30,438 nucleotides of DNA, from IMG/VR virus record IMGVR_UViG_3300042924_002825, positions 1 through 30,438 of that record, one strand, 5' to 3'. The translations under genes and the position numbers were made by a program. This stretch comes from a virus. Positions 1 through 30,438 of the stretch are shown here, in pieces (position 1 is the first letter of the stretch; every line of letters begins with the position of its first letter). The notes below the pieces were generated by a model. It did no database searches and was not told the DNA's origin. It saw only the letters and a program-made list of their open reading frames with translations.

Positions 1-2145
1 GGCAACGCCTCAAACGTCCCGACCGTGACAGCCCTGACGGGTGACGTGACAGTCAGCAATGCCGGGGTGACGGCGATTGGTACGGGCGTCATCGTGGACG
101 GCGACGTGAATGCCAGCGCCGCGATTGCCTTAAGTAAACTCGCCACGCAAGGCGCGCGCACTTTTGTCGCCAACAGCACATCATCCACTGCCGTTCCGAC
201 GGCTGTCTCCGTCGCCACGGCGCAGGGCATGGTCGGCCAGTTCGATACGGTGTCGGCGGTCAACAGCGCAACGATTGACGCAGGTATCAATCACATCCGC
301 ACGGCGGGCTATTACGCGACCGGCGACGGTGGCGGGGCGCTGTACAAGCGGGTGGCGTCAGGAGCTGCTGGTGCGGGTACGCCACGCATCACCTCGAACA
401 GTGCGGCGACCATCTGGGAACTCGACCTTGATACGGTCAATGTCCTGCAATTCGGTGCCTACAACAACGACACGAATGCGGCCACGACATTGAGCGCGTT
501 TCAGGGCGCGGCGGCATTTTCGAAGTCCGTGTATATTCCGCCCGGAACCTATCTGATTAGCGGGACGGTCACGGTCACGCTCAACGGCCAGAGGTGGTAC
601 GGGGACGGGTTTGACGCCTGCATCGTGAAGAGCAACAGCACGACGCTGCCCATGTTCACGATTACCGAATTTTTGAACAACACGGTCATCGAGTCGTTCA
701 GGCTCACGCGCAGTGTTACGGCCACCAGTGGCGCAAACGGCATCGACCTGCAAAACAAGGTTGTCGGACAAACGCGGTTTCAGAACCTTTTGGCCGAGAA
801 GCAATGGGACGGGTTCAGCATCGGGCCGACAGATTGGTCGGAAATTCTGGACTGCATAGCGCAGCAGAACCTGAACAACGGGTTTTACATCCGCAACAAA
901 AACACGGCGGCGGCAACCAGCGGGCCGTGCCAGTGGAACCTGACCAACTGCCTCTCCCAAATGAACACTGCGCGCGGGTTCTTCTTTCAGACGCAGACCG
1001 GCCCGTCGCAAATGATTGTCGGCCCCTTGAAGATGTGCGCCACGTTTGGCAACAGCGGTGTTGGTGTCGGATTCGTTGGCAGCGCAACAGTGCCCATCAA
1101 CGACGCCCGCATATTTGGAGGGTTCTACGGCTCGGACGGAAATTCCGAACTGTACCTTGACACCTACGGCGACCAGATTCTCATTCAGAACTGCTTCCTT
1201 GAGCGGTCGGGCCTTGACCCGACAGGCCCGACACTGGCAACGCCTGCATCAAACCTGGGTTCTGGCCTTGAACTGACGGTCAATAACACGGGCGCAATCA
1301 TCAACAACGTCCATAGTTATGACAACAGCCAGGACGGCATTGCGTCATCGGCCACCAAGATAACGGTGACCGGCAGTCGCTGCGACAACAATGGCCGGGC
1401 GTCCGGCGCAGGGCGGCGCAATGGTGTCTACGTTGTCGCCGGGCGGGCCACAATTACCGGCACCATTTGCGGAAATACCAGCGGCTCGCCGCAATCGTTC
1501 GGCATTCGCTGCGCCGACGGGAATAACGTCACTGCAATCGGTTGCGACCTGAACGGCAACGGCACGTCGAGCTTTGACATCACGTCCAACGCCAACAGTC
1601 TGACGGTGGTGGGCTGCCTGCCCAATACGCTGAACACGGAAATTCCCATCCTTCAGGTCAATGCCGGGAGTGCAACAGCGCCCAGCATCACGACGGACAG
1701 CGACCTGAACACGGGGATTTATTTCCCGACGGCTGACACCGTTGCAATTACAACCGCCGGTGCAAAAAGATTCAGGGTTGCGTCAGGCGGAAATGTCGGC
1801 ATTGGAGCCTTGAACGACACTCCTGGCGCGACAGGTTTTAATGATTTTCTTGCCTTCAACACAAATGGCTCTGGATTTGGGGCCATTGGCGACCTGACGA
1901 AAATTGTTGGCATCGCAACCGATAGCGTCGAGCGCATGAGAATTGACGTGACCGGCAATGTTGTCATCAACACAGCCGCTCTGGCAACGACGGCGACCGA
2001 TGGGTTTCTGTATGTGCCGACATGTGCCGGAACGCCAACGGGAACGCCGACGACGTACACAGGTCGCGCTCCCATCGTGGTCAACACGACGAACAACAAG
2101 CTCTATTTTTACAGCGGAGGGGCGTGGCGTGACGCAGGGCCGTAA
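1..2145 (+). CDS. Tailspike / tail fibre protein, 5'-truncated by window edge
   Basis: The reading frame is open from base 1 and a GTG at 25 is not a convincing start, so the gene begins before the window. The N-terminal visible part (GDVTVSNAG, SATIDAG) resembles the low-complexity stalk of phage fibres. The middle has the typical entry to a right-handed beta-helix, 'QFGAYNND' followed by 'VYIPPGTYLISG', as in pectate-lyase-like tailspikes. It continues with many N/G/T-rich short strands. The C-terminal part (SITTDSDLNTGIYFP, FRVASGGNVGIG, NNKLYFYSGGAWRDAGP) is a common fibre tip ending. The likely role is host surface recognition, possibly with glycan cleavage. No catalytic residues can be assigned from sequence alone, and no S74 autocleavage domain is apparent. 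It lies directly upstream of the packaging genes. Confidence 0.8.
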   Translation, partial: GNASNVPTVTALTGDVTVSNAGVTAIGTGVIVDGDVNASAAIALSKLATQGARTFVANSTSSTAVPTAVSVATAQGMVGQFDTVSAVNSATIDAGINHIRTAGYYATGDGGGALYKRVASGAAGAGTPRITSNSAATIWELDLDTVNVLQFGAYNNDTNAATTLSAFQGAAAFSKSVYIPPGTYLISGTVTVTLNGQRWYGDGFDACIVKSNSTTLPMFTITEFLNNTVIESFRLTRSVTATSGANGIDLQNKVVGQTRFQNLLAEKQWDGFSIGPTDWSEILDCIAQQNLNNGFYIRNKNTAAATSGPCQWNLTNCLSQMNTARGFFFQTQTGPSQMIVGPLKMCATFGNSGVGVGFVGSATVPINDARIFGGFYGSDGNSELYLDTYGDQILIQNCFLERSGLDPTGPTLATPASNLGSGLELTVNNTGAIINNVHSYDNSQDGIASSATKITVTGSRCDNNGRASGAGRRNGVYVVAGRATITGTICGNTSGSPQSFGIRCADGNNVTAIGCDLNGNGTSSFDITSNANSLTVVGCLPNTLNTEIPILQVNAGSATAPSITTDSDLNTGIYFPTADTVAITTAGAKRFRVASGGNVGIGALNDTPGATGFNDFLAFNTNGSGFGAIGDLTKIVGIATDSVERMRIDVTGNVVINTAALATTATDGFLYVPTCAGTPTGTPTTYTGRAPIVVNTTNNKLYFYSGGAWRDAGP

Positions 2146-2302
2146 AGTCATGATTGCAAGCGACGACTGGTCAACCTTCAACACCATCGCCACGGTCGAA
2201 AACTGGAACCCCGTCCCCGGCTCAAGCCAGGTGTGGCTGAAGGCAGACGACGGCACCCGCATCGTCGTGGCACGGCATGACGTGGAGCCGGTTGCGCAAT
2301 AA
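2129..2302 (+). CDS. Small hypothetical protein (57 aa)
   Basis: A short frame overlaps the end of the tailspike gene by 17 bases. A GTG at 2129 has a good GGAGG at 2116-2120, 8 bases upstream; the alternative ATG at 2150 would give 50 aa. The product is mixed polar with several tryptophans (DDWSTF, ENWNPVPG, QVWLKADDG) and no membrane segment. I do not recognise the family. Its place between the fibre tip and the terminase suggests a small virion or fibre accessory protein, but that is only inferred from position. The 43 bases between it and the next gene hold nothing recognisable beyond a ribosome site (AGGA). Confidence 0.5.
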   Translation: MTQGRKVMIASDDWSTFNTIATVENWNPVPGSSQVWLKADDGTRIVVARHDVEPVAQ

Positions 2303-2345
2303 AGTGTAAAACGCTCGGCGAGGGCGCGAAAGAATATTTCAGGAC

Positions 2346-2672
2346 ATGACGAACAAACACGGTTTTCAGCCGGGAAACACTCTGGGCGGCAGAAGCAAGA
2401 AAGACTTGGAACTCGAAGCCCACGCACGGCTTCACGCCAAGCACGCCATCGACGTTGCCGCACAAATCCTGCTGAACACCGAAGCCAGCAACTCCGACAG
2501 GCTCAAGGCCGCACAACTCATTCTCGACCGGGGCCACGGCAAGCCCAAGGAACAAGTGACCGTCACGCATGAACGTCCAGTTACCGAATGGACCGAAGAA
2601 CAACTCGACGCAGCTATTGCTGGCCTTGCAGGAGAAGCGCGCAAGGGTGAAGGCGCGGCAAAGTCTCATTGA
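2346..2672 (+). CDS. Probable terminase small subunit
   Basis: A 108-aa protein sits immediately before, and overlaps, the large terminase gene, the usual place for the small subunit that recognises packaging sites. The N-terminus 'GFQPGNTLGGRSKK' is the basic G-x-P-G-N-x-x-G-R-x-K opening seen in many phage DUF5681-type proteins. Residues 20-60 are helical with alanine-rich and leucine-rich stretches (AIDVAAQILLN, RLKAAQLILDRG). The C-terminal third is acidic then basic. A ribosome site AGGA lies just upstream of ATG 2346. The 104-base overlap with the next frame implies tight coupling. The call rests mainly on position and the N-terminal signature. Confidence 0.65.
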   Translation: MTNKHGFQPGNTLGGRSKKDLELEAHARLHAKHAIDVAAQILLNTEASNSDRLKAAQLILDRGHGKPKEQVTVTHERPVTEWTEEQLDAAIAGLAGEARKGEGAAKSH

Positions 2673-4038
2673 GTTCACGGAATACAGTTACGACCGCTAC
2701 AAGACCGCAAACCACCACCGGGTCATTGCCGGTCACCTGGAACGGGTCGAGCGGCGCGAAATAGACCGGCTCATGCTCTTGGTGCCCCCGCGCCATGGCA
2801 AATCGGAAATCGCCTCACGGCGCTATCCGGCTTGGGTGTTGGGCCGCAACCCGACCCGCCAGATTATCAGTGCCAGTGCATCAGAAAGTTTCGCCCATGA
2901 CTTCGGACGTGAAGTGCGGAACATCATTCGGGACGAACCCTACAGAAGACTGTTCCCTCACGTCGAACTTGCCGACGACAGCCAGGCATCAGGCCGCTGG
3001 CACACAAGGCACGGTGGAATTTTCTATGCGGTTGGTGTTGGCTCGCAGATTCTCGGCAAGGGCGCGGACGAGTTCATTATCGACGACCCCTTTGGCTCCA
3101 TGGCCGACGCCCAAAGCCCAGTCGAACGGCGAAGGGTGAAGGACTGGTATCAGGGCAGCGTCTACAACCGTCTTATGCCGGGTGGGGCCGTTATCCTCAT
3201 CAACCACCGCATGCATGAAGACGACTTGTCTGGCTATTTGCTGGAACAGCAGGCCAACGGCGGCGACAAGTGGGAAGTGGTGGAACTGCCTGCGATTGAC
3301 GACGAGGGCCAAGCCCTGTGGCCCGAAGCCTATCCGATAGACGCCCTGCAGCGCATAAAGCGCAACACGCTGCCGCGCTTCTGGTCGGCGCTTTACCAGC
3401 AAGACCCGCAGCCGGACGAGGGCACGTTCTTCAAGGCCGATTGGTTCAAGCGCTACGACGACCTACCCAAGGTCAACGTCTATGGCACCAGCGACTTGGC
3501 CGTGACCGACGAAGGGGGCGACTACACGGAGCATGCGGTCTGGGGCATTGGCCCTGACAGCACCATCTATGCGCTGGACTGGTGGCGCGGGCAGACGAAT
3601 GCCAGCGTCTGGATAGACAAGCAGTTGGACCTGGTAGCGAAGCACAAGCCGCTGATTTGGTTCTCCGAAGCGGGCGTCATCAAGCGGGCCATCGAGGGCG
3701 TCCTCGACCGCCGCATGACAGAACGCAAGACATGGGTTGCAATGGAGTGGGTCAGTTCCATTCACGACAAGCCCACGCGGGCGCGGGCGTTTCAAGCTCT
3801 AGCTGCAAACGGGAAAGTAGCGTTTCCGAAAGCCCCGTGGGCGAATGACATCATTGACCAGTTGGTGCGGTTTCCGGCTGGCAAGCATGACGACGCAGTG
3901 GACGCCTGCAGCCTCATCGGGCGCGCGGTCGCTGACACGTCGAGTGCCGTTTACAGGCTGGCGGCCCCTCCCAAGGGTGAAGACCGCTACGCCCGCACGC
4001 GGTCCTTGGCGGCACAGCAGAACTGGAAGACAGCATAA
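2569..4038 (+). CDS. terL: Terminase large subunit
   Basis: This is the ATP-driven DNA-packaging motor with headful-type nuclease, 489 aa from ATG 2569. The Walker A motif is VPPRHGKS at residues 72-79 and Walker B is FIIDD at 169-173. A coupling-type segment ILINHRMHEDD is at 209-219. The RNase-H-like nuclease domain has acidic positions SD 308-309, E367 in WFSEAG, and HDDAVDAC at 440-447. The first ~25 residues overlap the preceding gene and look unlike the family; an in-frame GTG at 2647 is a possible later start, so the start is uncertain. Its stop overlaps the portal start by one base (TAATG). The product docks on the portal during packaging. Confidence 0.95.
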   Translation: MNVQLPNGPKNNSTQLLLALQEKRARVKARQSLIEFTEYSYDRYKTANHHRVIAGHLERVERREIDRLMLLVPPRHGKSEIASRRYPAWVLGRNPTRQIISASASESFAHDFGREVRNIIRDEPYRRLFPHVELADDSQASGRWHTRHGGIFYAVGVGSQILGKGADEFIIDDPFGSMADAQSPVERRRVKDWYQGSVYNRLMPGGAVILINHRMHEDDLSGYLLEQQANGGDKWEVVELPAIDDEGQALWPEAYPIDALQRIKRNTLPRFWSALYQQDPQPDEGTFFKADWFKRYDDLPKVNVYGTSDLAVTDEGGDYTEHAVWGIGPDSTIYALDWWRGQTNASVWIDKQLDLVAKHKPLIWFSEAGVIKRAIEGVLDRRMTERKTWVAMEWVSSIHDKPTRARAFQALAANGKVAFPKAPWANDIIDQLVRFPAGKHDDAVDACSLIGRAVADTSSAVYRLAAPPKGEDRYARTRSLAAQQNWKTA

Positions 4039-6218
4039 TGGCTTATGACCAGAAAGAAGCGGACGCCTATCTTGCCGACCTCAAGCGCAAAGCGACGGTC
4101 GCCATGGATATGCTGGACCGCGCGCGCCGGGACGCTCAGGTCTGGCAGAACTACTATGACGGTATCCAGTGGACCGACGCCGAACGCCGCACGCTCGAGG
4201 CGCGTGGCCAGCCCGCCCTTGCGTTCAATCATGTGAAGCCTGCCGTCAACGCCATCATCGGCATTGTGGAGCGCGGAAGAACCGACCCGAAGGGCTGGGG
4301 CCGCACGCCGAAGGACCAAGATAGCGCCGAAGTCGCCACGGACGGGCTGCGCTATGTGGCGGACGTGACGCGGTTCCAATCAAAGCGCCGCGATTGCCTG
4401 AAGGACTTTCTGGTCTGGGGCATTTGTGCGGGCGTGACGGAAATGGGCGAGGGGGCTGAGATTGGCCTGCGCCGCATCCGGCCCGAAGAGTTCTTCTATG
4501 ACCCATATTCCCGCGACACGGACTTTGGTGACGCAAGGTACATGGGCATCGCCAAGTGGATGGACGAGCAGGACATCATCGACCTCTACCCTGACCAAGC
4601 CGAAACCATCCGCACATCGTTCAATTACGACCAGAGCGCTTCCGACACCTACCGCGACCGACCGAAGGACGGCTGGGCGTGGGTGGACAGCCGAGCGCGC
4701 CGCATCATGTGCTTTGAGATGTACAAGCGCAAAGGCGGCGACTGGGAGAAGTGTGTGTTCGTCTCAGGCGGCATTCTGGAAAGCGGCCCCAGCCCCTTCC
4801 TCGACAGCAAGACCGGACGCCCGCGGTGTGCCATCCTTGCGCAGTCGGCTTACGTGGACATCGACAACTGCCGCTATGGCATTGTCAGGGACATGCTTGG
4901 GCCGCAGGACGCCATCAACAAGGCGCGTTCGAAGGCCGTGCATATCCTGAACGTGGCCAAGCTCAGGGTTGACCCCGGCGTCATCGACATTGATACGGTC
5001 AGGCAGCAGTGGGCGAAGCCGGACGGGATTATCGAAGCACGCGAGGGGCAGATTGAGGAGCTGGGCGACCGGAACCTGGCTCCCGGTCATCTAGAACTCT
5101 TGCGGGACGCCAAGGAAGAAATGCGCCGTCAAAGCCCGACACCTGGCATTGTCGGTCGGCAGGGGGCCAGCCAATCGGGCCGCGCTATCTTGGCCGAACA
5201 GCAGGCTGGCCTCACCGAACAGGCCCCGCTTCTGGCGCAGTTCGACGACTGGACGCTCAGGTGCTATCGGGCCTTCTGGGACGCCATCAAGCAGTTTTGG
5301 AACGAGCCGAAGTGGATACGGGTGACCGACGACGAGAATGCCCCGCGCTTCGTGGGCTTGAACGTGCCCCAGCCTGCCATGGACCCCATGACGGGCATGC
5401 CCCAGATTGACCCCATGACGGGCCAGCCTGCCATGCAGATGCAGAACGCGCCCGCCGACATGGACGTGGACATTGTCATCGACTCGACCCCGGACACGGC
5501 AGTCATTCAGGAAGAGCAGTTCCAGCGTTTGGCTGAACTGGTGCAAGCGGGCATGCCCATACCGCCTGATGTGCTTATTGAAGCCTCGAGCCTGCCAAAG
5601 AAACGCTTGCTTCTGGACAAGCTGAAGCAGGCGCAGGAACAGCAGGCGCAAATGGCCCAGCAGCAGCCCAATCCCGCCATGGTGCAGATTGAGGCGGAGA
5701 AGGAAAAGCAGGCGCTCATCCTCATGGCCAAGCGGGAGCAAATGGCCATGGACGCCGAAGCCCAGCAGCAGCAAATGGTCCGCCAGCAGCAAGCCGAAGA
5801 CATGAAGCATCAGCGTGACATGCAGTTGGCGCAGTTCAAGTTCGTGTCCGACCGGCAGGGCCACGTCAACACCATGCGCGAGGCCAGCATGAAGTCGAGC
5901 ATTCGCGCCCGTGCCACGGCAGAGCCCATGGAAGGCGACGACATGGAAGGGCCCAGCATCAGCTACCTGACACCGGGCGAGGAAGCCATGGTGGCGGCAC
6001 AGCAGCAGACGGCGCAGGCCATTATCGCGGTGCAGGCCCAGACGGCGGAAGTCATGGCGCAGAACGCACAGGTCATGGCCCAGGCGGCGGACGGTATCGG
6101 GCAGGCAGCGCAGGCGATTGCACAAGTGGCCGGTGTCATGGCCGCGCCGAAGCGTTTGGTCAAAGACCCGCGCACGGGTGAGAAGCGGGTGGAAATTGTG
6201 ACGGGGTCAATCAACTAA
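4038..6218 (+). CDS. Portal protein, P22 type
   Basis: The 726 aa length is essentially that of the P22 gp1 portal (725 aa). The N-terminal region (AQVWQNYYDG, QWTDAERRTLEARGQPALAFNHVKPAVNAI) is the characteristic opening of P22-like portal proteins. The central part carries the clip and stem region. Around residues 448-470 there is a short repeat of 'DPMTG' (MDPMTGMPQIDPMTGQP). The C-terminal ~190 residues are strongly Q/A/M-rich and predicted coiled coil, which matches the long helical barrel of P22-like portals. The protein forms the dodecameric DNA gate in the capsid vertex and binds terminase, then the tail adaptor. It is joined to both neighbours by TAATG overlaps. A 344-aa frame on the opposite strand is a shadow of this gene. 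Confidence 0.93.
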   Translation: MAYDQKEADAYLADLKRKATVAMDMLDRARRDAQVWQNYYDGIQWTDAERRTLEARGQPALAFNHVKPAVNAIIGIVERGRTDPKGWGRTPKDQDSAEVATDGLRYVADVTRFQSKRRDCLKDFLVWGICAGVTEMGEGAEIGLRRIRPEEFFYDPYSRDTDFGDARYMGIAKWMDEQDIIDLYPDQAETIRTSFNYDQSASDTYRDRPKDGWAWVDSRARRIMCFEMYKRKGGDWEKCVFVSGGILESGPSPFLDSKTGRPRCAILAQSAYVDIDNCRYGIVRDMLGPQDAINKARSKAVHILNVAKLRVDPGVIDIDTVRQQWAKPDGIIEAREGQIEELGDRNLAPGHLELLRDAKEEMRRQSPTPGIVGRQGASQSGRAILAEQQAGLTEQAPLLAQFDDWTLRCYRAFWDAIKQFWNEPKWIRVTDDENAPRFVGLNVPQPAMDPMTGMPQIDPMTGQPAMQMQNAPADMDVDIVIDSTPDTAVIQEEQFQRLAELVQAGMPIPPDVLIEASSLPKKRLLLDKLKQAQEQQAQMAQQQPNPAMVQIEAEKEKQALILMAKREQMAMDAEAQQQQMVRQQQAEDMKHQRDMQLAQFKFVSDRQGHVNTMREASMKSSIRARATAEPMEGDDMEGPSISYLTPGEEAMVAAQQQTAQAIIAVQAQTAEVMAQNAQVMAQAADGIGQAAQAIAQVAGVMAAPKRLVKDPRTGEKRVEIVTGSIN

Positions 6219-6625
6219 TGGCCATTCAGCTATCGACAGCGGTGCGCAACGCGCGCCTTGACGCGATTGAAACCACGGTGGGGACAAGTGCCATCATCCG
6301 CATTCGCACGGGGGCTGCCCCTGCCAACTGCGGAACCGCTGACAGCGGGACCATCCTGGCGGAACTGACACTGCCTAGTGACTGGATGGCCAATGCGTCG
6401 GGCGGCACGAAAGCCTTGGCCGGAAGCTGGCAAGACCTGTCGGCCAACAACACGGGCACGGCGGCGCATTTCCGGCTTTACGACAGCGCGGGAACGACTT
6501 GCCACTTGCAAGGCACGGTCACGGCGACGGGTGGTGGCGGGGACATGGAAGTCAGCAGCACGTCCTTCACGGCGGGGCAGTCTTTCACTATCAATACGTT
6601 CACGCTTACAGACGGGAACGCCTAA
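6218..6625 (+). CDS. Phage virion-associated protein of unknown function (135 aa)
   Basis: It opens 'MAIQLSTAVRNARLDAIETTVGTSAIIRIRTGAAP', a conserved beginning of a family found widely in tailed phages near head genes. The rest is beta-rich with small residues (TLTDGNA end) and has no membrane segment or enzyme motif. The gene is coupled to portal and to the next gene by one-base TAATG overlaps, so it is expressed with the head module. The role may be a head or neck surface protein; this is inference from context. Only the family resemblance and location support it. Confidence 0.75.
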   Translation: MAIQLSTAVRNARLDAIETTVGTSAIIRIRTGAAPANCGTADSGTILAELTLPSDWMANASGGTKALAGSWQDLSANNTGTAAHFRLYDSAGTTCHLQGTVTATGGGGDMEVSSTSFTAGQSFTINTFTLTDGNA

Positions 6626-7065
6626 TGGCTGATAACGTAGGATATACCCCCGGCAGTGGCGCGACCATTGCTGCCGACGACATTGGCGGTGTGCTTTACC
6701 AGCGCGTCAAGATAACTCACGGCGCGGACGGTATTGCGCACGAAACGTCCAACGGAAATCCGCTTCCGACCGAAGAGCGCGGCGAACTGTTGGAGGCCAT
6801 CGAAGCCCTGCGCATGGCGGTGCAGTCCCTGACCCGCACGCAAGGCATGGCCATGCCGGATACGGCGGGCAGGCTGCGTGTGCTGGCTGAAAACCCGACA
6901 GCGGCCAACCTCAACGTGACCGCAACGATTGGTTCTGGAACCGTCACGACAGTTTCAACGGTGACCAACCAGTCCCAGGCGGGAACCTTCGCCATGCAGG
7001 ACCACATTCCTGCCCTCATGCATTTGCAGGCAGACAGCCTGCGTAGAAACATAGCGGTGACGTAA
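6625..7065 (+). CDS. Hypothetical virion protein (146 aa)
   Basis: I chose ATG 6625 because it overlaps the previous stop in TAATG, as at several other junctions here, rather than an upstream start that would run through the preceding gene. The N-terminus has 'ADDIGGVLYQRVKI', a motif frequent in small phage proteins next to tail or head genes. The middle is helical (ELLEAIEALRMAVQSL), followed by a beta/low-complexity stretch of T, V and N and a helical end (MHLQADSLRRNIAVT). No catalytic signature is visible. The likely role is structural. The next gene starts in its stop codon. Confidence 0.65.
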   Translation: MADNVGYTPGSGATIAADDIGGVLYQRVKITHGADGIAHETSNGNPLPTEERGELLEAIEALRMAVQSLTRTQGMAMPDTAGRLRVLAENPTAANLNVTATIGSGTVTTVSTVTNQSQAGTFAMQDHIPALMHLQADSLRRNIAVT

Positions 7066-8504
7066 TGGCCACGACCAATGGCAATCGGAAAATTCTCGAC
7101 CTGAAGCGGTGGGAGTTCTGCACCCCGGCCCCGCAGGCCACGGCAGCTGCGCACTTCATTGTGTCGTCGCGTCATTATCGGCAGCAGCAGATGCTGGTTA
7201 CATCTGCCACAGGCGCGCAGATGTACAATCCGAATGAGGACGGGTGGGTGGCGCTTCCTTCACCCGCCCTTGGTGGTGCCTTCGCTGCCGGAGCATGTGG
7301 AACTGGAACTGCAATCGGTCCCTCTGGCACAGCAACCAGCGGCACCACATCGACCATCGTCACGAACCTGACGCTGGCGCGGGACTTGCGTGGTTACAGC
7401 ATTCACATCACTGGTGGACCTAATGCCGGTGTGACGCTGGCCATTGTCAGCAACACAATCGGCACCAACGCAACAATCACTGTCGCAGCACAAGCCAGCG
7501 CGTTCAGCGCCTCCACCACTTACCGACTTCTTACCCCACGCTGGTATATCTTGAATGCTGTTGCCTCTGCGGGCACGACGACAGCCAACATATTCAGGTT
7601 TTACGATTTTGCCACGAACGTATGGACATCTGCCGAAACTGGAGCAACGGACGGCGTAGCCCCGGCGGCAGTCATCGGAACAGACAGTCGCCTCGTCGCA
7701 ACGCCATCTTGGATTGACGACGGATACAAGGCATTTGCCACGGGCACTGCCACGGCAGGCGGCGCTTCCACGCTGACCAACAGCGCCAAGAACTGGGCCA
7801 CCAACCAGTGGACAAACTCTCAGATTCGAATTGTCAGCGGGACGGGTGCCGGGCAGATACGCACGATTGCCAGCAACACAGCGACTGTCATCACAACGGG
7901 CACTGCATGGACGACGCAGCCGAGCACCGACTCGGCCTACAGCATCGAGGGCAATGACGACTTCATCTACTACATGGGGTCTAACGCCGTCACTCTGTAC
8001 CGCTATAGCATCAGTGGTGGCACTTGGACCACGCTGACGCCAGGCGTTGCTCGCGGTGGCGCACCGGGTGTTGGCATGTCAGGTCAGTGGGTTCACAGTG
8101 TGTCGGCGAGCGATTGGAACACCGAAAACGCCATCCTGAACGGTCGCTACATCTACTCGTTCAGAGGGGCGGCTGGCGCTTTGCTTGACCGCTACGATAT
8201 TGCAGCGAATAGCTGGAGTGCCATCACATACAGCCCTGCCGTCGAAACTTTCACGACTGGAACCAAGTACGTCTACAACAATGACTGTCTCTACATTCAT
8301 AAGGACGCGACGGGCCGCTGGTTCAGGTACGATTTTGCGCAGTCATCGATGGACGGTTGGAACACCATGCTGTACCCGAACGGCGCTGCGGTTCTGGGCG
8401 ACACGGCATTCGACGTGACCTACAAGGACGGGGCCACGGAAATCGACTATATCTACATGGTGCTGAACACGTCCAACGTCATGCTTCGGCAGATGGTGAT
8501 TTGA
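7065..8504 (+). CDS. Large beta-rich virion protein (479 aa), possible propeller
   Basis: The protein has repeated blades of the type 'Y-x-I-x-x-x-x-W-x-x-L/I-T': FRFYDFATNVWTS, YRYSISGGTWTTLTPG, LDRYDIAANSWSAIT and FRYDFAQSSMDGWNTM. These resemble Kelch-like propeller blades. Residues ~80-270 contain threonine/serine-rich beta segments such as LARDLRGYSIHITGGPNAGVTLAIVSN and the related QWTNSQIRIVSGTGAGQIRTIASN, which look like two copies of one unit (whatever is 'stuck' between blades). No transmembrane segment is apparent. The position between portal and scaffold suggests a neck, head-fibre or tail component. The family recurs in phages but I know no assigned function. It is coupled upstream by TAATG. 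Confidence 0.7.
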   Translation: MATTNGNRKILDLKRWEFCTPAPQATAAAHFIVSSRHYRQQQMLVTSATGAQMYNPNEDGWVALPSPALGGAFAAGACGTGTAIGPSGTATSGTTSTIVTNLTLARDLRGYSIHITGGPNAGVTLAIVSNTIGTNATITVAAQASAFSASTTYRLLTPRWYILNAVASAGTTTANIFRFYDFATNVWTSAETGATDGVAPAAVIGTDSRLVATPSWIDDGYKAFATGTATAGGASTLTNSAKNWATNQWTNSQIRIVSGTGAGQIRTIASNTATVITTGTAWTTQPSTDSAYSIEGNDDFIYYMGSNAVTLYRYSISGGTWTTLTPGVARGGAPGVGMSGQWVHSVSASDWNTENAILNGRYIYSFRGAAGALLDRYDIAANSWSAITYSPAVETFTTGTKYVYNNDCLYIHKDATGRWFRYDFAQSSMDGWNTMLYPNGAAVLGDTAFDVTYKDGATEIDYIYMVLNTSNVMLRQMVI

Positions 8505-8505
8505 C

Positions 8506-8670
8506 ATGAGCGTGCAACAGTTGATTGACCTCTGCCGGTCCCGGCTTGCGCACCTCACGCAGCTTCGCACCTCGGCTGTGTCGCTCGGCGACGTGGAGCA
8601 AATCGCGGACATCGACAACCGGATTGACGAGACGCAGGCCACGCTCAACCAGCTTCTGACGCTCGTCTGA
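8506..8670 (+). CDS. Small helical phage protein (54 aa)
   Basis: ATG at 8506 lies one base after the previous stop, and the frame closes at TGA 8668-8670. The product reads MSVQQLIDLCRSRLAHLTQL and continues in a second helix with DIDNRIDETQATLNQL. This two-helix pattern, an N-terminal LIDLRxxRL part and a C-terminal E-T-Q-A-T-L-x-Q-L part, is familiar from very small genes in the head module of many podoviruses and siphoviruses. No function is known to me. Its position between genes with very short gaps supports it being real. Confidence 0.7.
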   Translation: MSVQQLIDLCRSRLAHLTQLRTSAVSLGDVEQIADIDNRIDETQATLNQLLTLV

Positions 8671-8683
8671 AGGCTAGGCTTCC

Positions 8684-9352
8684 ATGACGCTTCTCACGCT
8701 GCTTGGACCGCAGGCAGCGGGAAGCGATATCAACGGCTCGCTGTCGAAGACCTTGGGGGCGGTGACGCTTTCGGGTTCCGGCACGCTGGCCAATGGCCTG
8801 ACGGGCACGCTGACGGCCACGCTGGGCACGGCCACGCTGTCCGCCTCGGGCACCTTGGCGGCGGGCCTGACCGGCACGCTATCGAAGACCTTGGGCACGC
8901 TGACCCTTGTGTCGGACGGCACGGTATCGGGCGGCGGGCTATCGGGAAGCCTGTCGGCCACGCTTGGGCTGTTGACGCTATCGGCCACGGGCACGCTGTC
9001 GGGCACGCCGGTTGACGAAGGCGGCTCCAAGGGTGGCTTTGACCCTTACGCCTACAAGCGCCGGAACAAGCGGCGGGACAAGATTGAAGACGTTCGCCAG
9101 TTCATGGCGGACATTCTGGGGCGCGACCTTGAAGACGCCCCGCCTGAGATTATCGAACAGGCTGAAGAAGCCAAGCAGGCCGCACGCGAAGTGCTTGCCC
9201 TTGCGCCGACCGGCCTTGATACCGACGCCCGCGCGTCTCTTGTGCAGGCATTGGACGAAATCAACGAATTTTATCGGCTCGTCCGTGAACGTGTGCGCCT
9301 GGCGCGCGAAGCGGACGAAGACGAAGACGAAGACATGTTGCTGTTGCACTGA
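8684..9352 (+). CDS. Tandem-repeat virion protein with acidic tail (222 aa)
   Basis: Residues 16-108 consist of four units of about 23 residues with the pattern L-x-G-x-L-S-x-T-L-G-x-x-T-L-S-x-x-G-T-L, likely stacked beta-strands. This type of repeat is common in phage proteins near head genes. Residues 113-215 are charged and helical (KRRNKRRDKIEDVRQF, IIEQAEEAKQAAREVLAL). The end carries an aspartate/glutamate run (DEDEDEDM). The layout suggests a fibrous or surface-exposed N-terminal part linked to a helical anchor. The exact role is unknown. A 13-base gap with GGCTAGG separates it from the preceding gene; the 80 bases after it hold no gene. Confidence 0.65.
   Translation: MTLLTLLGPQAAGSDINGSLSKTLGAVTLSGSGTLANGLTGTLTATLGTATLSASGTLAAGLTGTLSKTLGTLTLVSDGTVSGGGLSGSLSATLGLLTLSATGTLSGTPVDEGGSKGGFDPYAYKRRNKRRDKIEDVRQFMADILGRDLEDAPPEIIEQAEEAKQAAREVLALAPTGLDTDARASLVQALDEINEFYRLVRERVRLAREADEDEDEDMLLLH
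8729..9007 (+). repeat. Four imperfect ~69-bp tandem units inside the repeat-protein gene
   Basis: The DNA repeats segments like ctgacgggcacgctgacggcc and atcgaagaccttgggcacgct in register with the 23-residue protein units. Units differ at many third positions but are clearly related. Such arrays can gain or lose units by recombination. Confidence 0.7.
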
Positions 9353-9432
9353 CAGCAGACACGGGCCGCCGCCGTAGGAACGGGCGTTTTGAAGTGCCGC
9401 CGACTTTGACGGGCGTACACCCAAGGGAAAAC

Positions 9433-10218
9433 ATGACAGACGACAAGCTCTCGTTCTTACGGGACGAGCAAGGACGTTTCGCGCCGAAAGAAGACACGCA
9501 GCCCGCGCCGGAAGCCAATTCCGCGCCGCCTGCCAACCCTGAGCCGCCGCCCCCAGCGCCCGCTCTGGAAAGCCAGACCATAGCCCCGGTTCAGCCGGTT
9601 GGTGCGCCCGTACAGCCACCGCCCGGATACATACCCATGGCCGCTGTTCTGGACGAACGCGAAAAGCGCCAACGCCTCGAGCGCGAACTCGAAGAGTATC
9701 GCCGAAAGGTGGAAGCGGCTGAGAAGCCCCAACAGTTGATTGACCCGATTGCAGACCCGGACGGCTTCAACCGCCAACTGGAAACGCAACGGGCCAGGGA
9801 CCGCTGGGAAATCATCACGTCCATCAGCCATGCCACGGCCTCGCGCCAGCATGGGGCTGAAAAGGTCAAGGCTGCGGAGGAATGGCTTGCAGGCGAACTG
9901 CAGTCCAATCCGCATCTCTGGACCACCGTCCAACGTCAGGTCGACCCTTATGACTTCGTGGTGCAGCAGCACCAGCGTTCCATGCGCTTGTCGAAGATTG
10001 GCGACGACGACCCTGAAGCCTGGGCACAGAAATGGGCCGAAGCGAATGGCTATGTCAAACCCCAGACACAAGCGGTGAACGCCGGGACATCTGCACCGTC
10101 CCCGCAATCGACACCGCTACCACGCCCTAGCTTGGCGTCTGCACCCAGTGCGGGCGGCAAAGGCCCCAACGTGCCCGTCGGGCCGGGGGAGGCGTTTAAC
10201 GCGGTGTTCCGTTCATAA
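9433..10218 (+). CDS. Probable scaffolding protein (261 aa)
   Basis: It lies directly before the major coat gene, the canonical scaffold position. I chose ATG 9433 with AAGGGA at 9423-9428 over an upstream GTG at 9394. The N-terminal ~70 residues are proline/alanine-rich and disordered (PEPPPPAPALE). Residues ~75-115 form a highly charged coiled coil (DEREKRQRLERELEEYRRKVEAAEK). A mixed helical section follows with AHATASRQH-type and WAQKWAEANGY segments. The end, GPGEAFNAVFRS, is the short terminal motif seen in scaffolds of related phages, likely binding coat. The protein would fill the procapsid and leave before or during packaging. Confidence 0.8.
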   Translation: MTDDKLSFLRDEQGRFAPKEDTQPAPEANSAPPANPEPPPPAPALESQTIAPVQPVGAPVQPPPGYIPMAAVLDEREKRQRLERELEEYRRKVEAAEKPQQLIDPIADPDGFNRQLETQRARDRWEIITSISHATASRQHGAEKVKAAEEWLAGELQSNPHLWTTVQRQVDPYDFVVQQHQRSMRLSKIGDDDPEAWAQKWAEANGYVKPQTQAVNAGTSAPSPQSTPLPRPSLASAPSAGGKGPNVPVGPGEAFNAVFRS

Positions 10219-10230
10219 GGAACATCTGCC

Positions 10231-11385
10231 ATGGCAGAGACACTTCTTTCGTCCGCTTTGGAAAAGCAAAAGTGGTCAAGCGAATATTTGGCTGAATATG
10301 TCCGGGAGAGCGGCTTCCTGCCTTACATGGGCCGCAAGTCTTCTTCCATCATCATGACCAAGTACGAACTTGCTTCGGAAAACGGCAAGACCATCAACAT
10401 CCCGCTGGTGACGAAACTCACCGCTGCCGGTGTGCGTGGTTCGGGCGTTCTCGACGGCAAGGAAGAGCAGTTGGGGAATTTTAACTGCGGAATCAGCGTT
10501 GACTGGCTCAGGAACGCAGTGAAAGTCCCCAAAAGCACGCAGTACAAGACCGAAATCGACCTGCTGAATGCCGGTCGTGACATGCTCAAGCTGTGGTCTT
10601 CGGACACGCTGCGGGCTGACATGATTAAGTACATGGCAGGCCCGACGGTCACCACGTCTTCGGTTCCGGCGACGGATATCGTGGACAGCGACGGCAACGT
10701 CGTGGTGACGGGCGCGACGGCTGCGAACTACAATACGTGGTCGGCTGCCAACCAGGACCGTATCCTCTACGGGTCGGCCCTGTCGAACTACAGTGCAACG
10801 CATGCCACGGGTCTGGGTGCCGTTGACTCGACGAACGACAAGCTGACCGCTTCGGTGGTTTCGCTTGCCAAGCGCATGGCCAAGGCTGCAAGCCCTGCCA
10901 TTCGTCCGTTCCGTCTGGAAGACGGGCGCGAATACTTCGTCATGTTCGCGGGCGCTCGCTCGTTCCGCGACCTGAAGAACGACAGCGTCATGATAAATGC
11001 CAACCGTGACGCGCGTGCGCGTGAAGGTGGCGGCATGAACTCAAACCCGCTGTTTCAGGACGGCGACCTCATTTATGACGGCGTCATCGTCCGTCAGATT
11101 GAGGAAATCTCGACGCTGATTACCACGTCGTCCACCTTCGTGGCGGCGGGGGCCAGCTCGATTTCGGTCGAGCCCAACTTCCTCTGTGGCCAGCAGGCCA
11201 TGGCGGTTGCGTGGGGTCAGGAGCCAACGCCGATTACCGACACGACGGGCGACTACAAGTTCCGTCCTGGCGTTGCAATCGAGGAACTGCGGGGCATTTC
11301 CAAGCTGCACTTTGCGACGGGCGCAAGCTCGGCGTCGAAGCAGCACGGGATTGTGACCGTCTATACCTCGGGCACTGGCGATTAA
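10231..11385 (+). CDS. Major capsid protein, N4-gp56 family
   Basis: The 384-aa product begins with the family's usual pattern: a helix, then KWSSEYLAEYVRESGFLPYMG, then an 'I-M-x-K/Y-E-L' segment and NGKTINIPLVTKL. These are typical of the N4-gp56 capsid family (HK97 fold). GVLDGKEEQLGN, RDMLKLWSSDTLRADM and FVMFAGARSFRDLKND match conserved blocks, and the C-terminus is beta-rich. A ribosome site AAGGAAC lies at 10217-10223. It is the main shell protein, built on the scaffold encoded just upstream. Codon use is strongly biased to C/G third positions, fitting high expression. Pairing this coat with a P22-type portal is a mosaic combination. Confidence 0.93.
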   Translation: MAETLLSSALEKQKWSSEYLAEYVRESGFLPYMGRKSSSIIMTKYELASENGKTINIPLVTKLTAAGVRGSGVLDGKEEQLGNFNCGISVDWLRNAVKVPKSTQYKTEIDLLNAGRDMLKLWSSDTLRADMIKYMAGPTVTTSSVPATDIVDSDGNVVVTGATAANYNTWSAANQDRILYGSALSNYSATHATGLGAVDSTNDKLTASVVSLAKRMAKAASPAIRPFRLEDGREYFVMFAGARSFRDLKNDSVMINANRDARAREGGGMNSNPLFQDGDLIYDGVIVRQIEEISTLITTSSTFVAAGASSISVEPNFLCGQQAMAVAWGQEPTPITDTTGDYKFRPGVAIEELRGISKLHFATGASSASKQHGIVTVYTSGTGD

Positions 11386-11404
11386 TTAGGAAAGGACTGA
11401 ACCA

Positions 11405-11836
11405 ATGGCTGCATATACTTCTAGGCAGTTCACCAACAACCCCAACGCGGGTGTTGGTGCTTATCCCGGCAACGTGATTGGCTTCGTTTTTGAACTCGCC
11501 GTCACGTCGGCGCTGACCGCTGCGGATACGTTCACTTTCGGCAAGGTGCCAAAGGGGTTCCGCATCCTCGGTGCAACGCTTGAAGCCACCGACATGGAAG
11601 CCGGTACCGGCGTCACCATTTCGGTGGGTGATAGCGGTTCGTCCACACGCCTGTTCAACGCCGCCACGGTGGCGCAGGCGGGAACTGCCAACTACACGGC
11701 GGCAGTTGCTGGCCTGCACTACCAGTACCCGGACGACACCATCGTCACGGGCGCAGCTGGTGGCACGGTGACCACGGGTGCGACGGGAACCGTCATCCTG
11801 TCACTGTATGGCGTCTATCAGGGACTGCCGTCCTAA
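11405..11836 (+). CDS. Probable capsid decoration / head protein (143 aa)
   Basis: The gene immediately follows the coat gene, after 19 bases containing a very strong ribosome site (AGGAAAGGA). The product is beta-rich, small-residue-rich and uncharged, with no membrane segment: FELAVTSALTAADTFTFGKVPKGFRIL, ATLEATDMEAGTG and VILSLYGVYQGLPS. A strong ribosome site, similar codon bias to the coat gene and a hairpin terminator straight after suggest high-copy expression with the coat. That suits a decoration or cement protein, though no family is certain. The final role is inferred from position and expression signs. Confidence 0.65.
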   Translation: MAAYTSRQFTNNPNAGVGAYPGNVIGFVFELAVTSALTAADTFTFGKVPKGFRILGATLEATDMEAGTGVTISVGDSGSSTRLFNAATVAQAGTANYTAAVAGLHYQYPDDTIVTGAAGGTVTTGATGTVILSLYGVYQGLPS

Positions 11837-11849
11837 TCATGAAGGCACG

Positions 11850-11882
11850 GGGGCGGGCTTATGTCCGCCCCTGGCCGTTTTT
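11850..11882 (+). terminator. Hairpin terminator after coat/decoration genes
   Basis: GGGGCGGGC (11850-11858) pairs with GTCCGCCCC (11863-11871) in a 9-bp stem with one G-U pair and a TTAT loop. Five T's follow at 11878-11882. The spacer of six bases between stem and T-run is longer than ideal, so partial termination is likely. The site would cap the abundant coat transcript while letting some polymerase continue into the tail genes. Confidence 0.55.
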
Positions 11883-11896
11883 GCGACGGAGAAACC

Positions 11897-12154
11897 ATGC
11901 TTATCAGATTCACAGGCGGCACGCTGGACGTGGCCGACCTTCCCGACGAGACCACGGTTTACGGGATTAACTTCCCGCGCAACCAGTGGGTCAATGTCGA
12001 TAATGCGCATGCCATTGGCAAGCTGAAGGCGCACCCGCTTTTCGAAGCCATGGACGAAGAGGCCGACACGGTCATGGTCGAGAACGTCTTCGACGCGCCC
12101 AAGCCCAAGCGCGGACGGCCCCGCAAGGTCGTGGCTGACGAGGCTGGCGAATGA
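11897..12154 (+). CDS. Small hypothetical head-module protein (85 aa)
   Basis: I chose ATG 11897 because it has a ribosome site (ACGGAGAAACC) just upstream and lies after the terminator hairpin; a longer frame from 11861 would start inside that hairpin. The product begins 'MLIRFTGGTLDVADLP', then 'YGINFPRNQWVNVDN'. It ends in a basic tail KPKRGRPRKVVADE with an AT-hook-like GRPRK core. Proteins of this size and layout often lie between coat and head-completion genes in phages. The basic tail could contact DNA. Its stop overlaps the next start in ATGA. Confidence 0.6.
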   Translation: MLIRFTGGTLDVADLPDETTVYGINFPRNQWVNVDNAHAIGKLKAHPLFEAMDEEADTVMVENVFDAPKPKRGRPRKVVADEAGE

Positions 12155-12498
12155 CAATCACGAACACAGACCTCTATCAGTTGGTCGGCGAGGAGCTGGG
12201 CCTGATTGGTCCGGGTCAGGCGTTGTCGGCAGACGACCGCGACCGCATTGAACGGCGGGCCGACAAGGTGCGGGCATGGCTGATTGAAGAGGGTCTGGTG
12301 TACTGGATTGACAGCGTTATTCCCGACGCGGCAGCGCTTCCTTACGCACAAGTGATTGCGGGCCAATGCGCGGAAATCTATGGGCGCGGGCCGGGCAGCG
12401 AAATTCCCTATGCCTTGGGCGATACGGGTTATCGCCTTCTCGAACGGCATGTCAGCCAGCGCAGCAGCAAAGAACCTGTCGTGACGGATTATTTCTAA
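12151..12498 (+). CDS. Probable head-completion / head-tail adaptor protein (115 aa)
   Basis: The product is mostly helical (NTDLYQLVGEELGLIGPGQ, RIERRADKVRAWLIEEGLVYW, AQVIAGQCAEIYG). The short-helix bundle and its place between coat and the gp10-like gene match the gp4-type adaptor that sits under the portal in P22-like phages. I see no diagnostic motif, so the assignment is by gene order and fold-like appearance. Alternatives include a generic connector protein. It is coupled upstream by ATGA and downstream by TAATG to the stabilisation protein, which would be its binding partner in the tail. Confidence 0.55.
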   Translation: MTITNTDLYQLVGEELGLIGPGQALSADDRDRIERRADKVRAWLIEEGLVYWIDSVIPDAAALPYAQVIAGQCAEIYGRGPGSEIPYALGDTGYRLLERHVSQRSSKEPVVTDYF

Positions 12499-13928
12499 TG
12501 CCGCGCATTCGTGTCCCGTTTGGGCGAGCCTTCAATGTCGGTCGGTCGAAATCGGCTGGCATGACATCGCTTGTCAACATGTACGGCGAACCTGTCGAAG
12601 GCGAAGGGCGCACCGACTTTGTCTGCTATGGCACGCCGACGCGCAGCCTATTCGCCACCATTGGCGGGGGGCAAGTGCGGGGGCAAATCACGGCGGGCGA
12701 CCAGCATTACGTGGTGGTCGGGACGACCCTGCACGCGGTGACCGGAAGTGGTTCAACCACGGCACTCGGTACCATTGAAGGCAGCCTGCCGGTCGACATG
12801 GCCTACAACGGCGCGCAGATTGATATCGTCGGCGAAATCAAATCCTACCAGTTTGACGTGCCGACCTTGGCCTTGAGTGAACATTCAGGGGGTGGGTTCG
12901 AACAGGCGTCAAGCTGCACGTCGATTGCCAGCTATTCGCTGATTGCGGTTGCGAACTCCGGGCGCTTTCGCTGGAAGCTTATCAACGACACGACGTTCCC
13001 GGCCAACAACTTCGCCACGGGTGAAGCGGAAAGCGACAATCTCGTCGCCATTCGTGCGGTTGCCAATGACGTGGCACTACTGGGCTCACGCTCCGTCGAA
13101 TGGTGGGGGCCGACCGGCGACAGCGGGGCGAATGCCTTCGCCAAGACCGCAACGGCTGCGGCCAATATCGGCTGCGTTGCTCGTGACACGGCTGTTGTCG
13201 TTGATAGTGGTCTGACATGGGTGGGGCGTGACGGACGGGCGGGCGGGGTCAGCGTCTATCGCGCCGAAGGCTACGCGCCGCGCAAGATTAGCCCGCCGGA
13301 AGTGGACAACTATCTGGAACAGGTGTCCGACCTCTCGGCGCTCAGTGCCTTCACCTACCAGCAACGCGGGCATTTGTTTTATGTGCTGACGCTACCCAAC
13401 GAATGGTCCTTTGCGTGGGACATATCGACCAACCTGTGGTCCTACCGGAAGTCAGGCACCTGGCCCATGGGGTCGGACGCAACGGGCGGCTGGGACGCGC
13501 GCAACCTGACCTTGAACGGCCAGCGCCAGGTGGTCGGCTCGAGCGACGGGAACCTTTATGAACTCCTGGCTGATAGCTATGCCGAAGGGGGCATGGGGCT
13601 GGTCAGGGAAGCCACCAGCCTGCAACTGCACCATGACGGCAGGCGTGCATTCATGTCACGTCTGGAACTTGATATCGAAGCCGGTGTGGGTTTGGTGACG
13701 GGGCAGGGGTCCAATCCTCAAGTGCTCGTGTGCTACTCGGACGACGGCGGGCGGACATGGTCTGACCCGCGCCCTGCGTCCATGGGGCCAGTGGGGCAAA
13801 CAAAATGGCTTGCGGTCTGGTTTGGCTGCGGCAGCTATCGTCACCGCATTATTCGCTTTCGCGTGTCCGACCCGGTGAAGGCCGTGTTTCTCGGCGCGTG
13901 GGCAGACATTCAGGTAGGAACCAACTAA
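12498..13928 (+). CDS. Packaged-DNA stabilisation protein, P22 gp10 type
   Basis: I start at ATG 12498 (TAATG overlap), giving 476 aa, close to P22 gp10 (472 aa); a longer frame upstream is an artefact of the previous gene. The opening 'MPRIRVPFGRAFNVGRSKSAGMTSLVNMYGEP' is the hallmark of this family. The body is beta-rich with propeller-like W motifs (SVEWWGPTGDSGANAF, FAWDISTNLWSYRKSG, VVGSSDGNLYEL) and a late CYSDDGGRTWSDP block. In P22-like virions the protein closes the neck below gp4 and holds packaged DNA. Its presence supports podovirus-type tail construction here. Confidence 0.85.
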   Translation: MPRIRVPFGRAFNVGRSKSAGMTSLVNMYGEPVEGEGRTDFVCYGTPTRSLFATIGGGQVRGQITAGDQHYVVVGTTLHAVTGSGSTTALGTIEGSLPVDMAYNGAQIDIVGEIKSYQFDVPTLALSEHSGGGFEQASSCTSIASYSLIAVANSGRFRWKLINDTTFPANNFATGEAESDNLVAIRAVANDVALLGSRSVEWWGPTGDSGANAFAKTATAAANIGCVARDTAVVVDSGLTWVGRDGRAGGVSVYRAEGYAPRKISPPEVDNYLEQVSDLSALSAFTYQQRGHLFYVLTLPNEWSFAWDISTNLWSYRKSGTWPMGSDATGGWDARNLTLNGQRQVVGSSDGNLYELLADSYAEGGMGLVREATSLQLHHDGRRAFMSRLELDIEAGVGLVTGQGSNPQVLVCYSDDGGRTWSDPRPASMGPVGQTKWLAVWFGCGSYRHRIIRFRVSDPVKAVFLGAWADIQVGTN

Positions 13929-14353
13929 TGCCGAACATGCTTTCAAAACTGGGCAACGGTCAGGGCGGTATCAACGTCAATGACATGCAGCGCCTCAAGG
14001 CCATGCAGAAGGAAGCGGAACTGGAAGCGTACTACCAGCAGCAGCGCGAAGCCGAACGCCAGGCGCTTATGGGGTCGCTTCCGCAAGGCGCGGCCCAGCC
14101 CCAGCCCGAAAGCATTCGTGATTACATTGCGCGCGCGCAGGGTGTCATGCCGAACACGCAACCCATGCCGCGCCCGCAATCGTCACCCTTCCAGAATTTC
14201 CTTGCATTGTTTGGGCGGGAGCGCGGGCAGGACCCCCGCGCGGCCATGGCCGGGAGGGCGGGCAACATGGCAATGAATAACCAGCGTATCATGCAGCGCA
14301 TGGACGACGCCGCGCGCATGCGGGCCCGTCAACGCATGCTGGACGGATACTGA
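13928..14353 (+). CDS. Hypothetical Q/M-rich virion protein (141 aa)
   Basis: ATG 13928 overlaps the previous stop in TAATG and is preferred to a longer upstream frame. The N-terminus is coiled-coil-like and glutamine-rich (QRLKAMQKEAELEAYYQQQREAERQ). The middle is proline-rich (QPMPRPQSSPFQNFLALF). The end is an arginine/methionine-rich helix (NNQRIMQRMDDAARMRARQRML). No membrane segment or enzyme motif is visible. The position suggests a small tail or neck component. I do not recognise a named family; a minor ejected protein would also be compatible with this composition. Confidence 0.55.
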   Translation: MPNMLSKLGNGQGGINVNDMQRLKAMQKEAELEAYYQQQREAERQALMGSLPQGAAQPQPESIRDYIARAQGVMPNTQPMPRPQSSPFQNFLALFGRERGQDPRAAMAGRAGNMAMNNQRIMQRMDDAARMRARQRMLDGY

Positions 14354-14357
14354 ACTT

Positions 14358-14651
14358 ATGGTGCGCCGCGTCAGGCCCAACGTGCCCGCAAAGCTGCACG
14401 GGGACGACCGGGAAGTCTTGGGCTTTCTTCAGGCCATTCTGGACTATGAGGAAAGCCTTATTCCGGTGGGCGGGTCTATCAAGTACGCAGGCACGCCCAA
14501 TGCGCGCTTTCTGACGAAGACCGGGCAGACGGTCAGCAAGGCGGATTATCCCGACCTCTGGGACTACGCCCAGACCGACGCTGCCTATGTCACCACGGCC
14601 ACGACCGTGACCATTCCCAATGACCCGGACTTTATCGTGAGGGTGCGGTGA
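14358..14651 (+). CDS. Small protein with tail-collar-like motif (97 aa)
   Basis: Residues ~38-70 (GGSIKYAGTPNARFLTKTGQTVSKADYPDLWDYA) resemble the core of phage tail collar domains: a G-x-x-x-K-Y-x-G segment, then F-L-x-x-x-G-Q-x-V-S-x-x-x-Y-P-D-L. Full collar domains usually sit at the end of long fibres; here only about 100 residues are present, with a charged N-terminus (MVRRVRPNVPAKLHGDDREV). It may be a free-standing trimeric tail accessory or a fibre remnant. Translation is coupled to the next gene by GTGA. Function is uncertain beyond a tail role. Confidence 0.6.
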   Translation: MVRRVRPNVPAKLHGDDREVLGFLQAILDYEESLIPVGGSIKYAGTPNARFLTKTGQTVSKADYPDLWDYAQTDAAYVTTATTVTIPNDPDFIVRVR

Positions 14652-15406
14652 AGCGACAGCGCATTGTCCAGCTATCGACCGACGCCACCTTTGCCAATGA
14701 AGTCCTGAACGACCCTGAAGTCCTGCCCTTGGTGGCCTTTGACGGCACCACGTCAATCGACCTGGCACCGCATGTGGGCGTGAATGGCAACGTATTGCTG
14801 ACAACGCCGCACGGGGGCTTCCTGTTTATCCGGCAGGAACCCGGCGTTTATCAGTTGCATACGTTCTTCCGAAGGGAAGGGCGCGGGCGGCATGCGCTGC
14901 TTGCGGCCCATGACGCGGCGGACTTCATGTTCGTGCAGACGGACTGCCTTGAAATCCTGACGGTGGCCCCGGACGACAATCCCTTGGCTCATCCGCCCCG
15001 GCACATGGGCTTCGTGCAGGACTTCCGGCGGGACGACTTGTTCGTGCGCAAGGGCATTCGTATCGGGGCCAGCTTCCATGCGCTGCGGTATCCAGACTGG
15101 ATAAGGCGCGCAACGTGGCTGGAAGATTTGGGCAAGTCGTTTCATGACCGGCTCGACGCACGCACGAAGCGCGATGACCCGCATGCCGACGACGCGGAGC
15201 ATGACAAGCGGGTGGGCGCTTGCTGCGCCATGATAGGGGCGGGGCAAGTAGGCAAGGCATGCCTGCTTTACAATCGCTGGGCCATGTTTGCGGGCTACAT
15301 GCCGATATTGATTGAAAGCCACGACCCGCTGATTTTGGACATGGGCGAAAGCCGCTTGAAGATTACAGACGACCGAACAGATTTTGAGGTGTTGCCATGC
15401 CAGTAG
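14648..15406 (+). CDS. GNAT-like phage protein (252 aa)
   Basis: The start is GTG 14648, overlapping the previous stop in GTGA. Residues 71-122 have the layout of a GNAT acetyltransferase core: a beta-strand YQLHTFF, the phosphate-binding-like turn RREGRGRHA (75-83), a helix, then ECLEIL-type strand (TDCLEILTVAP), DDN and a late MGF. Related proteins occur in head-tail modules of podoviruses, including a DUF2824-type head-assembly family. Here the N-terminal ~60 residues form an added beta domain, and the last ~100 carry HDPLILDMGE. Whether it binds acetyl-CoA or is only a structural fold is unknown. Confidence 0.6.
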   Translation: MKRQRIVQLSTDATFANEVLNDPEVLPLVAFDGTTSIDLAPHVGVNGNVLLTTPHGGFLFIRQEPGVYQLHTFFRREGRGRHALLAAHDAADFMFVQTDCLEILTVAPDDNPLAHPPRHMGFVQDFRRDDLFVRKGIRIGASFHALRYPDWIRRATWLEDLGKSFHDRLDARTKRDDPHADDAEHDKRVGACCAMIGAGQVGKACLLYNRWAMFAGYMPILIESHDPLILDMGESRLKITDDRTDFEVLPCQ

Positions 15407-16059
15407 GTGCAATCGTAGGAAGTGCCGTAGTCGGCGCGGGTGCCAGTGTTTATTCTGGCAACAAGGCCGCCAGCGCGCAGAAGAAAGCCGCGCAGCAGTC
15501 GGCAGACATTCAGCGCCAGCAGTACGAACAGACACGCGCCGACCTTGCACCCTATCGTGACACGGGTGCTACCGCCTTGGGCCGCTATGGTGACCTGCTT
15601 GGCATGGGGGGGCCGGACGCCTATCAGGCAGCCCTTCAGGGCTACACGCAAAGCCCGTTCCTCGCCCGCATGGTACAGGACACGGTCGGCGCTGTAGACG
15701 CTTCGCGCGCCGCACGCGGTGGCCTGTTCTCGGGCGCGACCGCGCAGGAAATCGGCGACCGCACGGGCCAGCTTTATCTCGGCGACTTTAACAACTACCT
15801 CAGTCGCTTGGGTGGCATGGTGGATACGGGCCAGAACGCCGCCGCGCAGACGGGCAACTTCGGACAGAACGCCGCCGCTGGTCAGGCCAATGCCTATCAG
15901 GCTGCGGGCAATGCACGGGCGCAGGGCTACATCAACACGGGCAACAGTATCAACAACGCGCTCAGTCAGGGCGCGCAGTTGTACGGCGCTTATCAGGGCG
16001 GCATGTTCAACAAGCCGCCTGCCGCTGCTGGCTCGACGCCTTACATGTGGGGGATTTAA
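15397..16059 (+). CDS. DNA-ejection protein, P22 gp7-like position
   Basis: The 220-aa product starts with a glycine/alanine-rich hydrophobic segment (MPVGAIVGSAVVGAGASVYSG) followed by a Q/A-rich coiled coil (AQKKAAQQSADIQRQQYEQTRADLAPYRDTG). The 'ADLAPYRDTGATAL' segment is a frequent marker of a phage internal-virion family. The C-terminal half has N/A/G/Q-rich repeats (QNAAAQTGNFGQNAAAGQANAYQAAGN). Such proteins are ejected ahead of DNA and help form a conduit through the cell envelope. It is the first of three consecutive genes of this kind. The start overlaps the previous gene by 10 bases. Confidence 0.7.
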   Translation: MPVGAIVGSAVVGAGASVYSGNKAASAQKKAAQQSADIQRQQYEQTRADLAPYRDTGATALGRYGDLLGMGGPDAYQAALQGYTQSPFLARMVQDTVGAVDASRAARGGLFSGATAQEIGDRTGQLYLGDFNNYLSRLGGMVDTGQNAAAQTGNFGQNAAAGQANAYQAAGNARAQGYINTGNSINNALSQGAQLYGAYQGGMFNKPPAAAGSTPYMWGI

Positions 16060-17111
16060 TGGCAGAACTCGTGCAACCCAACATTGTCGGCAACTTCCTG
16101 AATGCCTATCAGTCTGGCCTTGAGCGCCAGGAGGCCCAGAAGGAAGCCGAACGCCAGCGCATGCGGCAGGACCGTTCGGACCAAATGTCGGAACAGCAGT
16201 TCCAGTGGCAAATGGACGACCGCCAACTGCAAGAGGCCATGCGGCGCAAGGAAACGCTCGCGCGTGCGGCCATGGCACTTAATACCCCTGAGAAGTGGGC
16301 CGCAGGGGCACCACAGGTTATGCGCGAATTGGGCATGGACGGCGAGGTTCCCGGCTTTGACCAGCGCGACCGCATTATCAGCGAGTCCATGACGATTGGC
16401 GACCAGCTAGAGCAGCAGTGGAAAGAGCGCGGCTACAAGCTGGACGAAAAGCGGACCATGGCGCAGGTAAGGGCGTCAAACGCAAACGCGGCGCAATCTT
16501 ACGCGGCGGCGGCGGCAAGCAGGCGCGGTGGTGGCGCAAGTGGAATTGTCAGCAATGAACTAATCGACAATGAAGCAAAAGTTCGTGGCGAATACACTGG
16601 GCAGCTAAAGGACTTCGTCAGTGTGCGTGACGCCTTTGGTCGTGTCGCCGCCGCAGCCGAAGACCCAAGCGCAGCAGGCGACTTGGCGCTTATCTTTAAC
16701 TACATGAAAATGCTTGACCCTGGGTCCGTTGTTCGTGAGCAAGAATTTGCAAACGCGCAGAATGCCGCTGGTGTCCCTGAGAGGGTGCGGGCTGCATACA
16801 ACAATGCGTTGCGGGGCGAGCGACTGACAGATAACACGCGCGGTGACTTTCTTGACCGCGCTGGCCGACTGTTCTCAACGCAGTTGGATACTGCCAACAA
16901 AACGCGCGAGGTATACGGGTCACTTGCTGACCAATATGGCTTCTCCAGGGACCGGGTTACCCCTGACCTTTCGCTGGGTGTCACCACTGACATCATCAGG
17001 CCAAAGGCTGCACCTAAGTTTACGGGTAGCGGCTTGCTCGGCAACGGGTACCCGTCTGCACCCGCTGACCAGCAATCTATCGCTGACGCTATCGTGGGGA
17101 TTAAAAGATAA
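16059..17111 (+). CDS. Internal virion / DNA-ejection protein B (350 aa)
   Basis: ATG 16059 overlaps the previous stop in TAATG. The first ~110 residues are highly charged and Q/E/R-rich coiled coil (RQEAQKEAERQRMRQDRSDQ), typical of ejected proteins. The C-terminal region contains the conserved block DLALIFNYMKMLDPGSVVREQEFANAQ, then GDFLDRAGRLF and EVYGSLADQYGF. I know that block from internal virion proteins of many podoviruses. Base composition changes inside the gene: from about 16490 codons become visibly less GC-biased and stay so to 18628. The next gene starts in its stop (TAATG). It probably acts with the proteins before and after it. Confidence 0.75.
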   Translation: MAELVQPNIVGNFLNAYQSGLERQEAQKEAERQRMRQDRSDQMSEQQFQWQMDDRQLQEAMRRKETLARAAMALNTPEKWAAGAPQVMRELGMDGEVPGFDQRDRIISESMTIGDQLEQQWKERGYKLDEKRTMAQVRASNANAAQSYAAAAASRRGGGASGIVSNELIDNEAKVRGEYTGQLKDFVSVRDAFGRVAAAAEDPSAAGDLALIFNYMKMLDPGSVVREQEFANAQNAAGVPERVRAAYNNALRGERLTDNTRGDFLDRAGRLFSTQLDTANKTREVYGSLADQYGFSRDRVTPDLSLGVTTDIIRPKAAPKFTGSGLLGNGYPSAPADQQSIADAIVGIKR

Positions 17112-18628
17112 TGGCCGACGCCCGCACAGACGCCTACGCCAAATGGTTAGTGGAGAACCAAGACAAGAAGGACACGCCAGAGTTCAAAACCGTGGCAAGC
17201 GCTTACAGGCAGTTGCGGCAAGGTGGTGGGACGCAAACAGAAGACAGGCCGTCGCCTTTAATACGGTTTGGCGCTAATGTGTGGGAAGGGGCGGCTAGCG
17301 TGCCTGGCCTTCCCGTGGAAATCGCGGCACTAGCAAAGGGCATTCCGGTTGAGCAATCAAATTTTGCAGGGTGGGGAGCAAAGGGTTGGTCAGACTTTGC
17401 AAACCGAAACATCCCCGGCGGGTTGCCATCAAGAAAGCTGCCCCCGGCCCAAGGTGACGTTGAAAGATTTGCCGACAAAGGCGGTCAGTTCTTCGGGAGT
17501 GGCGCAGTCTTTGGCCCGTCGGCCATGGTTTCTACGGGCACGTCGCTTATTGGGTCCGAAGTTGGCCGCGTTGCCGACCAAGTTGCTCCTGAACTCACTG
17601 GCGGTTATGGAGAAGCTGTTGGGGCTGTCGTCGGCGGGGTCGCCCCGTCAGCTTACAGGGGGCAAGTCACATCGCCAACCCGCGCAGCCCCCAGCGCAAA
17701 AGAACTTAAAGACACTGCCAGGGCCTTCTACGACCAAGCAGATAACGCGCAAGTCGTAATCAATCAGTCAGGCGTCACCCGCATTGCGCGCCGCATTCGT
17801 GGTGACCTTGGGCGAATGGCTTATCGGCCTGCCTTGCAGCCAAAGATTGGCACGCTTTTGGACGAAATCGACACGTCCATGCAGGCAGGAAATGTCACGC
17901 TGCAAGACCTTGACGGTATTCGTCGCGTTGCCCGAAACATAATGACCGGGACTGCCGACGCAACTGAGCGCCGCATGGCAGAGATTGCCATCGACCACAT
18001 TGACGAAGTGATTGATTCACTGACACCAGCCGAAGTTGTAGCTGGTGACGCCCAGGGTGCTGCGGAAGCTCTCAGGGCCGCGCGCGATGCGTGGAAGCGG
18101 GCTTCGAAAGCGGAAGTGATTGATGACGCAGTTGCGCGAGCGGAAAACCGTGCGTCAAGCACAGGGACGGGAGGTAATACGGAAAATGCCGTTCGCCAAA
18201 ACCTTCGCGCCATTCTTGATAGCCCAAAGAAGCGCCGCCAGTTCTCGCGCGAAGAACTGAAGTTGATTCAGGACGTTGTAAAGGGAGGGCCAGTGCAGAA
18301 TGTCATGCGCCTGATTGGGACGATGTCGCCTGACAAGGGCTTTTTCCCACTGGTTGCCACGTTGGGGGCAACAGCCATGAACCCGTCAATGGCAATTCTT
18401 CCGGCTGCGGGAATGGCTGGCCGCGCCGTTTCTGAAGCCATGAACGCGCGCAATGTACAAAGGCTGTCGGAGTCCATTCGGGCAGGAGGGGCGGCGCAGC
18501 AACTGACTGCTTCGCAGCGGTCTGCCCAGATTGTGCAGGAACTTGCAAGGCGAGCCAAGTTGATGGCGGAGCCGGGGGCTGTGGCGACGGTTGGCCCAGC
18601 AAATCAGGCGCAACTTCAAAAGCAATAA
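17111..18628 (+). CDS. Probable DNA-ejection protein C (505 aa)
   Basis: Coupled by TAATG to the preceding ejection gene. The N-terminus is polar (MADARTDAYAKWLVENQ). Residues ~50-190 hold several amphipathic or weakly hydrophobic stretches, such as NVWEGAASVPGLPVEIAALAKGIP and GYGEAVGAVVGGVAPS, as expected for a protein that enters membranes. The middle is helical (TLLDEIDTSMQAGNVTLQDLDGIRRVARNIM). Near the C-terminus, FFPLVATLGATAMNPSMAILPAAGMAG is a hydrophobic hairpin candidate. It holds the place of P22 gp20/gp16 in gene order. The whole gene is less GC-biased in third positions than the head genes, suggesting separate ancestry. Confidence 0.7.
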   Translation: MADARTDAYAKWLVENQDKKDTPEFKTVASAYRQLRQGGGTQTEDRPSPLIRFGANVWEGAASVPGLPVEIAALAKGIPVEQSNFAGWGAKGWSDFANRNIPGGLPSRKLPPAQGDVERFADKGGQFFGSGAVFGPSAMVSTGTSLIGSEVGRVADQVAPELTGGYGEAVGAVVGGVAPSAYRGQVTSPTRAAPSAKELKDTARAFYDQADNAQVVINQSGVTRIARRIRGDLGRMAYRPALQPKIGTLLDEIDTSMQAGNVTLQDLDGIRRVARNIMTGTADATERRMAEIAIDHIDEVIDSLTPAEVVAGDAQGAAEALRAARDAWKRASKAEVIDDAVARAENRASSTGTGGNTENAVRQNLRAILDSPKKRRQFSREELKLIQDVVKGGPVQNVMRLIGTMSPDKGFFPLVATLGATAMNPSMAILPAAGMAGRAVSEAMNARNVQRLSESIRAGGAAQQLTASQRSAQIVQELARRAKLMAEPGAVATVGPANQAQLQKQ

Positions 18629-18643
18629 TTCCAAGGAAAGAAC

Positions 18644-19849
18644 ATGGCTCAACTCTTCTGGCTTTCCGGCCAACAGCTTTCTGACGGCAACGGCGCTCCG
18701 CATATTGCCGCAAAAGCCTATTTCTATGAAACAGGAACAACCACCCCGAAGGCGACTTATTCCGACGCAGGATTGACTAGCGTCAATGCAAACCCTGTGG
18801 TTGCAGACGCGAACGGGCGCTTCGGGGACATTTACCTCGTCGCCGGGAGGTATCGTGTAGTTTTGACCACCAGCGCCGACGTGGCGATTGACACGCTAGA
18901 CCCGGTGGACGGGACAAGCCAGATTATCAGCGTGGCCAGTGCGCCTGCGACCGCCTATCCGTTCCTGCGCTATCACAACACGACGGACGGGAATGTCTAC
19001 CGCCGCAATGCAGCCAACAGCGCCTGGATTCTTGAAGGCGGGGTGGACAGCCTTATCAATGCTGCCAATGTGTCTGAAGTCCTGACGGGCACCGACGCGA
19101 CCAAGGCGGTGACGCCGGACGCGCTTGCGGGTCTTTGGCAACGGGGGACTGACATTGCGTCGGCCAGCACGCTTTCGCTCCCGGCGACGGGGGGCGGGGT
19201 GTTTACGGTCACGGGCACGACCACGGTCACGGGTATATCGACAGGCTCGGGCGGGCGGCGCGTATCGTTGCGCTTTGCCGGGGCGCTGCAACTGACACAC
19301 AACGGCACCAGTTTCATTCTGCCGGGTGGGGTCAATATCACGACCGTGGCGGGCGACGTGGCGGACTTCATTAACGACGCGGCGCAGGACGCGACCGGGT
19401 CGAACTGGCGGTGCGTGAACTACCAGCGGGCTTCCGGTTCGCCCGTCAACAACGCGGACTTCATTGCAACGCAAGCGGACATGGAAGCCGCTTCGTCCAC
19501 CACGGCACTGGTAACAGCAGGCCGCGCAAGGTTCCACCCCGGTGCTTCCAAGGCATGGGTTTCGTTTGTGGCGCGTGGAACTGACGGCGCTTGCACGATA
19601 AGCAGCAGTCATAATGTTACTGGCGTCTCACGTTCTGGGGCCGGAACTTACATCGTGACCTTCACAAATGCCATGTCCAGCACAACCTACGTTGCCGTAG
19701 GTACGGTGCAGACGACGATAGGCAGCAACATCCTTGTCACTTGCAATTCGCTGGCGACGACAACGTGCAACATTTTGTGCCAATCGGCCAGCGCAGGCAG
19801 TGCCCAAGACGTTGGAACGGTGCATGCAATCTTCATGGGCGACCAGTGA
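18644..19849 (+). CDS. Second tail fibre / receptor-binding protein (401 aa)
   Basis: The N-terminal ~100 residues (LFWLSGQQLSDGNGAPHIAAKAYFYETGTTTPKATYSD, VVADANGRFGDIYLVAGRYRV) are a common phage attachment domain that joins fibres to the tail. The middle has a collar-like TGTDATKAVTPDALAGLWQRG segment. The later part is T/S/G-rich beta structure, with FIATQADMEAASSTTALVTAGRARFHPGASKAWVSF, a linker-plus-tip type frequently seen in alphaproteobacterial phage fibres. Several cysteines occur near the end. A ribosome site AAGGAAAG lies upstream. It would act together with the large tailspike at the other side of the structural block. Confidence 0.8.
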   Translation: MAQLFWLSGQQLSDGNGAPHIAAKAYFYETGTTTPKATYSDAGLTSVNANPVVADANGRFGDIYLVAGRYRVVLTTSADVAIDTLDPVDGTSQIISVASAPATAYPFLRYHNTTDGNVYRRNAANSAWILEGGVDSLINAANVSEVLTGTDATKAVTPDALAGLWQRGTDIASASTLSLPATGGGVFTVTGTTTVTGISTGSGGRRVSLRFAGALQLTHNGTSFILPGGVNITTVAGDVADFINDAAQDATGSNWRCVNYQRASGSPVNNADFIATQADMEAASSTTALVTAGRARFHPGASKAWVSFVARGTDGACTISSSHNVTGVSRSGAGTYIVTFTNAMSSTTYVAVGTVQTTIGSNILVTCNSLATTTCNILCQSASAGSAQDVGTVHAIFMGDQ

Positions 19850-19852
19850 CCC

Positions 19853-20227
19853 ATGCTCAACACCCGAAGCCTCACCGCGCTGAAAGGCGTGCATGGTGAC
19901 CTTGTGCGCGTGGTCAAGCGCGCCGCTGAACTTAGCCCCACGCCGTTCATTATCACCGAAGGCTTGCGCACGGTCGAACGCCAGAAAGAACTGGTCGCCA
20001 AGGGCGCGTCGAAGACCATGAACTCGCGCCACCTGACAGGCCACGCCATTGACTTCGTGCCTGTCGTCGGTGGGCAAATCACATGGAAGTGGCCTGCGTT
20101 CAAGCCGGTGGCGGACGCGTTCAAGAAGGCCGCGCAGGAACTCAAGGTGCCCATCGTCTGGGGCGGCGATTGGCGGACCTTCAAGGACGGGCCTCATATC
20201 GAACTCGACAGGAAATCCTACCCATGA
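19853..20227 (+). CDS. Endolysin, M15 peptidase (L-Ala-D-Glu / D-Ala-D-Ala type)
   Basis: At 124 aa it is close to the T5-type peptidoglycan peptidase. The M15 zinc motif is S-R-H-L-T-G-H-A-I-D at residues 58-67, with H60 and D67 as ligands, and the third ligand is H115 in DGPHIEL. The ITEGLRTVERQKELVAKG segment is the usual lead-in. There is no signal peptide or membrane segment, so export must rely on a holin. It begins three bases after the fibre gene and its stop overlaps the next start in ATGA, which pairs it with the small membrane protein that follows. The product cuts peptide stems in the cell wall. Confidence 0.92.
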   Translation: MLNTRSLTALKGVHGDLVRVVKRAAELSPTPFIITEGLRTVERQKELVAKGASKTMNSRHLTGHAIDFVPVVGGQITWKWPAFKPVADAFKKAAQELKVPIVWGGDWRTFKDGPHIELDRKSYP

Positions 20228-20445
20228 CCACGATTGCAGAGCTTCACCAGGACGTTGGAAAGCTGCAGGGCCAGGTTCTTGGCCTGACCAATGAAGTCAC
20301 CATGCTGCGGGCAGAAGTGCAGACGCTGACCAGCATGCGGCACGAGCTTCGCGGCGCACGCTACGCGATTGTCCTTGGATATTCCGTGATTGCCGCTGTC
20401 GCGGGATTGCTAGCTTACTTTGGCATCAAGTGGACGGCAACCTGA
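20224..20445 (+). CDS. Small membrane protein, XhlA-like holin candidate (73 aa)
   Basis: The product has an N-terminal amphipathic coiled coil (LHQDVGKLQGQVLGLTNEVTMLRAEVQTL) and one C-terminal transmembrane segment (IVLGYSVIAAVAGLLAYFGI). This topology matches XhlA-type lysis accessory proteins. I start at ATG 20224, which overlaps the endolysin stop in ATGA; a longer frame upstream runs through the endolysin gene. A second two-segment membrane protein with holin character occurs at 22.6 kb, so one may be the holin and the other a pinholin or antiholin. Which does which is not decidable from sequence. Confidence 0.65.
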   Translation: MTTIAELHQDVGKLQGQVLGLTNEVTMLRAEVQTLTSMRHELRGARYAIVLGYSVIAAVAGLLAYFGIKWTAT

Positions 20446-20446
20446 C

Positions 20447-21724
20447 ATGCCGACACCCAGTCTGAATCCTGAAGTGTGGCTGGCCAGAAAAGCAAAAATC
20501 GAAGAGGCATTGAAGGCAGGATACGTTCCGGCTGGACAAGCGGGAGGCCACGGCAAAAATGGTGCCATTCAGGCCGCTGCCAAGGCGCTGAACATTTCGC
20601 ACACGACGCTACACAACACCATTGCCCGCGCACAGCAGCTCAAATATGAACCAGTAAACTGGAAACTGTATAAAGGCCCGGCGAACGCCGAAGTGCAGCC
20701 CGCGCCGCCTGACATCGTTCGTACCCGCAACCAGGTGCACGACTTACGCAAGCAACTGAACGACGCGCTGAAGAAACTCGGCGACCTTGAAGACATCCGC
20801 AAGTCGGTGTTTGGCCTGGCACCTGACCGGCTTGCAATTCCGAATTGGCAATCCCAAAAAGCAAAGGGCAAGAGCCGCCCCGAAATCGCCACGCTGTTCA
20901 CCAGCGACTTTCAGGTTGGCGAAGTCATTCGGGCGGAAGAGTTGGAGTATCCCAACGACTACAGCCCGGCGGTGTTTTCCGAACGCTATCGGCGGCTGAT
21001 AAGCACTGCCATCAAGCTTCTGCAGCGCGAAAGCCCTGACATGAATTATCCGGGCTTTATCTATTTGCGTGGTGGCGACGCCATCAGCGGCAACATACAC
21101 GCGGACTTGGCGGAAACGCAAAATCTGACCAGCGTGGAACAGACGCAGTTGGTCGCTGAAGAAGAAATCAAGGGGCTTGAGGAATTGCTGAAGGCGGTTC
21201 CGAAGGTGACAGTCTATTCCGTACCCGGCAATCACGACCGCACCACACCCAAGCCACGGGCCAAGCGGTTTGTGGCTTTGACCTATGACCAGCTGGCCAT
21301 CTGGACGATTGAAAAGTATTTCAGTGCCAAGGGCGAGAAGCGCATCAGCTTCGTGACCCCGCCCAGTGGTGACGCCTATTATAGCCTGTTCGATACTCAT
21401 TACCTTCTGACGCATGGCGACCGGATTGGCAGCCGTGGGGGCCAAGGCTTCGTCGGCCCTGCAGCCACCATCGCGCGCGGCATCCAGAAGGTTCGGCAGC
21501 AATTCGCGCGCATGGGCAAGCCCATCAACTTCGTCCTGACCGGGCACTTCCATGTTGCCATGGATTTGCCAAACGGCATTGCCAACGGGTGCCTCGCAGG
21601 GTTCTCCGAATACGCAAAGTCGGAACTCAGGGCGGAGCCAGAGCCGCCGACGCAAACAATGTTCTGGACCCATCCCAAATGGGGATTGACCACCATTCGG
21701 AGGATTCGCGTTGACCACGACTGA
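20447..21724 (+). CDS. HTH-metallophosphoesterase fusion (425 aa)
   Basis: I chose ATG 20447, one base after the previous stop. Residues 38-63 (NGAIQAAAKALNISHTTLHNTIARA) form a clear helix-turn-helix. Residues 92-118 are coiled coil. From ~146 on it is a calcineurin-like phosphoesterase: GGD at 209-211, GNHDR at 261-265, HGDR at 323-326 and GHFH at 366-369. The first metal motif is S-D-F-Q (153-156) where most relatives have D-x-H, so one ligand is substituted. Such enzymes cut phosphodiesters or phosphomonoesters and include SbcD/Mre11 nucleases. The HTH suggests action on DNA. It sits inside the lysis region but has no obvious lysis role. Confidence 0.85.
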   Translation: MPTPSLNPEVWLARKAKIEEALKAGYVPAGQAGGHGKNGAIQAAAKALNISHTTLHNTIARAQQLKYEPVNWKLYKGPANAEVQPAPPDIVRTRNQVHDLRKQLNDALKKLGDLEDIRKSVFGLAPDRLAIPNWQSQKAKGKSRPEIATLFTSDFQVGEVIRAEELEYPNDYSPAVFSERYRRLISTAIKLLQRESPDMNYPGFIYLRGGDAISGNIHADLAETQNLTSVEQTQLVAEEEIKGLEELLKAVPKVTVYSVPGNHDRTTPKPRAKRFVALTYDQLAIWTIEKYFSAKGEKRISFVTPPSGDAYYSLFDTHYLLTHGDRIGSRGGQGFVGPAATIARGIQKVRQQFARMGKPINFVLTGHFHVAMDLPNGIANGCLAGFSEYAKSELRAEPEPPTQTMFWTHPKWGLTTIRRIRVDHD

Positions 21725-21944
21725 AGAAACCGCACAGACGGTCACGGTTGTTGTTGAACCGTTGCCATTCTTCTTTGGCGACCAATCCACCGGCAGCCTG
21801 TGGATATGGATATTCCAAACCGTCATGCAGCATTCAGAAACACCGCTTACACCCAAGACGCTTGACTTCGTGGACCAAGCCTTTGAGCGGGCGCTGGACC
21901 GTCTTGAAGGCAAGCGGGTGCAGAAGCTCGAGGTGGTGAAATGA
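21711..21944 (+). CDS. Small hypothetical protein (77 aa)
   Basis: The start is TTG 21711, supported by GGAGG at 21699-21703 with a 7-base spacer; no better start is available in the frame. It overlaps the metallophosphoesterase end by 14 bases and its stop overlaps the next start in ATGA. The product has a hydrophobic/aromatic centre (VVVEPLPFFFGDQSTGSLWIWIFQTVMQ) and a helical charged end (FVDQAFERALDRLEGKRVQ). The central stretch is short for a transmembrane helix and contains polar residues. I do not recognise a family. Context suggests it is an accessory protein made with its neighbours. Confidence 0.6.
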   Translation: MTTTEETAQTVTVVVEPLPFFFGDQSTGSLWIWIFQTVMQHSETPLTPKTLDFVDQAFERALDRLEGKRVQKLEVVK

Positions 21945-22147
21945 CCCTGCCGCATAGGCGCTTTTGTGTTACCAACCAGATTGGCCCCTTTGCCGTGTCA
22001 GTTGGATTTACGCAGGACGTACATGGCGAGTGGATAGTGCCGTGCGAAGTGTTTATTGCCGCGCGGGGCAAGTCGGGCACGGAGCTGGAAAGCCACCTTT
22101 ATGAAATTGGCGTCACTGCGTCGAAACTAATGCAGGGCGAGACGTGA
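21941..22147 (+). CDS. TSCPD-like small protein (68 aa)
   Basis: The pattern LPHRRF...FAVSVGF...PCEVFIAARGKSGTEL...LYEIGVTASKLM resembles small proteins of alphaproteobacteria and their phages, which share a 'LPxRR', then 'P-x-E-V-F-I', then 'K-S-G-x-E/D-L' layout with the TSCPD domain otherwise found at the end of class II ribonucleotide reductases. The cysteine in PCEVF takes the place of a variable position. No known function can be given. It is coupled by ATGA to the gene before and lies one base ahead of the zinc-peptidase-like gene. Confidence 0.6.
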   Translation: MTLPHRRFCVTNQIGPFAVSVGFTQDVHGEWIVPCEVFIAARGKSGTELESHLYEIGVTASKLMQGET

Positions 22148-22148
22148 C

Positions 22149-22589
22149 ATGGACAGGCGGTTCGCGGAAATCGCGCGCCGCTACACGCCCGCCTTCATCA
22201 AGGTGCGTTTCAAGCGCCGGAAGAATGGCAAGCTGGTCCTCAAGCCTGCGCATGCCTGCCTGCAGCGCGAGGAAATGCTGGTCCCGCGTCCGGTGACGCT
22301 GGAAGCCCTTGTCTACTATCTGCACGAATGCGCGCATTTCCACTTGCGCCACTTCGACCCCGAAGAGGCCCGCACGTCTAAACTGGCGGCGCTTTATGCC
22401 GGGGCGGCAGCGCCTACAGAGGCCCAACAGGAATACGAAGCCGAACAGTGGACGCTGGCCACGCTAAGGCGCGAGGGCATTCCGGTCCCGGCTCATGTGA
22501 TTGAAGACATGCGGTCTTACGTCAAGCAATGCCTGGTCGCCGATGGCGGCAAGGTCGTCCCGCGCCGTGTGCGCAAGTTTATAAGGTGA
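22149..22589 (+). CDS. Putative zinc metallopeptidase-like protein (146 aa)
   Basis: Residues 59-63 are HECAH, an HExxH zinc-binding motif in a helix (LVYYLHECAHFHLRHF), followed about 35 residues later by EYEAEQWT (95-102), which offers a third glutamate ligand. The spacing and the 'H-E-x-x-H ... E-x-E-A' order are like ImmA/IrrE and similar small zincins. The N-terminus is basic (DRRFAEIARRY, KVRFKRRKNGK). It has no signal peptide, so it would act inside the cell. Substrate is unknown: repressor cleavage, as in ImmA, is one option, a virion or lysis role another. It lies between the metallophosphoesterase group and the second holin candidate. Confidence 0.7.
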   Translation: MDRRFAEIARRYTPAFIKVRFKRRKNGKLVLKPAHACLQREEMLVPRPVTLEALVYYLHECAHFHLRHFDPEEARTSKLAALYAGAAAPTEAQQEYEAEQWTLATLRREGIPVPAHVIEDMRSYVKQCLVADGGKVVPRRVRKFIR

Positions 22590-22600
22590 AAGGATAAGCC

Positions 22601-22840
22601 GTGAACATGAAACTTGTCATTGAGATTGTCATTGGTGCACTGAACTTCTTTCCGGGCTACAAGACGCGCGTTGCGGCCATTGCGTCTGTCATCAGCGCCT
22701 TGGTTGTTGCTGCCAGTGCGGCCCTGTCGGCGTTCGGTGCGGGCTTCACCATTCCCTACCTGAACGAAGTGAATGCCCTGCTGATTGCGCTGACAGCGGT
22801 GGGTGCAGCGAACCAGCCCAACAACGTGCCGAAGCCGTGA
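22601..22840 (+). CDS. Holin candidate, two membrane segments (79 aa)
   Basis: The start is GTG 22601 with AAAGGA at 22589-22594; an ATG at 22607 is two codons later, a possible dual start of the kind that holins use for timing. Two hydrophobic segments are visible: VAAIASVISALVVAASAALSAFGAGF and VNALLIALTAVGAAN. The N-terminus FFPGYKTRVA and the P-rich tail flank them. The stop overlaps the i-spanin start in GTGA, placing it in the spanin-holin group. This is the better match to a classical small holin, but the coiled-coil membrane protein at 20.2 kb is an alternative. Confidence 0.7.
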   Translation: MNMKLVIEIVIGALNFFPGYKTRVAAIASVISALVVAASAALSAFGAGFTIPYLNEVNALLIALTAVGAANQPNNVPKP

Positions 22841-23214
22841 CCTATCTTCGGCTCGGCCTCTGGGCCGCGTTCGTTGCGGGGCTTGTCTACGCAGGCTGGG
22901 TGGCCAATGGCTGGCGATTGAAAGCCGCCACGGCTGAAGGCTATCGGCTTGAACTGCGCAACGAACTAGAACGCCGGGTCGCTGCCGACGTGGCCCGGCT
23001 GAAGGCGCAGCGTGAACTGGCAACAGCGCAGGCGCGCGTGGTCGAAAAAGTCAAAATCGTCAAACAGACTGTCACGAAATATGTCCCGCAGAATAACCCT
23101 GAGTGTGACCTTAATGACGTTGTCGCTGGCCAGTTGCAGCGCCTTCGGGAAGGGGCCGACATGCCCCCAGCCCCCGGCGGAACTGCTGCTGCCAGCGAAG
23201 CCGCTGGGGACTAA
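22837..23214 (+). CDS. Rz: Inner-membrane spanin (Rz-like)
   Basis: The start is GTG 22837, overlapping the holin stop. The N-terminal signal-anchor (LGLWAAFVAGLVYAGWVANGW, residues ~6-26) is followed by a long periplasmic coiled coil (RLELRNELERRVAADVARLKAQRELATAQ), the usual i-spanin layout. 'PECDLNDVVAGQLQRLREG' is a recurrent C-terminal block of Rz proteins. The C-terminal tail is alanine/proline-rich. The partner o-spanin gene starts inside this one in another frame and continues past it. Together they link and fuse inner and outer membranes at the last step of lysis, which implies a Gram-negative host. Confidence 0.85.
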   Translation: MTYLRLGLWAAFVAGLVYAGWVANGWRLKAATAEGYRLELRNELERRVAADVARLKAQRELATAQARVVEKVKIVKQTVTKYVPQNNPECDLNDVVAGQLQRLREGADMPPAPGGTAAASEAAGD

Positions 23215-23350
23215 AGGCGAAGCCCCGGCGGTCACGCAAGGCGAAGTGCTGGGGCAATATGTCGAAGATATCGGGCGCTTTGAAGAACTGCGCCTGAAGC
23301 ACAACGCATTGGCGGATTGGCATATCAAGGAATGCGCGCATGGCGGATAA
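23081..23350 (+). CDS. Rz1: Outer-membrane spanin lipoprotein (Rz1-like), overlapping Rz
   Basis: The start ATG 23081 lies 134 bases before the Rz stop, in another frame, and the gene ends 136 bases beyond it. The product opens with a short basic n-region and hydrophobic stretch, MSRRITLSVTLMTLSLASC, with lipobox L-A-S-C and lipidated C19. A proline-rich section follows (PTCPQPPAELLLPAKPL), typical of Rz1, then a helical tail that is longer than in lambda Rz1. An upstream start at 23012 in the same frame would put the lipobox too far in. The mature protein would sit in the outer membrane and bind the i-spanin. The arrangement is between nested and overlapping. Confidence 0.85.
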   Translation: MSRRITLSVTLMTLSLASCSAFGKGPTCPQPPAELLLPAKPLGTKGEAPAVTQGEVLGQYVEDIGRFEELRLKHNALADWHIKECAHGG

Positions 23351-24587
23351 TGCTTTGGCCAAACAAGTCGGCAAGAAAATGCCCGAACGCCGCAAGACGC
23401 GGCTTGAACAGATAGCCGACGAAATCCAAGCCTATGGCGGGCGGGTGCGGGACGACTTCATGGCCGGGGCCGAACGCAGCGCGCAGGGCTTGGGCGATAT
23501 TGTCGAACGCGGCGACGTGCTGACGGGCATTCCCCGCTTGGCCTTGGGTGGGACAAGCTGGATGGGCGCACCTGTCAGCGCCGCGCTTAGTCCGGTGCTA
23601 GGCCCAATCCTTCAGCCCGTGGGCGAAGCGGTCAACACCTATGTCGGCCAGCCCGTGGAAGACCTGACGGGATACCCTGCGGACATTACCAATGACCTTG
23701 CCATGACGGGATTGACGTTGGGGGCGGTGAAGGGCTTGGGCGTGACACGTCCTTACCTTGCAAGGGCAGCAGACCAGGTGGAAGGCATGGCGAATAGGGC
23801 GGGGTATACGCTCAGGAAGCCTGCCAATGTGTATGGTTCAGGGCCGACATTGACGCCGCTAGTGGACGAGGCGGGTGGAGGTATTCAAGCAAAAGTTACG
23901 CGATTGACGGGCGCAGACACAAAGCGACTGTCTGCCATCGAGCAGCAGATTGCGGATTTGACGCCGCAAGCGGAGCCACTTCGCAAGGCTTATCAGCAAG
24001 CACTTGACGCGCACGCCGCCGCACGTCCAGACGGTGTGCCGCGCGCCGCTTGGCGTTCTCAATTCCAGGCACCGGAAAACTTGGCTCCATACGAGCTAGT
24101 GCGGCAAAAACTCGCCACACTCAATGAGGAGCGCAGCAAGTTGGCGGCACGCATGACAAGGCGCGAAACTATGGCTCCCATTCGTGCCGCCGCAGAACTT
24201 TATGCCGACAAAGTTTCGAACATGCACAAGAACACGGATTTGAATTTCAAGGCCATGAGTGTGACCGATTACAATTCTGCCCCGTCTGTAAAAGTCTATA
24301 AGTCACCGAATTGGAATGGCAGGCAGTCAAGCGAGTATAAGGTAATAATGGTCGATGGTCGCCCGGCCTATGCGCGGAAATCAAATCACTGGGGCACTTT
24401 CTCCACGAACGTCAGCAATCCAGACGAAGCGGCGGCAATTCTTGGGATAACGCGCGAGCAAGCTGAGCAAATCGCACTGAACGACCCGTTTGGCAGGATA
24501 ACAAAGAAGGGCCACGCTTGGCGACTTGAGGGGGGAAACGAAGGCGCAAACAACAGCCAAGCCGGTTACGTCTTCCTTGACGAGTGA
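23340..24587 (+). CDS. Two-part protein, possibly virion-ejected / polyvalent-like (415 aa)
   Basis: The first ~150 residues have a charged helix (ERRKTRLEQIADEIQAYGG) then alanine/glycine/proline segments (MGAPVSAALSPVLGPILQPVGEAVNTYVGQPVEDLTG) like N-terminal parts of phage internal or polyvalent proteins. Residues ~185-290 are coiled coil. The last ~110 residues form a separate domain with YARKSNHWGTFSTN, GITREQAEQIALNDPFGR and GHAWRLEGGN, which recalls small domains of phage 'large polyvalent' proteins. The 3' part (from about 23830) is visibly less GC-biased than the first part, so this may be a fusion. It overlaps Rz1 by 11 bases. No catalytic activity can be named. Confidence 0.65.
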   Translation: MADNALAKQVGKKMPERRKTRLEQIADEIQAYGGRVRDDFMAGAERSAQGLGDIVERGDVLTGIPRLALGGTSWMGAPVSAALSPVLGPILQPVGEAVNTYVGQPVEDLTGYPADITNDLAMTGLTLGAVKGLGVTRPYLARAADQVEGMANRAGYTLRKPANVYGSGPTLTPLVDEAGGGIQAKVTRLTGADTKRLSAIEQQIADLTPQAEPLRKAYQQALDAHAAARPDGVPRAAWRSQFQAPENLAPYELVRQKLATLNEERSKLAARMTRRETMAPIRAAAELYADKVSNMHKNTDLNFKAMSVTDYNSAPSVKVYKSPNWNGRQSSEYKVIMVDGRPAYARKSNHWGTFSTNVSNPDEAAAILGITREQAEQIALNDPFGRITKKGHAWRLEGGNEGANNSQAGYVFLDE

Positions 24588-24592
24588 CGCAT

Positions 24593-25003
24593 TCAGTTTA
24601 TCTGCCGCGCCTTCATTGCCGACCGGCTGGCCTCGGTACTGCCCCGCGCCACGATTGATATCTGTGCCTCTGGCCCCAGCATTTCCCACGCTCGCCTGAA
24701 CGCCGCCAGTTGCGCCCCGACGCAGGGCCAGCCAAGGGCTTGGGCTTCGGCGTTGTCATTGGCAAGGCTCAATTCGATTTCATGACCGCCTGCAACCGCT
24801 TTCTTGGCTTGCTTTGCCACCTCGCGCGCGGCTGTATCTTGAGCGACGGCCAAGGCGTGCAGGGCCGTCCAGACACCTTCAGGGACAGCATTGCGACCGC
24901 TGCCCCAGCTTTTGACGGTATCCGGGCGCACGGACAAAAAGGCTGCGGCCTCGGACTGTGATAGTCCAAGGCCCGCAATGATTGACGCGAACAGCGTTTT
25001 CAA
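24593..25003 (-). CDS. HTH transcriptional regulator (136 aa)
   Basis: I start at TTG 25003, which overlaps the upstream gene's stop (TTGA) and has GGAG with a 6-base spacer; an earlier TTG at 25021 is less well placed. Residues 13-36 (GLSQSEAAAFLSVRPDTVKSWGSG) form a Cro/CI-type helix-turn-helix. The rest is helical, with a conserved-looking ALGWPCVGAQLAAFRRAWEMLG segment. There is no peptidase domain, so it is not a LexA-type CI repressor. It ends six bases from the late genes' end, tail to tail. It is a candidate to bind the nearby operator-like repeat at 25374-25390. Confidence 0.75.
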   Translation of the reverse strand: MKTLFASIIAGLGLSQSEAAAFLSVRPDTVKSWGSGRNAVPEGVWTALHALAVAQDTAAREVAKQAKKAVAGGHEIELSLANDNAEAQALGWPCVGAQLAAFRRAWEMLGPEAQISIVARGSTEASRSAMKARQIN

Positions 25004-25320
25004 ACGGCGCTCCAGCCGCAATCAGGGTCAAGCCGATAGCTTTTGAAGCCAAGCGGCTTCTTGATAAGAATGCGCCCAACCCCCGTGCAGTTGCCGCGTG
25101 ACAAGTAAGCGTTTTCGGCAAGCACGCGTGCCCTAAATTTTGAGGCAGGGGCAAGACCAGCCTCCGTCATGCGCTCAACTATCCACTCGCGGCTTACAGC
25201 GCCAATGCGGCTTTCGCCGCCGCGCTTGGAAATTCCGACGACAACAGGCTTCACACACAGGTTGTATTCAGCCGCTGTGTGCAAGCGGCCCTTTGAGTTC
25301 ATTTCAAAGGGGGTTTTCAT
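25000..25320 (-). CDS. Hypothetical protein of the control region (106 aa)
   Basis: I choose ATG 25320, which has AGGTGGAG upstream and lies downstream of a predicted promoter; a longer frame from GTG 25419 would start upstream of that promoter. The product is basic and has mixed strands and helices (VKPVVVGISKRGGESRIGAVSREWIVERMTEAG), ending with GVGRILIKKPLGFKSYRLDP. 'REWIVERMTEAGL' could be part of a DNA-contacting helix, but no standard HTH is certain. It is coupled to the HTH regulator by TTGA. It is the first gene behind the promoter, so its dose would follow operator control directly. Confidence 0.6.
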   Translation of the reverse strand: MKTPFEMNSKGRLHTAAEYNLCVKPVVVGISKRGGESRIGAVSREWIVERMTEAGLAPASKFRARVLAENAYLSRGNCTGVGRILIKKPLGFKSYRLDPDCGWSAV

Positions 25321-25338
25321 GTTAGGTCTCCACCTCTT

Positions 25339-25359
25339 GCGGGGGGCCAATCCCCCCGC
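25339..25359 (-). promoter_or_regulatory. Strong leader hairpin between promoter and start codon
   Basis: GCGGGGGG (25339-25346) and CCCCCCGC (25352-25359) form a perfect 8-bp, all G-C stem with a 5-base loop. It would lie very near the 5' end of the minus-strand transcript and just before the ribosome site. No T-run follows, so it is not a standard terminator. It may stabilise the mRNA or control ribosome access. Confidence 0.6.
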
Positions 25360-25368
25360 GCTGAAGTC

Positions 25369-25397
25369 AATGTATACACTGTAAGTGTATCTTTCAA
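25369..25397 (-). promoter_or_regulatory. Predicted promoter with inverted repeat in its spacer
   Basis: On the minus strand TTGAAA (25397-25392) and TACATT (25374-25369) are 17 bases apart. Between them lies the perfect inverted repeat ATACACT-N3-AGTGTAT (25374-25390), which fills the spacer. A dimeric repressor bound there would block polymerase. The promoter would drive the 106-aa gene and the HTH regulator, so autoregulation is possible. Base-by-base reading supports the motifs; activity is inferred. Confidence 0.5.
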
Positions 25398-25399
25398 GG

Positions 25400-25436
25400 G
25401 TCACCCCCACGTCAGCCACTGATTAATCAGCGACAC
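25400..25436. repeat. 37-bp direct repeat, copy 1
   Basis: This matches 26162-26198 at 36 of 37 positions (difference at 25419, C against T). It contains the 12-bp palindrome CTGATTAATCAG (25419-25430). It ends 3 bases upstream of the -35 element at 25397. It also contains the stop of the 75-aa gene. Confidence 0.8.
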
Positions 25437-25650
25437 GGTTGCGCTTTGAGGCCGCAAGCAGTTTTTGCAGCAGGGCAATGCGGGCGCGCACTAGGGCGTG
25501 CAACTCGTCCTGCAAGCCTTCCGGGGGTTCGTGCGTTCCCGCCACCCAGCGGCGCATGGTGCGGTCGCTGACGCCCAAGTCACGGGCCAGCGCGGATTGA
25601 AAAAGAGGCCCGTAAAGGGCCTCTCCCACTTTTATCAGGTCGCCTCGCAT
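25423..25650 (-). CDS. Small HTH DNA-binding protein (75 aa)
   Basis: The product has a clear helix-turn-helix at residues 17-40 (FQSALARDLGVSDRTMRRWVAG), followed by THEPPEGLQDELHAL, a layout seen in Cro-like and other small phage repressors in which 'P-P-x-G' follows the recognition helix. The C-terminal helix (IALLQKLLAASKRN) may dimerise. ATG 25650 overlaps the upstream gene's stop in TAATG. The 37-bp repeat runs into its stop codon. It is one of two HTH proteins in this region, so the two may form an opposing pair, as in Cro/repressor switches, but the orientation is the same for both. Confidence 0.75.
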   Translation of the reverse strand: MRGDLIKVGEALYGPLFQSALARDLGVSDRTMRRWVAGTHEPPEGLQDELHALVRARIALLQKLLAASKRNRVAD

Positions 25651-25868
25651 TATTGCTCCAAGGCTTCCGCCAGTATCTTGTCGATAGTGGCCGTCTCGCT
25701 TTCGGTCAGGTCGCGCTCCAAGGTCTGAAGCCAGCCAGACGTGCCCAGCTTGCCGATATGCGTGAGAAGACGGACTGTCCCAACACGACGGGCCTCCGCT
25801 TCGGTCATGGCGGCGGCAATTGCCGTGCCTGTTTCGTCGCGGTCTACAACGTAAGTGACGTATGCCAT
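25650..25868 (-). CDS. Small hypothetical protein (72 aa)
   Basis: The product has a beta-strand start (MAYVTYVVDRDETGTAIA) and then helices (AMTEAEARRVG, GWLQTLERDLTESETATIDKILAEALEQ). No known motif is visible. A GGAG lies upstream of ATG 25868 at a longish spacing. The gene is joined to the HTH gene downstream by TAATG and to the upstream gene by a six-base gap, so all three probably come from the promoter at 26.15 kb. It may modulate the HTH protein, but this is only inferred from coupling. Confidence 0.55.
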   Translation of the reverse strand: MAYVTYVVDRDETGTAIAAAMTEAEARRVGTVRLLTHIGKLGTSGWLQTLERDLTESETATIDKILAEALEQ

Positions 25869-25874
25869 TTAGGG

Positions 25875-26072
25875 CTAGTCTCCGTCGACTGAGAGCACAA
25901 GGCAGGCCGCTCCGTCCTTCCAGAAACGGTCGTAAATCATCCAGGAGTCCAAATCATCTGGGCGACCAATTTCAGGACCAAACTTGCTGTCAGAGTAGTG
26001 CCCTGCGTGCGGCCATGACGCTTTCAGAACACGCCTGTGACCGTCAACAGTAGCGTCGTGATATGTAATCAT
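25875..26072 (-). CDS. Small hypothetical protein (65 aa)
   Basis: ATG 26072 has a perfect AGGAGG (26083-26078) with a 5-base spacer. The product is rich in aromatic and histidine residues (ITYHDATVDGHRRVLKASWPHAGHYSDSKFG, DSWMIYDRFWKDG) and ends with a strand (ACLVLSVDGD). It looks like a compact beta-rich domain. I do not recognise the family. It is the first gene behind the predicted promoter at 26125-26153. Its ribosome site sits in the loop of a small hairpin. Confidence 0.6.
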   Translation of the reverse strand: MITYHDATVDGHRRVLKASWPHAGHYSDSKFGPEIGRPDDLDSWMIYDRFWKDGAACLVLSVDGD

Positions 26073-26073
26073 T

Positions 26074-26089
26074 TTGGCCTCCTAGCCAA
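26074..26089 (-). promoter_or_regulatory. Hairpin presenting the ribosome site of the 65-aa gene
   Basis: On the minus strand TTGGC and GCCAA pair around the loop TAGGAG, which is most of the AGGAGG ribosome site. The hairpin could expose or shield the site. It is short (5 bp), so a functional effect is unproven. Confidence 0.35.
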
Positions 26090-26115
26090 TCAACGCGGGC
26101 CTGATTGCCCTGCGC

Positions 26116-26153
26116 CATGTCCTACACATAGGTCATGTCATTGCGCATTACAA
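26116..26153 (-). promoter_or_regulatory. Predicted promoter with overlapping inverted repeat
   Basis: On the minus strand TTGTAA (26153-26148) and TATGTG (26130-26125) are 17 bases apart. The inverted repeat CATGTCCTA-N4-TAGGTCATG (26116-26137, one mismatch per arm pair) covers the -10 region, a natural operator position. The arms differ from those of the operator at 25374-25390. The promoter would drive the 65-, 72- and 75-aa genes. The weak -10 makes this tentative. Confidence 0.4.
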
Positions 26154-26161
26154 GCTCTTTC

Positions 26162-26198
26162 GTCACCCCCACGTCAGCCATTGATTAATCAGCGACAC
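26162..26198. repeat. 37-bp direct repeat, copy 2
   Basis: This is the partner of 25400-25436 (36 of 37 identical). It begins 9 bases upstream of the -35 at 26153 and also encodes the last residues of the 60-aa membrane protein. In copy 1 the matching frame, which is not the frame of the 75-aa gene, would read the same ATVSLINQWLTWG then stop. Confidence 0.8.
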
Positions 26199-26345
26199 CG
26201 TCGCCCCAAAGCTAGAAATGGCCATGGCGCACAGAAAGCACCAGAAGACAAAGAACGGCCAGACGCTGGCGCAGGCGTGGTCCAGGCGCTCCTCGCGGGT
26301 TCTCGCCCAGCCCTGCGGCGGGCGCTTCAAGACCCGGCGGCTCAT
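26163..26345 (-). CDS. Small membrane protein (60 aa)
   Basis: The product has a basic N-terminus (MSRRVLKRPPQGWARTREERLDHA), then a single hydrophobic segment VWPFFVFWCFLCAMAISSFGA and a short tail VSLINQWLTWG. Its ATG overlaps the stop of the 39-aa hydrophobic protein upstream (ATGA), so the two form a pair. Small membrane proteins near the att site or control genes of temperate phages often affect superinfection or host membranes; that is only a suggestion. No family is recognised. The end lies within the 37-bp repeat. Confidence 0.6.
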   Translation of the reverse strand: MSRRVLKRPPQGWARTREERLDHACASVWPFFVFWCFLCAMAISSFGATVSLINQWLTWG

Positions 26346-26461
26346 GGCGTGCCCACCGCAATGAACACCGTGACCAGAATGGCCAAGGCAGCGGCAAGGT
26401 CAAAGACGAATACGGTGACAATCACAATGCCGCGTGCTACGCGGCCAATAGCCTGACGCAT
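26342..26461 (-). CDS. Very small hydrophobic protein (39 aa)
   Basis: ATG 26461 has a GAGGT just upstream with a normal spacer, and the frame ends in ATGA at the next gene's start. The product is mostly hydrophobic: MRQAIGRVARGIVIVTVFVF, then a helix of A, L, V and I to the end (FIAVGTP). One long or two short membrane helices are possible. It would be made together with the 60-aa membrane protein. I see no known family; a small toxin-like or signalling membrane peptide is possible but unsupported. Confidence 0.5.
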   Translation of the reverse strand: MRQAIGRVARGIVIVTVFVFDLAAALAILVTVFIAVGTP

Positions 26462-26482
26462 GGTTACCTCATGTGTGGGTTA

Positions 26483-26518
26483 GGGCCGGGTTCGGTGTTG
26501 GTAGCACCGGCTCGGCCC
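26483..26518. other. Two-part stem-loop near attP
   Basis: GGGCCG (26483-26488) pairs with CGGCCC (26513-26518), and CGGTG (26493-26497) pairs with CACCG (26505-26509) around a 7-base loop. On the minus strand it would lie in the leader of the 39-aa gene. No T-run is next to it, so it is not an obvious terminator. Confidence 0.5.
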
Positions 26519-26575
26519 GCTTCGTTTGAAGCCCTGTCACCCTACATTCCAGACGTGAACGAATCGGAAAACTTG

Positions 26576-26594
26576 TTCGGGACTATTTCGGGAC
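26576..26594 (+). other. attP arm-type repeat, left
   Basis: TTCGGGACTATTTCGGGAC holds two TTCGGGAC units and matches 26794-26812 at 18 of 19 positions, same orientation. The two lie on either side of the tRNA-Pro core at about 97 and 65 bases. This is the layout expected for the arm sites bound by the N-terminal domain of a tyrosine integrase. Confidence 0.6.
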
Positions 26595-26643
26595 TCCTAT
26601 GCAGGTCGTGTCCTGTTCGTTCTCGTTTTTGCAAGTTTGCGTC

Positions 26644-26672
26644 TTGTGTGCATGTTCCAAAAAGCCTAAGAA
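26644..26672 (+). promoter_or_regulatory. Promoter-like sequence upstream of the tRNA-Pro fragment
   Basis: TTGTGT (26644-26649), 17-base spacer, TAAGAA (26667-26672), ending 18 bases before the tRNA 5' end. After integration it would be placed upstream of the restored tRNA gene. Match to consensus is moderate. Confidence 0.35.
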
Positions 26673-26690
26673 CTGCGCCATTCCAGCCGT

Positions 26691-26729
26691 CGGGGCGTAG
26701 CGCAGTCTGGTAGCGCATCTGGTTTGGGA
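26691..26729 (+). other. attP core: 5' half of a tRNA-Pro(TGG) gene
   Basis: The 39 bases match the start of alphaproteobacterial tRNA-Pro: acceptor strand CGGGGCG, D-arm TAGCGCAGTCTGGTAGCGCA, the 5' anticodon stem and the complete loop with anticodon TGG (26725-26727). The match stops exactly at the loop's 3' side; the following GCAAG is not the expected stem, and no T-arm (GGTTCGA) occurs. It is therefore not a working tRNA gene. It sits beside the 3' end of the integrase gene, which identifies it as the attachment core. Crossover in the anticodon loop is usual for tyrosine integrases. The tRNA match is from memory of the family. Confidence 0.8.
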
Positions 26730-26748
26730 GCAAGAAGTTGCTGACCCG

Positions 26749-27840
26749 TTAAGCCTTGTTTTTCATAGGCTTGGTGACCACCGGCTTAATTCCTTCGGGA
26801 CTATTCCGGGACACAACAGCAGCCATCGCAGCCCGAACGTCGTCAATCATCGCGTGGGCATAGCGGGCCGTGGTGGCGATATCCCGGTGGCCCAGAAGGT
26901 TCTGAACCACCTTCAGGTTCTGGCTGGCCCTGAGCGTCCGTGTGGCGGCGGTGTGGCGCAAGTCGTGAAACCGGAAGTCGCTTATCCCTGCCTGCGTCAA
27001 GGCCCGTTCCCAAGCCCTTCGCCAGCCCGTCTGGGTGAAGGGGTGCCGTTGCCCTTTCCGCCTTCCCTGCCGACCCCTGACCACTTCGTAGGTGAAGACC
27101 CGTTCCTTGTGGTTTCCCCGTTCGGCTGACAGCAGGGCGACCAGTTCGGGAATAAGGGGTACGAAGTGAACCTCGCCCCCTGGCTTCTTGGACTTGACCA
27201 GTAGGCGAATGACGCCCGCGTCAAAGTCCACCTGACCCCATGTCAGTTCGATTGCGTTCCTGAGCCTTACCCCCGTTATCAGGGCAAAGCGAACCAATGG
27301 GTGCAAATCCTGCCGCAAGGCTTCGAACAGCCTTTGCTCTTCCCCCGCCGTCAATTCCCGCACGCGCCCTTGCGGCTCGCGCAGCATGAAGTCCGTCCAG
27401 TTTATGGTGGGGCAGTCGGCCTGCCAGACCTTCTCGGCCCTGCGCATCATGCGGCGCAGGACTTCCAGCTCGCGGTTCACCGAAGCGTCGGAAACTTTCG
27501 CCCGCCTCTTGGCGATATAGACCGCCAACATGGGGCCGTCGATATCGTGCAGCGGCGTTTGAAGTCCAAGCCCCGTGCATAGGTTGGCAAGCTGGTATTC
27601 GGTGGTTTTCGAACTGGGCTGAAACTTGGCGACTTCGGAGAAATAGCGTTCGGCGGCTTTGTCCAGTGTCAGGCTTGGTTTTCGTCGGCTTGCGCCTTCG
27701 GCTGCGTCGAGGCGGAGGCGGGCTTCGACGGCTTCCGCCGCGCGGCGAGACGTTGTGCCCGTGCTGCCATGAAGCCGCCGACCGTTGACAACGAAGTCAA
27801 AGTGCCAGTACGGCGAATTTTTGGGGCGATAGACGGACAT
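26749..27840 (-). CDS. int: Tyrosine integrase
   Basis: The 363-aa site-specific recombinase inserts and removes the phage genome. The N-terminus (RPKNSPYWHFDFVVNGRRLHGSTGTTSRRAAEAVEARLR) is the three-strand arm-binding domain. Residues ~55-155 form the SAM-like core-binding domain. The catalytic set is complete: R192 in ITGVRLRNA, K216 or K218 in the beta-hairpin, H292 and R295 in HDLRH, H318 in LLGHRD, and Y327 in TTARYAHA. The last codons lie next to the tRNA-Pro core, and codons 343-349 contain the right arm repeat. The excisionase-like gene upstream overlaps it by 172 bases. Confidence 0.95.
   Translation of the reverse strand: MSVYRPKNSPYWHFDFVVNGRRLHGSTGTTSRRAAEAVEARLRLDAAEGASRRKPSLTLDKAAERYFSEVAKFQPSSKTTEYQLANLCTGLGLQTPLHDIDGPMLAVYIAKRRAKVSDASVNRELEVLRRMMRRAEKVWQADCPTINWTDFMLREPQGRVRELTAGEEQRLFEALRQDLHPLVRFALITGVRLRNAIELTWGQVDFDAGVIRLLVKSKKPGGEVHFVPLIPELVALLSAERGNHKERVFTYEVVRGRQGRRKGQRHPFTQTGWRRAWERALTQAGISDFRFHDLRHTAATRTLRASQNLKVVQNLLGHRDIATTARYAHAMIDDVRAAMAAVVSRNSPEGIKPVVTKPMKNKA
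26794..26812 (+). other. attP arm-type repeat, right
   Basis: TTCGGGACTATTCCGGGAC differs from the left copy by one base. It lies inside the integrase gene, near its 3' end, so one sequence serves both as coding region and as probable arm site. Confidence 0.6.
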
Positions 27841-28022
27841 TGCCTGCGGGCCTCAATGAAAGCGTCGATGTCGGCTTGCGTGAATTTCCGGGTGCGCTTG
27901 CCGATAAGAACATAGCGAATGTCCCCGGCATTGACATGGGCCACAAGCGTGCGCGTGGATATGCCTAGCATTTCCGCCGTTTCTTCCATGTCAAACAGGA
28001 TACGCGCGGGCCTGACGGTCAT
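27669..28022 (-). CDS. Excisionase-like HTH protein (117 aa)
   Basis: The N-terminal ~60 residues (LFDMEETAEMLGISTRTLVAHVNAGDIRYVLIGKRTRKFTQADIDAFIEARR) are a MerR/excisionase-type winged helix, as in phage Xis proteins. Its place just upstream of the integrase fits. The last ~55 residues are encoded within the start of the integrase gene in another frame (172-base overlap); they are basic and alanine-rich (MAARAQRLAARRKPSKPAS) and may bind DNA non-specifically or be an overprinted tail. Start ATG/overlap with the upstream gene at GTCATG-type junction keeps it in the minus-strand operon. It may instead be a regulator. Confidence 0.75.
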   Translation of the reverse strand: MTVRPARILFDMEETAEMLGISTRTLVAHVNAGDIRYVLIGKRTRKFTQADIDAFIEARRQCPSIAPKIRRTGTLTSLSTVGGFMAARAQRLAARRKPSKPASASTQPKAQADENQA

Positions 28023-28222
28023 ACCCTTCGTTCCTTCCTCAAGTGCCCGTCACGAATAGCCCCTGCCGTGCTGGGTGCTACCCCATAGCGCGCGGCAACC
28101 GACGCCAACGCCTCGCCCGCGTCCAGGTCACGGCGCATATCGGCGACCTGTTCGTCGGTTAGCTTCCGGTGCGGACGGACAATTCCAGTGCCGCGACAGT
28201 TGGGGCAGGGGTGCGCTGTCAT
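28019..28222 (-). CDS. Small zinc-ribbon/HTH protein (67 aa)
   Basis: The product begins with a CPNCRGTG motif, half of a DnaJ-like or zinc-ribbon element. A homeodomain-like helix-turn-helix follows: KLTDEQVADMRRDLDAGEALASVAARYGVAPSTAGAIRDGHLRK, residues ~20-62. The 'A-x-x-Y-G-V-x-x-S-T-x-x-x-I-x-x-G' pattern is common in phage DNA-binding proteins and endonuclease-associated domains. ATG 28222 overlaps the stop of the 42-aa gene upstream (ATGA). It is likely a small regulator, but its target is unknown. Confidence 0.7.
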   Translation of the reverse strand: MTAHPCPNCRGTGIVRPHRKLTDEQVADMRRDLDAGEALASVAARYGVAPSTAGAIRDGHLRKERRV

Positions 28223-28347
28223 GGCTCTTCGTCCTTCCTGTCCAGTTCCCGCCGCAGCCCCTTAATCGTGGCTTCTCTGTCTGCCAGCAAAGCCAGAAGG
28301 GCAGCTATCAGGCGTTCAAGACGTGAAGGGTCGGTGGGGTTGGTCAT
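28219..28347 (-). CDS. Very small coiled-coil protein (42 aa)
   Basis: The frame runs from ATG 28347, overlapping the preceding stop (ATGA), to TGA at 28219, again overlapping the next start. The product has MTNPTDPSRLERLIAALLAL then a charged helix (ADREATIKGLRRELDRKDEEP). Both overlaps at its ends support it as a real gene. It resembles small leucine-rich helical proteins in phage early operons. No function is known. Confidence 0.6.
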   Translation of the reverse strand: MTNPTDPSRLERLIAALLALLADREATIKGLRRELDRKDEEP

Positions 28348-28916
28348 GGCTCTTCACCGTTCCGCGCGGCGTCGGCCATTTTCTCAATCTCACCAGCCAA
28401 TTCGACGTAAGCAATGTAACTGCCGCGACCCTCGAACGTCCCCGCCCTGACGGCGATAGCCTTGAGCGCCGCACGCAGCCGCGCCTCGCGGGCTTCTGCT
28501 GCGCCCAACAATTTGTTCAGTAGTTGTGCGAGCGTGGTTGCGGCGGCGACTTCGTGACGCAGCTTCTCAACCTCACCCTCAAGGGCTTCAATGCGGTCGG
28601 CGGCGGGTGAAGATCGCTCTATGGCTTCCGGCTTTGCAGCCGTATCCGCACCCGCCGCCTTGTCCACGCCATCGCTGGCGAGGATTTCGTTAAACTTTTG
28701 CAGGATAATCGCCCGCACGATTGTGTTACTGGCGCTCACCTTCCGTTTCGGGGGGAGCATCTCATCCCGCAGCGCCTCAACAACGGCGCGGATACCTGCG
28801 CGGTGCATCGCACGCTTCATTTCAGGGGTTGGAAACTCCAGACGCGCCCGGTTCTCGTAAGCATCGTCATAAATCCGGCCAAGGTCATAAAGTGTCATGT
28901 GCTTCGTTTCGGTCAT
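28344..28916 (-). CDS. Hypothetical early-operon protein (190 aa)
   Basis: The N-terminus MTLYDLGRIYDDAYENR is polar. The middle region (MKRAMHRAGIRAVVEALRDEMLPPKRK) looks helical. Residues ~105-160 form a strong coiled coil (DRIEALEGEVEKLRHEVAAATTLAQLLNKLLGAAEAREARLRAAL). An extra end GSYIAYVELAGEIEKM follows. The gene may encode a scaffold-like early protein. No enzyme motif is evident. It is coupled at both ends by short overlaps in the minus-strand operon. Function unknown. Confidence 0.6.
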   Translation of the reverse strand: MTETKHMTLYDLGRIYDDAYENRARLEFPTPEMKRAMHRAGIRAVVEALRDEMLPPKRKVSASNTIVRAIILQKFNEILASDGVDKAAGADTAAKPEAIERSSPAADRIEALEGEVEKLRHEVAAATTLAQLLNKLLGAAEAREARLRAALKAIAVRAGTFEGRGSYIAYVELAGEIEKMADAARNGEEP

Positions 28917-29236
28917 GACATTCGGGCCTCGTACCTATGGTCCGCGCGGTCTTGCGTGGCTTCCCAATGGCGCATGCGGAGAAACTCGACTTCGACCTTC
29001 GCCTGATTTGCCAACGTCCTGGCGCGCACCATTTTCTTGATATAGTCCGACCAGAAGTCGCTGGCCTTTACTTGCAGTTCTGCTTTGCTGACGGCCATGT
29101 CCCCCAGTGCCGTCATGCGCTGGCTTAGGACGGCACTCTTGCCTTCCTCAAGCATGCGCGCGGCAGCATCCAAGTCCGCCCACTTCATGGCGGCTTCGCG
29201 GTAAAGTTCAGACTGGGGGCGCTTGTTCGTGTTCAT
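28913..29236 (-). CDS. Helical protein of ERF operon (107 aa)
   Basis: The product is nearly all helix, with 'KAELQVKASDFWSDYIKKMVRARTLANQAKVEVEFLRMRHWEATQ'. The pattern 'VKAS-x-x-W-x-x-Y-x-x-x-M-V-x-A-R-T-x-A-N-x-A-K-V-x-x-E-x-L-R-M-R' is well known from small proteins encoded beside ERF or RecT in phages. A role in recombination is likely but undefined. It is joined to the ERF gene upstream and the coiled-coil gene downstream by 4-base overlaps. Confidence 0.75.
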   Translation of the reverse strand: MNTNKRPQSELYREAAMKWADLDAAARMLEEGKSAVLSQRMTALGDMAVSKAELQVKASDFWSDYIKKMVRARTLANQAKVEVEFLRMRHWEATQDRADHRYEARMS

Positions 29237-29892
29237 TCAGCCGCCACCCTGACCAGCGCCTTGCGCTGTTCTGCCAAAGCGCCCGCAATCATTTTGGCTT
29301 CGTCGGCATAGCTTTCCTTCAGCCTCGCCAGCTTGGGTGCGTTCTCCGCATACCAATCGTCCAGTGCGGTTTCGGTCTTCAGTGAACCAATGGCCTTAAT
29401 GCTTTCGGTGACAAACGCGCGCGCGGCCTGACTGCGGTCGGGCTGGCGGCTGTTGTCTGCCGGCTTGCCAGCCGGCTTGTCGTCATCTTCGTCCGCGTCG
29501 ACACCTGTCGGAATCTGGAATAAGCCAAGAATGAAATACTTGCGGGCTGCTGTGTGGCACTTGTTCAAACACTTGTCGTCAAAGCCGCCTTTGGTGTTGC
29601 GCATGCTGGCGAGGCCCGTGATGCGATACGGTCCCGCTGTTGCCCCGCCGCTTGACAGGAAAAAGTCATAGTTCGCAGCGACTAAATCCCTGTCACCTAT
29701 GACGTTGTAGGACACTTCCGACTGCACAATCGCCAGGCCGCACTTCACAAGCGCGGGCTGCACCTTCTCCAGCACGTTCTCAATGCTGGCGTATTTGTAA
29801 CCGTAAAACTTGTTCTCACCCGTTTTTTGCACGTAGCCCACTTCCTGCATGACGCTCAACACGGCGTCTGAAATTTCCTTTGGCATTGTCAT
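29233..29892 (-). CDS. erf: ERF-family single-strand annealing protein
   Basis: The first ~140 residues have the ERF signature: GYKYASIENVLEKVQPALVKCGLAI, a middle strand, then 'DDKCLNKCHTAARKYFILGLFQIPTG'. The family anneals complementary single strands in phage recombination and circularisation, a step needed for headful P22-type genomes after entry. A linker rich in D, K and P (DADEDDDKPAGKPADNS) and a helical C-terminal region follow. The neighbours (helical partner, HNH nuclease, end of a probable exonuclease-like gene) fit a recombination cluster. ATG 29892 overlaps the HNH gene's end. Confidence 0.9.
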   Translation of the reverse strand: MTMPKEISDAVLSVMQEVGYVQKTGENKFYGYKYASIENVLEKVQPALVKCGLAIVQSEVSYNVIGDRDLVAANYDFFLSSGGATAGPYRITGLASMRNTKGGFDDKCLNKCHTAARKYFILGLFQIPTGVDADEDDDKPAGKPADNSRQPDRSQAARAFVTESIKAIGSLKTETALDDWYAENAPKLARLKESYADEAKMIAGALAEQRKALVRVAAE

Positions 29893-30257
29893 TTGTTTGT
29901 CCTCCGAACTTCCCCGTTAAACTTCCGCCAGCCGCTGAACTTGCGGCCTTTAAGTTTGCTTTGCGGGCGGTCCATTTCGCCCGACACAATCTTTTCGTGC
30001 AGTTCGCGCGCCACTTTCAGGCGCTTGGATTTGGAATTGCGTTGGTGTTCGAACGCCGACTTTTCCCGGTGACACCATACACAAATCACCGCTAAATTGC
30101 TTGCTTCGTGGGTGCCGGAATCCACAAGCGCCTGAATATGGTCGAAGTGGAACTGGTCCCACGGACAGACGCGCTTGCAGATATAGCAAGCCGCCTGAAC
30201 CTGGCCCGCCTTCAGGGCTTCCAGCTTCATACTGGCGCTGATTGCGGGGCGCTTCAT
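29889..30257 (-). CDS. HNH endonuclease (122 aa)
   Basis: The HNH core is at residues 24-65: zinc cysteines C24 and C27 (CYIC), the first histidine in FDH (39-40), N54 in ASNLAVIC, C59 and C62 (ICVWC), and H63. The N-terminus MKRPAISASMKLEAL is helical. The C-terminus is strongly basic (KSKRLKVARELHEK, KLKGRKFSGWRKFNGEVRR), suited to DNA binding. It overlaps the ERF gene and the upstream gene by 4 bases each, so it belongs to the early operon. It may be a recombination nuclease or a free-standing homing-type enzyme. A packaging HNH usually sits beside the terminase, so that role is less likely. Confidence 0.9.
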   Translation of the reverse strand: MKRPAISASMKLEALKAGQVQAACYICKRVCPWDQFHFDHIQALVDSGTHEASNLAVICVWCHREKSAFEHQRNSKSKRLKVARELHEKIVSGEMDRPQSKLKGRKFSGWRKFNGEVRRTNK

Positions 30258-30438
30258 GACCGCGCCTCGCGGATTGACAGGTTGCCGTTTGCCGCGCGCT
30301 TAATGACAACCCCGTGGCCCGATGCTTCTGCGGCATCGTCCTGCACCAAGGCTTTCAGTTCCTTCGCCGCGCCCGCATTTATCTTCGCGGGCTTGTTGGT
30401 CGATAGCCAAGCGTCGGCCCATGACGCCCACTCATTGT
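30254..30438 (-). CDS. C-terminal end of a probable recombination gene (cut by window edge)
   Basis: The frame is open to the right edge and ends in ATGA-type overlap with the HNH gene. The 61 visible residues (EWASWADAWLSTNKPAKINA, then ELKALVQDDAAEASGHGVVIKRAANGNLSIREA) resemble the end of YqaJ-like or related phage recombination proteins, in which a W-x-x-W helix is followed by 'D-A-x-E-A-x-G-H-G-x-x-x-K-R'. The location next to ERF supports an exonuclease or similar. The catalytic part is outside the window, so the call is tentative. Confidence 0.5.
   Translation of the reverse strand, partial: NEWASWADAWLSTNKPAKINAGAAKELKALVQDDAAEASGHGVVIKRAANGNLSIREARS

Follow-up and report, generated by a model that had tools for sequence, protein, structure and literature searches.

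A D-x-Q subfamily of the phage phosphoesterase family phrog_284, encoded among the lysis genes of a metagenomic virus

Introduction

What is a metallophosphoesterase with an N-terminal helix-turn-helix (HTH), and with a glutamine where the first metal motif usually has a histidine, doing among the lysis genes of a virus? The question is raised by positions 20447 to 21724 of IMG/VR virus record IMGVR_UViG_3300042924_002825, the whole 30,438 nucleotides of which were analyzed and are called the window here. An original prediction had described the product of this gene as an HTH-fused, calcineurin-like phosphoesterase with an altered motif I and had suggested site-directed DNA processing, such as anti-defense, packaging-end processing, or nucleic acid damage on entry. 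The answer bears on how a two-metal site tolerates glutamine in place of histidine and on the use that phages make of DNA-bound phosphoesterases late in infection.

Results

The gene is real and is under strong purifying selection, which is strongest in the catalytic domain. A 425-aa open reading frame was found at 20447..21724 (+), as had been predicted; the mechanical call opens at a TTG at 20420, and alignment with relatives puts their starts where the ATG at 20447 lies. In comparisons with seven relatives, pS was 0.60-0.86; pN was 0.08-0.24 across the catalytic domain, compared with 0.29-0.39 for the N-terminal part. A near-identity DNA search with 9 kb of the window against a phage collection gave no match, nor did a search of a plasmid collection; a search of 385 whole genomes of one class found 2 that matched at E 1e-10.

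The protein is a member of a known, nuclease-like phage family, phrog_284, within which it belongs to a D-x-Q subfamily, and it does not look new in kind. It matches phrog_284 ("exonuclease") at E 2.1e-31, with residues 40-416 aligned to positions 21-388 of the 398 in the profile. The same profile is matched by 62/62 aligned family members, 37 of which also match phrog_704 ("DNA repair exonuclease"). Pfam Metallophos gave 20.5 bits for the whole protein, under the cutoff of 21.5, and the catalytic assignment therefore rests on the phrog_284 match together with the structure model; at E 0.01, 19 of the 62 family members match Metallophos, the best at 1e-6. A search of 50,697 phage records returned 67 matches at E 1e-3, all of them less than 60% identical. 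MW202713, the best match among deposited phage records, shows 33% identity and carries D-x-H, and it was again the first match when three more distant D-x-Q proteins were used as queries. Phrog_284 is widespread in phages, with annotations that conflict: the deposited names of relatives include exonuclease, DNA polymerase II small subunit, DNA repair exonuclease, and hypothetical protein, and a search of a viral structure library with the model returned phage proteins named DNA polymerase II small subunit. Profile searching found no PDB relative by sequence, and the literature searched (outside preprints and with few subscription papers) yielded no study or biochemistry of any phrog_284 member.

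An AlphaFold2 model of the whole protein, built from 59 sequences (mean pLDDT, 87; pTM, 0.71), contains a calcineurin-like phosphoesterase domain at residues 147-421 (20885..21709, +). The top six solved structures by VIA-align Z-score were all PolD DP1 entries (Z 16.7-18.4 over 243-251 residues), the best being 6t8h_A (Z 18.4; rmsd, 3.6; 248 residues aligned). After DP1 came Mre11 (3tho_B; Z 15.5; rmsd, 4.2; 206 aligned) and the Pol delta B-subunit (7kc0_B; Z 15.5), and SbcD (7dog_B) reached Z 14.6. In Foldseek alone, the top ranks went to purple acid phosphatase and SoxB, which superposed poorly (TM about 0.3; rmsd, 11-12); these matches, along with that to VPS29, were taken as superfamily-level.

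Upstream of the catalytic domain, the model has a three-helix HTH at residues 8-64 (helices 8-23, 40-47, and 52-64; 20468..20638, +), and a long helix, the predicted coiled coil, follows at residues 89-120 (20711..20806, +), flanked by segments with pLDDT under 50 (residues 80-88 and 123-128). A separate AlphaFold2 model of residues 1-80 gave the same three helices (pLDDT 78), so that the N terminus folds as an HTH in both models. Pfam HTH_30 was below threshold in this sequence (E 0.044 for the whole protein and E 0.005 for the N terminus alone), and the assignment is clear at the level of the family, in which HTH_8/Fis was matched by 10 of 33 N-terminal regions of relatives (best E 8.8e-10) and HTH_30 by 14 of 33. 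Comparison of the HTH model with solved structures gave weak matches (best Foldseek E 0.49; Z 4.3-6.2), mostly to HTH domains of transcription factors, including LysR-type regulators and NtrC1, with a de novo designed protein as the top row by Z. Taken from these models and the family-level Pfam matches, a Fis-type HTH is present. The HTH had also been read as a sign of a special role; that reading is not supported, as HTH fusion and the protein itself are ordinary for phrog_284 and relatives occur in many contexts.

The predicted GGD, GNHDR, HGDR, and GHFH motifs are all found in the translation. Motif I is D154-F155-Q156, preceded by S153 (20906..20914, +), with glutamine replacing histidine; motif II is R208-G-G-D211 (21068..21079, +), with R208 confined to the D-x-Q form; and E240 (21164..21166, +) is a second-shell residue that is gained and lost together with R208. 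Motifs III, IV, and V are G261-N-H263-D-R265 (21227..21241, +), H323-G-D-R326 (21413..21424, +), and G366-H367-F-H369 (21542..21553, +), respectively. That S-D-F-Q stands in place of D-x-H, as had been noted, is evident from alignment with MW202713, PQ571282, and HM480106, which all have D-x-H.

Relatives were collected from three scans of viral contigs (up to 80 rows from each, out of 538 relatives in one scan and 163 in another) and from 20 genome loci; 98 catalytic domains were kept after two fragments (L104 and L105) and near-copies were left out. Residues D154, D211, H218, N262, H263, R265, H323, H367, and H369 are identical in 98/98 of these nonredundant domains, and the loss of other metal residues among relatives, against which the prediction had been set, was found in none of the 98. 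Position 156, among the matches listed, is histidine in 64 of the domains and glutamine in 34, with no third letter. The glutamine comes with a set of further residues: Y206 is present in 34/34 Q rows versus 0/64 H rows, R208 and E240 in 32/34 versus 0/64, and Y181 in 33/34 Q rows and no H row. R208 and E240 are paired, both or neither, in all 98 domains; in the two Q rows that depart from the pattern, L161 and L166, M208 occurs with V240. The D-x-Q members carry D-F-Q or D-Y-Q. The 20 genome loci, of which 2 are fragments that lack motif I, included no D-x-Q form. On the best tree, Q requires three changes with 98 rows or two with 62 rows, and neither set rejects the grouping of all Q rows in one clade (AU p 0.525 and 0.444, respectively). 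Because position 156 is restricted to H or Q and is accompanied by the co-substituted Y206 and R208-E240, the alignment indicates that Gln156 is a stable, structurally coupled state rather than an error or a decaying site.

The predicted position of the gene between endolysin and spanins was borne out by PHROG matches. Upstream in the same run of genes are an endolysin (phrog_465; 19853..20227, +) and a small membrane protein that is holin-like by its PHROG name (phrog_2658, E 8.7e-5; 20224..20445, +), which ends 2 bp before the ATG. Downstream are a 68-aa gene conserved in the close clade (21941..22147, +), a 146-aa protein with a HECAH (HExxH) zinc-protease-like motif (22149-22589, +), and an Rz-like spanin (phrog_2466, E 1.2e-4; 22837..23214, +). 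The genes between 19853 (endolysin) and 23214 (spanin) mostly overlap or nearly touch. The phosphoesterase gene is locked into this endolysin-spanin run and, read from gene order, would therefore be made late. Scans for terminators (8 found versus a shuffle mean of 9.9) and promoters (5 versus 2.6) were close to the shuffles.

In a close group (64-100% identical), a lysis gene lies upstream in 13/13 contigs. The type of lysis gene varies among M15, CHAP, and GH24, labels that we assigned to the lysis query proteins ourselves. Association with a downstream "TSCPD-like" gene, which the original prediction proposed to follow, was seen for the 68-aa gene in 13/13 close contigs and in 0/23 other D-x-Q rows, some of which have little downstream sequence; the TSCPD label itself was not upheld, as none of 4 homologues matched a Pfam family even at E 5. 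The 68-aa protein has no Pfam or PHROG match and is highly conserved, sharing 72-73% identity with three homologues. The companion proposal for the HECAH gene fared poorly, as that gene is kept in only 3/13 close contigs; its product has no Pfam, PHROG, or solid NCBIfam match. A metalloprotease-like HExxH gene, which looks SprT-like, was also seen near D-x-H members (L005:9591-9938, L071:2766-3125, and about 3 kb downstream in L090), and together with the HECAH gene of the window, an HExxH protease may be a recurring neighbor.

Other relatives adjoin nrdB (RNR), dNMP kinase, DNA polymerase, HNH, tail fiber, or lysis genes, and a constant gene neighborhood across the family was rejected since the neighbors are mixed. 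The survey of neighboring proteins covered 66 of 107 loci, with near-copies and some others left out; another survey used rough greedy gene calls and dropped 8 of 71 loci. A same-strand lysis gene was found near 17/25 Q loci versus 7/37 H loci (Fisher p 1.6e-4, after the exclusion of 36 of 98 loci whose flanks were short). We gave this association no phylogenetic weight because the lysis queries were hand-picked partly from the same loci and the tree holds only one to three independent pairs.

Elsewhere in the window, about 1.4 kb (24600-26000) without a convincing gene separates the last late gene from the integrase region and is a candidate attP or regulatory region. A tyrosine integrase is encoded at 26749-27840, and an ERF-type recombinase (Pfam ERF, E 3e-20) adjoins an HNH endonuclease (E 8.3e-10) at 29233-30257 (-); these genes indicate a temperate phage.

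Discussion

The original prediction was borne out in what it described and partly supported in how it interpreted the gene. Our favored reading, held with a little better than even confidence, is that the gene encodes an active, late, DNA-directed two-metal phosphodiesterase (nuclease) of phrog_284, with a PolD-DP1/Mre11-like domain, that trims or degrades DNA. Metallophosphoesterase domains also act on nucleotides and proteins, which counts against DNA as the substrate. In the proposed mechanism, the Fis-type HTH would place the protein on DNA, and the coiled coil probably pairs two subunits. D154, Q156, D211, N262, H323, H367, and H369 would bind two metal ions, which would in turn activate water to attack a phosphodiester, with H263 as the likely proton donor, equated by motif position with the proton-donor histidine of DP1, H451 (PMC4996933). 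Gln156 would replace histidine as a metal-1 ligand and be accommodated by the changed second shell (Y206 and R208-E240), the coupled positions of which presumably touch in space. We take the enzyme to be active because of the precedents of D-x-Q in ADPRibase-Mn and of DP1, and the pattern of conservation suggests that the metal site is probably retuned rather than dead. Either metal preference or rate may have been adjusted in the D-x-Q branch; Mn2+ is what we would expect, a guess by analogy with ADPRibase-Mn. The most likely role of such an enzyme, late in infection, would be to trim or degrade DNA of the host or replicating DNA of the phage.

Several other readings have to be weighed against this one. 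Hydrolysis of a signaling or repair nucleotide (ADP-ribose, cyclic ADP-ribose, or 2',3'-cyclic ends) as counter-defense, with the HTH serving a regulatory function, is unlikely but retains a real minority chance. ADPRibase-Mn, the only characterized family with a conserved D-x-Q that we found, is described as acting on ADP-ribose, CDP-alcohols, 2',3'-cAMP, and cADPR (PMC4334965); its zebrafish structure, 2nxf, was rank 10 in the Foldseek search with the model (E 4.9e-3), and several relatives of the gene adjoin nucleotide metabolism genes. However, 2nxf was not among the best 50 structures by Z-score, a list led by nucleases, and the HTH and coiled coil point to DNA. Calcineurin-like enzymes have been listed among phage counter-nucleotide and repair proteins (PMC9503650, PMC7824862). 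We also judge it unlikely that the protein is a host takeover or anti-defense nuclease that damages host DNA in the manner of mycobacteriophage A10ZJ24 Gp48 or T5 A1. Precedent exists in both cases, as Gp48 is reported to have DNase activity and to silence host defense genes (PMC12287305), and A1, described elsewhere as a calcineurin-like phosphodiesterase (PMC7824862), is reported to be required for host DNA degradation (PMC13250531, PMC8541194). Yet Gp48 is described as early expressed and A1 as pre-early, and the gene here lies among late genes. In hhalign comparison with a profile of nine A1 proteins, motifs III and V aligned in order, but the result (E 0.044; probability, 1.2) was not significant.

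Packaging or DNA end processing, in which the HTH and coiled coil would recognize a phage site and the phosphoesterase would trim ends for terminase, draws on the late position of the gene and on the resemblance of an HTH with a coiled coil to small terminases. It is very unlikely in our estimation, since the gene is 16 kb from the terminase in the window, a terminase-like gene was found with one query within 6 kb in only 2 of 66 loci (L024 and L072), and phrog_284 members occur in many contexts with no constant packaging partner. That the protein is a catalytically dead scaffold, like the B-subunits of eukaryotic polymerases, is highly improbable. The departure of motif I from the D-x-H consensus and the strong fold match to the Pol delta B-subunit could be read this way; however, B-subunits are described as having lost all catalytic residues (PMC4996933), and D-x-Q is active elsewhere, in ADPRibase-Mn (PMC4334965). 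The invariance of all other metal positions across the 98 domains led us to reject the dead-enzyme reading.

A broader proposal goes beyond the favored late nuclease and is, in our view, distinctly unlikely: that the D-x-Q branch forms an enzyme type of its own among phages. Here, a late, site-seeking nuclease with its metal center rebuilt as a unit (Q156, Y206, and R208-E240) would make defined DNA cuts from among the lysis genes independently of terminase, or the enzyme would destroy a nucleotide alarm signal by ADPRibase-Mn-like chemistry. What can be stated at present is that a D-x-Q subfamily, seen here only in metagenomic viral contigs, is now defined together with a testable set of co-substituted residues.

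Comparison with known systems places the protein closest in fold to PolD DP1, the best solved match by Z, whose metal motifs are of the same type and which also has the GNH proton donor. DP1 is described as a 3'-5' proofreading exonuclease that keeps the Mre11 ligands and has two metals modeled as Fe and Zn (PMC4996933). It differs in having an OB domain in its N-terminal part, where the model here has an HTH and coiled coil, and the protein here differs from it in having glutamine at motif I; since the model has no OB insert, the protein is not filed as DP1. The likeness to Mre11 and SbcD lies in the fold (Z 13.5-15.5), and no SbcC/Rad50-type ATPase was found among the genes adjoining the phosphoesterase in the window. 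Two contigs (L021 and L022) have a separate SbcC-SbcD pair near the D-x-Q gene, and an SbcD reading was therefore rejected for them; the pairs are at L021:12185-15036 and L022:12489-15367 (-), and the same contigs carry RNR and dNMP phosphatase genes.

Among phage enzymes, A10ZJ24 Gp48 is likewise a metallophosphoesterase with phosphodiesterase and DNase activity (PMC12287305), set beside our protein by description only. Apart from its early expression, it differs in having its motif residue D10 near the N terminus, and it would therefore have no N-terminal HTH extension. T5 A1 (phrog_1745) belongs to a PHROG separate from phrog_284 and has D-x-H, N-H, H-G-H, and G-H-x-H motifs towards its C terminus. 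Kinship with A1 was considered but not established, as the motifs are alike by eye but profile comparison was not significant with either a single sequence or nine sequences. In A1 and its homologues (L179:1706-3376 (-)), SRG...GHTHS...GSLDMGY resembles SRGG...GHFH...NGCLAGFSEYA here, a likeness that is not significant by profile.

A published parallel to the altered motif is ADPRibase-Mn, which keeps D[V/I]Q in its first consensus region; a docking model has the carbonyl of Gln27 coordinating metal 1, and a Q27H substitution is reported to make the enzyme 11- to 27-fold less efficient (PMC4334965). The D-F-Q and D-Y-Q seen here have the same third residue but a different second, and ADPRibase-Mn differs further in its substrates and its lower fold rank against the model. 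Within phrog_284 itself, the N-terminal HTH or linker, the phosphoesterase domain, and all motifs but one are common to the family and to this protein, which has D-x-Q with Y206, R208, and E240 rather than D-x-H. Collectively, the D-x-Q form described here appears to be a stable and functional variant within an already known family of phage enzymes.

Follow-up and report, generated by a model that had tools for sequence, protein, structure and literature searches.

According to the usual account, phages that integrate into tRNA genes leave the promoter of the tRNA to the host. The anticodon loop is reportedly one of the sublocations at which this integration takes place, as said to have been described by Williams in 2002. 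A review of integrating elements states that a restored tRNA is expressed from its original promoter, with very few exceptions (PMC8371274). The pTN3-like archaeal integrases depart from this rule, in that they use the 5' half of a tRNA gene as attB and the restored tRNA is cut from its original promoter, as is proposed for the locus described here (PMC5495485, PMC8371274). In these elements integration splits int, and expression of the tRNA is attributed to the promoter of the integrase (PMC5495485, PMC8371274). This 5'-half situation is seldom met in bacteria (PMC8371274, citing Williams 2002), and among the islands counted in the Islander database, 159 have a 5' fragment and 3760 a 3' fragment (159/3919; PMC4383910).

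Here we describe a phage locus that carries a tRNA 5' half beside its integrase gene. The stretch of DNA that was analysed, hereafter the window, is the IMG/VR virus record IMGVR_UViG_3300042924_002825 with a length of 30438 bp. Positions 26576-26812 very probably form a complete attP, used by a tyrosine integrase whose target is the anticodon loop in the tRNA-Pro(TGG) gene, with the restored tRNA transcribed from phage DNA. The proposed order of its elements is P arm, tRNA-type promoter, tRNA 5' half, 7-bp loop crossover and P' arm in the end of the integrase gene (int). Integration would split the host tRNA gene at the anticodon loop, so that its own promoter and 5' half would stay next to int as a dead stub. 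At the opposite end of the prophage, the 3' half of the host gene would be fused to the promoter and 5' half brought by the phage, creating a complete tRNA gene that would be transcribed from phage DNA. A previous sequence-only reading had interpreted the locus in this way, and our analysis confirms the sequence features that it described and largely supports its interpretation, through relatives rather than through the window phage.

The attP region of the window phage

The 5' half of tRNA-Pro(TGG) comprises the first 39 nt of the tRNA on the plus strand (26691-26729, CGGGGCGTAGCGCAGTCTGGTAGCGCATCTGGTTTGGGA), up to and including the anticodon loop. Annotated tRNA-Pro genes of rhizobial phages are 95-97.5% identical to it over 40 nt (best E 3e-8), and the match runs through the 7-nt loop TTTGGGA (26723-26729), with 26729 as its last base, exactly where the sequence-only reading had placed the end of the fragment. 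The Rfam tRNA model assigned the fragment 16.9 bits, which is under the cut-off of 29. The same loop on the plus strand is the predicted 7-bp crossover (overlap) region and attP core, at which cleavage would presumably occur; in relatives, the identity between attL and attR ends 0-5 bases from the anticodon loop. Folding of the tRNA stub with the downstream RNA was ordinary (z=0.42), and we therefore claim no structured stub RNA.

The tRNA half is located 20 nt from the integrase stop codon, between two 19-bp repeats. On the minus strand, int (26749-27840) encodes a tyrosine integrase of 363 aa (PF00589, E 1.4e-28; phrog_1, E 1.9e-60), whose catalytic residues R192, H292, R295, H318 and Y327 are invariant among 21 aligned sequences. 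Its start is overlapped by an excisionase-like gene on the same strand (27669-28022; phrog_66, E 1.9e-7; phrog_1840, E 1.8e-4). The window displays the features of the attP type, with lambda-type arms and core, that belongs to anticodon-loop tyrosine integrases, namely an R-H-R-H-Y domain, an identity that ends at the loop, and paired arm repeats. A regenerated complete tRNA gene, which is likewise expected of this integrase type, was seen in integrated relatives.

The P-arm repeat (TTCGGGACTATTTCGGGAC, 26576-26594) and the P'-arm repeat (TTCGGGACTATTCCGGGAC, 26794-26812, inside the 3' end of int) are direct repeats on the plus strand, identical in 18 of 19 positions at a distance of 218 bp. 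With up to 3 mismatches allowed, the 19-bp repeat occurs twice in the window, where 0.02 occurrences are expected. The P arm consists of two 8-bp units with a spacing of 11 bp, which are putative arm-type integrase sites. Near-identical flanking repeats had been reported before and are indeed present, but not all four units are exact as had been stated: three are exact copies of TTCGGGAC, and the fourth, with a mismatch, is TCCGGGAC. In a close relative (L003), all four units are exact. Arm positions are nearly constant: in most phages with a 5' half, ~95-100 nt separate the left arm and the tRNA, and the right arm lies ~60-64 nt past the core. The arm sequence differs among phages (TTCGGGAC, TCCGTGT, GTGGGTG and others) and is alike on the two sides of one phage. 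For 19 phages, we determined the best 19-mer common to the left and right arms and used arms swapped between phages as control; the mean match was 16.8/19 within one phage and dropped to 13.8 after swapping (p=1e-4 by permutation), the Hoeflea phage of G007 being an exception with 12/19. This covariation matches the prediction of co-evolution with an arm-binding domain and, together with the fixed positions on both sides, favours the proposed role of the repeats as putative sites bound by the integrase.

A second record, IMGVR_UViG_3300044619_000982 (35 kb), is 100% identical to the window over 26622 bp (window 3817-30438), and it meets the other end of the window as well, with 100% identity over 505 bp (1-505). 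The overlap at both ends indicates a circular or permuted genome of ~38.3 kb, so the tRNA fragment of the window is an internal attP and no junction with host DNA. To the left of attP, the window also contains a 43-bp direct repeat (25400-25442 and 26162-26204, 93% identical). A search for relatives through the beta-helix protein (window 1-2145) returned weak matches only.

The 39-nt piece might instead be a non-functional relic left by a past recombination event, or a tRNA fragment that strayed there, and no part of a working att site. Such a reading would fit the absence, among the genomes scanned, of a lysogen of the window phage or of one with an integrase more than ~50% identical to that of the window, and it would fit the count of zero exact 39-mer attB sites in 385 alphaproteobacterial genomes. 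However, L003, which is ~90% identical to the window over shared regions, has kept all 39 nt of the tRNA unchanged, paired arms flank the piece, and its place and end point recur in many relatives with verified junctions. We consider a relic very unlikely.

Relatives and their integration sites

Relatives were collected by integrase scans of viral contigs, genomes and isolated phages, and the comparison covered 36 of them whose tRNA half was readable. Just past the int stop codon, many members of this integrase clade carry a tRNA 5' half that points to int and extends as far as the anticodon loop, the tRNAs used in this way being Pro(TGG), Pro(GGG), Pro(CGG), Val(TAC) and Arg(TCT). In the isolated phages VSN-002, Ssp-JY40, RHph_I3_18 and Mvi-Yong1342-1, an arm pair is followed by the predicted promoter, the 5' half and an arm pair at the end of int. 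The promoter-bearing 5'-half arrangement proves to be common to a family of related alphaproteobacterial phages.

Several of these loci are of interest in their own right. The annotated telomere resolvase of Sphingopyxis phage VSN-002 (L149, 2501-3619) belongs instead among the tyrosine integrases of this clade, and its attP is standard. Synechococcus phage Ssp-JY40 (L150) and Microcystis phage Mvi-Yong1342-1 (L155) are recorded as cyanobacterial, and their tRNA-Val and tRNA-Pro 5' halves and promoters resemble those of alphaproteobacteria; their true hosts may be alphaproteobacteria that accompany the cultures. Near the int 3' end of IMGVR_UViG_3300047160_011492 (L114), a tRNA-Arg(TCT) 5' half is present with a complete tRNA-Pro a few hundred bases further out.

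Ten relatives were found integrated, in Sphingomonas montanisoli (G001), Novosphingobium (G002), Hoeflea (G007), Sphingosinithalassobacter (G010), G017, G044 and four further Hoeflea genomes. On the int side, all ten show upstream DNA of the host followed by a broken 5' half, and at the distal end a complete tRNA gene (ARAGORN) behind phage DNA, with arms ~100 nt upstream; the two junctions are on different contigs in G001, G002, G427 and G431. A clade integrase was also found beside the broken copy in three of the four further Hoeflea genomes, and none was found there in G436. In the six pairs measured, the attL/attR identity blocks are 42-66 bp long and cover the 5' half. The flanks of the Hoeflea G007 prophage, when joined, are contiguous in the congeners G430 (84%) and G423 (80%), which represent the empty site. 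These ten sets of junctions are those predicted by the sequence-only reading for an attP that keeps the tRNA 5' half, and among the relatives no junction was found elsewhere. We infer that the window phage would integrate in the same way.

The rebuilt genes in the relatives also bear on another explanation, according to which the tRNA gene would be disrupted on integration and compensated by a complete phage tRNA encoded elsewhere. Lysogeny of this kind is known in actinobacteriophages (PMC10865867), but ARAGORN found no complete tRNA gene in the window and none is present in the overlapping 35-kb record, and the relatives rebuild the tRNA gene. The chance that disruption and compensation apply here is close to negligible.

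In G001, G002 and G044 the only tRNA-Pro(UGG) detected is the copy joined to the phage, and the same holds for tRNA-Val(UAC) in G010 (by pattern search of draft assemblies, from which divergent tRNA-Pro(UGG) copies could escape). As tRNA-Pro(UGG) is generally essential and its single detected copy is joined to the phage, phage DNA is very likely the source of its expression in the living lysogens G001, G002 and G044. This supports the proposal that the phage supplies the promoter. As a separate observation, the tRNA-Pro(GGG) gene of Hoeflea is a hot spot among 18 genomes (G007, G421-G437), with 5'-half splits in five and 3'-type splits 11-15 kb apart in at least two (G421, G437).

Other members of the clade carry the 3' half in the same place and in mirror orientation, from Gly(CCC), Arg(TCT), Pro(TGG) and Pro(GGG), and three tRNA genes serve in both polarities. 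A tree of 36 integrases does not unite the members with a 3' half in one clade (AU p=0.0003) and requires at least 2-3 changes, which indicates that polarity has switched more than once within the integrase clade. The anticodon stem-loop is palindromic, so that either orientation of the half fits the same core, and this may explain the switching.

The predicted promoter before the tRNA half

The motif TTGTGT-N17-TAAGAA, previously pointed out at 26644-26672, is present as written. In our analysis, the predicted phage-borne promoter of the tRNA type lies on the plus strand at 26643-26671, with a -35 element CTTGTG (26643-26648), a spacer of 17 nt and a -10 element CTAAGA (26666-26671), and ends 19 nt before the tRNA start. 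Its position agrees with that found in the relatives and with that of the native tRNA promoters of hosts. A scan with the E. coli sigma-70 model found nothing at the site, and alphaproteobacterial and host-trained models were therefore used instead. The host-trained model was built from host promoters only, with 20000 random windows of the same genomes as background, and gave p=0.0018 for the window promoter against this genomic background; the literature consensus for alphaproteobacteria gave p=0.095 against shuffles.

With the host-trained model, 11 of 13 phage sides had p<0.05, with a combined Fisher value of 2e-18 that is optimistic because the sequences are related. Sides with a 5' half outscored the 3'-half controls (Mann-Whitney p=0.0012), which were not wholly negative themselves (3/6 arms with p<0.09; Fisher 0.03, optimistic for the same reason). 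L136 was marginal with this model, and L121 showed no clear promoter (p=0.14). With the literature consensus, the likewise optimistic combined p values were 3e-9 for phage sides (14 loci), 4e-18 for native host tRNA promoters (25) and 0.52 for 3'-half control arms (6).

The Hoeflea lysogens (n=5) provide a comparison with the promoters of their own hosts. Conservation among these phages is 0.86 in the 45 bp before the tRNA versus 0.71 in the preceding stretch. In four of the five, these 45 bp are 78-87% identical to the host's own promoter, and the next 45 bp upstream show 27-58% identity with the host. The fifth pair, shifted by a 1-nt indel, has 47% identity without gaps. It looks as if the promoter of the Hoeflea phages was captured along with the tRNA 5' half. 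The enrichment before 5' halves and this homology to host promoters strengthen the earlier suggestion of a phage-supplied promoter, which we predict to be active.

Two other readings of the promoter region need to be considered. If the 5'-half attP is real and the tRNA is read through from upstream phage transcription, the promoter-like elements would be there by chance. The weak score of the window promoter under the literature consensus and the case of L121 are in line with this, but the elements are enriched at the right place in 13 phages, those of Hoeflea are homologous to host promoters, and the 3'-half controls score lower; read-through as the source of the tRNA thus appears unlikely. 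A promoter used mainly for antisense RNA over the int 3' end, with tRNA supply as a secondary role, is quite unlikely. The promoter faces int in convergent orientation, as the tRNA stub does, and no terminator or terminator-like site was found between stub and int on the plus strand in 26400-27000, all of which such a role would accommodate. Yet promoters are weaker in the 3'-half members, based on six controls only; there a phage promoter is not required for any tRNA, although int would profit equally from antisense RNA.

A promoter that primarily serves the restored tRNA, as we favour, may be combined with an effect on int into one wider scenario, which is speculative and, taken as a whole, rather doubtful. 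It would consist of a captured host cassette, flipping enabled by the palindrome, tRNA expression coupled to the integrase, and antisense transcription into int. The cassette would comprise ~45 bp upstream of the tRNA through to the anticodon loop, and one integrase clade would flip between the promoter-bearing 5' half and the 3' half of the same tRNA genes via the palindromic core. In 5'-half lysogens, the phage promoter of an essential tRNA would lie near the integrase arm sites, and occupancy of these sites and tRNA expression may be coupled. In the free phage, the same promoter would run antisense into int.

Comparison with described systems

The locus differs from the pTN3-like elements in that int remains whole and is convergent with the tRNA half, and a separate predicted tRNA-type promoter lies between the P arm and the core. 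A suicidal integrase of the pTN3/SSV type was considered and rejected, given that the core is situated 20 nt past the int stop codon and only the P' arm overlaps int. Sinorhizobium phage phiLM21 is, among others, a 3'-half relative that targets tRNA-Pro(GGG) and restores the gene (PMC5537653, PMC12429752); its integrase is related, with 37% identity. The actinobacteriophages with tRNA-dependent lysogeny resemble the present case in using a host tRNA gene as site and in making the phage answer for the tRNA supply; they differ in that the gene stays unrestored and compensation comes from a whole tRNA encoded by the phage, whereas the relatives studied here restore the gene (PMC10865867). Paracoccus phage Pben1 was examined as a possible misread 5'-half case and dismissed: its shared site is 20 bp long, it has its own complete tRNA-Val, and its integrase is remotely related.

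For the annotation of such prophages, a simple rule is to look near the 3' end of int for a tRNA 5' half directed towards it, and for a complete twin at the far end. The phages described here are repeated natural cases in which the promoter of a seemingly essential, single-copy tRNA appears to come from a phage. They are therefore a good system for studying the origin of promoter-bearing attP sites, polarity flips and the effect of lysogeny on tRNA supply.

The 5'-fragment islands of Islander share with the present locus the crossover in the anticodon loop, the displaced 5' fragment and the complete tRNA at the other end (PMC4383910). The text consulted makes no mention of promoters (PMC4383910), whereas the clade described here consists of integrases with mostly 5' halves and has a predicted promoter in the att site. 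An attP of the 5'-half kind is thus rare but already known, and the evidence for a promoter supplied by the phage is better than that described in the literature compared.
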